Program-made: the position numbers and the translations under genes
Part shown: positions 1 through 64,000 of the stretch, piece after piece
Numbering within the stretch: the first letter of the stretch is position 1
How the letters are laid out: every line of letters begins with the position of its first letter
The notes under the pieces: model-generated
What the model was told of the DNA's origin: nothing
Seen by the model: the letters and a program-made list of their open reading frames with translations, nothing else
The model's database searches: none
Assembly: GCF_000237995.1 (NCBI RefSeq)
Contig: NC_016605.1
Location: 372,001-436,000 of the forward strand
DNA from: Pediococcus claussenii ATCC BAA-344
GTDB taxonomy: Bacteria > Bacillota > Bacilli > Lactobacillales > Lactobacillaceae
DNA: 64,000 nt
Reading direction: 5' to 3'

Positions 1-1
1 A

Positions 2-1207
2 ACTGCTGATCGTGATGCCTTATTTGTTAAAGAGGCAGATGAAGCGGTTCAAATCGGTCCAGTACCAGTGGCAGAATCGTATCTTAATCGGGAGGCTATT
101 TTAATGGCCGGAGTAATTAAAGATTGTGATGCTGTTCATCCAGGGTATGGTTTTTTATCAGAGGATGCTCTTTTCGCGGAAATGGTTGAGGAAAGTGGAA
201 TGACTTGGATAGGCCCTCAACCTGCAATGATTGAAAGATTTGCTGACAAAAATAAATCCCGACAGTGGGCAATCGGTCGTAATGTTCCTGTGATTCCCGG
301 CACGTCAGTAATTACTAGCTTAAATGAACTTCATGATGAAGTTAAAAAGATTGGATTTCCGGTGCTAATTAAGTCAAGTCTTGGTGGTGGAGGAAAGGGA
401 ATTAGGAAAGCTCAGAATCAATATGAATTAGAGCAGGAGTTCAATACTGTCCAACAGGAGGCCACAGCTTCATTTGGAGAATCTCCGATCTATTTAGAAA
501 AAGAATTGGCTAATCCACAGCATATTGAAGTACAAGTGATTGGAAATAATGCAGGAATACAAATTCTTGGAGATCGAAATTGTAGTATACAGATACATAG
601 GCAAAAGGTAGTTGAAGAGAGCCCTGCACTATTGCCTGCAAAACAGCGAAGAGAATTATATAGACTGGTTCATCTTTTATTAGATAACAGTGGATACCAA
701 AATTTGGCAACGGTTGAATTTTTGTATAGCCAGAAACAATTTTATTTTCTGGAGATGAACACAAGATTGCAAGTTGAGCATGGTGTAACAGAATTAACCA
801 CACAAGTTGATATTGTTCAAGATCAGATTAAAATAGCCTCAGGAGAAGCAATTGAATTTTGTTTAAATGAAGTTCAGAATCACGCGATTGAAGTTAGAAT
901 TAATGCTTTAACACCGGGGAACCTAGAGATTTTATGTTTTCCGACGGGTGTCAGAATCGATACTGGTGTTCAAGAAGGGGATCGGCTTTTATCATTTTAC
1001 GATCCTTTAATCGCCAAAATGCTGGTGACAGGGGAAACGCGGGAGGATGCTGTTTTTAATTTAGAACGTGCCTTGAGTAAAGTTGAAATTAGAGGAGTTG
1101 CCACTAATATCGACCAAATTCAGCAACTTTTAAATTCAAAGGTATTCCAAAGTGGTTCATATGATATTCATACATTTCAGGAGATAATAGAGGAGGAACA
1201 GAAATGA
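2..1207 (+). CDS. accC: Biotin carboxylase subunit of acetyl-CoA carboxylase, 5' truncated by window
   Basis: The frame is open from base 2, so the true start lies upstream of the window; the GTG at 68 is internal. The product carboxylates biotin on AccB with ATP and bicarbonate, the first step of malonyl-CoA synthesis for fatty acids in the cytoplasm. Visible family motifs are HPGYGFLSE near the start, the glycine-rich ATP loop SSLGGGGKG, and the catalytic stretch EMNTRLQVEHGVTE. The N-terminal Rossmann part is only partly present. The stop overlaps the accD start (ATGA), so the two are translationally coupled. The order accC-accD-accA is that of the distal end of the lactobacillus fab operon. 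Identification is secure. Confidence 0.95.
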   Translation, partial: TADRDALFVKEADEAVQIGPVPVAESYLNREAILMAGVIKDCDAVHPGYGFLSEDALFAEMVEESGMTWIGPQPAMIERFADKNKSRQWAIGRNVPVIPGTSVITSLNELHDEVKKIGFPVLIKSSLGGGGKGIRKAQNQYELEQEFNTVQQEATASFGESPIYLEKELANPQHIEVQVIGNNAGIQILGDRNCSIQIHRQKVVEESPALLPAKQRRELYRLVHLLLDNSGYQNLATVEFLYSQKQFYFLEMNTRLQVEHGVTELTTQVDIVQDQIKIASGEAIEFCLNEVQNHAIEVRINALTPGNLEILCFPTGVRIDTGVQEGDRLLSFYDPLIAKMLVTGETREDAVFNLERALSKVEIRGVATNIDQIQQLLNSKVFQSGSYDIHTFQEIIEEEQK

Positions 1208-2004
1208 GTGAACAGTTAGCACAGAAATGGTCTAAATGCCCAAATTGTGGAAAACATGTTCATGTTAAGCAATGGGGCACTTTTCGCCGTTGCCCTTTCT
1301 GTCGCATGCCACAAAGGTTGTTGGTTAGTGAACGCTTGGATATTACTTTTGATAAGGGTAGTTTTGAAGCATTGAACTTTGAATTAAATCCAGTAAATAA
1401 GTTGGATTTCCCACATTATACCGAAAAGATAAGAAGAGCACAGGATAAAACAGGAATAAAAGATGCAATTGTCGGTGGAAAAGCTCAAATTAAGGGAATT
1501 GATGTTGCAGTTGGTATCATGGATAATCAGTTTATGGTAGGGACTTTAAATACAGAAGTAGGAAGAGCAATTCGTAGCATTATGGAATACGCACATGATC
1601 AACATTTACCGCTCATTTTATTTACTGCTTCTGGTGGGGCACGAATGCAAGAGGGAATTTTTTCATTGCTTCAGATGAATACCATCTTGCACACTCAGAA
1701 GTTATTAAGAGATGCGGGTAATTTAACAATTAATGTTTTGACAGATCCTACAATGGGAGGTGTATCCGCTAGCTTTGCGTTTGGGAGTGATTATGTTTTT
1801 GCCGAGGACCATGCACAAATCGGTTTTTCTGGGAAACGAGTAATTGAACAAGCTACCGGAGAACAGTTACCCGATAAATTTCAAACTGCTGAGTTTTTGT
1901 TACAACATGGACAACTTGATGATGTGGTTCAAAGAGAGCAATTGCGTGATGTCTTATATCGTATGTTAATTTTGCATGGGTATGGTGATAATTTTGAAAA
2001 ATGA
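1204..2004 (+). CDS. accD: Acetyl-CoA carboxylase carboxyltransferase subunit beta
   Basis: A 266-residue protein. An N-terminal zinc ribbon is visible with Cys12, Cys15, Cys30 and Cys33 (CPNC and CPFC pairs), followed by the crotonase-fold carboxyltransferase domain with the SGGARMQEG motif and DPTMGGVSASFA. It pairs with AccA to move the carboxyl group from carboxybiotin to acetyl-CoA. The start ATG overlaps the accC stop and the GAGGAGG run just upstream (about 1191-1196) is a strong ribosome site. It overlaps the start of accA. Length is near that of the family. No oddity seen. Confidence 0.96.
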   Translation: MSEQLAQKWSKCPNCGKHVHVKQWGTFRRCPFCRMPQRLLVSERLDITFDKGSFEALNFELNPVNKLDFPHYTEKIRRAQDKTGIKDAIVGGKAQIKGIDVAVGIMDNQFMVGTLNTEVGRAIRSIMEYAHDQHLPLILFTASGGARMQEGIFSLLQMNTILHTQKLLRDAGNLTINVLTDPTMGGVSASFAFGSDYVFAEDHAQIGFSGKRVIEQATGEQLPDKFQTAEFLLQHGQLDDVVQREQLRDVLYRMLILHGYGDNFEK

Positions 2005-2761
2005 TTTAGCAACTAAGATTAAGTTAGTGCGTTCATCTGACCGAGTGACTGCACAAAGACTGATTAAAAGTATGTTTAATGATGTAATTGAGTTACACGG
2101 TGACCATATTAACGGAGACGATCACGCATTATTTTCTGGAATTGGACGCTTGGGCAAAATACCAGTAACGTTGTTTGCTGTTGATCGTGGACAGACGGTT
2201 ACTGAGCGACAGGATAAAAATGGTGGAGCAGTTCGAGCAAGTGGATATCGAAAAGCTATCCATGGTTTAAAGTTAGCTGAACGATTTAATCGACCGGTTA
2301 TTAGTTTTCTGAATATGCCCGGTGCAGACGCCAGCGTTGATTCGGAAAATGAAGGGCAAAGTAAAATGATTGCTGACATGATTGCGGCAATGGGAGCTGC
2401 TACCGTTCCTAATTTAGTGATTATTGTTGGGGAAGGACATAGTGGGGGTGCACTTGCTTTTGCTAATGCTAATCGAATAATTATGCTGGAGAATGCATTA
2501 TTTTCTGTAGCGGCTCCGGAAGCAATGGCAGCAATTTTAAGAAATAATGATTTAAAAGAGGTTGTGCCAATGACCGCGTCAAAGCTATTAGATATTAAAC
2601 TGGTAGATCAAGTTATTAATGAAGACCAGAATTTAGTGAAGAATTTGCGAGTTGCTATTGTGGAGTGGCTTGATGATTTTAGTTCGGTAAGCGAGGCAAA
2701 ACTAGTTGATCAACGATACCAAAAGTTTATTGATGTATTGAATTTCTGGAATGAAATGTAA
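1976..2761 (+). CDS. accA: Acetyl-CoA carboxylase carboxyltransferase subunit alpha
   Basis: A 261-residue protein with the carboxyltransferase alpha signatures FNRPVISFLNMPGADAS and GEGHSGGALAF (oxyanion loop), and AAPEAMAAIL further on. It forms the transferase with AccD. The start is uncertain: ATG 1976, ATG 1982 and TTG 1994 are all in frame inside the end of accD, and none has a convincing SD, so translation is probably coupled to accD. It is shorter at the N-terminus than the E. coli AccA, as is usual in lactobacilli. It is the last gene of the acc run; a short 51-bp gap follows before the mutase gene. Confidence 0.94.
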   Translation: MGMVIILKNDLATKIKLVRSSDRVTAQRLIKSMFNDVIELHGDHINGDDHALFSGIGRLGKIPVTLFAVDRGQTVTERQDKNGGAVRASGYRKAIHGLKLAERFNRPVISFLNMPGADASVDSENEGQSKMIADMIAAMGAATVPNLVIIVGEGHSGGALAFANANRIIMLENALFSVAAPEAMAAILRNNDLKEVVPMTASKLLDIKLVDQVINEDQNLVKNLRVAIVEWLDDFSSVSEAKLVDQRYQKFIDVLNFWNEM

Positions 2762-2812
2762 CGTCTGGTGCTATACTATTTTTAGAGAGATTTGAGATAA
2801 GGGGACAAAAAC

Positions 2813-3490
2813 ATGGTGAAATTAGTTTTGATCCGACATGGTGAAAGTACAGCTAATAAGAATAATGAGTATACCGGTTGGACGGATGTCCCTCTTACAA
2901 AAAGTGGCATTAAACAGGCACATGTGGCGGGTAAGTTACTTGCAGATGCGAATATTGATTTTACTATGGTGCACACTTCAATGCTGAAAAGAGCAATTGT
3001 AACTGCTAATATTATTTTAGATGAAACTCGCCAGAACTGGTTACCAATTCAAAAGTCATGGCGATTAAATGAACGACACTATGGCGCGCTTCGTGGATTA
3101 AATAAATCAGATACGAGAAAAGTTTATGGCGCCGAGCAAGTTGCATTATGGCGGCGAAGCTTTTCTGCAGTTCCTCCGTTATTGGATCATGCAGAATATG
3201 ATAGACGGTACGCTATAAACGGAATTATGCAAGAGCCCTTAGGGGAAAGCCTGAAAATGGCTTACAATCGTTTAATACCATATTGGATCGATCAGGTTGC
3301 ACCACGACTGTTAGATAATCAAAATCAACTAATTGTGGCGCATGGAAGTACATTGCGGGCGTTGATTAAATACTTGGAAAACATTTCAGATGATGGAATT
3401 GACGGTGTTGAGGTTGAAAATGGTCAACCAATTGTGTATCAATTTGATAGTCAGCTAAAAATCCTTACTAAGGAAATATGGGGTAGTTGA
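2813..3490 (+). CDS. gpmA: 2,3-bisphosphoglycerate-dependent phosphoglycerate mutase family protein
   Basis: A 225-residue histidine phosphatase superfamily protein. RHGES at residues 8-12 holds the catalytic His; [24 protein letters not shown] and [10 protein letters not shown] (second catalytic His) follow in the order of GpmA. The reaction is interconversion of 3- and 2-phosphoglycerate in glycolysis. Several positions that are usually constant are changed (for example the stretch after RRSF is divergent), so it may be a second, less typical mutase rather than the main glycolytic one. The ATG has a ribosome site (AAGGGGAC) about 8 bases upstream. A strong terminator follows, so this closes the transcription unit. 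Confidence 0.85.
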
Positions 3491-3540
3491 TTTAGTGATT
3501 ATTGAACGAAACATTTTCAATTAAAACTAAATTTTATGTT

Positions 3541-3587
3541 AAAAAGGGGATTACGACAAAGTTGTATTTTGTCGTAATCCCCTTTTT
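3541..3587 (+). terminator. Rho-independent terminator after the mutase gene
   Basis: A perfect 20-bp inverted repeat (3541-3560 with 3568-3587) with a 7-base loop. The stem starts with five A and ends with five T, so it could work on either strand. It follows the mutase stop by about 50 bases. Confidence 0.9.
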
Positions 3588-3671
3588 AAAGTGCTCATAA
3601 TAAGTAATTACTTTTATACTGAACAAAGTGCTAAAATTAAGCTAAGTATAGGTATAAGGGGAGTGAAAGTA

Positions 3672-4028
3672 ATGCCAATAATTGCATTCGTACATGTAAT
3701 AACAGCAATTTTACTAGCAACGTTGACTTCAATTGGATTGATGGCAACTAATAATGGAACAATAACAGCATCTAAAATGACTAATCGAATTTTATATCTA
3801 GTGTTAATTTATACTGGATTCGTAATGTTGATGCATACTTTTCAAACATCTCCAGTCTTAGTGATTTTAAAAGGATTGGCTGGCCTTGGTGTGATTGGAT
3901 TGATTGAAGTGGCGTTTGCACGTAAGCAGCAGAATAGTGAACAAGCTCATACAATATTAGTGTGGTTAGTGGTTATTTTTGCTGTTACTGCAGTTCTTGG
4001 TATGGTTATTTCTAAGTTCTTTCTTTAG
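3672..4028 (+). CDS. YisL-like (DUF1516) small membrane protein
   Basis: A 118-residue, very hydrophobic protein with about four membrane segments (residues ~1-22, 36-54, 59-79, 93-115). The pattern, length and the HTFQ stretch fit the YisL/UPF0344 family of Bacillus and lactobacilli, whose function is unknown. I chose ATG 3672 because AAGGGGAGTG lies just upstream; the longer open frame from 3591 would run through the preceding terminator. It stands alone between a terminator and a structured intergenic region. Confidence 0.75.
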   Translation: MPIIAFVHVITAILLATLTSIGLMATNNGTITASKMTNRILYLVLIYTGFVMLMHTFQTSPVLVILKGLAGLGVIGLIEVAFARKQQNSEQAHTILVWLVVIFAVTAVLGMVISKFFL

Positions 4029-4075
4029 TTCTTTTTTACATCCATACGTATATTATGAAAAAATATAATGATACG

Positions 4076-4228
4076 CCAGAATGAATAAAAATTAAGAAAA
4101 GGCAGTTTGAAATATGCGTAAATAGTCAAATTACTAAAGCAAACGGATAATACAAGCCGCGAGGCCCGTGAAGAGGGACTCACAGCTAGCGGGCTTGTTC
4201 TACGCAATATTCAAGCTGCCTTTTAGAC
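4076..4228 (+). ncRNA. Rod-shaped structured RNA candidate
   Basis: Between 4099 and 4225 the ends pair over a long distance: AAAAGGCAG with CTGCCTTTT, TTGAA with TTCAA, and TGCGTA with TACGCA, separated by small internal loops. Inside, ACAAGCC pairs with GGCTTGT, leaving a large one-sided bubble of about 31 bases on the 5' arm, and a GTGA/UCAC tip. A TATAAT box at about 4063-4068 would start a + strand RNA near 4076; no good -35 is seen. A rod with a central bubble recalls 6S RNA (called Lacto-usp in some lactobacilli), but I recognise no diagnostic sequence and the length (~130) is short for 6S. The minus strand folds equally well. Strand and identity are open. Confidence 0.4.
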
Positions 4229-4312
4229 GCAAATAAACGTAAAGAAATTTAGTATCAATGCTGTCCTTTACTAATGAGTTAACTGACTTGCCTAACAATT
4301 GTAGGGCACTTC

Positions 4313-4495
4313 AACCCGTCATGGTCTCCTTTTTGTTAATCCTCACAAGCAAAGCGGCTTGTTTCACTCTCTATTTGAAATGAGTTGTGCAAGCCAGCTT
4401 CTTCCGGTTAACCTAAAAAGGAGACCATGACCAAACCCGTCATAATCTCCTTTTTCTGTTAATCCTCACAAGCAAAACGGCTTATTTCACTCTCT
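4313..4495 (-). repeat. Hairpin repeat locus A: one full unit and one half unit after pepC
   Basis: Read on the minus strand, unit A1 runs 4495 to 4373 and starts with AGAGAGTGAAATAAGCC at the second base of the pepC stop codon. Its two arms pair (AAGCC/GGCTT, GTTAAC/GTTAAC, AAAAAGGAGA../..TCTCCTTTTT) and the tip reads TATGACGGGTTTGGTCATG. A second copy, A2 (4372 to 4313), begins with the same AGAGAGTGAAACAAGCC after TCATTTCAAAT but stops at the tip, GACGGGTT. The same family is at 26918-27180 and 36037-36226. A1 may act as the pepC terminator. Confidence 0.85.
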
Positions 4496-5843
4496 AATCT
4501 TTGTAAGCTAAAGCTCCCATTGGATCCCAAGGCTTTAATTGAACAGGCTCGCCAGATTGTGCTTCACGTTGTGCCTCTGTTAGATATTGTTTTTCGACAA
4601 CAACTTGGTAAACATATTCGTCCATCCAAGCATCTGACATTACCATATATCCTTTTTGTCCAATCTTGTCTCCCCAACTATTTTCAACTTTCCATTTAGT
4701 TGGTTTGTCATCAACGAGGTCAACACCGGTAATAACCATGGCATGTGTCATAAGACTTTCTTTGTAGTCAAGACGTTCTGCCTTCGACATTGCAATATCA
4801 ATATCAAAAAGTTCATCTTCTGCAAAGATATCAAGATCAAGAATACCCTTTTCACGAGGTTCAGAATGTTGACCGACGTCACTACCAAACCAAACTGATT
4901 TACCAGCCTTAAGTTGGTTAATGGCAGCCCTTTTAACGTCGTGCATTGATAAGTTAAGATGCTTAACTTGGCGTCCGCCAACAACATTACCAAGCATTTC
5001 AATTGAGTAAGTTTGGTCGAATGGCTTGTCAGTTGTTGGTGCATTGATAAGAGATACATATTCTTTTAGATCCCAGCCAACATACTTTTTAAAAAACTCT
5101 TTTGGAGTGATACCAGCTTCACGATGATAATTTTTATCATCATCCCTAAATTCCCAGTCAAATTCAACTGGTGGTTCTCCAAAACTGTAGGATGCCATAC
5201 GGTAAACTTCACTTAACATCTTTTCTTTGCGAGCTTGAACTTCTGGTTCACTAGTTCCGGCGTTTACAAGTTCGCGCAATGTAACAGCATCTTTGCGTAG
5301 CTTTTCGTTTAATAATGTGTCGAATTCACGTGATTTAGAGCTGCTATATGTTTCTGGATAAACTGATTGAGGGACAATACCATACTTTTCGATCAATGCA
5401 CAGAGCATATCCCATTGGCCACCGTCGCCCTGGGGTTCATTTAATAACCAAGCTACTTTACGATCATCAGTATCCAAAGCGGCAGTTTGAATAATATTTT
5501 CGTAGAACCAATTTGATTTTTCAAATTTATCCCAGAAAAAAGTGTAGTTTTGAGATAGTTCAAAGTCACCTTTAACACGAAAATGATCTTTCATGTCATG
5601 ACGCATTGTGTTTAATGCGGCAAACATCCAACAACGACCACTTTGTTTTTGATTAGATACATCGCCAGTTTGTAAGTCAATTGAGAAGACTGGAGTACTT
5701 TGAATATCAGCTCTAAGATCTTGTGAAGAAGCTAAAATACCGTTTTTAGTAACAGTTCGTTCTAAAACTTTTGACTCTTTTCGTTCGCTATATTCCGTTT
5801 TGAAACGATTGATTAAATCTGATGAAATTCCTTTATTACTCAA
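4494..5843 (-). CDS. pepC: Aminopeptidase C (bleomycin hydrolase family cysteine peptidase)
   Basis: A papain-like C1B aminopeptidase that removes N-terminal residues from peptides taken up during growth on protein. With the TTG start at 5843 it has 449 residues, the usual length, with catalytic Cys71 (QSGRCWMFAALN), His367 (LMTHAMVITG) and Asn388 (KVENSWG). I prefer TTG 5843 because GGAG sits 8 bases upstream, whereas the upstream ATG at 5882 has no ribosome site and would add 13 unusual residues. The C-terminal residues ending AYKD fold into the active site in this family. Cytoplasmic hexamer by family knowledge. The stop codon abuts a hairpin repeat. Confidence 0.96.
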   Translation of the reverse strand: MSNKGISSDLINRFKTEYSERKESKVLERTVTKNGILASSQDLRADIQSTPVFSIDLQTGDVSNQKQSGRCWMFAALNTMRHDMKDHFRVKGDFELSQNYTFFWDKFEKSNWFYENIIQTAALDTDDRKVAWLLNEPQGDGGQWDMLCALIEKYGIVPQSVYPETYSSSKSREFDTLLNEKLRKDAVTLRELVNAGTSEPEVQARKEKMLSEVYRMASYSFGEPPVEFDWEFRDDDKNYHREAGITPKEFFKKYVGWDLKEYVSLINAPTTDKPFDQTYSIEMLGNVVGGRQVKHLNLSMHDVKRAAINQLKAGKSVWFGSDVGQHSEPREKGILDLDIFAEDELFDIDIAMSKAERLDYKESLMTHAMVITGVDLVDDKPTKWKVENSWGDKIGQKGYMVMSDAWMDEYVYQVVVEKQYLTEAQREAQSGEPVQLKPWDPMGALAYKD

Positions 5844-5921
5844 ATCATCAACTCCATTCTTAAATTTTAAGCATAATTGCATTGTACTATGATTAGAAAA
5901 ATTAGTAAAATATGAGAATAG

Positions 5922-6608
5922 CTAAGGACGGGCTTGTAATACTTCAGGGCCATTTGAACGACCAACAATTACTGTATTTACCATATCTAGGAAGAGACCC
6001 TGCTCAACTACTCCAACCTGTTGAATAAGGTAATCAGCAAGCTCATGTGGATTGTCAATTTTACCGGTATGCAGGTCAATAACGTAATTCTTAGAATCTG
6101 TCAGAACGTTGTTGCCGTCTTTGGTCATGCGGAACTCGGGGTGGAGACCCTTTGCCTCTAATTTTTTAAACAATTGTCCACTGCCGTAAGGAATAACTTC
6201 AAGTGGTAGGGGGAACTTGCCAAGCGAGTCAACCATCTTTGATTCATCAACAATCCACATTACTTTACTTGAATTAATAGCAACAATTTTTTCAAAAAGA
6301 TGAGCAGCGCCTCCACCTTTGATACCTTGGAAGTCAGAACTGATTTCATCGGCACCATCAATTGTTAGGTCAATGTGATCAACTTCATCAACACCTTTGA
6401 CTGTAATCCCTAAAGAACGAGCCTGTTTTGCAGTTCGATCTGAAGTAGGAACTCCGGTGATTTTGATTCCTTCATTCTTAACACGTTCACCAAGAGCATC
6501 AACCATGAACTTGACGGTTGAACCGGTTCCTAGACCGACGACCATGCCATCATCAATAAATTTAACGGCTTCTTTTCCCACTAATTCTTTTAGTTCATCT
6601 TGAGTCAT
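5922..6608 (-). CDS. rpiA: Ribose-5-phosphate isomerase A
   Basis: A 228-residue protein that interconverts ribose 5-phosphate and ribulose 5-phosphate in the pentose phosphate pathway. Visible motifs: [10 protein letters not shown] near residue 25, IDGADEIS with the catalytic Asp pair, and [14 protein letters not shown]. The ATG at 6608 overlaps the stop of the upstream acetyltransferase gene by one base (TAATG), with AAGGAG about 8 bases before it, so the two form an operon. Length matches the family. The pepC gene follows on the same strand after 78 bases. Confidence 0.97.
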
Positions 6609-6949
6609 TATTGTTGCTCCTTTTCATTTTGCATATCACGAATTTTACTTTCAGTTAAATCGTGTTGGATATTGAGACTATTATATTCTGGATATTTAGC
6701 GAAAAAACGTTTGGCATAAGGGCACAGTGGGTAAATCTGCTGCTGTTGTTCTTTGACATAGTTAATAAATGCAAGCATTAATTTTTCCGCAACGCCTTGG
6801 CCTCGTAATTCAGGTGCGACAAAAACGCGCTCGCATACGAGTGCATTATATTCAGGAAGAGCAAAGTAGCTAACTTCACCAGCTAAGCGATTTTGTGCGT
6901 CATTAAAGTAAATGCGTTTACCATCATTCATAAAGTCCAAATTTTTCAC
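6608..6949 (-). CDS. Small GNAT-fold N-acetyltransferase (YjdJ/NATD1-like)
   Basis: A 113-residue protein of the short acetyltransferase group (Acetyltransf_CG). The acetyl-CoA loop is [16 protein letters not shown] and the group hallmark [14 protein letters not shown] follows. These proteins lack the N-terminal third of normal GNAT enzymes and their substrate is not known. The ATG has a GAGGTG ribosome site (complement of 6949-6956 region). The gene lies directly upstream of rpiA with a one-base overlap, an arrangement that suggests coupled expression, not a shared reaction. The last 20 residues are charged and not conserved in the family as far as I can recall. Confidence 0.85.
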
Positions 6950-7075
6950 CTCGCAATTTTTTTGTACATCTTATTTTCCGTCAAAATGAATCCTAAATCA
7001 ATTCTCCAAATCGATTTACAAACAACACTTTCAATCGGATAATAGAAAGTAAAGAATTATGGGAGGAAAGACTAG

Positions 7076-7612
7076 ATGAGTAGAGGTTTTGAAGTTATTA
7101 CTAAATACCAAAATAAAGGAATTAATTTACCGGAACGGCAAACTAAAAATGCTGCAGGGTATGATTTTGAAGCTGCTGAAGATTTTACACTTCCGAGTAT
7201 TTGGAAATTGAACTTTATAAAAATCTTATGGAATCTGTGGCATAAAAAAGATAATGACACAGTTACAATTGAGAATGCACAAAAAGAGTTAAAACCACTG
7301 TTAATTCCAACTGGTGTAAAAGCATTTATGGGTGAAAATGAGTATTTACTTTTAGCGAATAGGTCTAGTAACCCGTTAAAAAGAAGAATGATATTACCAA
7401 ATGGTGTTGGAATAATTGATGCTGATTACTATAATAATTCCTCTAATGAAGGAGCAATTTTCTTTCAAATGCTCAACTTTGGGGTTACCGATATTCATAT
7501 AAGTAAGGGTGAACGGATCGGACAGGGAATTTTCATGCCTTTTCTTACTGTAGATAACGAAAAAGTTATTGAAAAGACGCGTGATGGCGGTTTTGGATCA
7601 ACAAAGAAATAA
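7076..7612 (+). CDS. dut: dUTP diphosphatase (trimeric type)
   Basis: A 178-residue dUTPase that hydrolyses dUTP to dUMP, keeping uracil out of DNA. Family motifs in order: AGYDFEA (motif 1), LANRSSNPLKRRMILPN (motif 2), GVGIIDADYY (motif 3), GERIGQGIFMPF (motif 4) and the C-terminal arm RDGGFGSTKK (motif 5). A segment of about 35 residues rich in Trp, Lys and Asn (about residues 40-75) is inserted between motifs 1 and 2, as in the longer lactobacillus and phage-like forms. GGGAGGAAAG lies upstream of the ATG. It is followed by radA on the same strand after 85 bases. Confidence 0.93.
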   Translation: MSRGFEVITKYQNKGINLPERQTKNAAGYDFEAAEDFTLPSIWKLNFIKILWNLWHKKDNDTVTIENAQKELKPLLIPTGVKAFMGENEYLLLANRSSNPLKRRMILPNGVGIIDADYYNNSSNEGAIFFQMLNFGVTDIHISKGERIGQGIFMPFLTVDNEKVIEKTRDGGFGSTKK

Positions 7613-7697
7613 GAAAAATAAAAGAATGGTAGGTATTGGTTAACATTGGTCAAAAAAGTGATATGATGGGTTAATCAATTTTTATGGGGGAATTACG

Positions 7698-9068
7698 TTG
7701 GCAAAGACAAAAACGCAGTTTATGTGTCAAGAATGTGGATACGTATCGCCACGATACTTGGGTAAATGCCCTAATTGTGGACGTTGGAATACTTTTGTGG
7801 AAGAACGAATTTCAGAGCCTAAAGAAGAACGCAAAAGTCGAGTCAGCTTTGAGGGTAAGAAAAGTAAACCACAATTAATCAAACAAGTTAGCATGGCTGA
7901 AGAACCCCGAGTTAAAACTGCAATGGAAGAATTTAATCGAGTACTTGGTGGTGGAGTGGTTGCTGGTTCGTTGGTTTTGATTGGTGGCGATCCTGGAATT
8001 GGTAAGTCAACTTTATTACTGCAAATGTCGGGGCAACTAGCAGCAACTGGACGAGATGTGTTATATGTTTCTGGTGAAGAAAGTGCCACGCAGATTAAGA
8101 TGCGAGCAGATCGACTAAAAGTGCAGAGCGAAAACTTTTATTTATATCCAGAAACAGACATGAAAAATATTCGTGATTCAATTGAAAAGCTACATCCTGG
8201 ATTTGTTGTGATTGATTCGGTTCAAACGATGCAAGAACCAGATATTGAATCTGCAGTTGGTAGTGTGTCACAGATTCGTGAAATTACGGCAGAGCTTCTT
8301 CAAATTTCTAAAACCAATAATATAACAATCTTTATTGTTGGACATGTAACGAAGGGCGGAGCAATTGCGGGTCCCAAGATTTTGGAACATATGGTTGACA
8401 CCGTTTTATACTTTGAAGGTGATTTACACCACACATATCGAATTTTACGTGCGGTTAAGAATCGTTTTGGATCAACCAATGAGCTCGGTATTTTTGAGAT
8501 GCGAGAGGAAGGCCTACGGGAGGTATCTAATCCGTCCGAAATTTTTCTGGAAGAGCGTCTAACTGATGCGAATGGCTCTGCAATTGTTGTTTCAATGGAG
8601 GGAACGCGTCCAATTCTGGTTGAAATTCAGGCCTTGATTACGCCAACTATCTATGGAAATGCCCAAAGAACTGCAAGTGGATTAGATCGAAACCGTGTAT
8701 CTTTAATTATGGCAGTTTTAGAGAAGAGGGCTAACCTCACATTACAAAATCAAGATGCCTATTTAAAAGCGGCAGGTGGAGTGAAACTAGATGAACCAGC
8801 AATTGATCTAGCAATTGCGATTAGTATTGTGTCTAGCTTTAGAAACCAAGGAACAGAAGCAACGGATAGTTTTATTGGCGAGATCGGTTTGACTGGTGAG
8901 ATTAGACGTGTGAACCGGATCGAGCAACGTGTTAACGAAGCTAAAAAGTTGGGCTTTAAGCGAATCTTTATTCCCAAGAATAATCTACAAGGGTGGTCAG
9001 CACCTAAAGGAATTGAGGTAGTTGGAGTTGCAACGATAACTGAAGCAATTCATAAGGCTTTTAATTAA
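7698..9068 (+). CDS. radA: DNA repair protein RadA
   Basis: A 456-residue branch-migration ATPase of homologous recombination. The N-terminal zinc finger has Cys10, Cys13, Cys24 and Cys27; Walker A is [10 protein letters not shown] (96-105); the RadA-specific KNRFGSTNE motif follows; the C-terminal third is a Lon-like domain ([26 protein letters not shown]). The start is TTG with GGGGGAA ahead of it. The gene lies in the classic dut-radA-yacL-gltX order. No oddities. Confidence 0.98.
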
Positions 9069-9083
9069 GGGAGGTGAAAACAA

Positions 9084-10196
9084 ATGAAAAAACGTATTAT
9101 TAGAGCGGTATTCGCTCTTGCTGGTGGTGCTTTGGGATTGATTTATTTTCCGATGGTTTGGGAAATATTTGGGTTGCAAAACCAAATGTTAGCGAACAAT
9201 GTTGTTACAGATTTTATTTTAGGTGCACTTATTCTTTGGCTATTGTCATTATTCTTATCTGGATACGTTGAGCGACTAGTAAACCGCACAGAAAAGGTTC
9301 TTTCTGAAACCCCACCGCTAAATCTTTTAACAGGAAGCTTAGGCACTGTTGTTGGCCTGTTGATTGCAATTTTAATATCAACATTATTTTACCGATCAAA
9401 TATCTTTTTGATCAACTCAGTAATTCCACTTATTTTGATGCTCTTTCTGGGATATATGGGATTTAGGATTGGTACAACTAGGCTAGGGGAATGGCGCAAA
9501 CTTTTTCAGATTAGAAAAAAAGATCAGAATAATCAAGTGTTGGAACGACGAGCAGATGACAATTTCCATCACTACAAAATTTTAGATACTAATATTTTGA
9601 TTGATGGACGTATTTATGACCTGATTAAAACGGGATTTTTGGAGGGGACTTTGTTAGTTCCTAACTTTGTATTATATGAACTTCAATATATTGCTGATTC
9701 TGCTGATAGTATTAAACGAGTCAGGGGTCGTAGAGGATTGGATTTTCTTAACAAACTTCAAACTGAAAAAATCATGCCAATTGAGATGTTTGAGGGGGAC
9801 TATGAAGAAATTGAGGAAGTTGATAGCAAATTAATTCAACTTGCTAAGGATAAAGATGCGGTTATTGTAACTAACGATTACAATTTGAATAAAGTTAGCC
9901 AGTTTCAAAATGTTCAGGTTCTAAATATTAATGAGTTGGCTAATGCGCTTAAAGCAAGGGTTATTCCCGGCGAACGAATGAAAGTACATGTTGTGAAGAA
10001 TGGAACGGAACGACAACAAGGGGTAGCTTACCTCGATGATGGAACGATGGTGGTTGTTGAGGATGGTAAGTTCTATATTAGCCAAACGATCGAGGTTGTT
10101 GTGACAAGTGCACTTCAAACTGACGCTGGAAGAATGATTTTCGCTAAACCGATCCATTCAACAAGAGAGCTTGAAGAGGGTAAACAAGATGATTAA
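9084..10196 (+). CDS. PIN and TRAM domain membrane protein (YacL family)
   Basis: A 370-residue protein with four membrane segments in the first ~130 residues, then a PIN nuclease-like domain starting at DTNILIDGRIYDL (acidic residues from Asp168, plus VTNDYNLNK) and a C-terminal TRAM-like RNA-binding part (GVAYLDDGTMVVVEDG). The family is conserved next to radA in Firmicutes; its RNA target is not known to me. The ATG has GGGAGGTG upstream and follows the radA stop by 15 bases, so it is in the radA operon. Localisation is membrane with the PIN/TRAM part in the cytoplasm, by inference from the positive charges. Confidence 0.9.
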   Translation: MKKRIIRAVFALAGGALGLIYFPMVWEIFGLQNQMLANNVVTDFILGALILWLLSLFLSGYVERLVNRTEKVLSETPPLNLLTGSLGTVVGLLIAILISTLFYRSNIFLINSVIPLILMLFLGYMGFRIGTTRLGEWRKLFQIRKKDQNNQVLERRADDNFHHYKILDTNILIDGRIYDLIKTGFLEGTLLVPNFVLYELQYIADSADSIKRVRGRRGLDFLNKLQTEKIMPIEMFEGDYEEIEEVDSKLIQLAKDKDAVIVTNDYNLNKVSQFQNVQVLNINELANALKARVIPGERMKVHVVKNGTERQQGVAYLDDGTMVVVEDGKFYISQTIEVVVTSALQTDAGRMIFAKPIHSTRELEEGKQDD

Positions 10197-10267
10197 TCCT
10201 TTATTTATGGGATTAACACATGTAGAATAAAATATGTTGTTTGATAAATTTTGAAGAGGTGTTAATT

Positions 10268-11761
10268 TTGGCAAAGCAAGAAATTCGCGTTCGTTATGCT
10301 CCAAGTCCAACTGGACATTTACACATTGGTAATGCTCGAACCGCTCTATTTAATTATTTATTCGCACGTCATTATAAGGGAAAGTTCATCTTAAGAATTG
10401 AAGATACGGACCAAAGTCGTAATATCGCTGACGGTGAACGAAGTCAGTTAGATAACTTGAAATGGCTAGGTATGGATTGGGATGAAGGACCTGATAAACC
10501 TGGTGAATACGGACCATATCGTCAATCAGAACGTAAGGATATTTATCAGCCACTTATTGACCAACTAGTTGCTGAAGGTAAGGCATATGAATCATATATG
10601 ACAGAGGATGAACTTAGTGCTCAGCGTGATGAACAACGGGCAAATGGTGAGATGCCTCATTACGTGGATGAGTATGCTGGTTTATCGGCTGAACAAAAGG
10701 AACAAAAGATAGCCGACGCGAAAGCTGCAGGAATCACACCTGTTATTCGTTTTAAAGTACCCGTTAATCGAGAATACGCTTGGGATGATATTGTTAAGGG
10801 AAATATTTCCTTCGGTTCTGAAACCATTGGTGGAGATTTTGTTATTCAAAAGCGTGATGGAATGCCTACTTATAATTTTGCTGTAGTAGTTGATGATCAC
10901 ATGATGAAGATTAGCCATGTTTTCCGTGGTGATGATCATGTTGCCAATACTCCAAAACAGTTGATGATTTATGAAGCTTTTGGATGGGATGCTCCACAGT
11001 TCGGACATATGAGTTTAATTATTAACAGTGAAACTGGTAAAAAGTTAAGCAAACGTGACGAAACGGTTCTTCAATTCATCGAACAGTATCGTGATTTAGG
11101 TTACCTGCCAGAAGCAATGCTAAACTTTATCATTCTTTTGGGCTGGTCCCCAGTTGGAGAAAGCGAGATTTTCTCATTACGTGAATTTGTGAAGATGTAT
11201 GACGAAAAACGTTTGAGCAAATCACCAGCCGCTTTTGATGGTAAAAAGCTTGAATGGATTAATAACCAATATGTTAAGAATGCTGATGAAGATCGTATTA
11301 TGCACTCGTCATTAGAACAATTAATCAAGGCCGGAAAGGTCGAAGAGGCACCCAGCGCACTTAAGCTTGAATGGACACGTAAGCTGATTAATTTATTCAA
11401 ACGTCAGATGAGTTACACTGGACAAATTGTTGAGTTTACTGACTTATTCTTCAACGGACCTGAAAAAATTGATGAGGAATCTAGGCAAGAATTAGCGGCT
11501 GATAATGCGTTACCAGCATTGAAAGCATTAGAAGTTCAATTTGAAAATATTAAGCTATTTGATACAGTTAATATTTTGGCCGCAATCAAGGCCGTTCAAA
11601 AGGAAACTGGCATTAAAGGACGTGCTCTTTGGATGCCGATCCGAATTGCAATCACGCATGAAATGCATGGCCCAGAATTACCAGAAAGTTTAGAATTGTT
11701 AGGTTATGATTTATCAATGAAACACTTAAAAGAAATGATTAATGATTTAGAAAATGCATAA
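10268..11761 (+). CDS. gltX: Glutamyl-tRNA synthetase
   Basis: A class I synthetase of 497 residues that charges tRNA(Glu), and tRNA(Gln) in organisms with the amidotransferase route. The HIGH motif appears as HLHIG (residues 17-21) and the KMSKS loop as KKLSKRD. I chose TTG 10268 since GAAGAGGTG is about 6 bases upstream; the longer frame from TTG 10241 has no ribosome site and would add nine residues before the conserved [12 protein letters not shown] terminator follows. In many lactobacilli cysS follows gltX; here it does not. Confidence 0.97.
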
Positions 11762-11849
11762 TTTTAATAGTTCGACTGTTGAATGAAGGTTAGCTATCTT
11801 GATAGATATGCAACACCGTAGAACATCTGGCAATATGACAACTTAAATT

Positions 11850-11889
11850 AAAAAAACACAACGAGGCTAGGCTTTTGTTGTGTTTTTTT
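11850..11889 (+). terminator. Terminator after gltX
   Basis: AAAAAAACACAAC (11850-11862) pairs with GTTGTGTTTTTTT (11877-11889) across a 14-base loop, with a run of T at the end. It lies about 90 bases after the gltX stop. Confidence 0.85.
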
Positions 11890-11914
11890 ATACTAAATTT
11901 GGTCTGAATCATAA

Positions 11915-11946
11915 TAAAAAGCAATCTAATCTTAGATTGCTTTTTT
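11915..11946. terminator. Bidirectional terminator between gltX and the DUF308 gene
   Basis: AAAAAGCAATCTAA pairs with TTAGATTGCTTTTT with a very short loop; A and T runs on both sides let it serve gltX (+) and the convergent DUF308 gene (-). Confidence 0.85.
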
Positions 11947-11953
11947 GATTCAG

Positions 11954-12472
11954 CTATATAGAATGAGCTACTAAGGAAATTCCGATTATCATAAATAATA
12001 AAGCTATTAGAAACGAAACTGAAAATGCTGAAAGAATTGGCGAAATAAGAAGCATAACGCCTAGAATAATTCCGCATACTGCTAAAATAATATCAAGCCA
12101 ATAGTAGTTCCGCGTACTAAAATCTTTGATTATACGTGTGAACCAAAGGGCAGTAAAAGAATCTACTAGGAACATGATAGCAAATGAAATGGATACGAAA
12201 AGCATTCCAAATTGAATGTTAAACAGCATCAAGATTCCAACTACAATATCTAAAATACTATTAAAAGTAAACCAGCCAGACACTTCAAGCAGTGGTCTGA
12301 TCGTAAATAATTTATAACAGCCAATTAAAATAGAAATAATTGCTGCAATAATAACGACAGTACTAAATGTTGGCAGAGGGTTACGCAAGCAGATAATTGA
12401 AACTATCACACTTAACAATCCCAATAGTAGTGCAGGGAGATCAAAACTATTAACTTTTTTCTCCATATACAA
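11954..12472 (-). CDS. HdeD/DUF308 family membrane protein
   Basis: A 172-residue protein with six predicted membrane segments arranged as three hairpins, the layout of the HdeD/DUF308 family. In E. coli HdeD is linked to acid resistance; the role in lactobacilli is not established. Two ATGs are possible, 12472 and 12466; AAGGGACG before them suits the second slightly better. It follows perR on the same strand with 11 bases between, so it is likely co-transcribed with perR and thereby under the Per box, which would suggest a stress link. Confidence 0.75.
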   Translation of the reverse strand: MYMEKKVNSFDLPALLLGLLSVIVSIICLRNPLPTFSTVVIIAAIISILIGCYKLFTIRPLLEVSGWFTFNSILDIVVGILMLFNIQFGMLFVSISFAIMFLVDSFTALWFTRIIKDFSTRNYYWLDIILAVCGIILGVMLLISPILSAFSVSFLIALLFMIIGISLVAHSI

Positions 12473-12483
12473 ACGTCCCTTCT

Positions 12484-12939
12484 TTATTTTTTAGAAACAC
12501 TTTTTCCCTGGCAATCAGGGCAAATCCCCTCAACCTCGATGTGATTCCCCGTAACTTGGATTCCGGTTTTTTCAACGGCAATTCGATCGATTTTAGCTAA
12601 ATCAGCGGCATATTCAGGATAATCAACGTCAATGATTTTTCCACAATTAGTGCATATTACATGGAAATGAGGATGCCCATAGTAATCATAGTGAACGCTG
12701 TCATCAGTATTGGCTAATTCGATGACCAAACCTTGTTCTACAAACATTTTTAACGTATTGTAAACAGTTGCTAAACTTAGTGAGGCATCATTTTTAGTTA
12801 AGTCTGAATAAATAGTTTCAACGGTTGGATGATTCCTTTTTTCAATTAGGTACTGCAAAACATCTCTTCGCTGAGGTGTTATTCGTATATGAGAATCACG
12901 CAGCCGTTGAATTGCATCTTCAAGAATTTTGTTAGCCAT
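12484..12939 (-). CDS. perR: Peroxide-responsive repressor PerR (Fur family)
   Basis: A 151-residue metalloregulator. With ATG 12939 (AGGAGGG upstream) the numbering of the regulatory metal ligands equals that of Bacillus PerR: His37, Asp85, His91, His93 and Asp104; the structural zinc site is Cys96/Cys99 and a CPDC pair near the end. Asp104, rather than Glu, is the mark of PerR against Fur. The N-terminal half is a winged helix (TPQRRDVLQYL, SLATVYNTL). It represses peroxide-stress genes until oxidised by H2O2. A Per-box-like site lies in its own promoter. The open frame from 12960 adds seven residues over the ribosome site and is rejected. Confidence 0.93.
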   Translation of the reverse strand: MANKILEDAIQRLRDSHIRITPQRRDVLQYLIEKRNHPTVETIYSDLTKNDASLSLATVYNTLKMFVEQGLVIELANTDDSVHYDYYGHPHFHVICTNCGKIIDVDYPEYAADLAKIDRIAVEKTGIQVTGNHIEVEGICPDCQGKSVSKK

Positions 12940-12961
12940 GTAATTAACCCTCCTAATCAAC

Positions 12962-12976
12962 TTAAATTCATTCTAA
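12962..12976 (-). promoter_or_regulatory. Per box in the perR promoter
   Basis: On the minus strand the site reads TTAGAATGAATTTAA, matching the Bacillus Per box TTAGAATNATTCTAA at 12 of 14 defined positions. It sits just downstream of a TATAAT -10 box (minus strand, 12991-12986) and upstream of the perR ribosome site, so PerR probably represses itself. Confidence 0.7.
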
Positions 12977-13106
12977 TTTGTGTACATTATAACATTATTT
13001 TAAATTGTTTACTTTACTTGAAAGTTTGTGTAAATAAATGTAGGAATGACCTTTACAACAATTGTTCAAATTAATAAAATTAAATTAACGTCAAGGGAGA
13101 GAAAGT

Positions 13107-14537
13107 ATGTATAATAGCCGAATTACTATTAAGGAATTAATTAATTCAGAATATCGAAATGTGCTTGTGTTTTTGTGTGGTATGCTGGTTATGGTTGCAG
13201 GGATGTTTTCAACGGTGGACATTGTCCCTGAGTTACTTAAATCACAAGATCTGGGAGTCACTTTGCTGCAATTAATCAATACATTGCCACTGGTTATCTT
13301 AGCAGTCATGTTTCCTCTAGGGCGTATTTGGGTGCAGTTGCAATCTGTTAAAAAGACGTTTCAGTTTACGTTACTTGGCTTCTTTGCCGGCTCGTTAATA
13401 ATATCGGTTTCCTCAGAATTTGATTTGATTTTGCTTGGAAGGGTTGTACAGTCGGTTAGTTGCGGTATGTTATTTCCCATGATTTTTTCAATTATCAGCG
13501 CGTTAAGCAAATCAACGAATGTAACTACTAGTAGGAAAAAACGTGGGATAATTGTTGATAGAGCAATACTTTTGGCTACTATTATCAGTATTGGTTCTTT
13601 ATTATTAGGTAACTGGCAGTATCAGGAATGGTTTTTTGCAGGTGTTTCTCTCATAACATGGGGCTTTTCTTACAAAGTTAAATTCAATATTCAAGCAACT
13701 AAGTATAAAGTTGATTGGCATGAAGTTGCACTCTCAGTTGGGGCACCGATTCTGTTGGTGTGGGTCACAAGTCTTGGAATAGGGGCTCTACCGGACTGGG
13801 TAAATCCTTTATTTGGTGGGTTTAGTTTAATTCTATTAGTGGGTTATATCGTTTACGATTTAACGTCTTATCAACCACTTTCCGGTTTAAGGCAGTTGAT
13901 TCATTGCCAGTATATAACACATGTGTTCACTACAATTATTGGTTATGGTTCATTTTTATTGTTACTCAGTATTGGAGATTTGTACCTGGTTCAAGGATTA
14001 CATTATTCAACATTTTTCACTGCACTGGCACTTTTACCAGCAATAGATGCATTTATATTGATGAAACGGTCGGATCTAGTAATTATAAGACGTTTGACAG
14101 TAGCCAGTCTAACAAAAACCGGTATGACTATCCTGATGATTGGTTGGCTACTGTTGTCCGTTTTTTCCAGCTACTTAAATTTAATCGGATTTATTTTTGT
14201 TTCTGTAATAATTGAGGTGGGACATGGGTTGATTGCACGACATGCCTTGAACTATGCGGTTTTTTCACTTCCTAAAGAGAGTAGATATGCCGGAACTTTA
14301 TTTTTTCAGCAAATGAATTTATATGTTCCGGCTATAATATTAGAGATATTTACAGTGATTTTACAAAATAACACAGAATTGAGTATGACAGGTTCATCAT
14401 TGCCAGGTGTATTATCTTCTCTTTCAGGATATCGTGCAGTTTTTCTTTCCTATTTATTAATTGTAATATTGGGATGGTTTATAACGATTTTTGATGATTT
14501 TAAAATACAAATTAATTTAAAAAATATATTTAAATAG
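13107..14537 (+). CDS. MFS-type multidrug transporter-like membrane protein
   Basis: A 476-residue protein with about 12-14 membrane segments and the general layout of the drug:H+ antiporter (DHA2) branch of the major facilitator superfamily. The loop between segments 2 and 3 keeps PLGRIWVQLQSVKKTF, a weak form of motif A (normally GxLxDRxGRK), and segment 4 has GRVVQSVSCGMLFPMIFS. The poor motif A makes substrate and even activity uncertain. GGGAGAG precedes the ATG. The downstream YihY gene starts 13 bases after the stop, so they form an operon. Confidence 0.72.
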   Translation: MYNSRITIKELINSEYRNVLVFLCGMLVMVAGMFSTVDIVPELLKSQDLGVTLLQLINTLPLVILAVMFPLGRIWVQLQSVKKTFQFTLLGFFAGSLIISVSSEFDLILLGRVVQSVSCGMLFPMIFSIISALSKSTNVTTSRKKRGIIVDRAILLATIISIGSLLLGNWQYQEWFFAGVSLITWGFSYKVKFNIQATKYKVDWHEVALSVGAPILLVWVTSLGIGALPDWVNPLFGGFSLILLVGYIVYDLTSYQPLSGLRQLIHCQYITHVFTTIIGYGSFLLLLSIGDLYLVQGLHYSTFFTALALLPAIDAFILMKRSDLVIIRRLTVASLTKTGMTILMIGWLLLSVFSSYLNLIGFIFVSVIIEVGHGLIARHALNYAVFSLPKESRYAGTLFFQQMNLYVPAIILEIFTVILQNNTELSMTGSSLPGVLSSLSGYRAVFLSYLLIVILGWFITIFDDFKIQINLKNIFK

Positions 14538-14550
14538 TGGAGAGTTACGA

Positions 14551-15501
14551 ATGGATGTCCAGAAGATTTGGCATAAAGTTGGAACTTTTTCGCGAGCTTT
14601 GTTGCAGCGGTTTAATGATTCGGAAGTAGTAAATAACTCAATTGTTTTGGCGTATTATTTGCTACTATCGATTTTTCCAGCACTTATATTTTTAGGTAGT
14701 TTATTACCAATTTTGCAAGTCCATATTGCAACTGTTTTAGAGTACATTGAGACGGCAGTTCCGGACACTATCTATACTATGACAGCTCCAATTGTGAAAG
14801 ACTTTTTAAGTCGAGGTAACGGTGAGCTTCTGTCATTTGGTGCGATTTTAATGCTTTATTCGGCAAGTCAGGCAGTTGCTGCTTTTCAACGTACTGTGAA
14901 TCGCGCATACGGTGTCGCCAAACATCAGAATCCAATAACTAATCGAGTAGTTTCTTTTGTTTTAACGGTGATTTTTATTGTGATCATGGCAACTTTCGTA
15001 TTTCTGTTTAGTTTTGGGCAAACACTGTTACGGTATTTAACGCCAATCTTTAACTTACCAAATGATTGGTTTTTATTACTCGGACAAATTAAATGGCCGG
15101 TTACGATTCTTGGAATTTTTATTAGTTTAACATTGCTATATTATCTAGTACCAAATGCAAAAATAAAATTTAAATATGTTATACCTGGCGCGGTTGTGGC
15201 CACTATCGGATCAATTTTAATCTCACAATTTTTTTCCTATTATTTGCGTTATTTTGCACATTCAGTTACAAGTTATAAAACATTAGGAACTTTTATCGCA
15301 ATTATGTTTTGGCTTAATTTTTCATCGATGATTGTAATGCTTGGTGGGGTTGTAAATGCGACTTGGCAGGAGTTAAAACTTGGTGACATTGAAGAAACAT
15401 CTGGTAGTTTGAAAAAAGTTGCTGGAAAATATAAAGTGAGGATTAGAAAAACCACACGAAATACCAGAAAAAAAACTTGGAAACATCGACGGGTAAGATA
15501 G
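14551..15501 (+). CDS. YihY/BrkB family inner membrane protein
   Basis: A 316-residue protein with six membrane segments and the family patterns NSIVLAYYLLLSIFPALI near residue 30, YSASQAVAAFQRTVNRAYG, and FGSYLRYFAHS-like and IMFWLNFSSMIVMLGGVVNA near the end. The C-terminus is a strongly basic tail (KVRIRKTTRNTRKKTWKHRR), likely cytoplasmic. The family was once called ribonuclease BN in error; function is unknown, with transport roles suggested. GTGGAGAG precedes the ATG. Co-transcribed with the MFS gene upstream. Confidence 0.88.
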   Translation: MDVQKIWHKVGTFSRALLQRFNDSEVVNNSIVLAYYLLLSIFPALIFLGSLLPILQVHIATVLEYIETAVPDTIYTMTAPIVKDFLSRGNGELLSFGAILMLYSASQAVAAFQRTVNRAYGVAKHQNPITNRVVSFVLTVIFIVIMATFVFLFSFGQTLLRYLTPIFNLPNDWFLLLGQIKWPVTILGIFISLTLLYYLVPNAKIKFKYVIPGAVVATIGSILISQFFSYYLRYFAHSVTSYKTLGTFIAIMFWLNFSSMIVMLGGVVNATWQELKLGDIEETSGSLKKVAGKYKVRIRKTTRNTRKKTWKHRRVR

Positions 15502-15561
15502 GGTTACTTTGATTTAGAGAAATCCAAGTTTTTTCTTGATTATTGGGAAATGGTTCTATAA

Positions 15562-15609
15562 AAAAACGAAGAACGAATGATTTTAGATAATCACGAGTTC
15601 TTCGTTTTT
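15562..15609. terminator. Bidirectional terminator between yihY and the Ig-like protein gene
   Basis: AAAAACGAAGAAC (15562-15574) pairs with GTTCTTCGTTTTT (15597-15609). The genes on both sides converge on it. Confidence 0.85.
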
Positions 15610-15688
15610 AATATTGTGAAATAATGTTTATGTTTAATATATAAAATAATAATCTAATATTTTTTGTATATTAAACATGGTGGCGAAA

Positions 15689-16534
15689 CTAAAAACCAAG
15701 TTTAGCTTTGATGCTATCCAAATCACTTTTGATTTGGTTTAAAACATTATTAGTATTGGTACTATCAAACGTTTGTTTTGCTTCATCAGCAGACTGTGCC
15801 TGGCTGATCTTATTGATTGATTCTGATAAAGCTGCAACTGCCTTGGAGGTCTGTTTAGCCTGAGTGCTTTGCCGAAGTTGGTTCAGCTCATTTTGTAAAC
15901 TTTGATTTTTCTGTTGTAATTCATTCATCTGCTGTTCGAACTGTAGCCGATTGTTACTTTGCTGATAAGCTGTTACAGCTTGTTTTAGATCAGAAAGTTG
16001 ATTAGTCAATTCCTTATTTGCCCTAGCTAACTCACTGATTTGATTACTATTTGATGTGCTTGCAGAATTTAAGGAAGAGTTTTCCGAGCTAAGAGAAGAG
16101 GCCGTGTCATTTGCCATATTGGTTTGATGGATCTGATTAGTGAATGCCCAGATTACACCGCCAATGACCAAAAGAGCAATGACGACCACCCACCAGTGAG
16201 ATTTTTTCTTGGTAGCTCTAGGCTGCTCTTGAGCTGTACCTAAGTTGTCCTGCGACTGTAAACGACTATTGGTTAGATTGGTAATCTGTGCAGTAATCCA
16301 AGTATTGCTTTGGTTACCGTGGCTATCTTGAACCCTAATATTAATCCGATATTGTCCTTGTGAATCGTAGTTAACCTGTGAATCGTCAACGACCAGTTGC
16401 CTTGATATATCATTACCTTGAAAGTCAAAAGCTGTTATCCCAGCTAGCTGAATAATGTTGGGTTGATGGTACCCAAGCTGTAGCTGAATATCATAGTTAA
16501 CAACCCTGATTTGCGGTGCCATCTGATTGTCCAT
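15689..16534 (-). CDS. Single-pass membrane protein with N-terminal Ig-like (DUF5011-type) and C-terminal coiled coil
   Basis: A 281-residue protein I cannot name. Residues ~20-85 resemble a bacterial Ig-like repeat of DUF5011 type (GITAFDFQGNDIS, GQYRINIRVQDSHGN). A Lys-rich stretch (RATKKK) precedes one membrane segment at ~113-131. The rest is Ser/Asn/Gln-rich, with a Gln/Leu coiled coil at ~160-235 and a second helix to the end. By the positive-inside rule the Ig-like part would be cytoplasmic and the coiled coil outside, which is the reverse of usual. The ATG has AAGGGAGA upstream. It stands alone as a transcription unit. Confidence 0.7.
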   Translation of the reverse strand: MDNQMAPQIRVVNYDIQLQLGYHQPNIIQLAGITAFDFQGNDISRQLVVDDSQVNYDSQGQYRINIRVQDSHGNQSNTWITAQITNLTNSRLQSQDNLGTAQEQPRATKKKSHWWVVVIALLVIGGVIWAFTNQIHQTNMANDTASSLSSENSSLNSASTSNSNQISELARANKELTNQLSDLKQAVTAYQQSNNRLQFEQQMNELQQKNQSLQNELNQLRQSTQAKQTSKAVAALSESINKISQAQSADEAKQTFDSTNTNNVLNQIKSDLDSIKAKLGF

Positions 16535-16615
16535 AGTAGTCTCCCTTTTAGTTCGATTATATCAAGTTTGTCGTTTTTTTAGTGAAATGGGAACTCGAAT
16601 AATTTAATTTAAAAA

Positions 16616-17837
16616 TTACTTACAGATATCTTGGTCACGCATCGCAAAATTAAACCAGATGGCAACTACAACTAAAGCTAAACCAGTTGCAACTAAAATC
16701 CATTTGATAGCTATTACATCGGCTAAAGGACCAAAGAATAACATTGCTATCGGATATATTCCGGTTGATACGATTTGTAATACGGAAAAGACACGACCCA
16801 TCCACTCATTCGGAATTTTTTCTTGAATGAAAATGTTAGTTGTTCCTTGAATCAGTGGCATGCATATACCAGAAGCAAACATAAATACAAGATAAAGCAC
16901 AAATGGTTTAATCATACCCATGATAGTAAAGCTGAGTCCTGACCCAATAAAGGCTAAACTAATCCATTTAATTTTGTTAGGTATATTTTTGTGCGCAGTA
17001 ATATAAATGCCACCTAGTGCTGCACCTATTGTCCAAAATAGTTCATTAAACGTTAGTAACCATACACCTGATCCAAAAGTTCTCTTAACAAATAAAGTGG
17101 AAAGCTGTGATGATGGTGCGATCAGTGTAAATGCGAGAGCGGTAAACAACATAAAATTTCTTAGACCTGGATTTCTAAAAATATAACCTAATCCATGGCT
17201 AATTGAAGAGATTGAAGATTCCTTTTGAGTTGTTTGAACAGGAGTTGTTACGTTCTTGATCAAAACAAGTAATGTTATTCCTCCAAACGCTGTGATTAGA
17301 TCTACGACAAAAACAAACATGATACCAAGATGTCCTAGGATGTAACCACTAAGTAATGGCGATATTAATAACAAAATCGAACTTGCAGTTTGATTAACAC
17401 CGTTAACCCTGGTAAGTTCGTTGCGTGGAATGAGCTGGGGTAATAAAGCATTTCCAACAGGGGTTGAAACACCTGTTCCTAACGAACGAATAGCCGCGAT
17501 GGCAAGTAGTAACCATAAGCTATGTCCTGTAAAAAAATAGACTAAAGCGAGCAAAATTGTAAATACAGAAACAAAGGTACTGGACATAATTAACAAAGAG
17601 CGCCGGTTAAAGCGGTCTGACCAGGTCCCAGCCCAAAGTGAAATTAAAATTTGAGGAAGACTAGTTGCAAGCGTAGCAAGCATCATCCATGTACCCGATG
17701 ATGATTTAAGAGCGATATACCATAAGATGGCAAAATAAACCGCCGAAGAACCGAATAAAAAGAAGTTCTGGGCGGTTATAAAATAGGTTACATTTGATTT
17801 CCATGCTACTGGTGTTGATGAATTTTTCAAGTTAATC
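16616..17837 (-). CDS. MFS transporter, 12 membrane segments (MFS_3/EntS-like)
   Basis: A protein of about 407 residues with 12 membrane segments and the loop 2-3 motif GTWSDRFNRRS, typical of the macrolide-efflux/enterobactin-exporter branch. It exports an unknown compound. The frame begins with TTG 17839-17837, overlapping the stop of the ASCH gene (TTGA); a TTG three codons on (L4) would have better spacing from AAGGA and is an alternative. The feature end is given at the overlap. It forms an operon with the ASCH gene upstream. Confidence 0.83.
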
Positions 17838-18300
17838 AATCCTTACGATAAACGACTTTAATAGCTTCAGAAACAACCGGATCATCTTCTGAAAAATGAT
17901 GGTCGTAGTTCGCCATCAAATCGTTAAATTTTGTACGTGTACGAGCACGCCAATCTTCTAGAGATAAATCTCCTTCACCTTCATTATACGCGTGCTCAGC
18001 TGAAATTCGTAAAAAAGGAATTAATTCAGATACAACTGTTTCAGCAACGGCAACGGGCTTCATATCGCCATTAAGTAATACAAAGTAATCCCCAACTTGT
18101 GGGACGGCCTCTTGTTCAGCAGAATAGTATGCAAGGGGTTTTGTAGTAGAACGTTTTTTTTCACTTAGAATTAAATTAGCCAATTTGGTAACTTGCGCGG
18201 GATTGGTCTGTTCACCAAACCAGCGTGTTTGGAAAGTTTTACCTTCAATGTTATTTTCTTTAACAAAATCATCCCATAGTTGTTCTGATGGAGTTGCCAT
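17836..18300 (-). CDS. ASCH domain protein
   Basis: A 154-residue protein with the ASCH fold signature: GKTFQTRWFGE near the N-terminus, a GDYFVLLNGDMKPVAVAETV strand pair and a C-terminal helix region rich in acidic residues. ASCH domains are PUA-like and are thought to bind RNA or nucleotides; some have hydrolase activity. ATG 18300 is chosen for AAAGGGGAATG upstream; an earlier ATG at 18342 adds 14 residues across the ribosome site. The stop overlaps the start of the MFS gene. Function in the cell is not known. Confidence 0.8.
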   Translation of the reverse strand: MATPSEQLWDDFVKENNIEGKTFQTRWFGEQTNPAQVTKLANLILSEKKRSTTKPLAYYSAEQEAVPQVGDYFVLLNGDMKPVAVAETVVSELIPFLRISAEHAYNEGEGDLSLEDWRARTRTKFNDLMANYDHHFSEDDPVVSEAIKVVYRKD

Positions 18301-18432
18301 AATTATCATTCCCCTTTGTTTTATTTTGAATAAGTGTAGCACTGTGAAATCGTTTACGCAAAAAGTTGTTTTGGAATTTTAATTTAGTTGCGCTATGATT
18401 GATGTTAAAAAATAATAGAGAGTTGATTAGAC

Positions 18433-18690
18433 ATGCGACCAAAATTTTGGGGCGACTTTATTGTAGCAATTGCGACATCTATTGCTTTAATAATAGGATA
18501 CCTAACGAATTATTTTCAGAAGACTAGCGGATACAGTGAGATCGAGAAGATCTTAATTATTGTACTAGTAATCGGTGTTATTTATAATATTCGACGAGAT
18601 ATGGATCGTGCGAATAAGTGGGAAGCAATGTCGGCGATGCTTTTAGGACTAGTATTTATTGTGGCAGTCATAGTGATCGCGTTTGTATAA
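18433..18690 (+). CDS. Small membrane protein of unknown function
   Basis: An 85-residue protein with three hydrophobic segments (about 8-26, 42-56 and 67-85) and a basic, Asp/Arg-rich loop NIRRDMDRANKWEAM. GAGAG precedes the ATG by about 10 bases. It is flanked by divergent and convergent genes and seems monocistronic. I do not recognise the family. Confidence 0.6.
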   Translation: MRPKFWGDFIVAIATSIALIIGYLTNYFQKTSGYSEIEKILIIVLVIGVIYNIRRDMDRANKWEAMSAMLLGLVFIVAVIVIAFV

Positions 18691-18808
18691 TATGTTAAAC
18701 AACACAGTAATTTTATATGAAAAGGTGAAGTAATGTAGTTGCTTCAATTAGAGGTAATCAATAAACTGCTTACTCTTGTTTTTTTAGTTTGAATATTTTT
18801 TCGCATAA

Positions 18809-19585
18809 CTACTCTAAATAGATTTTCCTTAAGTCTGTCAAATCACTTTTGGATAGAGCTAGTCCCTCGGTAAAATAATGATCCCAATCACCAAATCGTT
18901 TTAAGACGGCATTATTTGCGTTGTCTAGATTTGTTGCTTCAACGGTAAAAACGCTGTTCATTTGATTTATTAATGAATCAATGCGCTTGTTGGTGAGTTG
19001 ATTACGAACATCGTCTTGATCACGACTACCATAAATAACGTTTGTTAGTAGATAATCTTGTCGGATGGTTTCATAAGGAACTTGTAAAGCTGAAAGCACC
19101 ATCATTGCGGCAACTCCCGTTCGATCCTTTCCAGCTGCACAGTGAAAAAGAAGGGAATGATGTTCAGAGTTGTTAGCCAGCATGTCATCAAACATGGCTC
19201 GAAATGCTAACCGAGAATGGTCACCTAAAACCATCATAATATAGGGATCATAAAAATTTCCTTCCATTGATAGCTTTAATGATAGATTAGCAGGAATATC
19301 AGATTTTTCATTTGGACGAATAGGGTAAACAGGATATGAACGATAGGTGACATCATTAAAAACTCGATCGGCACTCCATTTAACCTCTGCCGGCGAACGT
19401 AAATCAATATCAAAACGCAGACCATATTCGTGAAGATTCCATAATGCTTGATCATTAAGTCTACTAAGTTCACCAGAACGCAATAATTTATGCCATTTGA
19501 TAGTTTGATTATTTAGATTCTTATATCCCCCCAGTTCTCTGAAGTTAATGGCACCAGGTACTTTTAAGATTCTTTCTTCTTTCAC
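18809..19585 (-). CDS. Tyrosine/serine protein phosphatase (PtpB/LpP1-like)
   Basis: A 258-residue phosphatase of the Tyr_phosphatase_3 family. The P-loop is HCAAGKDRTG with catalytic Cys149 and Arg155; the N-terminal block NFRELGGYKN and DLRSP are family hallmarks. Members act on phosphotyrosine, phosphoserine or phosphoinositides; the substrate here is unknown. The start is GTG 19585, supported by alignment of its N-terminus with the paralogue at 21091 (both begin with a short basic stretch then NFRELGGYKN). It follows a HAD phosphatase gene by 12 bases on the same strand. Confidence 0.88.
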   Translation of the reverse strand: MKEERILKVPGAINFRELGGYKNLNNQTIKWHKLLRSGELSRLNDQALWNLHEYGLRFDIDLRSPAEVKWSADRVFNDVTYRSYPVYPIRPNEKSDIPANLSLKLSMEGNFYDPYIMMVLGDHSRLAFRAMFDDMLANNSEHHSLLFHCAAGKDRTGVAAMMVLSALQVPYETIRQDYLLTNVIYGSRDQDDVRNQLTNKRIDSLINQMNSVFTVEATNLDNANNAVLKRFGDWDHYFTEGLALSKSDLTDLRKIYLE

Positions 19586-19597
19586 GTGAATTTTCGC

Positions 19598-20419
19598 CTA
19601 CCTTAGATCAAAATATTTTTCTAGGAATGTTGCAATACCATCGTTAATATTTGAATCAGTAACAAAGTTTACGTCTTCTTTAAGCTTCTCAGGGCTATTT
19701 TCCATGGCAACGCCAACTCCAACAGCCTTTAACATCTCTAAATCATTCATGTCATTTCCAAAAGCAATAGTACGTTCGACCGGAATATTATACTGGTTAC
19801 TAATTGCGCGAACTGCTGTTGCTTTTGAAATGCGACGAGGAATTAATTCGATATTTTCACTTGATGATGACGAGATGTTTAATAGGTCACTATTAAGGAG
19901 TTCTTTTCGTGCTTGAGATAACATTTCAGGATTATCGCGTTCAATGGTAATCCCGTTAATAATTTGTTCACTGGCTTCATGCAATTTTTCCAACGTGTTA
20001 ACTGACTGGAAATCACGATTACCAGTTTTATCAGACATAACACGAGCACGAACTAATCTACTCAAGAGCCAAGGCTGTTCTTTTGTGTAGTACACTTTAT
20101 CCGTTGAAAAGAAGTTCGTTGAAAGCCCAAGATTTCGAGTGATTGTGAAGATCTCTTTTAATGCAGGCCAGCCTAGGTGTTCTTTATGAATATGGTTACC
20201 CTTCTGATAAACAGAGCCGTTGGAGGCAATTATCTTAACATCATCATTAATCTTTTGTTGAACTAGTTTGGCTAATGAGAGCATTCGACCAGTAGCGATA
20301 TAGAAAATGACGCCCTGTGATTGAAGATCTTGAATGACTTTTTTGGTTCGAATAGAAACGTTTTGATGATTATCAATTAAAGTACCATCAATATCCATAA
20401 ATACTAAATACGGCTCCAT
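19598..20419 (-). CDS. HAD superfamily Cof-type phosphatase
   Basis: A 273-residue sugar-phosphatase-like protein of the HAD IIB group. Motif I is FMDIDGTLID (nucleophile Asp8 and Asp10), motif II is ATGRM, motif III/IV are KATAVRAI and FGNDMNDLEML, and the cap lies between. Typical substrates are sugar phosphates or flavin/pyridoxal phosphates; the present one cannot be told. AGAGGT precedes the ATG. The phosphatase gene at 18809-19585 follows in the same operon. Confidence 0.92.
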   Translation of the reverse strand: MEPYLVFMDIDGTLIDNHQNVSIRTKKVIQDLQSQGVIFYIATGRMLSLAKLVQQKINDDVKIIASNGSVYQKGNHIHKEHLGWPALKEIFTITRNLGLSTNFFSTDKVYYTKEQPWLLSRLVRARVMSDKTGNRDFQSVNTLEKLHEASEQIINGITIERDNPEMLSQARKELLNSDLLNISSSSSENIELIPRRISKATAVRAISNQYNIPVERTIAFGNDMNDLEMLKAVGVGVAMENSPEKLKEDVNFVTDSNINDGIATFLEKYFDLR

Positions 20420-20611
20420 ATTTAATTACCTCTGTTTCTAAATTTTAATTCAAATTTTAAAGCAATAAAAACTTTTATAATTACACTTCAAGCTTGATAC
20501 ACCGAACATTATACACCATCCTGTGAGCGTTTTCTTTGAATGAGGTGTTGCTATCATTTTTACATAAATGAGCGTAATATTTAGTGTGAAATAATGAGGG
20601 GTGATGACCGT

Positions 20612-21085
20612 ATGGAAAACGAAATTTACATTATTTATATATCAATTGCAGGCAACACACGATCATTTGTACAGGATTTGATCGACTATTCAGAAAAAGA
20701 ACATGGCAAAGATAGTCATCGTCCACTAGTTGTTGCTAAGGAAATTAGTGACCAGAGCGATTTCATGAATGAGACGGCTCCATATTTTGCCTTCGTGCCA
20801 ACCTATTTGGATGGTGGAAATGGAATTGACAATGGTGTTAAAGAATTAATGACCAATGTTTTGGGTGAATATATTGCCTATAATAATAATCGAAAACAAT
20901 GTCTAGGTGTGGTTGGAAGTGGTAACCGTAACTTTAATGAGCAGTATTGCCTAACCGCACGACGTTATGCGCGTGATTATGGATTTGAAATGATTGACGA
21001 TTACGAGTTAAGAGGCAACTCCGTTGATTGTAAACGGATTTATGATAATATGGCCAATCGAATCAGTAAATTAGTGAAGGGATAG
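20612..21085 (+). CDS. nrdI: Ribonucleotide reductase stimulatory protein NrdI (flavodoxin-like)
   Basis: A 157-residue flavodoxin-like protein that supplies oxidant to the class Ib manganese ribonucleotide reductase NrdF. The FMN phosphate loop is SIAGNTRSF, and VVGSGNRNFNEQYC plus the C-terminal ELRGNSVD stretch are typical. The ATG at 20612 has AGGGGTGAT upstream; an ATG at 20594 lies before the ribosome site. No nrdE or nrdF lies nearby, so it is an orphan nrdI. The longer C-terminal region is that of the lactobacillus/streptococcus form. It begins an operon with the phosphatase and hydrolase genes downstream. Confidence 0.88.
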   Translation: MENEIYIIYISIAGNTRSFVQDLIDYSEKEHGKDSHRPLVVAKEISDQSDFMNETAPYFAFVPTYLDGGNGIDNGVKELMTNVLGEYIAYNNNRKQCLGVVGSGNRNFNEQYCLTARRYARDYGFEMIDDYELRGNSVDCKRIYDNMANRISKLVKG

Positions 21086-21090
21086 TTGAT

Positions 21091-21885
21091 ATGGAAAAAG
21101 CAAGAATTTTACCAATTAAAAATGGAACTAATTTTAGAGAATTGGGTGGCTACAAAAATACCGAAGGTCGTGTTATTAAGTGGCATAAAGTTGTTAGATC
21201 TGGAAAATTAGGTGATTTATCGGATGAAGAATTGGAGTTTCTTAAACAGTATGGGGTAAAATACGATATTGATTTTCGCTCACCTGAGGAACGGGCTGAC
21301 TCTCCTGATCGTGTACCTGAGGGTGTGAAGTATGAATTTGACCCTGTTTTTAAAATTGATGAGACCCAGAGTACTAAACAAAATGAGTTATTAAAATATA
21401 AAATGCAGCAGGATGCTCAAACTGGAATGCGTGAGATGCAAAAGGTTTATCGAGATGTAGTTCATCAGCAACAATCGCAGAAAGCTTATCGTCAGTTTTT
21501 TGACTATTTATTGGATAACTCAGATGAGGACAGTACGTTACTTTTTCACTGTACTGCCGGTAAAGATCGAACGGGAATGGGTGCAGTCTTCCTGATGAAT
21601 GCGTTGGATATTGATGAAGACACAATTAAGGCAGATTATTTGCTAACAAATCGTGCATCTAAAAATCGTATCGATGAAGTAATTCAAAACTTACAATTAA
21701 AAAACGCTCCTGCACCATTTATTCAGAGCATGCGCGCTCTTCAATCAGTTCATATTTCATACTATAATGTAGCGACCAATGAGATGAAAAACATGTCAGG
21801 AAGTGTTCTAGGGTACATGCGTGACCACCTTAAAATTTCAAATCAAGAGATCAAAGATTTACAACGGATATATTTAGAAAAATAG
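21091..21885 (+). CDS. Tyrosine/serine protein phosphatase, paralogue of the 18809 gene
   Basis: A 264-residue Tyr_phosphatase_3 protein with P-loop HCTAGKDRTG (Cys154, Arg160), NFRELGGYKN near residue 14 and DFRSPEER. It aligns over its whole length with the product of 18809-19585 (same blocks, similar spacing), so the two arose by duplication, now 1.5 kb apart on opposite strands. It starts 5 bases after nrdI and ends 21 bases before the hydrolase gene, so three genes share an operon. No signal peptide is seen. Substrate unknown. Confidence 0.88.
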   Translation: MEKARILPIKNGTNFRELGGYKNTEGRVIKWHKVVRSGKLGDLSDEELEFLKQYGVKYDIDFRSPEERADSPDRVPEGVKYEFDPVFKIDETQSTKQNELLKYKMQQDAQTGMREMQKVYRDVVHQQQSQKAYRQFFDYLLDNSDEDSTLLFHCTAGKDRTGMGAVFLMNALDIDEDTIKADYLLTNRASKNRIDEVIQNLQLKNAPAPFIQSMRALQSVHISYYNVATNEMKNMSGSVLGYMRDHLKISNQEIKDLQRIYLEK

Positions 21886-21906
21886 TAAAAAAGTAAGGAG
21901 CTTGCA

Positions 21907-22851
21907 ATGAAAAAAGACGTCAAACTAGGACTTACGATCGTTGCCCCCATTATGCTTGCAACTTCTGGAGTGGCAGCCTTGAGTTCACGATTGTATGATT
22001 ATGCTTTCAGAAGAATCGATTATGTGCCCGATGCTTCGGAAGATAAGCAGAAATACGCTGACGAATATTTTGCATATGTTGATTGGTTTAAGAAAGTTCC
22101 ATCAGAGTTGTGGGCCCTTCACCCGGATGATCCGGAAAATTTTGTTTCGGCAACTTATATTCCAGCTCGGAATCTTTCTTCCAAAACAGTGATAATTGCA
22201 CATGGGTACAAGGGAAGTGGTGAAACCATGTGTAACTTCGCTAAGATGTTCTATGATTGGGGATTTAATGTACTGTGCCCAGATGACCGAGCTCACGGAA
22301 AAAGTTCAGGCGATTATATTAATTTCGGCTGGTTAGACCGCTTGGACTATGTTGAGTGGGCTAAAGAGGTGGTCCGAAAAACGGGTGAAAATGCTGAAAT
22401 AGTGATGTTTGGTGTAAGTATGGGGGGCGCTACTATTCAAATGGTAAGTGGAGAAGCTTTGCCACCACAGGTAAAGGTTTTGATTTCCGATTGTGGTTAT
22501 TCTTCATTAGATGAAGAACTCTCTTTCTTATTAAAACAGCAGTTTCATATCCCAAAGTTTCCAATGACCCAAATTATTAGTCAAATTAATAAGCATCGAC
22601 TAGGATTTTCGATTTCAGAGGTTTCATCTGTGAAGCAACTCAAAAAAAATTTGCGTCCAATTTTTTTCATTCATGGTGAAAAAGATAAATTTGTTCCTAC
22701 GTGGATGTTAAACCAATCATTTGAGGCTACTGATGCACCCAAAGATCGCTGGGTTGTTCCCAATGCGGTGCATGCAGAAAGTTTTTGGATAAACCCGAAA
22801 GAGTATAAAAGTAAAATTCGTTCATTCGTATGTAATTATATGGACATGTAA
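21907..22851 (+). CDS. Membrane-anchored alpha/beta hydrolase (DUF1100/YqkD-like)
   Basis: A 314-residue hydrolase with an N-terminal hydrophobic segment (residues 6-26) that may anchor it. The nucleophile elbow is GVSMGG; IAHGYKGSGE is the oxyanion region; HGEKDKFVPTWM holds the acid and NAVHAES the catalytic His. Members are esterase-like with unknown substrates. AAGGAG precedes the ATG. It is the third gene of the nrdI operon. Confidence 0.87.
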   Translation: MKKDVKLGLTIVAPIMLATSGVAALSSRLYDYAFRRIDYVPDASEDKQKYADEYFAYVDWFKKVPSELWALHPDDPENFVSATYIPARNLSSKTVIIAHGYKGSGETMCNFAKMFYDWGFNVLCPDDRAHGKSSGDYINFGWLDRLDYVEWAKEVVRKTGENAEIVMFGVSMGGATIQMVSGEALPPQVKVLISDCGYSSLDEELSFLLKQQFHIPKFPMTQIISQINKHRLGFSISEVSSVKQLKKNLRPIFFIHGEKDKFVPTWMLNQSFEATDAPKDRWVVPNAVHAESFWINPKEYKSKIRSFVCNYMDM

Positions 22852-22889
22852 GTTTGATAGAATCTACGAATTATGTTAACAATTTCTTC

Positions 22890-23038
22890 ACATCTATTAG
22901 TTATTATATATTACAAGGTTAAGGAAAACCCTATCCTTAACAAAAAACTTTTATTCTGATTACTCCTCCAAAGTGCAGAATTTAGTTTTCAACAACCTAC
23001 TCCCCTAAGACAGCTGTTACCCGCAGCTGTCTTTTTTT
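22890..23038 (+). ncRNA. Candidate small RNA with C-rich loops and own terminator
   Basis: This gene-free stretch holds a small hairpin (GTTAAGGA/TCCTTAAC at about 22918-22942), two unpaired C-rich tracts (CTCCTCC at 22963-22969 and CTACTCCCCT at about 22997-23006) that are complementary to SD sequences, and a terminator at 23008-23037. The layout resembles the csRNAs of streptococci and LhrC of Listeria, which block ribosome sites. No clear promoter is visible, and the hydrolase gene could simply read through to the terminator. Confidence 0.35.
23008..23037 (+). terminator. Rho-independent terminator
   Basis: AGACAGCTG (23008-23016) pairs with CAGCTGTCT (23024-23032) with a 7-base loop, followed by seven T. 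It works on the + strand only. Confidence 0.9.
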
Positions 23039-23040
23039 GT

Positions 23041-23146
23041 TTTTTAAATCATTTCCCCAATCCTTGGTCCTTGCGTCCTCTGCAGATGTTCATGTGTTTT
23101 CCTGTGGGATGACGGAATACGATAGTGTGTAAGGGAGATGGTGCAC
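23041..23146. other. Intergenic stretch without a recognised gene
   Basis: About 106 bases of richer GC content than the flanks lie between two terminators. No start codon with a ribosome site, tRNA or clear hairpin is seen. It may be a remnant or a further RNA; I cannot tell. Confidence 0.4.
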
Positions 23147-23190
23147 TAAAAAAACACCAATGACGATTTGCTCATCGTTTGGTGTTTTTC
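23147..23190. terminator. Bidirectional terminator downstream of the CNNM/CorC gene
   Basis: AAAAACACCAATGACGA pairs, with small mismatches, with TCATCGTTTGGTGTTTTT. A and T runs on both sides make it usable for the minus-strand gene at 23239-24624. Confidence 0.8.
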
Positions 23191-23238
23191 AGAAAACCAT
23201 TGGTATTAGTATTTTTATACTGATTATAAAAGTAAAAA

Positions 23239-24624
23239 TTAATCGTCAAACTCTTCTTCGGGCTCAACCACTGGTAAAACTGAATCTATTTCTTCAGGCT
23301 TTAACTTGTGAACTTTGAACCAATCAATATGAGCATTTTCGTTATCAAGAACTTCAAAGTCATAGTTTTCAATCCGAACATGTTCTCCGACCTTGACGTT
23401 TGGACGATTATCAATCACATAACCACCAAGGGTAACAACATCCTCTTCTTCAAATCCAGGAACATCAATACCAAAATAGCGTTCAAAGTCATAAACAGTT
23501 GTTTTTCCGCTTACTTGGTAGTAACCATTTACTTGTTTATGGATATAATCTCCAGATACATCATCTACTTCATCGTTAATGGTACCAAACACTTCTTCAT
23601 AAATATCTTTGTCGGTAATAATACCGCTTGTTCCACCGTATTCATCAACGACAACTGAAATCGGTGTTTGCTTTTGAAGCATTTTACCTAAAACATCCTG
23701 TAAGGGAAGGGTTTCAGGAATAGTGATAATATTTCTTAGCAGTTTGCTGACCGGAATGGTTGCGTCTACCTGGCTTTGACGAATAATATCGTAGTTGTAA
23801 ATATAACCAAGAATTTTGTCTTTATCATTATTGGCAACAACGGGAAAGCGACTAAAACGACTTTGAAGATACTGCTTTAGGGCATCATCCACGGTGGAAT
23901 CTATGTCTAGAACAATTAGTTGCGTACGATCAATCATGATATCACGGGCAACTTTGTCGTTAAAATCAAAAGCACGTTGCATATACACATAATCGTTTTG
24001 ATCCAATTCACCAACTGAAACAGCATTTTTTGAAAGGCTCAAAATCTCAGCTTGTGAAAAGACCTCGGAATTCTCATCAGCAGGTTTCATACCTAATAAC
24101 CTGACAATCCCGTTAGCTGATACATTTAAGAACCAAACGAATGGATAAAAGATAGTGTGAAAATAATGCAACGGAGTAACAACCCACATTAAAACCTTTA
24201 AGGGAATATCAATACTGATATTTTTAGGAACAATTTCTGTAATAACAACTTCCAAATACGTTAAAACAAGAACACCAACGATGGCGCCAATGATATGGAG
24301 GGAAGCTGAATTAACTAGGTGAGTAGCACCAAATCCTTGAACAATAAGATATTCAACGAGTGATTCACCAATCCAACCTAAAATAATTCCACAAATCGAG
24401 GTACCAACCTGTGTAGTCGATAAATATTCATTTAAACGTGTAACCATGTACATGGCCCGTTCATACTTCTTACGTAAACGAGCACTAGCTGCTCCCTTGG
24501 CAGCTTCTTCAAGAGCACTGAGTCGAGACTGCACAAGTGCAAATTCAGCTGCAACGAAGAAGTAGGCAAAGACGAAAGTAACCAATATCACAATCAGGTT
24601 TGTAATTATCTGACCGCTATCCAA
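23239..24624 (-). CDS. CNNM/CorC-type hemolysin-family protein with CBS domains
   Basis: A 461-residue membrane protein. Residues ~5-195 form the DUF21 (CNNM) transmembrane domain with about four segments and the FVAAEFALVQSRLSALEEAA motif. Two CBS domains follow (around IMIDRTQLIVLD and LQDVLGKMLQKQTPISVVVDEYGGTSGI), then a CorC_HlyC domain to about residue 430 with an acidic tail. The family exports or regulates Mg2+ or Co2+. Start is TTG 24624 with GGGGAA upstream. It is monocistronic. Confidence 0.92.
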   Translation of the reverse strand: MDSGQIITNLIVILVTFVFAYFFVAAEFALVQSRLSALEEAAKGAASARLRKKYERAMYMVTRLNEYLSTTQVGTSICGIILGWIGESLVEYLIVQGFGATHLVNSASLHIIGAIVGVLVLTYLEVVITEIVPKNISIDIPLKVLMWVVTPLHYFHTIFYPFVWFLNVSANGIVRLLGMKPADENSEVFSQAEILSLSKNAVSVGELDQNDYVYMQRAFDFNDKVARDIMIDRTQLIVLDIDSTVDDALKQYLQSRFSRFPVVANNDKDKILGYIYNYDIIRQSQVDATIPVSKLLRNIITIPETLPLQDVLGKMLQKQTPISVVVDEYGGTSGIITDKDIYEEVFGTINDEVDDVSGDYIHKQVNGYYQVSGKTTVYDFERYFGIDVPGFEEEDVVTLGGYVIDNRPNVKVGEHVRIENYDFEVLDNENAHIDWFKVHKLKPEEIDSVLPVVEPEEEFDD

Positions 24625-24770
24625 AAATAATTCCCCATTTCTAACTTCTTTAGTATCTCTACATTATACAACGACCTATTAAAAAATAATATTGAAATTC
24701 TGTCGAATCAGGTAATTTTGCAGAGTATAATTCATATTAAAGTATCTAGTGCTAAGGAGTGAGATTTGGG

Positions 24771-25900
24771 ATGGATAAAATTGTTCGAAAATCAGCTGAA
24801 GTTTCAAATATTGAACTATTTTATGATCTAATTTTTGCGTATGCAATTAGTAAGATTACCGCGACTTTACATGTGGTACAAAACGAGCGTATTCCGCTGT
24901 TAAATATTGGCGAATTTTTAATGATGATGTTGGTGTTTTGGTCGATTTGGACATATCAAACAGTTTTTGCTAATCGTTTTTTGTCAATAACTTTGTTAAT
25001 TGGGTGGTTATGATCATTGATATGTTTTTGGTGATTATCTTATCACAATCATTAAATACTAATTTTCAAGCAACGCATCCGACCTTTGCTGGTAGCACAT
25101 CATTAATAATGCTTAGTGTTGGAATACAATACATGTGGAGAATGTCACATACAAGTGCGCCTAATCAAAAGAGGCTAGCTAAACGGTTGGGGATCCTTAT
25201 TTTGGTGACTAGTTGCTTAGGCTTCATTACAATAATTCCTTTTGCTGGCTATCAAATTAGATTTGAACTCTACTTTATTTCATGGGTAATCGCCGCTATA
25301 GGGCCAATTTTTATGAAAAAAACTCTGGAAAATTTTCCAACTAAATTTGAACATTTAACGGAACGATATTCCCTGTTTACTCTACTTTTATTTGGTGAGT
25401 CAGTAATTGCAGTAGCCACTTCTATTCATGTTCATGAGTTACATTGGGCATCGCTTTTTTTCTTTATTTTGATTGTTTTATTATTTAGTTTTTACATATT
25501 AACTTACGATCTTGGGTTAAATCGTAAGCTAGAAAACACGGCTGGGATTGGGTTAATAACGGTTCATTATATGATATTTATCGGGCTAGCTTTTATTGCA
25601 GCACCGACTGAGTTGTATATTGGAAACGAATTATCGAGCAGTTGTTATCTAACAATTACATTTGTGGGATTAGTTTGTTTTTTTGTAGGAATAATTGGAA
25701 TGCTATTTTATTACCATAAGGGGAATTTTAATGTAAGGTTAACGGTTATTAAGGCAACGATTTTTGCTCTTTTGTGGTCTTTAGTTAGTTGTTTTGTGGT
25801 TATTAATGTCCTGATAGAAATGATTTGGACAGTGGTGTTGTTGACGGTGTGGTTATTTTTATGGTGGAAAAATGTTCTAGGGTCATCAACATATGAATAA
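24771..25900 (+). pseudogene. Low temperature requirement A (LtrA) family gene, split by a single-base frameshift
   Basis: Two adjacent frames make one LtrA-like membrane protein. The first (ATG 24771 to TGA 25013) carries the family start IELFYDLIFAYAIS; the second continues with MIIDMFLVIILSQSL and about eight membrane segments to 25900. Adding one T to the run of six T at 24977-24982 joins them as NRFFVNNFVNWVVMIIDMF, giving a protein of about 376 residues, close to the intact paralogue at 40737-41900 (387). So one T has been lost, by mutation, phase variation or sequencing error. LtrA function is poorly known. AAGGAG lies 11 bases before the ATG. Confidence 0.82.
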
Positions 25901-25933
25901 CAATAATTCACAAAAAGTGTTATTCTTGTTCTG

Positions 25934-25947
25934 TGTAAATGCTTACA
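25934..25947. promoter_or_regulatory. cre-like palindrome upstream of the aldo/keto reductase gene
   Basis: TGTAAATGCTTACA has the TGTAA-N4-TTACA arms of a CcpA site but TG in place of the central CG. It lies 28 bases before the ATG at 25975. Weak candidate. Confidence 0.35.
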
Positions 25948-25974
25948 TTTTTGAAAAATGACTAGGAGGACACT

Positions 25975-26913
25975 ATGAAGAAGATTAACATAGGTGGGAT
26001 GGAAGTCTCAGATGTTGCATTAGGTATTATGCGAATGGATGCTTTAACAAAAGAGGAAGCGGCCAAAGCAATTCAAGCAGCCGTTGATTCCGGTATTAAT
26101 TACATTGACTCAGCTGATATCTATGCGGCAGGTCAATCAAGTATTCGTTTTAACGAAGGATTAAAATTAACTGATATTAAACGTGAAGATTTGTTTATCC
26201 AAACAAAGGGTGGAATTGTAAATCCAAATAAGGGAGATATCCCTTATGGTAATCGTTATAACTTTGGAAAAGATCACATTATTTCAGCCGTAGATGGTGA
26301 ATTACAACGACTGGGAGTAGATTACTTGGATTCCTTTTTGCTTCATCGTCCAGATCCACTGATGGAACCGGAAGAAATTGCTGAAGCATTCGATGAACTT
26401 CAAACAGCTGGTAAAGTACGTCACTTTGGTGTTTCCAACTTCAACCCAATGCAAGTTGAATTATTACAAAGTTATTTGTCGCAACGCCTTGAGATTAACC
26501 AACTTCAATTTGGAATTATGCATTCTGGAATGATTGATTTCGGAATGCATACAAATATGCATGATGCTCGTAGCATTGACCATGACGGACAGTTTTTAGA
26601 ATATGCTCGTCTTAACGGTATTACGATTCAAGCATGGTCACCATATCAGTACGGAATGTTTGCAGGTGTGTTTATTGATAATCCTAAGTTTCCTGAGTTA
26701 AATCGTAAAATGCAAGAAGTTGCCGATATCTATGGGGTGACTAAAAACGCGATTGCTACTGCTTGGATTTTAAGGCATCCGGCTCAGTTCCAGGTCCTTT
26801 TAGGAACGATGAACCCACAGCATATTAAAGAATCAGCTGCTGGAAGTGATGTAAAAATAACAGGTCAAGAATGGTATGACATCTACTATGCGGCTGGAAA
26901 TGATATGCCATAA
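25975..26913 (+). CDS. Aldo/keto reductase (YdhF-like)
   Basis: A 312-residue (beta/alpha)8 oxidoreductase that reduces carbonyls with NADPH. The catalytic set is visible: Asp in YIDSADIYA, Tyr a few residues on, Lys in IQTKGGI and His in SFLLHRPDPL. NADPH-site residues lie in the C-terminal AWILRHPAQFQVLLGTMNP. The ATG has TAGGAGG upstream. The sequence fits the YdhF group better than the diketogulonate group. A cre-like palindrome lies upstream, and a hairpin repeat begins 4 bases after the stop. Confidence 0.9.
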   Translation: MKKINIGGMEVSDVALGIMRMDALTKEEAAKAIQAAVDSGINYIDSADIYAAGQSSIRFNEGLKLTDIKREDLFIQTKGGIVNPNKGDIPYGNRYNFGKDHIISAVDGELQRLGVDYLDSFLLHRPDPLMEPEEIAEAFDELQTAGKVRHFGVSNFNPMQVELLQSYLSQRLEINQLQFGIMHSGMIDFGMHTNMHDARSIDHDGQFLEYARLNGITIQAWSPYQYGMFAGVFIDNPKFPELNRKMQEVADIYGVTKNAIATAWILRHPAQFQVLLGTMNPQHIKESAAGSDVKITGQEWYDIYYAAGNDMP

Positions 26914-26917
26914 AAAC

Positions 26918-27180
26918 AGAGAGTGGAGCAACCCGAATAGCTTGTGAGGAATAACAGAGAACGACGCTTTGACGGTTTAGGTCAAGGCGCCGTTCTTGGT
27001 TATCCGCAGAAAGCTGGGTTGAGTAACTCATTTCAAACAGAGAGTGGAGCAACCTGAATAGCTTGTGAGGAATAACAGAGAACGACGCTTTGACGGTTTA
27101 GGTCAAGGCGCCGTTCTTGGTTATCCGCAGAAAGCTGGGTTGAGTAACTCATTTCAAAACAGAGAGCGGAGCAATCCGGA
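26918..27180 (+). repeat. Hairpin repeat locus B: two full units and a 20-base third copy
   Basis: Two nearly identical units lie head to tail (26918-27038, 121 bases; 27039-27160, 122 bases). Each begins AGAGAGTGGAGCAACC and ends AACTCATTTCAAA. A third copy matches only for 20 bases (27161-27180). Each unit folds: CAACCC/GGGTTG, AGCTT/AAGCT, GGATAAC-type arm/GTTATCC, AGAACGACG/CGCCGTTCT and CTTTGAC/GTCAAGG around the tip GGTTTAG. The elements share the head, tail and tip with loci at 4313-4495 and 36037-36226. No spacer is present between copies, so this is not a CRISPR. Confidence 0.9.
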
Positions 27181-27254
27181 TGCTATTTTAAAATAAACCT
27201 CATTTTTACTGCATTAAATAACGCGAAAAACACGAGACATATTTAAATCCGAAT

Positions 27255-27296
27255 AAAAAAGCGATAAGCATTCATTAGTTTGCTTGTCGTTTTTTC
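27255..27296. terminator. Bidirectional terminator downstream of the DHA2 efflux gene
   Basis: AAAAAAGCGATAAGCA pairs with TGCTTGTCGTTTTTT, with a bulged G and one G-T pair. It lies next to the stop of the minus-strand efflux gene at 27311. Confidence 0.75.
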
Positions 27297-27310
27297 GTGT
27301 ACTACTCGAA

Positions 27311-28879
27311 TTATGCTTGATTATGGGGTTTAATGCTGATTAAGATGAAACATAAAATTGCTGCAATGCTAAACATTATTAGAGAAGTTGCTATAACACT
27401 ATTCATGCCTTGGTAGTAGGCATGGAAAACAGCAGTTTTTACTTGACCAAACAATCCTGGAATTTGGTGAAGTTGTTTTGCCTGGGGACTATTAATTATG
27501 GCATTTCCTGAGAATGGTCCTGCCGCAAATAATCCCTTCTGCAACCCAGTTTTAGCAGTTTCTGGTAAATTATGAATATGCGATAGGCCGCTCGTCACTT
27601 TAGAATTGAAAGTGTTTGTTAGCATAATTCCTAAGATAACAACACCAAAACTAGTTCCGCCTTGTCGGAATACATTTACAACCCCAGAAGCCATTCCAAT
27701 ATGACGAGATTCAACTGATTCTATAGCTGTACTTGAAATAGGCGGGTTAATAAGAGCATTTCCAAGCCCAAAGAGTATAAAAGAAAGGATTAAAACGGTC
27801 CAAGTAGAACTATATCCAAGATTGAGTAGGGCAGATAACATACCTCCGCCCATTAACAAAAGAGCTCCGGTAATTAAATAGCGAGGACGAATTCGATTTG
27901 TGAGGGATCCAGTAATTGGTCCGAGTACTAACGAGAATGAACTAATTAACATTTGGCGAAAACCAGTTTGAAGTGCCGTATATCCCATATAATTTTGCAT
28001 TAAAACGGTTAAGTAAGTGTAAAATGCGTACATTCCGCCGCCCAAAACGAATGCGGCAATACATGTACCGATAAATGATGTACTGCTAAAAATAGATAAA
28101 TCAATCATTGGACTTATTAACTTATGTTCAATCCAAATAAAGAACACAAGTAGCAAGACGCCGGCTAATAACAGAGAAGCAACGTGCCAGTTGGTCCAGT
28201 CGTAGTTAGCATGGTTTTCTTTCTGAATTAATCCGAAAATGAAGCAAAAAACCATCAAAGTTGAAACAACCATTCCAATCCAGTCGATTTTAACATGTTC
28301 TGTGTGGTTACTTTTTATGATAAAAAGTATGGACATGATTATAGCGATAATGCCAATCGGAACGTTTACTAGAAAAATTGCTCTCCAACTAAAATATTGC
28401 ACTAGCAAACCACCAACTAAGGGTCCGGATGCGGTTGAAAGACCCGCAATACTACTCCAGATACCGAGTGCTAATCCGCGTTCACGTCCTTGGAACATTG
28501 TGGCAACGATACTCATGGACAAACTCATCATACCTGAACCACCGATACCTTGAATGCCTCGGAAAAGAATTAAAAGACTATCATTTGGTGCCATACTACC
28601 GGCAAGTGATCCGACAGTAAATAATGATAAGCAAAGAATAAACATTAGCTTTCTTCCAAAAATATCTCCAAGCTTGGAAATTAATAAAAGACTAATTGCA
28701 TACATTAAAGTATAAGCGTTAACAATCCACTGTAATTGATCAAATGTATCATTGAAACTTTTTTGAATTGTTGGAAGAGCAACATTGACAACAGTAACGT
28801 CCAGTAGAGCCATGAAAATTGCTATACAAACAGCGGCTAATGCCCACCATCGTTTTGCATTATTTTGTGCGTTTTGCAT
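27311..28879 (-). CDS. DHA2-type multidrug efflux MFS transporter (EmrB/QacA)
   Basis: A 522-residue protein with 14 predicted membrane segments. Family motifs are LDVTVVNVALPTIQKSF in segment 1 (motif D1), SKLGDIFGRKLM (motif A) and RGIQGIGGSGMMSLSMSI (motif B). It exports drugs or toxic lipophilic compounds by proton antiport. The start ATG lies 20 bases inside the end of the upstream padR-like gene, with GAGGT in that gene as ribosome site, so the two are coupled. Its control by the PadR protein through the operator at 29422-29466 is a strong inference from context. Confidence 0.92.
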   Translation of the reverse strand: MQNAQNNAKRWWALAAVCIAIFMALLDVTVVNVALPTIQKSFNDTFDQLQWIVNAYTLMYAISLLLISKLGDIFGRKLMFILCLSLFTVGSLAGSMAPNDSLLILFRGIQGIGGSGMMSLSMSIVATMFQGRERGLALGIWSSIAGLSTASGPLVGGLLVQYFSWRAIFLVNVPIGIIAIIMSILFIIKSNHTEHVKIDWIGMVVSTLMVFCFIFGLIQKENHANYDWTNWHVASLLLAGVLLLVFFIWIEHKLISPMIDLSIFSSTSFIGTCIAAFVLGGGMYAFYTYLTVLMQNYMGYTALQTGFRQMLISSFSLVLGPITGSLTNRIRPRYLITGALLLMGGGMLSALLNLGYSSTWTVLILSFILFGLGNALINPPISSTAIESVESRHIGMASGVVNVFRQGGTSFGVVILGIMLTNTFNSKVTSGLSHIHNLPETAKTGLQKGLFAAGPFSGNAIINSPQAKQLHQIPGLFGQVKTAVFHAYYQGMNSVIATSLIMFSIAAILCFILISIKPHNQA

Positions 28880-29408
28880 CGTTAGATACCTCGTTTATTA
28901 TTTTGTTTGCCCAATCCAATCCAGCGCGCGATTGAGCTATTCTTAATCCTGTCACTCTCTGTGTATCTTTTTTGTCACTTTCTGACATAAAATTATAATT
29001 ATGCATTTCTTTTGCGACTTGTTGATTGTGTTCAATAGTATTCTTCTGAAATTCAGCATATTCGTTAAGAATTTGAATCTGCTGTTCTGTCGTTAAAAAT
29101 CGAAGAGAACCAAACTTAAATTCATAAGTGAAATCAAGATTACCATTTATTGGAACAGGTTCCATCATTAACTCGAAGAAACGCTCTCGCCCCTTTGCTG
29201 TGATATGAGCAACCTTACGACTTCTAGGATTGTTGTCTTCTTTTATAAGTTCAATTAGACCGTTTTTTTCTAATTTGCCGAGTTGCGGATAAAGGGAACC
29301 GTAACTAACTTTTCTTTTGTGACCAACACGATTCTCCAAAATGTATTTTAGACGATAGCCATCAATATCATGATCAAAAATTTCACTTAAAATAAATAAT
29401 TCGTACAT
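28860..29408 (-). CDS. PadR family transcriptional regulator
   Basis: A 182-residue regulator. The N-terminal winged helix (residues ~1-75) shows YELFILSEI, GYRLKYIL, VSYGSLYPQLGKLEKNGLI and AHITAKGRERF, the PadR hallmarks. The C-terminal half is a mostly helical dimerisation arm, as in the AphA/PadR-s2 group. I use ATG 29408, with AAGGACG upstream; the TTG one codon earlier is less likely. It overlaps the efflux gene by 20 bases. It likely represses itself and that gene until a toxic phenolic or drug binds. Confidence 0.9.
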   Translation of the reverse strand: MYELFILSEIFDHDIDGYRLKYILENRVGHKRKVSYGSLYPQLGKLEKNGLIELIKEDNNPRSRKVAHITAKGRERFFELMMEPVPINGNLDFTYEFKFGSLRFLTTEQQIQILNEYAEFQKNTIEHNQQVAKEMHNYNFMSESDKKDTQRVTGLRIAQSRAGLDWANKIINEVSNDAKRTK

Positions 29409-29421
29409 CAAATATCACGTC

Positions 29422-29466
29422 CTTATATAGCAATGTGATATATAATATATCGCTTTGATATATAAG
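29422..29466. promoter_or_regulatory. Large inverted repeat, PadR operator candidate
   Basis: Two 22-base arms (29422-29443 and 29445-29466) are inverted copies with 19 of 22 positions equal, around a single central base. The arms are AT-rich (TATATA...GATATAT), as in known PadR/LmrR operators, and the site starts 14 bases upstream of the padR ATG. Confidence 0.8.
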
Positions 29467-29573
29467 TCAATTTGGTTTAACCTAAAATGGATTTTTACGT
29501 GGAGAATAAAGTATGGTATAGTTGTAAAAACGCCATGTTACATTTTGTGACATGCAAAAGGATGTGTACATAT

Positions 29574-31031
29574 ATGCTAAAAAATAAAAAGTGGCTTTTA
29601 TTAGTATTGTTGTCTTTTGTGGCTTTAGCAACCGGAATTAGTAGCTATGGATCGTCGAATAAAATAAAGGCAGATGAAAAGACATATCAAATTGGTACAG
29701 ATGTGACTTATCCACCGTTTGAATTTGCTAATAATCAGAATAAATATGTTGGAATTGATATTGATTTAATGAAAGAGATTGCCAACGAAGAAGGATTTAA
29801 AGTGAACATTAAACCAATTGGATTTAATGCGGCTGTTCAATCTTTGGAATCTGGTCAAATCGATGGAATGATTGCTGGTACAACAATCACACCAGCAAGA
29901 AAGCAAAAAATGGATTTTTCGGATCCTTATTTTAAAACTGGGGTTGTCATGGCTGTTTCACCTAAAAGTGGTATTAAAGATTTAAAAGATCTTAAAGGCA
30001 AAAGAGTAGCGATTAAAACTGGAACGGCTGCTGCAGCTTACGCACAAAAGCTGCAGTCTAAGTATGGTTTTAAAACTGTAACTTTCGATGATTCGGATAA
30101 TATGTATAGTGATGTTGTGAATAAGAATTCGGTGGCGTGTTTTGAAGATGCTCCAGTAATGCAGTATGCCATTAGAACGGGTGTTAAATTGAGCATTGCA
30201 ACTAAACCTGCACAAGGTGGAGCTTATGGATTTGCGGTCAAAAAAGGGCAAAACCAGGAATTGCTAAAAAAATTCAATGAGGGTTTAAAGAAGTTAAAAG
30301 CAAATGGACAATATAACAAAATTGTTTCAAAGTACTTAGGAAAAAAAGCAATCAAGCAGCAAAAAGAGCAAAAGGATGATAACTCTATTTTTGGTTTGTT
30401 AAAACAAAATTGGGGCGCGCTAATGGGTGGGCTCCAACAAACGCTACTTCTAACAGTTGTAGCAATTTTATGTGCGACAATTTTTGGTGTTCTACTAGGT
30501 TTACTTGGAGTTATGCCTAATAAACTTGCAAATGGAGTTTCGACGATAATTATTTATATTTTTAGAGGATTACCATTGCTAGTACTTGCGCTTTTTATTT
30601 ATTCAGGAGTCCCTAATTTGACAGGAGAAAAAATTCCAGCCTTTATTGCAGGTATTATAACATTGACTTTGAATGAAGGCGCCTATACTGCTGCCTTTGT
30701 AAAGGGAGGAATAAAAGCAGTTGATAGCGGTCAAATGGAGGCAGCTAAGAGTCTTGGACTTCCATATTGGAAGTCAATGAGACGAGTGATTTTACCTCAA
30801 GGCTTGCGAATTATGATTCCATCATTTATTAACCAGTTTATTATTACGCTAAAAGATACTTCAATTCTATCGATTATTGGTATCCTAGAACTTACACAGA
30901 CAGGGAAAATCATCATTGCAAGGAATTTTGAAGGATTCAAGATATGGGCAATTGTGGCTTTAATGTACTTGATTATTATTACATTGCTAACGTGGCTATC
31001 AAACTGGTTTGAAAAGAGGATGAACGCATGA
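29574..31031 (+). CDS. Amino acid ABC transporter, fused substrate-binding protein and permease (GlnPH type)
   Basis: A 485-residue fusion. Residues ~5-25 form a signal/anchor segment; ~35-260 is a type 3 amino acid binding domain ([42 protein letters not shown]); ~280-485 is a HisM-type permease with the [21 protein letters not shown] loop that meets the ATPase. The likely substrate is glutamine, glutamate or another polar amino acid. ATG 29574 is chosen for AAAGGATG upstream and because it places the Lys-rich signal start first; the frame itself opens at 29487. The ATPase gene overlaps by four bases. Confidence 0.9.
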
Positions 31032-31765
31032 GTGCAAAAATCGAAGTAAAACAATTAAAAAAATCATACGGCAGTAACCAAGTTTTAAAGGGAATTGATT
31101 TAACAGTTCAGGATAACGAAGTAGTTGTCATGATTGGCCCGTCTGGTTCCGGTAAAAGTACCTTTTTGCGCACCTTAAATAAATTAGAAGAGCCGACGTC
31201 GGGATCGATTGTAGTGGATGGACATGATCTGGTAGATCCTAAAACAGATATTAATCATGTTCGTGAAAAAATAGGTATGGTGTTTCAACATTTTAATCTA
31301 TTTAATAATTTAACAGTTGGAGAAAACGTTATGTTAGCACCAACTGAGTTGAATAAGATGAACAAAGAAGAAGCTGAATTCACTGCTAAGGAATTACTAA
31401 AAGAAGTTGGATTAGAAGATAAGTTTGATGCTAAGCCAGCTTCTTTATCTGGTGGTCAAAAGCAGCGTGTTGCGATTGCGCGAACGTTGGCAATGAAACC
31501 AGATATGATTTTATTTGATGAACCAACTTCGGCACTTGATCCTGAAATGGTAGGGGATGTACTTGCTGTTATGAAGGCCCTCGCTAAAGAAGGAATGACC
31601 ATGATAGTCGTTACTCACGAAATGGGTTTTGCCAAAGAGGTAGCAGATCGTGTAGTATTTATGGCTGATGGTTATATTATGGAAGAGGGGACTCCTGAAC
31701 AGATATTTGGTAATCCACAAAATAGTAGGACTCAGGAGTTCTTAGATAAAGTATTGAATATATAA
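31028..31765 (+). CDS. Amino acid ABC transporter ATP-binding protein (GlnQ type)
   Basis: A 245-residue ATPase with Walker [11 protein letters not shown]-loop [12 protein letters not shown], signature [14 protein letters not shown], Walker [15 protein letters not shown] and switch His in VVTHEMGFA. This is the polar amino acid uptake subtype and partners the fusion permease encoded just upstream (ATGA overlap). Together the two genes make a complete importer. Confidence 0.95.
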
Positions 31766-31786
31766 CTGTTAGTTAGGAGCATTGGA

Positions 31787-32698
31787 ATGAATAATCAAGC
31801 AGTATCGAAACACGTAGGAAAAGGGATTTTCTGGGCGATTTTTGCTTCGACCCTGTGGGGAATTTCCGGAACGGTGTTACAAGTAATTTCGCAGGGACAA
31901 AAGATTCCTGCCGAATGGTTTTTATCGGTGCGCACATTAGGTGCAGGCCTTATATTAATAATAATTAGTTTTGCACGTTATGGGATGAAAATATTTGATG
32001 TTTTCAAGTCTTGGAGGCTAGTAGGTTGGTTAGTTGCGTATGCTGTGCTAGGACTAATGGCTAATTTATATACTTTTTACATGAGTATTCAAACTGGTAA
32101 CGCAGCGGCATCAACTATATTACAGTATCTTAGTCCATTGTTTATTGTGTTGGGAAGCTTATTATTTCAACACGAACGGCCTTTACGTAGCGATATGATT
32201 GCATTTGGAATAGCTTTATTGGGAGTATTCTTGGCAATTACTAAGGGGAACTTGAATACTTTGGCGATTCCAACTAACTCATTGATTTGGGGGATTTTGT
32301 CAGGTGTAACTGCTGCCTTTTATATTGTATTGCCTAAGCCAGTTACTAAGGAACATTCACCAATGATTGTATTAGGCTGGGCGTTAATTATTGCTAGTGT
32401 TTTATTTAACTTGAAACGCCCTGTCTGGGTTGATGTTCCGCCAATTCATACTAGTACAGTCCTGTCGATTGGAACTGTTATTTTGATAGGAACGATTTTA
32501 GCGTTCCTTTCATTGCTTCATAGTTTAAATTTTGCGCCGTCTTCAGTTGTCAGTATTTTAGACGCTGTGCAGCCGGTGGTAACATTTATTTTGAGTTTAG
32601 TCTTTTTAGGATTAGAATTTAATTGGGTGGAGTTATTAGGCTCAGTATTAGTTATTATTGCTATTATTATTCTGCAAAAATATCGACCTGATATCTAA
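31787..32698 (+). CDS. EamA/DMT family transporter
   Basis: A 303-residue protein with ten membrane segments formed by two EamA repeats (first ~14-140, second ~160-300). FWAIFASTLWGISGTVLQ and the AASTILQYLSPLFIVLGS and SVVSILDAVQPVVTFILS stretches mark the paired repeats. Members export amino acids or other metabolites; the substrate is not deducible. TTAGGAG precedes the ATG; it starts 21 bases after the ATPase gene and may share its transcript. Confidence 0.9.
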   Translation: MNNQAVSKHVGKGIFWAIFASTLWGISGTVLQVISQGQKIPAEWFLSVRTLGAGLILIIISFARYGMKIFDVFKSWRLVGWLVAYAVLGLMANLYTFYMSIQTGNAAASTILQYLSPLFIVLGSLLFQHERPLRSDMIAFGIALLGVFLAITKGNLNTLAIPTNSLIWGILSGVTAAFYIVLPKPVTKEHSPMIVLGWALIIASVLFNLKRPVWVDVPPIHTSTVLSIGTVILIGTILAFLSLLHSLNFAPSSVVSILDAVQPVVTFILSLVFLGLEFNWVELLGSVLVIIAIIILQKYRPDI

Positions 32699-32727
32699 GA
32701 CATTATCCCTAGAAAGAGATGACTGCG

Positions 32728-33090
32728 ATGGAAAACGAAATTTTTCAACTTTTAATAAAAGCTGACGAGTTAGCAACTGAAAGAGACATTGAAGGATATC
32801 GTGATTTATTTATAAGTAATGGTGAAATTTTATTTAATAATCGTATAATTGCAGGTAAAGATAATATTGCTGACTTTGTTGCGCAAACGTGGGATAAAGA
32901 ACCTGTTGGAAGTGTTCATCTATTATTTAATCCACTTGTACTTAGTGATGAAGGGGACAGCGCGTTAATTACGACGCGTTTACTAATCCTAGATCCGTCG
33001 GACAATCAAATTTGGAATAGCACTAAAATTACGCATACCTTAGTTAAACGCAACAGTAAATGGCAGTATAAGAAACGCAAAGTTGAGTAG
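32728..33090 (+). CDS. SnoaL/NTF2-like fold protein
   Basis: A 120-residue protein with the cone-shaped SnoaL/NTF2 pattern: an N-terminal helix (LLIKADELATERDIEGY), then FISNGEILFN, IIAGKDNIADFV, a VHLLFNPLVLSDEGDSALITT strand pair and a terminal strand WQYKKRKVE. Function unknown. ATG 32728 is preferred over the ATG at 32719 because the AAAGAG ribosome site is then 10 bases away. It follows the DMT gene by 29 bases. Confidence 0.65.
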   Translation: MENEIFQLLIKADELATERDIEGYRDLFISNGEILFNNRIIAGKDNIADFVAQTWDKEPVGSVHLLFNPLVLSDEGDSALITTRLLILDPSDNQIWNSTKITHTLVKRNSKWQYKKRKVE

Positions 33091-33126
33091 TGTTTATTAA
33101 ATTTTAATGGTAGTTGTTAAGTAAAG

Positions 33127-33161
33127 AAAAAGAGTTGCAACAAAATGTTGCAACTCTTTTT
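33127..33161. terminator. Terminator, usable on both strands
   Basis: A perfect 15-bp stem (33127-33141 with 33147-33161) with a 5-base loop and A/T runs on both sides. It serves the SnoaL-like gene on the + strand and the tRNA on the minus strand. Confidence 0.9.
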
Positions 33162-33193
33162 CTATTTAATGATCGCGAGGAATCCTATAGAGA

Positions 33194-33265
33194 CTGCTCA
33201 GGTTGGAATCGAACCAACACACTCTCGATTAACAGTCGAGCGCAGTACCATTGTGCCACTGAGCA
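33194..33265 (-). tRNA. tRNA-Asn (GTT)
   Basis: The minus strand gives a 72-base cloverleaf: acceptor TGCTCAG/CTGAGCA with discriminator G73, short D arm (GCA/TGC), anticodon stem CTCGA/TCGAG with loop CTGTTAA (anticodon GTT), variable AGTGT, and T arm GTTGG/CCAAC with loop TTCGATT. G73 suits AsnRS. The 3' CCA is not encoded, and the gene stands alone between terminators. The weak D stem (three pairs) is unusual but all tertiary GG residues are present. Confidence 0.9.
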
Positions 33266-33367
33266 ATAAGTTAAAACTTTATGATAATTATATTACCAAT
33301 TTTTAATTTATAATGCAACCCTTATTTTAAAATTTGTCAAAGAAATTTAGATGCGATAAAGTAAATA

Positions 33368-33381
33368 TGTAAACGTTTTCT
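33368..33381. promoter_or_regulatory. cre site candidate upstream of the oligo-1,6-glucosidase gene
   Basis: TGTAAACGTTTTCT matches the CcpA consensus TGTAANCGNTNWCA at most positions, including the central CG. It is 24 bases before the TTG start, so CcpA would block transcription or initiation. Confidence 0.6.
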
Positions 33382-33404
33382 AAAAGTAAAGGATGGTGCT
33401 CGCT

Positions 33405-35087
33405 TTGAAAGAACCAGAATGGTGGAAAAAAAGTGTGGTTTATCAGATTTATCCCAAGAGTTTTCAGGATTCAAATGGAGACGGAATTGGTGATATTAAT
33501 GGAATAATTGGACACTTAGATTATCTTGAAAAATTAGGGGTAGATGTTATTTGGCTCAATCCGATGTATGTGTCACCACAGATTGATAATGGGTATGATA
33601 TTGCAAATTATCGAGCAATTGATCCGATTTTTGGAACGATGGAGGATTTTGATCGTTTGTTACAGGCTGCACATCAGCACCATCTTAAAATAATATTGGA
33701 TTTAGTAGTAAATCACACTTCAGATCAGCATCCCTGGTTTAAAGCTGCAGAGGACAAGAATGATCCACATCATGACTACTATATTTGGAAAGATGGTAAA
33801 AAAGGAAAGACTCCGAATAACTGGGGAAGTTATTTTGGTGGATCAGCATGGACTTATAATGAAAATCTTGCACAATATTACTTACATCTTTTTGCAAAGC
33901 AGCAGCCAGATCTTAACTGGAAAAATCCTAGAGTACGAGAAGAAGTTTATGATTTGATGAAGTTTTGGCTTGATAAGGGAATTGATGGTTTCCGTATGGA
34001 TGTTATTAATTTAATTTCGAAGCGTAGCTACAAGGATGGTCCCCAAAATGGTGATGAAAAATATGGTAGTTCCCAACCAGAAACGGCAAACGGACCCCGA
34101 ATTCATGAGTTCTTACATGAAATGAATCAAGAAGTATTGTCAAAATATGACATTATGACAGTTGGTGAGATGCCACATACTAACCCTGAAGAAGCAGTTA
34201 GGTATACTCAACCAGCTAGTGAAGAGTTAAACATGATTTTTCAATTTGAACACATGGGACTTGATACAGAAAACTACGGAAAGTTCACTCCTAAACGTTT
34301 TAAATTAGACGATTTGAAGCGTGTTTTAAGTAGGTGGCAAACAGAATTATCTGCTAAGGGAGGATGGAACTCACTTTATTGGAGTAATCATGATCAGCCA
34401 CGACCGACTACTCGTTTTGGTAATGATAAGCAATATCGAATCGAATCCGCAAAAATGTTGGGAACGTTGCTACATATGATGCAAGGAACTCCGTATGTTT
34501 TTGAAGGCGAGGAAATTGGTATGACCAATGCTAGATTTAATTCGATCGATGAATATCAAGATCTTGAAACTTTAAACGGATATCGGGAGTTGATTGAAGT
34601 TCAGAAGCAAACACCTGAACAGGCACTAGCTGGGATATATGCTAAGTCACGAGATAATGCGCGGACCCCAATGCCGTGGAACGGGGAGGACAAAGGTGGA
34701 TTTACGACAGGAACACCATGGCTAAAGTTAAATCCGAATTTTAAAGAAATCAATGTTCACGATACTCTGAAAGATCCAAACTCAGTTTTCTACTATTATC
34801 AACAGTTGATTGAGATGCGACATAATCTGGCAGTCATTACGGATGGTATATATGAACTAAATGATGACAATCCTGAAATGTTTAATTTTATACGTGAAAA
34901 TAAACGACAAAAACTGATTGTTCAGTGTAGTTTTGCAAACCATGAAATTAGTTATAGATCGTCTCAATTGCGGGCTAACGATAAATTAATACTTAGTAAC
35001 TACGAAACCAATAAAGAAAATATTTTTAACCCCTATGAAGCACGAGTATACGTTCAAAATAAAGTTAAAAATGTGATAATCATTTAG
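33405..35087 (+). CDS. malL: Oligo-1,6-glucosidase / alpha-glucosidase (GH13 subfamily 31)
   Basis: A 560-residue glycoside hydrolase that releases glucose from isomalto-oligosaccharides or related short sugars in the cytoplasm. Region I DLVVNHTS, the QPDLNW signature of subfamily 31, nucleophile Asp199 in FRMDVINL, acid/base Glu in VGEMPHT and third Asp in SNHDQPR are all present. Val directly after the nucleophile Asp is the mark of alpha-1,6 specificity in this family. I chose TTG 33405 since GGATGG lies 8 bases upstream; ATG 33393 overlaps that ribosome site. A cre site lies upstream, in keeping with a sugar gene, and a galM-like gene follows. Confidence 0.92.
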   Translation: MKEPEWWKKSVVYQIYPKSFQDSNGDGIGDINGIIGHLDYLEKLGVDVIWLNPMYVSPQIDNGYDIANYRAIDPIFGTMEDFDRLLQAAHQHHLKIILDLVVNHTSDQHPWFKAAEDKNDPHHDYYIWKDGKKGKTPNNWGSYFGGSAWTYNENLAQYYLHLFAKQQPDLNWKNPRVREEVYDLMKFWLDKGIDGFRMDVINLISKRSYKDGPQNGDEKYGSSQPETANGPRIHEFLHEMNQEVLSKYDIMTVGEMPHTNPEEAVRYTQPASEELNMIFQFEHMGLDTENYGKFTPKRFKLDDLKRVLSRWQTELSAKGGWNSLYWSNHDQPRPTTRFGNDKQYRIESAKMLGTLLHMMQGTPYVFEGEEIGMTNARFNSIDEYQDLETLNGYRELIEVQKQTPEQALAGIYAKSRDNARTPMPWNGEDKGGFTTGTPWLKLNPNFKEINVHDTLKDPNSVFYYYQQLIEMRHNLAVITDGIYELNDDNPEMFNFIRENKRQKLIVQCSFANHEISYRSSQLRANDKLILSNYETNKENIFNPYEARVYVQNKVKNVIII

Positions 35088-35101
35088 TGTAAGCCTTTAC
35101 A
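35088..35101. promoter_or_regulatory. cre-like palindrome before the galM-like gene
   Basis: TGTAAGCCTTTACA differs from an ideal cre palindrome (TGTAAGCGTTTACA) at one central base. It begins at the base after the malL stop codon. Confidence 0.5.
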
Positions 35102-35158
35102 TTTTAAGCGAAATGATTCATGGTATATATAAGTCAAAAGACAAGGGAGATTACAAGT

Positions 35159-36038
35159 ATGATTAAACCTGAAAAATAACCGATTAGAAGTTGAGATTGA
35201 CCAAATGGGAGCACAGTTAACCCACGTGGTAGGAGTTGAAAGCCAGTATGATTATATTTGGAATGGTGAAGCTTGGAAACGTCATGCACCGATTCTTTTT
35301 CCATCAATTGGGAAGTCGAACAATGATCAGTATGAGTTAAACGGACAGACATATTCAATGCCACAGCACGGTTTCGCACGTGATTTTGCTTGGGAAAAAG
35401 TGAATCAATCAGAAAATGCCGTTCTACTTGAATTAAAAGCTAATGATAAGACAAAAGAAATGTTTCCGTTTGATTTTATGCTACAAGTTGAGTACAAACT
35501 AGAAGAAAATAAATTGTTAACAGGATATCGTGTTATTAATAATGATTCAAAGGCAATGCCATATGCACTTGGTTCACATCCAGGATTTAATGTGCCAATT
35601 GATGATGATGGTGTGTTTGAAGATTATTCATTAACCTTTGGACCAAATCAAAAAGAAGTTGTTAAATTAGGTGTTAATCCTGCACCATTTAGAGATGGAA
35701 CTAAGGCGCCATACGATCGAGTTAAAGATAGCATATTACCGCTTGATCATGAAATGTTTGATGATGGTTTGATAATTTTAGATGCAAAAAAGATTGAGAA
35801 TGTAACGTTACGCTCAGAGCAGACTGCACATGAAATTAAACTAGATATTAAACAATTCCCTTATGTGACATTGTGGGCAATGGAACATGAAACAGAACCA
35901 TTTTTGTGCATTGAACCATTTGCAGGATTACCTGATGAGGCAAGTGATACTCCAACTGATTGGAAGAACAAAAAGGGTAACAATTTATTGGAACCAGGCG
36001 AAACGCACACATTTGAGTATGGAATTGAATTCAAATAG
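35159..36038 (+). pseudogene. Aldose 1-epimerase (GalM/LacX-like) with a frameshift in its first codons
   Basis: The ribosome site AAGGGAG and the ATG at 35159 open a frame that stops after six codons (TAA 35177). The +1 frame from 35166 reads NLKNNRLEVEIDQMGAQLTHV and runs on to the stop at 36038. Removing one A from AAA at 35165-35167 would give MINLKNNRLEVEID, an ordinary epimerase start. As it stands, only a start at ATG 35205 would make protein (277 residues, missing about 15). Family marks in the body: PQHGFARDFAW, YALGSHPGFNVPI with its His, and FLCIEPFAG with Glu. The enzyme interconverts sugar anomers and fits beside the glucosidase. The stop codon forms part of a hairpin repeat. Confidence 0.8.
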
Positions 36039-36226
36039 AGAGCGTAACAAGGCGGTTAACCACCGAGTATTAGCAAGGTACGGCGTTATGACGGGTTAGG
36101 TCATGATGGTGGATTTGGCTAAACGGAGGAGGTTGCCTTGTGTAGCTCATTTCAAATAGAGAGTAAAACAAGGCGGTTAACCACCGAGTATTAGCAGGGT
36201 GCAAACCGTTATGACGGGTTTAGCCC
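36037..36226 (+). repeat. Hairpin repeat locus C: one full unit and one half unit after the galM-like gene
   Basis: Unit C1 (36037-36157, 121 bases) begins AGAGAGCGTAACAAGGCGG inside the TAG stop of the epimerase gene and ends GCTCATTTCAAAT. Arms pair as CAAGGC/GCCTTG, TTAGC/GCTAA and TTATGAC/GTCATGA, and the tip is GACGGGTTAGGTCA. The second copy, C2 (36158 to about 36226), matches up to the tip GACGGGTTTAG and then leaves the family. The stem bases differ from loci A and B but still pair. Confidence 0.85.
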
Positions 36227-36241
36227 TTAGCTCTGCAGAAC

Positions 36242-36290
36242 AAAAAGACGCAGAATATAAGTCAAATCGACTTATATTTTGCGTCTTTTT
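36242..36290. terminator. Long bidirectional terminator
   Basis: A 22-base stem (36242-36263 with 36269-36290) with a 5-base loop and A/T ends lies between the converging epimerase and SDR-like genes. Confidence 0.9.
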
Positions 36291-36313
36291 AACATTAAAA
36301 TCTACATTAAGTC

Positions 36314-36940
36314 TCACCAAACAACATTAATTTGTTGATTCTGATATTTGGGACTTTCAATCTCGTCCATCAGTGCTACCGCGTAATCAGCGTAACTTAT
36401 TTCACTTTTACCAGCTTTGTCTACCTGTAATTGGTCAGTTCCAACTTGATAATGATTAAGAAGTGGACCATCTGGAATGAAATTGGCCGATGGACTAACG
36501 TAGAGCCAGCTAATATCAGATGACTCTTTCAAGAATTCTAAGCTAGCCGCCATATTTGACGAGGTAGGGAAGGCTACAGGTGGAAATGTAGGAGTTTGAT
36601 ATAACTGCGTATGACGGTCTTCGTCAATATACAAACTTCCTGCACCGCCAACTACCACTAAACGAACTTGTGTCGTGGATACTATTTCAACCAGATGTCG
36701 AACAGATTTTTGGTGAAGGATTTCTTGTTGACGAGGGGCGTTAAAAGCATCAATAAGGACATCGAAAGTAGAAACATCATTAGTGGTTAAATCGAACAAA
36801 TCTTTTTGGATAAAGGGGATTTTGAGCTTTAGTCGATTTGGATGTCGGATAATAGCAGTGACTTGATGTCCTCGTTGCTGTGCCTCTCTAGCAATTAAAT
36901 ATCCGGCTTTTCCGGTTGCTCCAATAACAGCTATTTTCAT
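36314..36940 (-). CDS. NAD(P)H-binding SDR-like protein (YwnB type)
   Basis: A 208-residue Rossmann protein of the atypical SDR/NAD(P)-binding group. The dinucleotide loop IGATGKAGYLIAREA starts at residue 5, followed by the VTAIIRHPNRL strand and the VVGGAGSLYIDED stretch. Substrate unknown; flavin reductase-like members exist. ATG 36940 is chosen since GGAGGT lies 9 bases upstream; the ATG at 36949 directly abuts that ribosome site. It follows the ThiD-like kinase gene by 24 bases on the same strand. Confidence 0.87.
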   Translation of the reverse strand: MKIAVIGATGKAGYLIAREAQQRGHQVTAIIRHPNRLKLKIPFIQKDLFDLTTNDVSTFDVLIDAFNAPRQQEILHQKSVRHLVEIVSTTQVRLVVVGGAGSLYIDEDRHTQLYQTPTFPPVAFPTSSNMAASLEFLKESSDISWLYVSPSANFIPDGPLLNHYQVGTDQLQVDKAGKSEISYADYAVALMDEIESPKYQNQQINVVW

Positions 36941-36964
36941 AATATTCATACCTCCAATAAATTT

Positions 36965-37771
36965 TTAATCAAATGGAACTAAGTGATTAACTGGACCGAA
37001 TTTATGTCCTACTTCAATTTGATTTGCAATTGCTGCAGTCACAAATTTCTTTCCAACTCGAATTGCGTCTGAAATCGAACTACCTTTAGCAACTTCCGCA
37101 GTAATACATGCAGATAAAACATCACCAGTTCCATTGACACGGTTGGTATTGACAAAAGGTTCACTAAGCCAAAAACTACTACCATCCTCTAGTAAGATAA
37201 AGTCACGAACTTCACTTTGCGTGGGGTCTTGGTGACGACCTTTTAACATAACATTTTTGGAACCCATATTTTGAAGTGCATGAGCCGCTTTTATAGTATC
37301 GTTGTCATTTTTAATATCTACTCCAATTAATTTTACGGCTTCAAAGTAGTTAGGAGTAATTAATGTTGCTAGAGGTATTAGTTTTTGCTTAAGGGTCTCA
37401 AATGCCTCCTCTTCCAGTAACATTGCACCATGCTTGGTAATAATAACGGGGTCCAAAATTAATGGACCAAAATCATTTTTTTGAAGATTATCAACGACGG
37501 TTTCAATCATTGGAGTATCAGCTAACATGCCAGTTTTTGTGGCGCGTATTTTGAAATCATCAGAGATAGATTGAAATTCCTGTGTAACGAAATCCAAGGG
37601 AAATGGATGACTAGCTTGAATACCGTATGAATTACCGGCAACCGCCGCGGTTAAAATGGAAATACCATAAACGTTTCGGCGCTGAAAGGTGTTCATGTCG
37701 GCTTGCATACCAGCACTTCCGTCAGAGTCGGAGCCAGCAATTGTAAGTGCTTGAGGGAAATCATTTACCAT
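36965..37771 (-). CDS. Hydroxymethylpyrimidine/pyridoxal kinase (ThiD/PdxK family)
   Basis: A 268-residue ribokinase-fold kinase. AGSDSDGSAGMQADMNTF is the substrate and nucleotide start (ThiD normally has SDSGGGAG; the Asp at the second Gly is typical of the PdxK-like group), TKTGMLAD and ILDPVIITKHGAMLL follow, and VNGTGDVLSACI holds the catalytic Asp. It phosphorylates hydroxymethylpyrimidine, pyridoxal or both; no other thiamine gene is nearby. ATG 37771 has AAGGATG about 10 bases upstream. Confidence 0.85.
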   Translation of the reverse strand: MVNDFPQALTIAGSDSDGSAGMQADMNTFQRRNVYGISILTAAVAGNSYGIQASHPFPLDFVTQEFQSISDDFKIRATKTGMLADTPMIETVVDNLQKNDFGPLILDPVIITKHGAMLLEEEAFETLKQKLIPLATLITPNYFEAVKLIGVDIKNDNDTIKAAHALQNMGSKNVMLKGRHQDPTQSEVRDFILLEDGSSFWLSEPFVNTNRVNGTGDVLSACITAEVAKGSSISDAIRVGKKFVTAAIANQIEVGHKFGPVNHLVPFD

Positions 37772-37860
37772 AATAAACACATCCTTATTAGAATAATTAT
37801 TTCAAGAATAACACAGAAGTTAGAAATGGGACGGTATTTAACTTTTCAAAATTAAATACT

Positions 37861-37889
37861 TTGACACACATAGTAGTGTGTGATAAATT
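37861..37889 (+). promoter_or_regulatory. Promoter with internal inverted repeat before the padR/toastrack operon
   Basis: TTGACA (37861-37866), a 17-base spacer and TAAATT (37884-37889) form a sigma-A promoter. The spacer holds CACACATAGTAGTGTGTG, a near palindrome, a likely operator for the PadR protein encoded next. Confidence 0.65.
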
Positions 37890-37910
37890 TGTTTTGTTAG
37901 GGAGGTTATT

Positions 37911-38249
37911 ATGACCGAAAAGATAACTAAAGATTTAATAAGAGGTAATACTGACATGCTGGTTTTACACTTTTTGGAGCAAGAGGATAGCTATGGGTAT
38001 GCAATTGCTAAAAAAGTTAAAGAACGCAGTGAAAACGAATATACGATTAATGAAGCAACTTTATACACTGTTTTTAGACGTTTAGAAAAAAATGGTGAAA
38101 TCGTAAGTTACTGGGGAGATGAGACCCAGGGCTCCAGAAGAAAATACTACCAAATTACGGAAGACGGTAAATCAGATTTATACCAAAGTAAGAAAAATTG
38201 GGAATTTGCTAAAAAGATAATCGACCATCTATTGGAGGATGAAAAATGA
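37911..38249 (+). CDS. PadR family regulator, short type
   Basis: A 112-residue winged-helix regulator with DMLVLHFLEQEDSYGYAIAKKV, NEATLYTVFRRLEKNGEI and SRRKYYQITEDG, the PadR signature, and a short C-terminal helix for dimer formation. This short group controls membrane stress or efflux genes. GGGAGG precedes the ATG. Its stop overlaps the start of the HAAS/toastrack gene (ATGA), a known pairing of PadR with HAAS-domain proteins. Confidence 0.92.
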   Translation: MTEKITKDLIRGNTDMLVLHFLEQEDSYGYAIAKKVKERSENEYTINEATLYTVFRRLEKNGEIVSYWGDETQGSRRKYYQITEDGKSDLYQSKKNWEFAKKIIDHLLEDEK

Positions 38250-39550
38250 CAAAAATTGAAACTGAAATTCGTACAAGGTTGGATCAATTATTTATAAAAG
38301 CTAAGCCATCAACCCAGTTAACAGAACTAAAAGAGGAACTGATTGCAGATTTAGTTGAATTTACTAGAGATAATGTCAATGAAGGTATGAATGAGGATGA
38401 AGCAATTGATGCGGCCTTTAAACAAATGGGATCAGTAGATGAACTAATTCATGAGATTAACGAGGAAGAAGATAATAAAGATGAATCAGGGGATTCCCAA
38501 GCTGAAACAAGCAGTAGATTCAAACTTGGTGAGCTTGAAGTTAATGATTCACAGGTTAAGCTTGGAAACCATATAATAATTGATGATGATCGTGTTGATA
38601 TGGGAAAATTTTTACAAGTTAACGGCGATCATGTTAATTTATTTAACGGATTTATTGACGTTGATAGTGATCATGTCCACATTGCAGGTATTGATGCGGT
38701 TGACAGTTTTTCTGGAAATCTTGATTTGGTAAATACTGTGGAATTTAATCTAAAAAATATTTCGGATTTAGACATTGCATACCGTTCAGCGAGCATAATT
38801 GTTACAAATGGTGATTCTGATAAGCTAGTTGTTAAAGAATATATGAGCCGTTTTAATGATCAGTACAAATTAAAGTCGGCGCAATATGATAATCGTCTTG
38901 AAATTCGCGAGGGAATTCGACCGAGATTGCATTGGATTAAGGTACGAATAGAGGTTCAACTACCAAAGGACTATGATGGGAGCCTTAATCTTGAATCCCG
39001 TGATGGAAAATTGGTAGCTAAGAACTTGCATAATGAAAAGATGAAGTTAAATTTGAATGATTATAGTGGAAGTATGCAATTGGATTCCGTGGCTTCTAAC
39101 GCACTTACGGTGTATGTTCATTCAGGCAGTTTAACAGGTGATACAATTTTTGCCAATACTATTAAAATGAATGCGCATAGTGGCTCAATGCGGTTAAATT
39201 ATATAAGTGGAAAAGTAGCAATCATGGCCCAAAGCGGTTCAGTTAAGATAGATCACTTTGCTGGTACAGGTGCATTTGATGTTAATAGCGGATCACTACG
39301 GTTAGTTGCGGATCAGTTAATTGGGAGCAATCTTATTAATGCTAAAAGTGGTAGCGTGCACGTCGAGTTGGCAAAAGGTGTTAATGCTAAATACCAATTA
39401 ATTGCTAACAGTTCAACTGCTAAGATAACTGGTGCTGCCCATATTGAGAATCAAACCAATTCTTATTTGGAAGGAACAGTAGGAACGGATCCAACTGCAG
39501 AGTTGAAGATTAAGGCACATTCTGGTCGAATTAATGTTAATGTTCAGTAA
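38246..39550 (+). CDS. HAAS and toastrack (DUF4097) domain protein without membrane segment
   Basis: A 434-residue protein. Residues ~1-75 form a HAAS-like helical domain (LTELKEELIADLVEFTRDN, DEAIDAAFKQMGSVDELIHEI). After an acidic linker, ~90-150 has three repeats built on ND-SQVKLGNHI-like, DDRVDMG and GDHVNLFNGF motifs, and ~160-434 is a right-handed beta solenoid of DUF4097 type with repeated HSGSLT-like, HSGSMRL and QSGSVKI turns. No hydrophobic segment is seen, though such proteins often have one. Partner of the PadR regulator just upstream; inferred sensor or effector of envelope stress. Confidence 0.85.
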   Translation: MTKIETEIRTRLDQLFIKAKPSTQLTELKEELIADLVEFTRDNVNEGMNEDEAIDAAFKQMGSVDELIHEINEEEDNKDESGDSQAETSSRFKLGELEVNDSQVKLGNHIIIDDDRVDMGKFLQVNGDHVNLFNGFIDVDSDHVHIAGIDAVDSFSGNLDLVNTVEFNLKNISDLDIAYRSASIIVTNGDSDKLVVKEYMSRFNDQYKLKSAQYDNRLEIREGIRPRLHWIKVRIEVQLPKDYDGSLNLESRDGKLVAKNLHNEKMKLNLNDYSGSMQLDSVASNALTVYVHSGSLTGDTIFANTIKMNAHSGSMRLNYISGKVAIMAQSGSVKIDHFAGTGAFDVNSGSLRLVADQLIGSNLINAKSGSVHVELAKGVNAKYQLIANSSTAKITGAAHIENQTNSYLEGTVGTDPTAELKIKAHSGRINVNVQ

Positions 39551-39622
39551 GCGAAAAAATTGTTAAAATACTCTTTCTTTTTTATAATGTGTTTGTTATA
39601 ACTAATTAACGGAGGGGATAAT

Positions 39623-39946
39623 ATGGCAAAAGAAGTATTGGTAACAACAACTGAAAATATTCCAGGCAAGAATTATGAAATTATAGGTGAAGTTTTTGGC
39701 TTAACCACACAGTCAAAAAATGTTGTCAGAAATATTGGTGCAGGGCTTAAAAATATTGTTGGTGGGGAAGTTAAGGCCTATTCTGAACTACTGAGTGAGG
39801 CCCGCGATATTGCTATTTCACGTTTGAAAGATAATGCGGCAGCAATGGATGCTGATGCTGTCGTGATGATGCGTTTTGATTCTGATTCAATTAGCCAAGA
39901 TATGGAAACCGTTGCAGCTTATGGCACAGCTGTCAAATTTATATAA
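39623..39946 (+). CDS. YbjQ family (UPF0145) protein
   Basis: A 107-residue protein of the YbjQ family, which makes a pentameric barrel. Visible patterns: [22 protein letters not shown] at the start, the [22 protein letters not shown] helix, and [14 protein letters not shown]. It is sometimes called a heavy-metal-binding protein without firm proof. GGAGGGG precedes the ATG. It follows the toastrack gene by 73 bases and may share its transcript; a terminator follows. Confidence 0.92.
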
Positions 39947-39954
39947 AAATTTAA

Positions 39955-40024
39955 GAAAAAACAGCTAAAACAAATTATATTAATGTATTTTGTACATTGA
40001 TTTTAATTCGTTTTAGCTGTTTTT
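39955..40024. terminator. Terminator between ybjQ and the DUF1453 gene
   Basis: AAAAACAGCTAAAAC (39957-39971) pairs with GTTTTAGCTGTTTTT (40010-40024) around a 38-base, AT-rich loop that may hold a second small stem. The stem would serve both converging genes. Confidence 0.75.
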
Positions 40025-40026
40025 AA

Positions 40027-40545
40027 TTATCTATGTCTCTGTCTTGTTTCTCTTTTGTCGTATGCGGTTGTTGCAGGCATGGCCTCTGGGAACAAGTGGG
40101 TTGCTTTTTGCCAAACGAAACCACGTTGAGCCCATAGAGAAATTCCAATGTAAATGAGCAAGGTAACATTACTCCCCTTCCAAATTCGATCTAGGATAAG
40201 GTGGAATACAATGCCAACGATCCAAAGAGTGACGGTTAGCCAATTTCCTTGTCGCATGACTAGTCCGCGATTATCAACCCATAGATGATAAGATAATACT
40301 CGTAAAAATCCAAAAAGGATGGCACCAATAACCATTCCTACAAGGAAGATCCAAAAATTAGTTGGAAGGTTTAAAAATTTAGATTGAATTGCCATGAGGG
40401 TTTCATAGGCGCCAATCCCTATTAAGATAATATAAGTCCGCATACGAAACTTAATAACTTTTATTTGAAGTTGTCGCCTTATGATTATAATCAGAATGAA
40501 TAAAGTTACTAAAAGATTTGTATAATCGATATTTTGCCAGTTCAT
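40027..40545 (-). CDS. DUF1453/CcdC-like membrane protein
   Basis: A 172-residue protein with about five membrane segments (residues ~9-25, 41-58, 66-88, 103-122, 126-140). The first segment is followed by RRQLQIKVIKFRMRTY and the fourth block has GLVMRQGNWLTVTLWIVG, which recall the DUF1453 (CcdC) group; the link is by pattern only. The C-terminus is basic. No ribosome site of note beyond GAGGATAAACC is seen upstream. Function unknown. Confidence 0.6.
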   Translation of the reverse strand: MNWQNIDYTNLLVTLFILIIIIRRQLQIKVIKFRMRTYIILIGIGAYETLMAIQSKFLNLPTNFWIFLVGMVIGAILFGFLRVLSYHLWVDNRGLVMRQGNWLTVTLWIVGIVFHLILDRIWKGSNVTLLIYIGISLWAQRGFVWQKATHLFPEAMPATTAYDKRETRQRHR

Positions 40546-40736
40546 AGGTTTATCCTCACATAAGTAGAATTTTAAATTACAAACTAAAGTTTAATGCAAT
40601 AAATTTTAGAATAATAGTGAGGAATATAACTAAATTTACGAAAAATACGAAAGGATGGTATAGAGCGTATTTAAAAACGTCCATTAATTTTAGCCATAAG
40701 GTGCTCTTTTTTGTCGCCCGTACATGGTTCACAATT

Positions 40737-41900
40737 TTAATTGCGCTGAAGACTTTGTTCCTGATTAGAAAAGGCTTCAATGGCAACTATGATACTTAAA
40801 CCAACGGCCAATAGATAAAGAGCAAAAGATATTGGGAGAAAAATGGATGTAATAATTATGATTAAACCAAGTAGCTTAAAAAGGTTCTCTATGGCATTCC
40901 ATCTAAAATGAGAATTTTTATTTAATGAAATTGGTAAAAATATCATAGATAGCACCATCGTAATGGTTGATATGGCTAATGCTGTTTGAATAAGATGTGA
41001 AGGTTCAAACAGGATTAAGTGAATAAAAAGAATCTCAAGAATTGAGTTTAGGGTTATTACCACAAAAGATTGGCGATATAGATACATCCATCCGTAACCC
41101 TTTTTTATAAGTATATGATCAAAATTAATATAAAATAGTAGATATATAAGAAGGGTTATGAATGCTGAGGTAAAGAACAAAGACAACATACTAACGGTTT
41201 TATGGACATCTGACATAGAATCAATCAATTCGGCTAATGATTCTCCCATGACAATTATCATCAACTGTGAATACCTTTCAGATAAAGCAGGTGATATTTC
41301 AAATTCAATTCCGCGCTTTTGAAATTCAAGTTGAGCGGCCTTACGTGCAAAATATCCCGCTGAATAATTTGAAATTATTGAAATAATTATTAAGGCAAAT
41401 TGAATTTTGCTATTTGGAATTATTGCTGCAACAAGTTGAATCACTAAAGAAATCCAATACTGACGATTATGGTCATGAGCGTACTGATGGTGATCAGGAT
41501 CAAAATGCCCTGAGCCCCACCAAAGATAGGTAATCATTAGTTGATTTAATGCAAATGCAAGAATGAATGAAGTATAATGGCCATGGAAAAATTCAGGAAT
41601 ATAAAGTGCAGAAAAAGAAATAGCTGCCATCTGTAAAACCGATAAAGTGGTAGTTCTGAGGCTAGTGTCGCCATGGCTATCAAAATAAAAGTTAAAATCG
41701 CTCCAAGTCCAGTAAATTAAGAGAAAAAGGATTAAAAATTTACCATAATTTTCAAAATTATGACCCTCCATTAATCCAACAGTTAGTTGGTGGAAAATAA
41801 CAACATAAATTAAGTCGGAGAAGACTTCTAGCCATGAAATTTTTCGCTTATATCTACTAGCAGAAATAACTTGAGGTGACTGCCACCATTGACGTAACAT
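40737..41900 (-). CDS. Low temperature requirement A (LtrA) family membrane protein
   Basis: A 387-residue protein with about ten membrane segments. The family start VSWLEVFSDLIYVVIFHQL and the motif IVMGESLAEL in the middle are visible. LtrA was found in Listeria as needed for growth at low temperature; mechanism unknown. AAGGAGGAG precedes the ATG. It is a distant, intact paralogue of the frameshifted gene at 24771-25900. It stands alone. Confidence 0.88.
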   Translation of the reverse strand: MLRQWWQSPQVISASRYKRKISWLEVFSDLIYVVIFHQLTVGLMEGHNFENYGKFLILFLLIYWTWSDFNFYFDSHGDTSLRTTTLSVLQMAAISFSALYIPEFFHGHYTSFILAFALNQLMITYLWWGSGHFDPDHHQYAHDHNRQYWISLVIQLVAAIIPNSKIQFALIIISIISNYSAGYFARKAAQLEFQKRGIEFEISPALSERYSQLMIIVMGESLAELIDSMSDVHKTVSMLSLFFTSAFITLLIYLLFYINFDHILIKKGYGWMYLYRQSFVVITLNSILEILFIHLILFEPSHLIQTALAISTITMVLSMIFLPISLNKNSHFRWNAIENLFKLLGLIIIITSIFLPISFALYLLAVGLSIIVAIEAFSNQEQSLQRN

Positions 41901-41985
41901 GTTTTTACTCCTCCTTGAATTACTATACCAAGTTATTTTAGCATAAAGGAAATGGCAAAGTTAAAAATAGGGTGGTTCGTTGAGT

Positions 41986-42040
41986 TCTAAAAAGCTTCAC
42001 AATTGTTAGAGAGTTTCTAACAGTTGTGAAGCTTTTTAGA
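41986..42040. terminator. Very long bidirectional terminator
   Basis: A 25-base stem with one mismatch (41986-42010 with 42016-42040). Minus-strand use would serve no upstream gene but ltrA is oriented away, so on the minus strand it may block read-through into the nitroreductase gene's surroundings; its exact client is not clear. Confidence 0.8.
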
Positions 42041-42075
42041 TCCCATTTAATGGTTCAGAGATGAAGTTTATATTC

Positions 42076-42681
42076 TTATTTAATAACTCTGAATCGATCT
42101 TCATCAGTCATGAAGTCTTTTCCATCTGCTGGAGCTTCAATTGATCCAAATGGCATTTGTGATTTTAGAGTCCAATTTGCTGGTACATCGAAGTGGTCTT
42201 GGACAAATTTATCGACGATTGGATTGTAATGTTGTAATGAAGCGCCAACTCCTGCAGAAGCAAGTGCTGTCCAAACATTTGCATTAGCAATACCTAATGC
42301 ATGTTCACCGAACATATCAATATTGTCACTAAAAATTGGGAAATCATTTTTAAGTTTGTCGATTATTTTTTCATCTGTAAAGAATAGAACTGTGCCTACA
42401 CCAGATTTAAAAGATCCTTCTACTTTATTTTTTGTATTTTCAAAAGCTGTTTCATTTGGAACTTCGCCGTGTAAGATATCGAGAGTTCCTTCCCAAAACT
42501 CATCATGTGCCTTATCAAAAAGAATGATTGCACGAACAGACTGACTGTTAAAAGCAGAAGGTGATTGACGAATAGCTTCTTCAATGATGTCAACAAGTTC
42601 ATCTTGCGTTAGTGAAACGTTTTTTCCTAAGTTATAAATTGATCTACGATTTGTAATCTCATTAATGTAGTTATTATTCAT
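42076..42681 (-). CDS. Nitroreductase family protein (YdgI/HBN-like)
   Basis: A 201-residue FMN-dependent oxidoreductase. RRSIYNLGKNV at the start binds FMN phosphate, PSAFNSQSVRAIIL is the family's second block and ASLQHYNPIVD and MPFGSIEAPADGKDF lie near the end. This is the one-domain group that includes the oxidoreductases of streptococci and lactobacilli said to reduce nitro compounds or protect from oxidants. AGGAGAAC precedes the ATG. It stands alone, divergent from the umuC-like gene. Confidence 0.9.
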   Translation of the reverse strand: MNNNYINEITNRRSIYNLGKNVSLTQDELVDIIEEAIRQSPSAFNSQSVRAIILFDKAHDEFWEGTLDILHGEVPNETAFENTKNKVEGSFKSGVGTVLFFTDEKIIDKLKNDFPIFSDNIDMFGEHALGIANANVWTALASAGVGASLQHYNPIVDKFVQDHFDVPANWTLKSQMPFGSIEAPADGKDFMTDEDRFRVIK

Positions 42682-42768
42682 TTTAAATGTTCTCCTATGA
42701 ATGCTTATTTTTTGTAAGTAAAGTAAGTTTACACAAGTTTTGAAAAATTAGCAACTTTCAATTTTGCC

Positions 42769-42797
42769 TTGCATTTAAGAACATACGTTCGTATAAT
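42769..42797 (+). promoter_or_regulatory. LexA-controlled promoter
   Basis: TTGCAT (42769-42774), a 17-base spacer and TATAAT (42792-42797) form a strong promoter. AGAACATACGTTCG (42778-42791) lies between them and matches the Firmicute LexA box CGAAC-N4-GTTCG in all but the first base. LexA bound here would block RNA polymerase. Confidence 0.88.
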
Positions 42798-42818
42798 GTG
42801 AAGCAAGAGGTGAGTTAT

Positions 42819-44123
42819 ATGCTTGAATATAATTATTCGAATGAACCGCATGGATTGGTTTTTATGATTGATTCGAAGTCCTTTTATGCCAGTGTGGAAA
42901 GTGTGGACCGTGGATTGAATCCATTAAAATCGGTTTTAGTAGTTATGTCATTGGCAGATAATACAAATGGTGGGCTGGTGTTGGCGGCATCACCTGAAGC
43001 AAAAAAGCAATACGGAGTTAGCAATGTTATGCGAACTAGAGATGTGCCTCGCACAGATAAGATCATAGTTGCTGAGCCTAGAATGAATTATTACATAGAA
43101 AAAAATGTTGCAATTAATAATATTTTTAAAGAATACAGCGCAGAAGAAGACGTTCATCCTTACTCAATTGATGAATCATTGCTTGATATGGAAAAATCAT
43201 GGCGTTTATTTGGTAATACTCCAATTGAGGTGGCACAACGTATTCAAAAGGAGGTACGGGATCAACTAGGCATTTATTTGACAGTTGGGATTGGTGATAA
43301 CCCCGCAATGGCTAAACTAGCCTTGGATCTTGGTGCTAAGAAGAGTCCACAACTACTGTCACGTTGGCATTATGAAGATATTCCACAGAAGCTCTGGCCA
43401 ATTACAGACCTTTCATCTGTCTGGAGTATTGGAAAACGAACTGAGAAACACCTTAAACGAATGGGAATTAATTCGATGTATGACTTAGCTCATACTAATC
43501 CGTATGCGATTCGTGAGGAGTTGGGTGTAATTGGTTCACAGCTTTTTGCATTAAGCTGGGGAATAGATCGATCAGTTATTCGTCAACACTTCACGCCTAG
43601 ATCTAAGAGCTATGGCAATTCGCAAGTGTTGCCTCGAGATTATAGAACCGACGCTGAACTAAGAGTAGTTATTAGAGAACTTACCGAACAAGTGGCAGCA
43701 CGTATTCGGAAACATAAACAGTTAACCAAATGTATTTCACTTTCGGTTGGTTTTTCATATCATGAGCATGATTTGGGACATCATGGATTCTCTAAACAAA
43801 TGAAGATTGATGCAACTAATCAAACTACGAGACTAGTTTTGTATACTGAACAATTATTTGAAAATAATTGGAACGGAGAAGAAGTGAGAAATATTGCGGT
43901 CTATTGTACTCATTTACAAGATGATAATGCGGAACAATTGGATTTATTTCAGCAAATGGAAATTAGTATTAAACAGCGCAAGCTGGATGCAACGATGGAT
44001 CAATTGCGAAAGCGCTTTGGTATAAAAAAGCTAGTTAAACTTTCGAGTCTAACGGAAGGAGGAACTGCGATACAGCGTGCTGGGTTAGTTGGGGGGCATC
44101 GTGGAGGAAATGCTTATGAATAA
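42819..44123 (+). CDS. Y-family DNA polymerase, UmuC/UvrX-like
   Basis: A 434-residue translesion polymerase. MIDSKSFYASVE carries the first catalytic Asp and YSIDESLLDM the second pair; the SWGIDRSVIRQ and NSQVLPRDYR blocks and little-finger domain are those of the YqjW/UvrX group. It copies damaged DNA at the cost of errors. ATG 42819 follows AGAGGTGAG; the GTG at 42798 lies upstream of it. Its promoter carries a LexA box, so it is part of the SOS response. The yolD-like gene overlaps its end by eight bases. Confidence 0.93.
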   Translation: MLEYNYSNEPHGLVFMIDSKSFYASVESVDRGLNPLKSVLVVMSLADNTNGGLVLAASPEAKKQYGVSNVMRTRDVPRTDKIIVAEPRMNYYIEKNVAINNIFKEYSAEEDVHPYSIDESLLDMEKSWRLFGNTPIEVAQRIQKEVRDQLGIYLTVGIGDNPAMAKLALDLGAKKSPQLLSRWHYEDIPQKLWPITDLSSVWSIGKRTEKHLKRMGINSMYDLAHTNPYAIREELGVIGSQLFALSWGIDRSVIRQHFTPRSKSYGNSQVLPRDYRTDAELRVVIRELTEQVAARIRKHKQLTKCISLSVGFSYHEHDLGHHGFSKQMKIDATNQTTRLVLYTEQLFENNWNGEEVRNIAVYCTHLQDDNAEQLDLFQQMEISIKQRKLDATMDQLRKRFGIKKLVKLSSLTEGGTAIQRAGLVGGHRGGNAYE

Positions 44124-44502
44124 TCAGGACTATCAGTTTGATCCGAAAATTGTAGAACGTTTTCTAACTGACTACCAAGATCGTGGCATGGTCAAATGGC
44201 AAGGATTTTACCTAAGTGACCATACTCAGCGGATTGAACGAGATGCCAAAGTTGAGAGAAAAAGAGCTGAACGCATAAAAAAACCACCAATGGAGAGGGG
44301 CGAAGTTCTTGAATTTATTCAAGAAGCCTTTCAAAAGGGACTACGGGTAGCAATTCAAATGAATTGGTCTGATCGTAATCAACATATTCCAGATTTAATT
44401 GTGGGATTAATTGAAGGACAATATCAAGGTAGAATCGTTGTTAATGGAAAGTTAATTATGATCGAGGATATTTATTTTATCAAAAACGGAAGCGAAGTAT
44501 AA
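44116..44502 (+). CDS. YolD-like protein
   Basis: A 128-residue YolD-family protein that usually accompanies UvrX/YqjW polymerases and may act as their UmuD-like partner. Visible family blocks: DRGMVKWQGFYLSDHTQ near residue 22 and VIQ-like/IEGQYQGRIVVNGKLIMIEDIYFI at the end. ATG 44116 is chosen because GGAGG lies 8 bases upstream; TTG 44089 would add nine residues. It overlaps the polymerase gene and is under the same LexA box. Confidence 0.9.
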   Translation: MNNQDYQFDPKIVERFLTDYQDRGMVKWQGFYLSDHTQRIERDAKVERKRAERIKKPPMERGEVLEFIQEAFQKGLRVAIQMNWSDRNQHIPDLIVGLIEGQYQGRIVVNGKLIMIEDIYFIKNGSEV

Positions 44503-44535
44503 TTATGGTATGAAGTATTATTGGGGGAGATAGTC

Positions 44536-45339
44536 ATGAAACGAGTAGGAATGATTTTGTTATTGGTTATTGTGCTAATCGTGGCTTTTTTAGGATTTAA
44601 AAAATATAATACTACTGACTCAATTCTAAAAAAAGTACAAAGTGACGCCGGGAATAACGACACTGTAACTATTTTTGTTGGAGGGTACGGATCTTCACCT
44701 AATGCATTTAATGATATGGTAAATGCGTTTCATAACAACGGTTTAACAACGGAAAAAATTAGGGTGAATATCACAAATAATGGAAAGATTGATGTTGATA
44801 CTAAACAAAAACAGTTAAAGAATGAAACAATTCAAGTGGCATTTAAACGAAATAAAGATCCTCTATATCAGGAAAAATTATTTCCAAAAGTGATGAAAAA
44901 ATTACATCTAGAATACAATGTTAATAAAGTTAACTTAGTGGGGCACTCAATGGGTGGATTAATTGAACTTGCATACCTAACTGGGAATCATAGAAATGAG
45001 TATCCTAAAGTAATAAAATTTGCGACAATTGCTACGCCATACAAACGATTTTTCAAAACGAACAATAATATCAGTCGTTCAGTGGATCAGATTGAATCTA
45101 ATCTTAAAAATGTACCGTCCAATTTACAAGTTTTGAATATGGGCGGGCATATTAATGGCAAGGATAGTGATGGAGTGGTACCAGTTGCCGGTATTAAAGA
45201 ATTTGGTCCAATGATCAAACCGCATGTTGCGAGTTATAAAGAACGGATATTTGAAGGAACAGAGGGTCAAGTACAACATTCAAATTTAAGGCATAATTCT
45301 AAGGTGATTGATACACTTGCTGAATTTTTATGGAAATAA
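44536..45339 (+). CDS. DUF915 alpha/beta hydrolase with N-terminal membrane segment
   Basis: A 267-residue protein with a hydrophobic N-terminal segment (residues ~4-22) without lipobox or clear cleavage site, so anchored or secreted. VFVGGYGSSPNAF, the nucleophile elbow VGHSMGGLIELAYL and a C-terminal His in HSNLRHNSKV mark the DUF915 lipase-like family. The substrate may be a cell-surface ester. GGGGGAG precedes the ATG. It is 33 bases from yolD, but has its own ribosome site and may be separate. Confidence 0.9.
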   Translation: MKRVGMILLLVIVLIVAFLGFKKYNTTDSILKKVQSDAGNNDTVTIFVGGYGSSPNAFNDMVNAFHNNGLTTEKIRVNITNNGKIDVDTKQKQLKNETIQVAFKRNKDPLYQEKLFPKVMKKLHLEYNVNKVNLVGHSMGGLIELAYLTGNHRNEYPKVIKFATIATPYKRFFKTNNNISRSVDQIESNLKNVPSNLQVLNMGGHINGKDSDGVVPVAGIKEFGPMIKPHVASYKERIFEGTEGQVQHSNLRHNSKVIDTLAEFLWK

Positions 45340-45366
45340 ATTGAATGGTTTAAAATTGATATAAAT

Positions 45367-45443
45367 CAAAAACACAAGCTAGGTGATTGTCCCTGCAATA
45401 AAATCTACTGTAGGATAGTCACTAACTTGTGTTTTTGTTTTTT
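45367..45443. terminator. Terminator after the DUF915 gene
   Basis: CAAAAACACAAGC (45367-45379) pairs with ACTTGTGTTTTTG (45425-45437), followed by T run; a nested GGTGATT/AGTCACT pair extends it. It also suits the converging PEBP gene. Confidence 0.8.
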
Positions 45444-45465
45444 AATGGATATGTTTCAAATATAA

Positions 45466-45966
45466 TTATCCACGACTTGGGATTTTTATTTCCGTTTTTT
45501 CGATAGTGATTGGCTCGGTAGCCTTCATTAGTTCGTTGAGATAGAAACCTGGCTTTAAACCGGTTGGCTCACTTAATGCATATACAGTCAAAGTGTAGTT
45601 GTGAGTTTCAGGTGGCGTTGGACCAGTATATCGTTCGTTAACGTTAATGTCGTGTTCGTTTACATAGCGGGAAATGTTGCTGTTTTTACCCTGAACAACA
45701 CCTTTGTTTTTCTGACTAAAGTCTTCTGGAATTAGATCGGTTGGGGCAATGTCAGTGGCAATCCAATGAATCCATGGAAAGCCAGCCACAGGAACAGCAT
45801 CATAATCAACGAGTGAAAGTGCAATGGCTTTGGTATTTGCTGGTAGATCTGTAATATGAATTGGAAATGAACGAATTGGTCGTGAGTTCAGCTTAAACTC
45901 TTCGTTAGCATGCTTACCATAACGATCTGGCAGAAATCCGTTTTCAAAATTAACTGTAATTTTCAT
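45466..45966 (-). CDS. YbhB/YbcL-type PEBP (Raf kinase inhibitor-like) protein
   Basis: A 166-residue phosphatidylethanolamine-binding-like protein. The ligand site motifs are visible: KAIALSLVDYDAVP followed by FPWIHWIATDI, and YTGPTPPETHNYTLTVYAL. No signal peptide, so cytoplasmic. The physiological ligand in bacteria is unknown. AAAGGTGG precedes the ATG. Monocistronic. Confidence 0.94.
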   Translation of the reverse strand: MKITVNFENGFLPDRYGKHANEEFKLNSRPIRSFPIHITDLPANTKAIALSLVDYDAVPVAGFPWIHWIATDIAPTDLIPEDFSQKNKGVVQGKNSNISRYVNEHDINVNERYTGPTPPETHNYTLTVYALSEPTGLKPGFYLNELMKATEPITIEKTEIKIPSRG

Positions 45967-46060
45967 GGTTATATACCACCTTTCAGACTATGATTATACC
46001 GCAGAATATTGAAATGAAGTGTTATGATAATTGTAAATTAATTTTAGTGTGGTGAAAAAT

Positions 46061-46246
46061 ATGAAAATTTGGCAAGTAGTAGCACTTGTGGTTCTAGGGG
46101 TAATCACTTTAGGATTGGCAACTTTGACAGTTGAACTCTTATTTAAAGGAGTATTTTCAGATCACTTGTGGGTTGGGATTGTAGGCATGATTACTTTTGG
46201 ATATGCAACATATTCTGTGTATAAAGCCGCTAAAAATAAGGGATAA
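46061..46246 (+). CDS. Small two-segment membrane protein
   Basis: A 61-residue protein with two hydrophobic segments (residues ~4-25 and ~35-52) and a Lys-rich end. ATG 46061 has GTGGTG 8 bases upstream; a GTG at 46049 is an alternative. I do not recognise it. Confidence 0.5.
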   Translation: MKIWQVVALVVLGVITLGLATLTVELLFKGVFSDHLWVGIVGMITFGYATYSVYKAAKNKG

Positions 46247-46310
46247 ACTAGTCCTTTTTCTGGAACGCCCAATTAATATAGGTTATAATTCATGCACATT
46301 ATAAATTATA

Positions 46311-46506
46311 AAGATGTTCGTTTCGGATTCAAAAGAAGCTTTTGAGAGAATCAAGGATGCGGTAACTTGTGTAGGTTAGATGGTATCGAATAATTTTTAG
46401 AAGATCATCAGATGAATATCTTAATTGGGCCAATGATTTATTTGATGGTGATAATTTACTTAATCAAGTAAGGAAGTTCTTTGGTAACAGCGATGTAGAG
46501 GAGTGA
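46311..46506 (+). pseudogene. Decayed coding remnant, two frames
   Basis: From ATG 46312 one frame gives a short helical stretch (SKEAFERIKDAV) and ends at a TAG near 46380; the next frame, shifted by one base, continues WYRIIFRRSSDEYLNWANDLFDGDN-like residues to TGA 46504. The amino acid make-up of the two parts is protein-like, and one base change would join them, but the family is not recognised. The rest of the 46247-46617 gap holds the exporter promoter. Confidence 0.3.
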
Positions 46507-46548
46507 CGAAAGCTTTCGTTTTTGGTTGCTTTTTTTTATAATCGTCAT

Positions 46549-46577
46549 TGACCGACTAGTCATTGACTGGTAAGTCA
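46549..46577. promoter_or_regulatory. Double TetR-type operator before the ABC exporter operon
   Basis: Two adjacent 14-base palindromes, TGACCGACTAGTCA (46549-46562) and TGACTGGTAAGTCA (46564-46577), share the half-site TTGAC/GTCA. The TTGACC/TTGACT parts may also serve as -35 boxes. The likely binder is the TetR protein encoded at the end of this operon. Confidence 0.75.
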
Positions 46578-46617
46578 ATGAGGCTTATGATGTACATAAA
46601 TACAAGGAGGGATTGAC

Positions 46618-47553
46618 ATGGCAAGTGATGTGGTGGTACTTAGCGTAAAACATATCCAAAAGAAGTTTGGCAATTTTGAAGCACTGAAAGATGTTACTTT
46701 TGATGTGCATAAAGGTGAGGTTTTTGGATTTATCGGACCCAATGGCGCTGGGAAGACGACAACAATTAGGACAATTTTGGGGATAATTAAGACATCGAAC
46801 GGGTCTGCTACTATATTTGGTGATGACGTTTGGAAAAAGCGGGTATCTATTCACAAAAGGTTGGCATACGTTCCAGGTGATGTATATTTGTGGCCGAATT
46901 TAACTGGTGGCGAGATTATTGATTTATTCCTTAAAATGAATGGTGATAAACATACTTCGAGAACGGATAACTTAATTAAAAAATTTGAACTAGATGTTAC
47001 GAAAAAAGCTCGAACATATTCAAAGGGTAATAGGCAAAAGGTTGCATTAATTGCGGCATTTTCAGCTGATGCAGATTTCTATATTTTTGATGAACCAACA
47101 TCAGGACTTGATCCCTTGAATGAGGAAATGTTTCAACAAGAAGTGTTGCAACTAAAACAACGGGGAAAAAGTATTTTATTATCTAGCCATATTCTTTCAG
47201 AAGTCGAAAAAATGTGTGATCGAATAGGAATTATTCGCGAAGGTCAAATTATTGAAACTGGAACCCTTGATGAAATGCGTCATTTAACGCGAACTCAAAT
47301 TACAGTCGAAACGTCTAATGATCCAAGTAACATCAAAGATTTAACGGGAGTTCATGATTTTATAATTGACGAAAACGATAAGAACCGAGCGATTTTTGCC
47401 GTAGATTCTGAATCAATGGAAAAAGTTATGAAAGCACTTGTGGACAACGGAATTATCACATTGCAAAGTACTCCGCCAACTTTGGAAGACCTCTTTTTAC
47501 GCTATTATAAACAGGATACAGACCCAAATGAGGTAAGTGATCATGAAAAATAA
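46618..47553 (+). CDS. ABC exporter ATP-binding protein
   Basis: A 311-residue ATPase with Walker A GPNGAGKTT, a degenerate signature YSKGNRQKVALIAA, Walker B FYIFDEPTSGLDP and switch-region His in LSSHILSEVE. A C-terminal extension of ~90 residues is typical of DrrA-like exporters. It powers the ABC-2 permease encoded next (11-base overlap). AAGGAGG precedes the ATG. Expression is probably held down by the TetR protein through the double operator upstream. Confidence 0.93.
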   Translation: MASDVVVLSVKHIQKKFGNFEALKDVTFDVHKGEVFGFIGPNGAGKTTTIRTILGIIKTSNGSATIFGDDVWKKRVSIHKRLAYVPGDVYLWPNLTGGEIIDLFLKMNGDKHTSRTDNLIKKFELDVTKKARTYSKGNRQKVALIAAFSADADFYIFDEPTSGLDPLNEEMFQQEVLQLKQRGKSILLSSHILSEVEKMCDRIGIIREGQIIETGTLDEMRHLTRTQITVETSNDPSNIKDLTGVHDFIIDENDKNRAIFAVDSESMEKVMKALVDNGIITLQSTPPTLEDLFLRYYKQDTDPNEVSDHEK

Positions 47554-49153
47554 TTTTCAAAAAACTTGGTTTTTAACAAAATTTCATTTGCGTAAAGATT
47601 GGTTAGCGTTAACAATTTGGATTATATCGTTGGCAGCTTTAATGGGTGCCGTTGCTTTAAAATTTGAAGCAATTTATGGAACCAAAGCACAGATAGCAAC
47701 AATAAAAAGCACCTTGAATACACCAGCCATGCAAGCACTACTGGGCACATTCAAGGGATCCATTAAAACAACGAGTGATGTCTTTGCCAACGAAATGCTA
47801 CTTTTTATGGCAATTGCAATGGCAGCAATGAACATTTATTTTGCGGTACGAGGGTCACGTGGTGAAGAAGATGATGGATTAACTGAACTAATTGCATCAC
47901 ATGCCGTAGGAAAAATGGCTGATTTTTCTTCCGTTGTTTTAGAACTCCTCACAGCTAATATAATTCTAACTGTTTTGTACGGATTTGGAATCCAATTTAG
48001 TACGATGCCAGGAGTTGATGGGCAAGGATCTTGGTTAATTGCAATTGCTTTGGGAATGGTTGGAATGTTGTTTGGAAGTATTGCCTTACTAATGTCACAG
48101 TTGGCCGATAATAGTAGAGGAGCTACCGCTTACAGTTACGGAGTCTTTGGAATTATGTACATTGCAAGAATGTATACAGATATAAGGCATCCGAGTCAAA
48201 CTTGGTGGGTGCCATTAGGTTGGATTGAAAAAATAAGTGCGTTTCAAAGTAACGATTGGTGGCCAGTTACTTGTCTTTTAGCCTTAGTATTTGTTGTTTT
48301 ATTGGTGGCGTTACAGGTTAACCAAAATAGGGATATTGGATCTGGTGTGATTCCCACGAGACCAGGAAGAAAACAAGCAACGTGGGCATTGCGAGGACCA
48401 AGCAGTCTAGTATTTATATTACAGAAAAATAGTATTTTAATTTGGACATTTGGATTGTTTGTACTCGGGGCAACATATGGTTCTATTTTTAATTCAGTAG
48501 GAGATATCTTAAAAACTAATCCGACTATACAACAAGTTTTGGGACCTGATGCCATTAAAGAAGCTAATCATCAAGTTATTCTTAATTTTATTTCAGTTTT
48601 ATCGTCTGTGATGGTTGCAATCGCCTCTATACCCGCCATTCAAAATATCAACAGAGTGATGGGTGATAATAATAAGGGATATCTTGAAACAGTGTACGCA
48701 AAATCAATTTCAAGAATTCATATTTTAAGTAGTTATCTTGTGACATCAATAATTAGTGGCCTATTAGCTCTATTTGCTTCATTTTTAGGAATGTACGTCG
48801 CGGGAAATGCTAGCATGCATTCTGGGAAAATTGCAATTGAGACTTATGTGCATGTGTTCACAGCAAGTGCACCCATACTATTAATAACAATTGGAATTGC
48901 GGTTCTTATTAACGGAATTTGTCCAAAATTATCGGTGCTAACATGGATATATTTAGCATACGGATTTTTTGCTGTTTACATGGGTGGGCTCATGAAACTT
49001 CCAAGTTGGGCAAAGAAAGTTACTGCTTTTGGTTGGTTGAATAAGGTTCCAATGCACAGCGTGAATCAATCATACGTAATAACTATGTTGCTTATTGCGG
49101 TGGTTCTTATTATCATTGGTTATATTGGATATTCGCAACGTGACTTAGATTAG
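47543..49153 (+). CDS. ABC-2 exporter permease, large two-domain type (COG3559-like)
   Basis: A 536-residue membrane protein with about 12 segments in two similar halves (~20-255 and ~290-530), each beginning with an FLTKFHLRKDWLALTIWI- or FILQKNSILIWTFG-like amphipathic stretch. The length and SRGEEDDGLTELIASHAVGK block match the group described as polyketide antibiotic exporters. ATG 47543 is used, with GAGG about 12 bases upstream; a GTG at 47537 is less likely. Works with the ATPase upstream. Confidence 0.85.
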   Translation: MKNNFQKTWFLTKFHLRKDWLALTIWIISLAALMGAVALKFEAIYGTKAQIATIKSTLNTPAMQALLGTFKGSIKTTSDVFANEMLLFMAIAMAAMNIYFAVRGSRGEEDDGLTELIASHAVGKMADFSSVVLELLTANIILTVLYGFGIQFSTMPGVDGQGSWLIAIALGMVGMLFGSIALLMSQLADNSRGATAYSYGVFGIMYIARMYTDIRHPSQTWWVPLGWIEKISAFQSNDWWPVTCLLALVFVVLLVALQVNQNRDIGSGVIPTRPGRKQATWALRGPSSLVFILQKNSILIWTFGLFVLGATYGSIFNSVGDILKTNPTIQQVLGPDAIKEANHQVILNFISVLSSVMVAIASIPAIQNINRVMGDNNKGYLETVYAKSISRIHILSSYLVTSIISGLLALFASFLGMYVAGNASMHSGKIAIETYVHVFTASAPILLITIGIAVLINGICPKLSVLTWIYLAYGFFAVYMGGLMKLPSWAKKVTAFGWLNKVPMHSVNQSYVITMLLIAVVLIIIGYIGYSQRDLD

Positions 49154-49168
49154 GATGGATGTGAAAGC

Positions 49169-49810
49169 ATGGCTAACATAGAGGTTCCAAAGGACCCCCA
49201 AAAGGTGCAGAGAATTTTGGTATCTGCTTTGCATCTGTTTGCACAAAATAAATATCGTAAAACAAAGGTTGAGGATATTGCCAGTATGGCCCGCGTTTCA
49301 AAGGGAATTGTTTTTCGTTATTTTGATAATAAATTTGGGTTATATCTTGCAACAATTGAATATGCCAATCAAAATATTTTGGATACTGTAGATTACTCGG
49401 TTTGGCAGGACTCAGTTGATTTAACAGAGCTAATCGTTAGAGCAACTGAATATAAATTAAAATTACAGATTAAGTTTCCAGATGAGTTTCAACTATTAAC
49501 CGATGTTTTTGCCAATGTAGAGGATTTTTCGCCGGAGATGGAAGAAAAAGTGCGAAAAAAATATCAAGCTTCAACGGCAATGACACAAAAATTAGTTGAA
49601 CCAGTATTTGAAAGATTAGTTTTACGTGATGATGTTTCACAAGAGGAAGTCTATAACATGTTGAATGGTATTATGCTTCAAATCGGAGAAGAAACCAAAA
49701 TATTTATGAAGAACCATCCAGACGGAGATTTAAAGGGAATGACTGGAATCATTGAGCATGCAAAGGGCTATATGAAAATTTTTGAAAGAGGTATCAAGAA
49801 AGACAACTAA
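49169..49810 (+). CDS. TetR family regulator
   Basis: A 213-residue repressor. The N-terminal helix-turn-helix (residues ~10-55) has LVSALHLFAQNKYRKTKVEDIASMARVSKG and the YFDNKFGLY end; the rest is a helical ligand domain. It follows the permease by 15 bases as the last gene of the exporter operon, so it would repress its own operon through the sites at 46549-46577. The ligand is presumably the exported compound. A terminator follows. Confidence 0.92.
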   Translation: MANIEVPKDPQKVQRILVSALHLFAQNKYRKTKVEDIASMARVSKGIVFRYFDNKFGLYLATIEYANQNILDTVDYSVWQDSVDLTELIVRATEYKLKLQIKFPDEFQLLTDVFANVEDFSPEMEEKVRKKYQASTAMTQKLVEPVFERLVLRDDVSQEEVYNMLNGIMLQIGEETKIFMKNHPDGDLKGMTGIIEHAKGYMKIFERGIKKDN

Positions 49811-49893
49811 ATACTGATAGTCGGATTTTTAAAATATATTTAACACGATTCGATATTAATATTGAGTTGTAAAGCGTAGTTCATAGGTATGGT

Positions 49894-49938
49894 AACGATC
49901 TTCAAATGATGATGTTTTCTCATTTAAAGATCGTTTTT
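49894..49938 (+). terminator. Terminator after the exporter operon
   Basis: CGATCTTCAAATGA (49896-49909) pairs with TCATTTAAAGATCG (49920-49933) around a 10-base loop, followed by five T. The rest of the 49811-50122 gap is AT-rich with no gene seen and must hold the exoA promoter. Confidence 0.8.
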
Positions 49939-50122
49939 AAATGGTAGCACTCGTCTTATTTCTTGCATTTTTACTATTTTAGAGTACAAATTAAATTTAG
50001 ATTCTATTTCCATTTTAAACATTTTTTTTAGCAAATTTTTATAAGAATTTACAATGTAGAAGGAACACTAAATGGATGAAAAATGAGATAATGAATATAT
50101 CTAATTAACGGAGGTCTGGGCA

Positions 50123-52919
<2,797 letters not shown>

Positions 52920-52952
52920 AATGCTTTGCATGGATGATGGATTTAAGGCAAA

Positions 52953-53381
52953 TTATTTATTTTTTTTAAAATTACTTGATGAATGGAAAACTAACCATTT
53001 ACTAAAGAAGTAGTTTGAGATAATAATAAAGACGTTATCAATAATTTTTACAATAACATCATTCCAATGTAACAGACTGATACCAATCCAAACGATAATA
53101 ATATCAAATATTAAAGTAATAGCTCTGACGGAGAAGAAACGAAAAGCCTCTGAAAGTAATTCGCCAATCGTTTCAGTTTTTGAATTAAATACCCAGAGTT
53201 TATTTGAAATATATGCGACCGAAACAGAAGCGACCCAGGCAATAACGTTCGATACTTGGATTGGCATGTTGGCATATCGAATTAACACAATGAAGACAAC
53301 GATGTTAACAAGGGTTGTGATTCCGCCCCAAAAAAGATAGGAAATCATAGATTTATATTTATTGAAAAGTTTTAAAAGCAT
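52953..53381 (-). CDS. GtrA family membrane protein, lipid-linked sugar flippase
   Basis: A 142-residue protein with four membrane segments and the GtrA pattern YLFWGGITTLVNIVVFIVL near the start and NVIAWVASVSVAYISNKLWVF in the middle. In CsbB-type systems GtcA/GtrA moves undecaprenyl-phospho-sugar across the membrane. It is divergent from the CsbB-like gene (182 bases apart), so the two may share a control region. AAGGAG precedes the ATG. Confidence 0.9.
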   Translation of the reverse strand: MLLKLFNKYKSMISYLFWGGITTLVNIVVFIVLIRYANMPIQVSNVIAWVASVSVAYISNKLWVFNSKTETIGELLSEAFRFFSVRAITLIFDIIIVWIGISLLHWNDVIVKIIDNVFIIISNYFFSKWLVFHSSSNFKKNK

Positions 53382-53563
53382 GGGGAACTCCTTAATTTGA
53401 TGACATACTATAATAGTTAAACATTAAAACTAATTTGTGGCAAACAGTAAAATGTTTCAAGAGTTATAGTAAAATAAATGACAGTGTTTTTCCATGTCAA
53501 TATTGTGAATTAATTTAAAATTAAACGATACAATAGGAATAATGAAAATTATGGGGTGTAAAA

Positions 53564-54490
53564 TTGAAAAAATTATCTGTGGTTGTGCCAGTTTACAACG
53601 AAGAAGAGACAGTTAATATTTTCTATAACGAATTTCAAAAAGTTACGGAAAAAATAAACTATGAAACAGAACTATGGTTCATCGATGATGGATCAAAAGA
53701 TAATACCTTGGAAGAGATTAGGCGGTTGAACAATAAAGACAATACAGTTCATTATGTCAGCTTCTCACGTAACTTTGGGAAAGAGGCGGGGTTACTTGCG
53801 GGGCTAGAACGTGCCAAAGGTGATCTAGTTGCTGTGATGGACGTAGATTTGCAAGATCCACCTGAACTATTACCTAAAATGATTCGGTTAGTTGAAGAGG
53901 ACGGATATGACGCGGTTGCAACGCGAAGAAAAGATCGTGAAGGTGAAAGCAAAATCCGATCGTTCTTTGCTAGGATGTTTTATAGACTAATTAATAAAAT
54001 GACTAACTTAAACTTAGTTGATGGTGCTCGTGATTTTAGAGTGATGACCCGACAAATGGTGAAAAGTATTTTAAAAATGCCAGAACGTCAGCGGTTCAGT
54101 AAAGGGTTGTTTAACTGGGTTGGCTTTAATACATATTATTTATCATTTGAAAATCGCGAACGAGTTGCCGGATCAACTTCGTGGTCTTTTGGGGGACTGC
54201 TTAAATATGCGATTGAAGGTTTTGTGGATTTTTCTACAACACCCCTAACTTTTGTAACGGGATTGGGTGCCACATCGTTTGGTCTATCAATACTTGGTGC
54301 AATAATTGTTTTGGTTAGGGCGATTGTAGCACCACATGCATCGGCATTTGGTTGGTCCTCGATGGCTGTCATTATTCTGTTTTTTAGTGGACTTCAGTTA
54401 TTAAGTTTAGGAATTGTTGGGAGATACATTGCCGAAATTTACCTCGAAGTTAAATCACGTCCTGTTTATTTGGTAAAAGAAGAAAAGTAA
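53564..54490 (+). CDS. GT2 glycosyltransferase, CsbB/GtrB type (undecaprenyl-phosphate sugar transferase)
   Basis: A 308-residue membrane enzyme. An N-terminal GT2 domain has VVPVYNEEETV, DDGSKDNT, FSRNFGKEAGLLAGLE and MDVDLQDPPE (metal-binding DxD), then two C-terminal membrane segments (~ 229-255 and 263-285). It moves a sugar from its nucleotide to undecaprenyl phosphate on the cytoplasmic face. TTG start with GGGGTG upstream. It pairs with the divergent GtrA gene and the downstream GT-C-like proteins. Confidence 0.92.
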   Translation: MKKLSVVVPVYNEEETVNIFYNEFQKVTEKINYETELWFIDDGSKDNTLEEIRRLNNKDNTVHYVSFSRNFGKEAGLLAGLERAKGDLVAVMDVDLQDPPELLPKMIRLVEEDGYDAVATRRKDREGESKIRSFFARMFYRLINKMTNLNLVDGARDFRVMTRQMVKSILKMPERQRFSKGLFNWVGFNTYYLSFENRERVAGSTSWSFGGLLKYAIEGFVDFSTTPLTFVTGLGATSFGLSILGAIIVLVRAIVAPHASAFGWSSMAVIILFFSGLQLLSLGIVGRYIAEIYLEVKSRPVYLVKEEK

Positions 54491-54641
54491 CAAATTTTTG
54501 AAAACAGAGGACTTAAAATTAAAAATATTAGATGCTTTATGAAAATTAGTTTAGTCCGTTGACGATTGAACACGCAAAGATTATACTGTACTGCATTGTG
54601 ATAACAAGTAAAGAGAAATTATTTTAAGGAGTTAGCATCCA

Positions 54642-55457
54642 ATGAATACTATGTTCAAAACAATTGGTGAACAATTCGCTAATTTTAAAATTATCCGTAG
54701 AATGGCTAGATACGATGACCGAGCAACATATCAAAGCCATTATCTAGGGTTGGCTTGGGAATTTTTGAATCCCTTAATTCAAATTGGTATCTACTATTTA
54801 GTTTTTGGAGTTGCGTTAAGACGTGGCGATCCAATGCCAGGCATACCATATCTTCCCTGGATGGTTACAGGAATTGCACCTTGGTTATATATGAATAAAA
54901 CGACCTTAGATGCCTCTAAAAGTGTTTATCAACAGGTTGGTTTAGTTTCAAAGATGAAGTTTCCAGTTAGTGTTCTTCCATCAATTAAAATTGCTGGAAA
55001 TCTATATAGTTTCTGGACAATGATGGCATTTGCAGTATTTTTGATGTTCACTAATCGAATTTGGCCATCAATTTCTTGGCTACAATTTATTTATTATTTC
55101 CTTTGTATGATGGTGTTTATGTATGCACTTGGTATTTTTAACTCAACCGTAAGTATTCTAATTCGTGATTGGCATATTACGTTACAGTCAATTTTAAGAA
55201 TGCTCTTCTACATGAGTGGGGTACTGTTTAATTTTGTTGGTTCTAACTTTCCACCAGTGTTGGTACGTATACTGGAGGTTAATCCATTTTATTACATTAT
55301 CAACGGTATGCGTGAATCGTTACTTTCGCGTGGATGGATATGGCAGCAACCGAATATTAATTTAACCATTACTTTCTGGTTATTTGTATTTATCTTCATG
55401 GCAGTTGGAACATATCTACACAACAAATTCCGTTCTAATTTTGTGGACTTAATCTAA
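54642..55457 (+). CDS. tagG: Teichoic acid ABC exporter permease
   Basis: A 271-residue ABC-2 permease with six membrane segments; RYDDRATYQSHYLGLAWEFLNPLIQI at the N-terminus is the hallmark of TagG/Wzm-like proteins. It exports wall teichoic acid chains on undecaprenyl diphosphate with TagH. AAGGAG lies 11 bases before the ATG; a second in-frame ATG two codons on is possible. The ATPase gene follows by 12 bases. Confidence 0.93.
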   Translation: MNTMFKTIGEQFANFKIIRRMARYDDRATYQSHYLGLAWEFLNPLIQIGIYYLVFGVALRRGDPMPGIPYLPWMVTGIAPWLYMNKTTLDASKSVYQQVGLVSKMKFPVSVLPSIKIAGNLYSFWTMMAFAVFLMFTNRIWPSISWLQFIYYFLCMMVFMYALGIFNSTVSILIRDWHITLQSILRMLFYMSGVLFNFVGSNFPPVLVRILEVNPFYYIINGMRESLLSRGWIWQQPNINLTITFWLFVFIFMAVGTYLHNKFRSNFVDLI

Positions 55458-55469
55458 AGGAGAACAGTG

Positions 55470-56561
55470 ATGGATACTAGTTATAAAATTAAGGTCGAGA
55501 ATGTAACTAAAGAATATGATTTATACAAGACAAAAAATGATCGATTAAAAAATTTCTTTAATATTGGAAAAGTTGAAGTTCCACACTTCTGGTCGTTAAA
55601 GGGTGTCAGTTTAAAGATTAACGCGGGTGAAACAGTAGGAATCATTGGTGTTAATGGCTCTGGAAAATCAACGATTTCTAATATTATTTCCGGTATTATT
55701 CCACAAACGACCGGGACAGTTGATGTTAAAGGAGACACTTCAATTATCGCTATTGGTGCGGGATTTAAGCGTAATTTAACTGGAATGGAAAATATTCGTT
55801 TGAAAGGATTAATGCAGGGGCTTAGTCTTAGCGAAATTGATGATGTTAAAGATCAAATTATTGATTTTGCTGATATTGGCGACTTTATTAATCAACCGGT
55901 AAAGGATTATTCAACAGGTATGCGATCTAGGTTGGGATTTGCAATTGCGGTTCATATTAACCCAGATATCATGATTATTGATGAGGCCTTATCTGTTGGA
56001 GATGATACTTTCTACCAAAAGTGTGTGGATAAGATTATGGATTTCAAAAAACAAGGAAAGACGATTTTATTTGTTAGTCATTCCCTCAAACAAGTTGAAA
56101 TGATTTGTGATCGCGTTGCATGGATGCACTTTGGTGATCTCCGTGAAATTGGTGATGCTAAGGAAGTTATTAATCATTATCGTAAGTTTTCTGCTGATTT
56201 TAAGAAGAAAACTGCTAAAGAACGCAAAGAATATCAACAGGACAAGAAGAAAGCGCAGTTAGAGTTTGATATTAATGCTTATGAACAGTCCTTGGTTGAT
56301 AATAAAGTTGAAGAAGACCATATGGATCGACGTGAAGCGGAAAAAATGGTTAGTCGGACACTTTATCATCAGATCTTACCAGAGAAGATGACTTTAACTA
56401 CTAAAATTTCAGTATGGGTTGCTGTACTACTGTTTGCATTTTTTGCGATGGTCAATATTTCTGGGCATTCTATTACTAAGTCAATTGAGAATCCAAGTGC
56501 ATTACTTCACCCGGTGACACATCAAGTGCATGAGAAGGGTATGGCACAGTCATTCAAATAG
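55470..56561 (+). CDS. tagH: Teichoic acid ABC exporter ATP-binding protein with membrane-spanning C-terminal tail
   Basis: A 363-residue protein. ATPase domain in the first ~230 residues: Walker [10 protein letters not shown], signature [12 protein letters not shown], Walker [14 protein letters not shown], switch His in [10 protein letters not shown] charged linker (~240-300) leads to one membrane segment (about 312-332, [18 protein letters not shown]) and a ~30-residue outer tail. AAAGGAG precedes the ATG. Works with TagG. A terminator follows. Confidence 0.93.
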
Positions 56562-56578
56562 ATTTTTAAACTTTCAAG

Positions 56579-56617
56579 AGCTCCAACCACATGTTTTTGT
56601 GGTTGGAGTTTTTTCTA
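56579..56617 (+). terminator. Terminator after tagH
   Basis: AGCTCCAACCACA (56579-56591) pairs with TGTGGTTGGAG (56598-56608) across a short T-rich loop, followed by six T. Confidence 0.9.
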
Positions 56618-56773
56618 TACATTGACCTTTAATTAGGCCAAAAAACAGTTTATTAAGGAAACATAACGCAGATATCGCCACTAATATAATCGTGTTAAAA
56701 TGAATTAATTGCGTTTTTCTGAATTTAGAAAAACAGAAGGTTATTTATGGCTTCAATACAGGGGGATTAATAG

Positions 56774-58531
56774 ATGAAAATCAGTAAAAATACACGAGCA
56801 TTTGGTGTTTTGTTTATTGTTGCTCTCGTGGTGGTATCACCTATTTTTTTTAATAAAATAGGAATTATGGGGGTTGATAGCTACTTTCACTACAATCGAA
56901 TTTATGAAGCAGCTATGCAAATTAAAAACCATAATTTTAGTTTCTTAAACCTATACTCGTTTCAAGAGGCAGGAAGGGTTGTTAATCAAGTTTACAGTCC
57001 ATTAATTACATATTTATTTGGGGGACTATTGTTATTATGTGGAAACTGGTTCCGGTTCCAAGTAGTTTCAATCGTTCTAGTTACTCTGTTATCAGGTGAG
57101 ACATCTTATTTTGCAGCTAAACGGTTAAATCTTAACTTTAAGACTTCAGTTTCAATTGCTGTAGTTTATATGACATCACTTTCAATCTATAGCTTTATAT
57201 ACAGTGCTAACTGGCGCGCTATTGCCATGGCGTTTGTTCCATTACTTGTAGGACCTATTATAGATTTCTATAAGGGAGATTGGTCCCTAAAATCTATGTC
57301 AGTCTTAGGTGTTGCGGTGGCATTAATCGCTCAAGCACAAATCTTGGCAGCTGCTTTGGCAATACCAATTTTAGTTCCTTTTTTTGTGATGGGATTACTG
57401 AAATCACAGCACAAGTTAAGAAGCTTGGAGTTCACTTTGATTGGTATTGCTATTGCTCTAGTCTTAAGTCTTAACTTCATTATGCCGTATTTAGAACTCG
57501 TAAGGGGGAATCATTTGCTTCCGCCTGTGGCTACTCCTTTAGAGAGTGGAGTAACTAATTTGGTAATTCCTTTTACCGGGAAATCAATTCCACTGAGTGA
57601 TACAATCTTGAGCTTTGTTTTTTACCTTGATTTTGCTGGCTTAATCTTTTTTTGGAAAAGGGTCTCTGGCTTGACTAAAGTTATTAGTATAGTGGCGATC
57701 GTGTATATCATTTTAGGAACAAGTATAATTCCGTGGCAAGCTCTTAATGTGGATTTCCCTGCTTTAGGGAATTTTTTACAAATTCCGCGTAGATTTACAA
57801 TAACTGGGATTTCCTTCCTGATGCTTGGAACTGGATTAATCGTTAAGGATCTAGTTGGTAAAGATGAATTATCCAGTATGGCTGATGTAAGTAACTTTGT
57901 ATTTACCATGTTTGCTGTTGCTTCGGTAGTTTCATTAACAGTAACTGTAACTGACTGGGTTAAGACAGCTAATAATCCAAGCGTTGGGCTGGCTGCAGGT
58001 TTGTCGACAAATCATAATTATATATATCCAAGAACATATCATGGGAAAAAGATTACTAAAATTGCTGAGCTTCAACCAACTTTTCATACCAAAAATTATG
58101 GTGCTCTAATTCATGCTGTAGACCGTATTACGCCTGACTATACACCGATTAAACATTACTCATCGAGTACGAACTATTACGCGATTTATAAGAAGAGAGT
58201 AGTGTTACCTAAAAATAAATTTGAACATTCGGTAAAAGCTGGAGGAACTATTCAGTTGAAATGGGAAGAGCAACATAGACAGAAGATTAATGTGCCGGTC
58301 GTTGCTTATAAAAATTCTCAGGTAAGATTGAATGGACAAATCCTCAATAAGGAAGATTATAAAACCTCCTCAATTGGCACAATTAAAATTCACGGGAAAA
58401 AAGGTATTAATAAAGTGGATGTGAGCTATCAACCATCTACAGGAATCAAAGTGGGAATTGCGGTAGCTACATTTAGTTGGCTATGCACGATTCTTGGTTT
58501 TGGAGTGGTTATATTGAGAAAACATAGGTAA
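56774..58531 (+). CDS. Large membrane protein, GT-C/YfhO-like (PTPS-related domain), copy 1
   Basis: A 585-residue protein with about 12-13 membrane segments and a ~130-residue outer C-terminal domain before a final segment. The first outer loop has GVDSYFHYNRIYEAAMQ, an Asp and His placed like the catalytic site of GT-C glycosyltransferases; FLQIPRRFTI lies later. Databases often name this group by a 6-pyruvoyl-tetrahydropterin synthase-related domain. GGGGGAT precedes the ATG. I infer a transferase that takes sugar from undecaprenyl phosphate. The next gene is a close paralogue. Confidence 0.72.
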   Translation: MKISKNTRAFGVLFIVALVVVSPIFFNKIGIMGVDSYFHYNRIYEAAMQIKNHNFSFLNLYSFQEAGRVVNQVYSPLITYLFGGLLLLCGNWFRFQVVSIVLVTLLSGETSYFAAKRLNLNFKTSVSIAVVYMTSLSIYSFIYSANWRAIAMAFVPLLVGPIIDFYKGDWSLKSMSVLGVAVALIAQAQILAAALAIPILVPFFVMGLLKSQHKLRSLEFTLIGIAIALVLSLNFIMPYLELVRGNHLLPPVATPLESGVTNLVIPFTGKSIPLSDTILSFVFYLDFAGLIFFWKRVSGLTKVISIVAIVYIILGTSIIPWQALNVDFPALGNFLQIPRRFTITGISFLMLGTGLIVKDLVGKDELSSMADVSNFVFTMFAVASVVSLTVTVTDWVKTANNPSVGLAAGLSTNHNYIYPRTYHGKKITKIAELQPTFHTKNYGALIHAVDRITPDYTPIKHYSSSTNYYAIYKKRVVLPKNKFEHSVKAGGTIQLKWEEQHRQKINVPVVAYKNSQVRLNGQILNKEDYKTSSIGTIKIHGKKGINKVDVSYQPSTGIKVGIAVATFSWLCTILGFGVVILRKHR

Positions 58532-58658
58532 TTTTTTTGAAGAAAATAATGAAAACGTGCGAATTTATTTAAAGAAGCATGTTTTCCATTACATAGATTT
58601 ATAATCTAGTATCAACGGATGCTGTATTTGATTCGGCTAATCAGTAAGGGAGTAACTA

Positions 58659-60425
58659 ATGATATTTAAAAATAAAATACATCCAATCTGGGTATTATTT
58701 TTAGTTGCGATTTTAATTGTATTACCAATTTACTTTAATAATACGGGAATGGCTTTTGGTGATACATACTTTCACTATAATCGTATCTATGAGGCCGCAC
58801 AGCAGATTAGACATAATAACTTTAGTTTTATTAACTTGTATTCTTTTCAGCAGTCAGGAAGAGTAGTTAATCAGGTTTATAGTCCACTTTTAACATATTT
58901 TTTTGGTGGGATTTTATTACTTGTAGGTAACTGGTTTAGATTTCAAGTGATTTCAATTATCGTAGTATGCCTTTTAGCAGGAATTTTTACATACTATGGA
59001 GCTCGACGATTAGAATTAACAGCAAAGACATCATTAATAGTTGCCATTATGTATATGTCTTCATTCTCAATCTTTAATTTTATCTATAGTACAAGTTGGC
59101 GTGGCGTGGCTGCAATGTTCATTCCACTTCTGGTAGGACCAATTTTAGACCTCTATCGGGGTGATTGGACTTGGAAATCAATGTTCTTCCTAAGCATTGC
59201 TATAAGTTTAATTACACAGGCACAAATTTTGGCAGTTACACTGATTTTACCTATTTTGGTTCCTTTTTTTGTGATTGGATTGATTAAATCGACTCATAAA
59301 TGGCGAGGGGTGGGATTCTTAAGTGCAGCGGTTGTGATGGCGGTGGTTTTAAACCTAAACGTAGTGTTACCGTATGTAGAACTTATTAAGGGGAATACAA
59401 TCTTACCACCAGCAAACTTCCCATTAATGGAAGGTGTCACTAATATTTTGGTTCCCTTTTATGATGCCGCCCCCCTCAGCAACGTTGTGATAAGCATACT
59501 TTTCTTTATGAGTTTTGCGGGTTTGATCTTGTTTTGGAGCCGATTAGGGAATTTCTCAAAATTAGTATCGATTATAGGTATGGTATACATGGTTTTAGGA
59601 ACCAGTTTAATACCATGGAGCGCTGTTGAAACAAGCGTCCCAGCGTTAGGTAATTTTTTACAGTTGCCACGGAGATTTATCATTGTTGGGCTACTTTTTT
59701 TGGTTTTAGGAGCGGTCTTAATTTTAAGAGATTTGGTAGAAAGCAGTATGCACAAAGTTTCTTTTACAATAGTCGATTTTATGCTAACTGTTTTCACAAT
59801 TGCTTCTGTTACCTCACTTATGGTTACAATTAACGACTGGAATTCGCAAAGTAGAAGTAATAGTGCGGGTTTGGCAAGCGGATTAGCAACGGAGAAAGTA
59901 AACGTGTTCGCGCATAAACTTGATGGTAAAAAAATCAGTAAAATTATTGAACTACAACCAGCTTTTCATAGTGCAAATACTGGAAAATTAATTCATGCAG
60001 TTGACCGAGTAACACCTGATTACACTCCGATTCAGAAATATTCAAATAAGATTGATTACTATCAACTGTATGTTAATTATGTTATTAAGCCTAAAAATAA
60101 ATTTAAGCATACAGTTAAAAAAGACGGGGTCATGGAGTTAACCTGGAATGACTCAAAAGCTAAAACCCAAGACGTACCTGTTGTAGCATATAAAAATACT
60201 CAAATTAAATTTAATGGCAAAGTTTTAAAGCATAATCATCTTAAACAGACGGCAATTGGTTCTTTACTACTTAAAAGCCAAAAGGGCTTAAATAGACTAC
60301 AAATATCATACGTTCCTAATAAATTAACGTTAGTAGGTACCGCAGTGGCTTTATTTGGTTGGATAATTGCTGGAATAGTTTCCATTTTTTACTTAATACG
60401 GAAGAGGTATAATAAATTTGGATGA
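58659..60425 (+). CDS. Large membrane protein, GT-C/YfhO-like (PTPS-related domain), copy 2
   Basis: A 588-residue paralogue of the preceding gene with the same layout: AFGDTYFHYNRIYEAAQQI in the first loop, VNQVYSPLLTYFFGGILL, FLQLPRRFIIVGL, and a C-terminal outer domain with IHAVDRVTPDYTPIQKYS. Similarity runs end to end, so this is a tandem duplication with clear divergence, most in the last third. AAGGGAG precedes the ATG. The two may differ in acceptor polymer or in sugar. Confidence 0.72.
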   Translation: MIFKNKIHPIWVLFLVAILIVLPIYFNNTGMAFGDTYFHYNRIYEAAQQIRHNNFSFINLYSFQQSGRVVNQVYSPLLTYFFGGILLLVGNWFRFQVISIIVVCLLAGIFTYYGARRLELTAKTSLIVAIMYMSSFSIFNFIYSTSWRGVAAMFIPLLVGPILDLYRGDWTWKSMFFLSIAISLITQAQILAVTLILPILVPFFVIGLIKSTHKWRGVGFLSAAVVMAVVLNLNVVLPYVELIKGNTILPPANFPLMEGVTNILVPFYDAAPLSNVVISILFFMSFAGLILFWSRLGNFSKLVSIIGMVYMVLGTSLIPWSAVETSVPALGNFLQLPRRFIIVGLLFLVLGAVLILRDLVESSMHKVSFTIVDFMLTVFTIASVTSLMVTINDWNSQSRSNSAGLASGLATEKVNVFAHKLDGKKISKIIELQPAFHSANTGKLIHAVDRVTPDYTPIQKYSNKIDYYQLYVNYVIKPKNKFKHTVKKDGVMELTWNDSKAKTQDVPVVAYKNTQIKFNGKVLKHNHLKQTAIGSLLLKSQKGLNRLQISYVPNKLTLVGTAVALFGWIIAGIVSIFYLIRKRYNKFG

Positions 60426-60596
60426 ACAATAAAAAAAACAATTGCTGTAGAGTGCGAGAATAGGCCAAGCATTTTCGCTTAAAAGTGAAGTGTGCTCAAA
60501 GGAATGAACGACGTATCAAGATCTAATTTTTGAAATAGTTAATACGCTTACCACTTCTTAACTTATATCTTGTTTCCACAATAAAGAAGGATTTAA

Positions 60597-61289
60597 ATGA
60601 CGAAGACGATACTATTAGTTGAAGATGAGAAAGCATTAGCTGATTCTTTGAGGGAAGAATTTCAATTTGAAGACTATCAAGTGTTAACCACATTTGATGG
60701 TATATCTGCGGTAGATTGTTTCAAAAATAATCAAGCTCAAATTGACTTGATTATTTTAGATTGGATGCTACCTGAGCTTGACGGACTTGGTGTACTCAGA
60801 AGAATAAGGCGAGAAAGCGACGTACCAATTATCATGTTAACTGCGAGAGACTATGTGGGTGATAAAGTAGCTGGGTTAACTGGTGGTGCGGATGATTATA
60901 TTACTAAACCGTTTGATATCGAAGAACTGTTAGCCAGAATGGACGTGGTTTTGAGGAGATCACGTAAATTTCAGGATTCTGAGCGGAATGATTTATTAGT
61001 TTTAGACAATTTGAGGGTTGATGTGAAAAATCAGCAGGTAACTAGAAATGAAAAAGATATTCAACTAACACAACGTGAATTTCATTTACTCACGGAGTTA
61101 TTAAAACAATCTGGTAAAATCCTTTCTAGGGACGAATTATTGGATGCGGTTTGGGGAATTGACTTTACTGGACAACCTAATGTTGTTGATGTTTACATTC
61201 GTTATCTAAGAAATAAAATAGATCGTATTCCTGGAGAAAATGCGTTGATTCACACCGTTCGAGGTAGAGGCTATAAAATTTCAAAGTGA
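60597..61289 (+). CDS. OmpR/PhoB family response regulator
   Basis: A 230-residue response regulator. Receiver: acidic pair ED10-11, phospho-acceptor Asp55 (LIILDWMLPE), Thr in MLTARD and Lys in ITKPFD; effector: winged helix with LTQREFHLLTELL, DAVWG, VDVYIRYLRNKI and VRGRGYKI. It pairs with the sensor kinase gene 6 bases downstream. GAAGGA precedes the ATG. Targets are unknown; position suggests envelope genes. Confidence 0.95.
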   Translation: MTKTILLVEDEKALADSLREEFQFEDYQVLTTFDGISAVDCFKNNQAQIDLIILDWMLPELDGLGVLRRIRRESDVPIIMLTARDYVGDKVAGLTGGADDYITKPFDIEELLARMDVVLRRSRKFQDSERNDLLVLDNLRVDVKNQQVTRNEKDIQLTQREFHLLTELLKQSGKILSRDELLDAVWGIDFTGQPNVVDVYIRYLRNKIDRIPGENALIHTVRGRGYKISK

Positions 61290-61295
61290 GAAATA

Positions 61296-62666
61296 ATGTT
61301 AAAATTTAAACGAAGTAATCAAACGGATAGCACGACAATCATAATGAGGAGCATGATTGTTTTAGTCGTGGTTATTACGTTGTTATCGGGTGTGCTAACA
61401 GTTGTCGCAATCGGGCACGAGTTACTAGAAACTAGTAATATTAATTCGAACAGAATTATTAATAGCTTAAAAAAAACGGTTATTGATGGTGACAATGATT
61501 GGCAAAATTGGCGAAAAAATAGCACATTGGATACGTCTTCAACCTACGTACATGTGTACAATTTTCGAAAGGATGCGCATACTAAAAACTATTTTTCGCC
61601 GAATACATACAAATTATTAGCTTCAAAGCCGAAAAAAATCCCACTAGTAAAAGGTGTGATTTATTCAAAGAAATTCGGACTTTTATACTATAGTTCCGGA
61701 CATGCTAAGGGAATTGATTATGAATTATGGGTCGATTTAGAAAGTCAGCTTAACCTTTTAGAACGAATAATTTTAGTGACGTTCATTGTTCTTATCTTGA
61801 TTTTGTTGATCAGTCCCATGTATATTAGGATAATTGTCAAAAGGTTAATGGCTCCGCTGATTGGGTTAACTGATAAAATACAGGATATTTCTCAGGATCA
61901 GAGCGAACATGCAGTAAGATTAGAGGTTCCGGGAAAACCCACGGAAGTGACAAACTTAACAAAGAGTTTTAATGAACTATTAGAGCAACTAGATTTAAAA
62001 TCACAAAAAGAAAAGACTTTTATGTTAAATGCTGCACACGAATTAAGGACTCCCATTGCAACCATTAGGAGTCATGCACAGTTGATAAGGCGTAGGGGAG
62101 AAGGACATCCTGAAATTATTAGTAAATCCATTAATTATATTGACGAAGAAACCTACCAAATGCAATTTTTAGTCGACCAACTTTTGCTTTACGCTCGTGC
62201 TGAAAATCAGGCTATTCAGATAAAAAAATATAATTTATCCAAATCAGTTGAAGAATTTGTGAGTAAGTTTAATAAGGAAATTTCTCAGACGATTTTTCTC
62301 GAGTTGGACAATCATGTTTTTGTATCCGCAGATGAAGGCAATGTAAATCAAATTTTAAAAAATTTACTTTCAAATGCAAGTAAATATTCGGCCGATAATT
62401 CGAATATCTTAGTTACTATAAAAAAAGAAGGCTCACATGTGGTTTTGGAAGTCCAAGACCATGGAAGTGGGATTGAAAAAAAGGATCAGGATCATATTTT
62501 TGAAAGGTTTTATAGAGGTGGAAAAGTACGTGGTAATATTCCTGGTACCGGTTTAGGGCTTGCAATTTCTGAAAAATTGGCGGAGTTAAACCGTATCACA
62601 TTGAATGTAAAACAGAGTGGAACAAATGGAACTACATTCGTAATTATTTTTAATGAGATTAGTTAA
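61296..62666 (+). CDS. Sensor histidine kinase
   Basis: A 456-residue kinase with two membrane segments (~18-40 and ~158-178) enclosing a ~115-residue outer sensor domain, then HAMP (~179-235), H box with His248 in NAAHELRTPI, N box NQILKNLLSNASKYS, G1 DHGSGIEKKD and G2 GTGLGLAI. It phosphorylates the regulator encoded 6 bases upstream. The sensor domain (TYVHVYNFRKDAH, KFGLLYYSSGHAKGIDYELWVDL) is not one I can name; its fold may be PAS-like. A terminator follows. Confidence 0.93.
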   Translation: MLKFKRSNQTDSTTIIMRSMIVLVVVITLLSGVLTVVAIGHELLETSNINSNRIINSLKKTVIDGDNDWQNWRKNSTLDTSSTYVHVYNFRKDAHTKNYFSPNTYKLLASKPKKIPLVKGVIYSKKFGLLYYSSGHAKGIDYELWVDLESQLNLLERIILVTFIVLILILLISPMYIRIIVKRLMAPLIGLTDKIQDISQDQSEHAVRLEVPGKPTEVTNLTKSFNELLEQLDLKSQKEKTFMLNAAHELRTPIATIRSHAQLIRRRGEGHPEIISKSINYIDEETYQMQFLVDQLLLYARAENQAIQIKKYNLSKSVEEFVSKFNKEISQTIFLELDNHVFVSADEGNVNQILKNLLSNASKYSADNSNILVTIKKEGSHVVLEVQDHGSGIEKKDQDHIFERFYRGGKVRGNIPGTGLGLAISEKLAELNRITLNVKQSGTNGTTFVIIFNEIS

Positions 62667-62712
62667 ATGCTTTATTAATTACGATAAATAACCACTAAGC
62701 CAGTTTTTAGCG

Positions 62713-62770
62713 AAAATCAGGCATGAGTAACTGAATTTTATACCAGTCGCTTGTTACCTGATTTTTTATA
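62713..62770 (+). terminator. Terminator after the two-component system
   Basis: AAAATCAGG (62713-62721) pairs with CCTGATTTT (62757-62765), with an inner GTAAC/GTTAC pair and a T run. It lies about 50 bases after the kinase stop. Confidence 0.8.
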
Positions 62771-62880
62771 TGGATAATTTAATTATTATAAAATCTCATT
62801 TAACGTTTATTTATCACTACTTTTTTTACTTTCAAAATAACAGTAAAATCAAAATGATAAAATATAAATGAGGAAAAAGT

Positions 62881-63552
62881 ATGGAAAAATCATATAAGTT
62901 GAATTATAAGAATACTCTATGGATAATCATAACTATAATCTCAATTGGACTCTTTATAGGAATGATGTTGGCAGTGATGCAAGATAGAAATAATATTAAT
63001 TCTTATGATCTTGTTGCCTTTAGAATTTTTAAAGGATTCATTACATCTACTAATACATCTTTTTTCTCAGTGGTTTCTTTTTTTGGAAGTCCGGAAATTA
63101 CGTTTTCTTTAGTAATTATTGTTTGTGTACTACTTTGGTTCGAAAATAAAAAATGGTTAGCGTTTAAAATATTTTTGTTGCAATTTTCAGGGGATATGTT
63201 GGTTTATATGATAAAGAATATCGTTAGGCGTCCCAGACCAGGAGGACAAATTATTATCGATACTGGTTTTAGTTTCCCAAGTGGCCATATGTTTAGCACC
63301 AGCTTGCTGGGGTTAGCTATAGTGATTTTATTATTGCCAGTAATGAAATCTAATAAGAAAAAATTTCTGAGTTATATTTTAATATTCATATGGATGGCGT
63401 TAGTTGGAATATCAAGAGTTTATTTAAAGGATCATTATTTTTCTGATGTACTTGCGAGCTTGTTTTTATCAATCGGATATATAGGAATATTTGATTTTAT
63501 GTTTAATTGTATAAGAAATAAGTTTAAAATAAATGTTTTCGGGGGAATTTAA
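62881..63552 (+). CDS. PAP2 family phosphatase
   Basis: A 223-residue membrane phosphatase with about six segments. The three PAP2 motifs are visible: KNIVRRPRPGG, FSFPSGHMFSTSLL (catalytic His) and GISRVYLKDHYFSDVLA. Members hydrolyse undecaprenyl diphosphate or phosphatidyl-glycerophosphate-type lipids at the outer face. GAGGAAAAAG precedes the ATG. It starts an operon with the following GT2 gene (2 bases apart), consistent with lipid-carrier recycling. Confidence 0.9.
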   Translation: MEKSYKLNYKNTLWIIITIISIGLFIGMMLAVMQDRNNINSYDLVAFRIFKGFITSTNTSFFSVVSFFGSPEITFSLVIIVCVLLWFENKKWLAFKIFLLQFSGDMLVYMIKNIVRRPRPGGQIIIDTGFSFPSGHMFSTSLLGLAIVILLLPVMKSNKKKFLSYILIFIWMALVGISRVYLKDHYFSDVLASLFLSIGYIGIFDFMFNCIRNKFKINVFGGI

Positions 63553-63554
63553 AA

Positions 63555-64000
63555 ATGGAGAAATTAACCGTAGTTGTTCCTGCATTCAATGAGGAAGAAG
63601 TACTACACGACAGTATAAAAAGATTAAATGATATAGAAGCAGAACTAATTAATGATTTATCAATCGACTACCTGTCAGATATTTTAATTGTTGACGATGG
63701 TTCTACGGATAAGACATGGCACATCATTGAAGAGGAACATCGTAATAATCCGCGGATTAAGGGAATTAAGTTTAGTCGTAATTTTGGACATCAAAATGCT
63801 TTATTGGCTGGCATGCGACAAGCTATTGAAACGGCTGATATTGTGGTAACAATCGATGCAGATTTACAAGATGACCCTAATGCCATTAAGAAAATGGTTG
63901 AATTACATCAAAAAGGTAACCAAATCGTATATGGTGTCCGTAACAATCGAGATACTGATACATGGTTTAAACGAAATTCAGCACAGCTTTTCTATAAACT
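63555..64000 (+). CDS. GT2 glycosyltransferase, CsbB/GtrB-like, 3' truncated by window
   Basis: The first ~148 residues of a second CsbB-type transferase: VVVPAFNEEEVLHDS, VDDGSTDKTW, KFSRNFGHQNALLAGMRQ and TIDADLQDDPNAI (DxD metal site). The frame is open at the window end, so the C-terminal membrane segments are not seen. GGGGGAATTT precedes the ATG. It is similar over this length to the gene at 53564, which makes two lipid-sugar synthases in 10 kb. Confidence 0.9.
   Translation, partial: MEKLTVVVPAFNEEEVLHDSIKRLNDIEAELINDLSIDYLSDILIVDDGSTDKTWHIIEEEHRNNPRIKGIKFSRNFGHQNALLAGMRQAIETADIVVTIDADLQDDPNAIKKMVELHQKGNQIVYGVRNNRDTDTWFKRNSAQLFYK

Follow-up and report, generated by a model that had tools for sequence, protein, structure and literature searches.

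The hairpin repeats of the analysed DNA (the window, 64,000 nucleotides of the genome of Pediococcus claussenii ATCC BAA-344) bear signs of selection as an RNA hairpin in 3' UTRs, with a probable mobile origin. In the explanation that we favour, to which we give about an even chance, these dispersed repeats would be transcribed in 3' UTRs and retained at the stop codons of certain genes for what their hairpin does in the mRNA. Mobile DNA is their probable source, and an RNA function and the state of a tolerated mobile element may both hold for one family, at different stages. The family would rank among the widest gene-end hairpin repeat families so far known from Gram-positive bacteria, combining strong covariation with absence from Rfam. 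Through it, the question of whether such repeats affect mRNA decay, stall ribosomes at stops or are purely selfish could be studied in cultivable food bacteria, where the same gene is found with and without the module in close species, and where the presence of the module is kept and its sequence exchanged.

Repeat units, genomic copies and distribution

The host genome comprises 1.98 Mb in 9 contigs, of which C1, with dnaA near its start, contains the window at positions 372001-436000. The hairpin repeat announced at three window loci by a preliminary description is real: a covariance model trained on 21 units gives 61 matches at E<1e-3 in the genome, arranged in 34 clusters, which is beyond chance. 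BLASTN finds 33 matching stretches in the same genome. The units are about 118-125 nt long and often tandem, and near-identical subfamilies of units, both dispersed and tandem, occur within each genome. The description of every window locus as an array of tandem units holds at 26918-27156, where two full units are present, but at the other two loci one full unit (4376-4495, minus strand, and 36037-36154) is accompanied by a second unit truncated at the tip. The features are the following:

4313..4372, minus strand: second unit, ending at the hairpin tip
4376..4495, minus strand: full hairpin unit, the first two bases of which complete the TAG stop (4494-4496, minus) of the gene 4494-5882
4494..5882, minus strand: Peptidase_C1_2 gene, 462 aa, upstream of the 4376-4495 unit
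25975..26913, plus strand: aldo/keto reductase gene, 312 aa, upstream of the 26918 array
26918..27035, plus strand: full hairpin unit 1, beginning 4 nt past the TAA of the gene 25975-26913
27039..27156, plus strand: full hairpin unit 2, differing from unit 1 by one substitution over the unit
27161..27183, plus strand: head fragment of a third unit
27257..27294, plus strand: intrinsic-terminator-like hairpin with T-run, 3' of the 26918 array (direct folding; omitted by a simple terminator scan)
35205..36038, plus strand: aldose 1-epimerase-like gene, 277 aa, upstream of the 36037 array
36037..36154, plus strand: full hairpin unit, the first two bases of which complete the TAG (36036-36038) of the gene 35205-36038
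36158..36226, plus strand: second unit, ending at the hairpin tip
36242..36290, plus strand: intrinsic-terminator-like hairpin with T-run, 3' of the 36037 array (direct folding; omitted by the simple scan)

Most arrays terminate in a unit that is cut after the head or at the tip, as at 27161-27183, 36158-36226 and 4313-4372 of the window. The A-rich linkers between units look like the flank preceding the first unit, which hints at the mode of array growth. A variant of 125-128 bp (GAAGTGTGGAAAAG..CACGTTATGACCG) forms tandem arrays in the same genome at C1:95128-95504 and C1:167257-167764 (loci L167 and L170), with a different head and without a near upstream stop codon.

A search of the genome and its relatives by covariance model, as the preliminary description had proposed, extends the family well beyond the host. 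The element is present in all 12 Pediococcus genomes (2-93 matches each), in 128 of 301 genomes and 20 of 40 genera of the Lactobacillaceae, in 122 of 395 genomes of the order search (Lactobacillales), with strong matches in several other families, and in 25 of 399 genomes of the class search (Bacilli). Many genomes of another family of the order are without a match, which argues against indiscriminate hairpin matching, and the streptococcus-like genomes (family identity inferred) among those listed in the class search gave no match. The AGAGTG head, the CGNTTAG bulge and the CACGTTT tail are common to many of the order matches. Beyond the order, tandem arrays are formed by units (for example GAAAAGCGGAA..CCGTTTAGC..GGAGCTGGA) that have a like bulge, loop and length; their homology, as judged by the model, is less certain. 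In BLASTN against 72,556 plasmids and 50,697 phages the window array gave no match. Three other units gave none against the plasmids, and the sole match of one further unit in these collections, a weak one, is to a Latilactobacillus curvatus plasmid record. In view of this near-absence of matches, a recent plasmid or phage element was rejected.

Fold, covariation and strand asymmetry

Each full window unit folds into a single long hairpin of -46 to -52 kcal/mol, with z values of -5.3 to -6.8 in respect to shuffles. The stems, which had been described as differing in sequence and still pairing, do show compensatory two-sided change, in 27 of 39 pairs within the P. claussenii genome alone. For 123 distinct units taken family-wide, 38 of the 39 pairs are changed on both sides and the covariation score is 0.897 (at most 0.095 when slid); in the class-wide sample, two-sided change is found in 39 of 39 pairs. 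The absolute pairing figures (97.0% of paired cells for the 123 units, as against 61.0% shuffled and 34-43% slid, and 92.2% in the class-wide sample) favour structure, because the alignment was fitted to the structure. The paired changes had also been read as evidence against recent copying, which is half right, as near-identical subfamilies occur within a genome and whole units are replaced at orthologous sites.

The strand on which the fold matters was addressed by comparing G-U and A-C mismatches, with the arms of each unit aligned and all mismatches scored alike, symmetrically for both strands, a test free of the leaning that the structure-fitted alignment brings. The isolated stem mismatches on the sense strand comprise 192 G-U and 43 A-C (85 and 13 for matches >86 bits only), in sets that came from the RNA model, which prefers G-U. 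In 17 copies found by BLASTN alone the excess is weak (18 G-U and 12 A-C). Since a strand-neutral DNA palindrome should give equal classes, an excess of G-U on the sense strand argues for RNA, and this strand evidence may be called good, yet not bias-free. Selection on folding, as the preliminary description had argued, is supported by the covariation, by the sense-strand excess of G-U over A-C and by the placement at stop codons.

The tip GACGGKTT..GGTCA, considered a shared feature, is constant in the P. claussenii genome but varies across the wider family. What persists are two asymmetric features, seen in 80 nonredundant units reaching other Bacilli: a four-base bulge, C-GNTT-A, on the 5' arm (97% G) and, some eight pairs further in, a GA/GGA internal loop. 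Class-wide, the stems and most of the loop bases vary around them. Such fixed asymmetry of bulge and loop argues against mere palindrome correction, by which features of this kind would be erased.

Placement at gene ends

The window arrays begin at -2, +4 and -2 nt from the stop codons (ORF coordinates), in the sense of the gene, and the docking proposed earlier is thus correct. In the arrays at -2 (two of the three loci) the element's own initial AG finishes the TAG stop of the gene. Strong terminator hairpins stand downstream of two of the three window arrays; the simple terminator scan misses long-stem terminators after arrays, and these were therefore folded directly. In the P. claussenii genome, as analysed in the stretches around the matches, 26 of 33 arrays have their first base between -2 and +13 nt relative to a sense stop, a placement with a chance of ~0.18 per array if uniform within the spacer. 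Where convergent genes allow a measurement, 60-347 nt separate the 3' side of the array from the facing stop. Family-wide, 55 of the 68 loci whose upstream ORF is clear begin between -9 and +12, most often at -2. As a control, terminators were taken from genes without the element in P. acidilactici-type stretches; they start a median of 24 nt past the stop, with 22% within 12 nt and none before 0, by which terminator spacing is ruled out as the sole cause of the docking.

Several other family-wide elements lie directly behind a terminator T-run, and one is found 7 nt after a tRNA (L171). In the Bacilli genome G762, a related unit is located 4 nt past the 3' end of the 23S rRNA, before the 5S gene (L285:1025-1146); a second copy in this genome (L286:1061-1182) shares the flank of the first. 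As some elements follow a T-run, a tRNA or the 23S rRNA and not a stop codon, a purely translational role is insufficient.

The genes that precede the arrays are of ordinary kinds (peptidase C1, aldo/keto reductase, epimerase, AccA, MTHFR and a membrane transporter are found among the eight genes assigned). About 10 of 80 aldo/keto reductase loci, from Pediococcus, Companilactobacillus, Lactiplantibacillus, Lacticaseibacillus and Latilactobacillus, carry the element in sense within ~13 nt of the stop; the remaining gene ends in those 80 loci have ~9 elements together, over roughly 400 ends (an estimated number). In close Pediococcus relatives the aldo/keto reductase gene is without the element or has a different long hairpin, and the pattern thus reflects recurrence or repeated loss. 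The different hairpin (AGTGGGC..GAGTAACG..GCCGTCCTAA) is found right behind the aldo/keto reductase stop in P. ethanolidurans, P. parvulus, P. damnosus and P. cellicola (L092, L093, L094 and L095 are the loci of the four species), and it is tandem in P. cellicola.

The suggestion of a 3'-UTR RNA, one of several made originally, is supported by the covariation, the predominance of G-U over A-C, the stop placement and the terminators after two of the window arrays. Counted against an RNA function are the range of copy number within the genus (2-93) and the many related genes that are element-free; in addition, related MITE-like families spread without usefulness. If the arrays are transcribed, as the favoured explanation requires, a stable stem beginning within the footprint of the terminating ribosome may slow or stall termination. 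The stem would also block 3'-to-5' exonucleases, with no ribosome-free gap ahead of it, and so shield the message; the expression of the upstream gene would then be tuned via mRNA life and translation. A precedent is given by the stop-proximal REPs of E. coli: about half of the REPs of this species are found no more than 15 nt from a stop codon, where they stall ribosomes, according to work cited in PMC12306157. The element may work like these stop-proximal REPs, yet it is not a REP. A bolder version, speculative and rather unlikely, has the repeats as an undescribed, Bacilli-wide structured RNA family docking on stops, in which a dedicated protein or the terminating ribosome reads the C-GNUU-A bulge and the GA/GGA loop, and the hairpin is a portable 3'-end expression module that genes retain as its sequence is swapped.

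Site occupancy, mobility and relation to described repeats

About 600 kb each of two Pediococcus genomes, G001 (P. acidilactici-like) and G002, were compared. The orthologous sites comprise 32 pairs filled in both genomes and 6 filled in one only. The 5' flank is conserved in 27 pairs; in 14 of these the units are <80% identical and in 10 at least 90%, and the junction is often identical to the base despite the differing units; such exchange of content may proceed via recombination or conversion between copies. The two subtypes were counted per direction, each pair being counted from both sides. For the stop-codon subtype (AGAGTG..CGTTTCG[AG]CTA) the result is 51 filled/filled against 1, the exception being a decayed copy, and there is no empty site between G001 and G002. 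For the long subtype (..GTTTTGGCTCTATTGAAG plus a second stem-loop), which is mostly found 2-81 nt from stops and is terminator-like, it is 13 filled/filled against 5. Sites that stay occupied despite unit exchange fit selection for some hairpin at those stops, while in two species 83-97% identical the site conservation could partly mean age, not selection.

The main rival of the RNA explanation, which we regard as possible but doubtful, is a selfish miniature mobile element of the EFAR/ERIC kind that inserts into or beside short stem-loops (terminators, for example), spreads for its own sake and is tolerated where it lies at gene ends, the fold serving mobility via a candidate ssDNA-hairpin enzyme and not the host. 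It explains the long subtype well. Three long copies (G001 1110054, 1354057 and 1413515) occupy the exact position of a short terminator hairpin in the empty genome, the A-run and T-run flanks of which are preserved. A fourth, at L233:2986, also replaces a terminator, but it borders 5 kb of other DNA, and the insertion at G001 1173973 has ~16-bp direct repeats of a small palindrome on its flanks. The near-identical dispersed and tandem subfamilies in each genome and a nested second repeat (~96 bp) are likewise in line with a selfish element. The stop-codon subtype agrees with it less: it is practically without empty sites (51:1) despite the turnover of content, its docking at -2 to +12 is tighter than that of terminators, and a strand-specific G-U bias is unexpected of a mere DNA substrate. 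Moreover, no partner enzyme was found in the PF01797 search of the 12 genus genomes, and the plasmid and phage collections are almost without a match. Under the RNA explanation, the stop-codon type would nevertheless be of mobile origin.

An element acting at the DNA level, as a protein-binding or recombination site (chromosome organisation, or an attC-like strand, considered in view of hairpins that come after stop codons) with the hairpin formed from ssDNA, is improbable. It is favoured by the concentration of the repeat clusters in the origin-proximal half (32/34 in P. claussenii, with none in the terminal quarter, 43/56 in G002 and 26/31 of those listed for G001), which the RNA explanation leaves unexplained; the bias is just mild in G234, a genome of another genus (KS p 0.04). 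The exchange of content at orthologous places would suit a recombination site as well, and so would the locus G002 L238:15837-16945, where an array and a two-gene toxin-antitoxin-like module (recognised by eye) stand between a gene stop and the element orthologous to that of G001. Both elements there share the 5' linker GAAAATAAA, in the manner of a gene cassette. The sense orientation to the upstream gene and the G-U bias indicate RNA, however, and no integrase or binding protein is linked to the repeats. Palindromes maintained by replication template switching (quasi-palindrome correction), with the fold unselected, are very improbable, for although this process likewise yields paired changes and the upper-stem arms are nearly perfect, the bulge and the internal loop are conserved at fixed places across the class, G-U prevails over A-C mismatches in a strand-biased way, and both placement and orientation are precise.

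The preliminary description had found no described family that matches. This stands as far as Rfam is concerned: no Rfam 15 family reaches gathering score over the window copies, 14 loci from Lactobacillales and 19 wider ones, and at E<=0.1 the latter 19 gave just chance microRNA matches far below threshold. A literature search, including full text for sequence strings, returned only unrelated string matches and no description of the element. Overlooked, on the other hand, were the EFAR, ERIC and REP kinds of repeats. With REP/BIME the element shares the palindromic repeats at gene 3' ends, whereas its unit is ~120 nt and not 20-40, no GTAG-type tag was noticed in it, and its arrays run head-to-tail in the gene sense. 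The idea of a REP-like element mobilised by a tip-recognising transposase was not borne out, as PF01797 is absent from 11 of the 12 genus genomes and the tip is variable family-wide; the twelfth genome has a single short, fragmentary PF01797 match and just 6 elements. The missing Y1 transposase (PF01797) and the unconserved tip rule out REP/RAYT membership.

Among the known kinds EFAR, compared by description only, is the closest lead. Its reported targets are short stem-loops, remnants of whose stems survive on either side of the insert, and the Efa-1 of Petrillo et al. 2008 is presumably the same element. The short stem-loop targets ascribed to EFAR are seen here at the three filled/empty pairs of the long subtype. 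EFAR also comprises palindromic repeats, dispersed and transcribed, in a member of the Lactobacillales, and its mosaic of modules is a further likeness. EFAR of Enterococcus faecalis is listed among bacterial MITEs (PMC3733652), and Efa-1, 163 bp with two adjacent stem-loops, was presented as a new family (PMC2267715). Two adjacent stem-loops are present in the long (P. acidilactici-type) subtype, while the window units are single hairpins. Unlike EFAR, the stop-codon subtype consists of one hairpin, docks on stops, keeps its sites with the content changing, and has a class-wide bulge and loop.

ERIC is dispersed in transcribed intergenic DNA of many enterobacterial genera and is flanked by TA; to our knowledge it has no transposase, and we know of no sequence common to ERIC and the Pediococcus element. 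Neither TA nor another constant short target-site duplication was seen around the latter, which is preceded by T, A, C or G and has varying 3' flanks. It resembles ERIC, which is a single long stem-loop (PMC2267715), in its single long hairpin of similar length, and differs from it in the stop-codon docking, the tandem arrays and the variable base before the element. Bcr1 of the Bacillus cereus group and BOX and RUP of Streptococcus pneumoniae are likewise structured intergenic repeats of Firmicutes, BOX being modular. By description, all three differ from the Pediococcus element in module plan and distribution.

The ~96-bp repeat (GCTAGCTCGT..AAGG..TTGCACAA..CCATTCCTATGGGCG..CATAGGAACTGGC) occurs in stretches of the P. 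claussenii genome as head-to-tail arrays, with L007:1658-2027, L030:1536-1825 and L008:1079-1462 among its sites. It is mostly nested in or attached to the 121-bp element and often preceded by GAGGATT, with 31 copies in the stretches examined.
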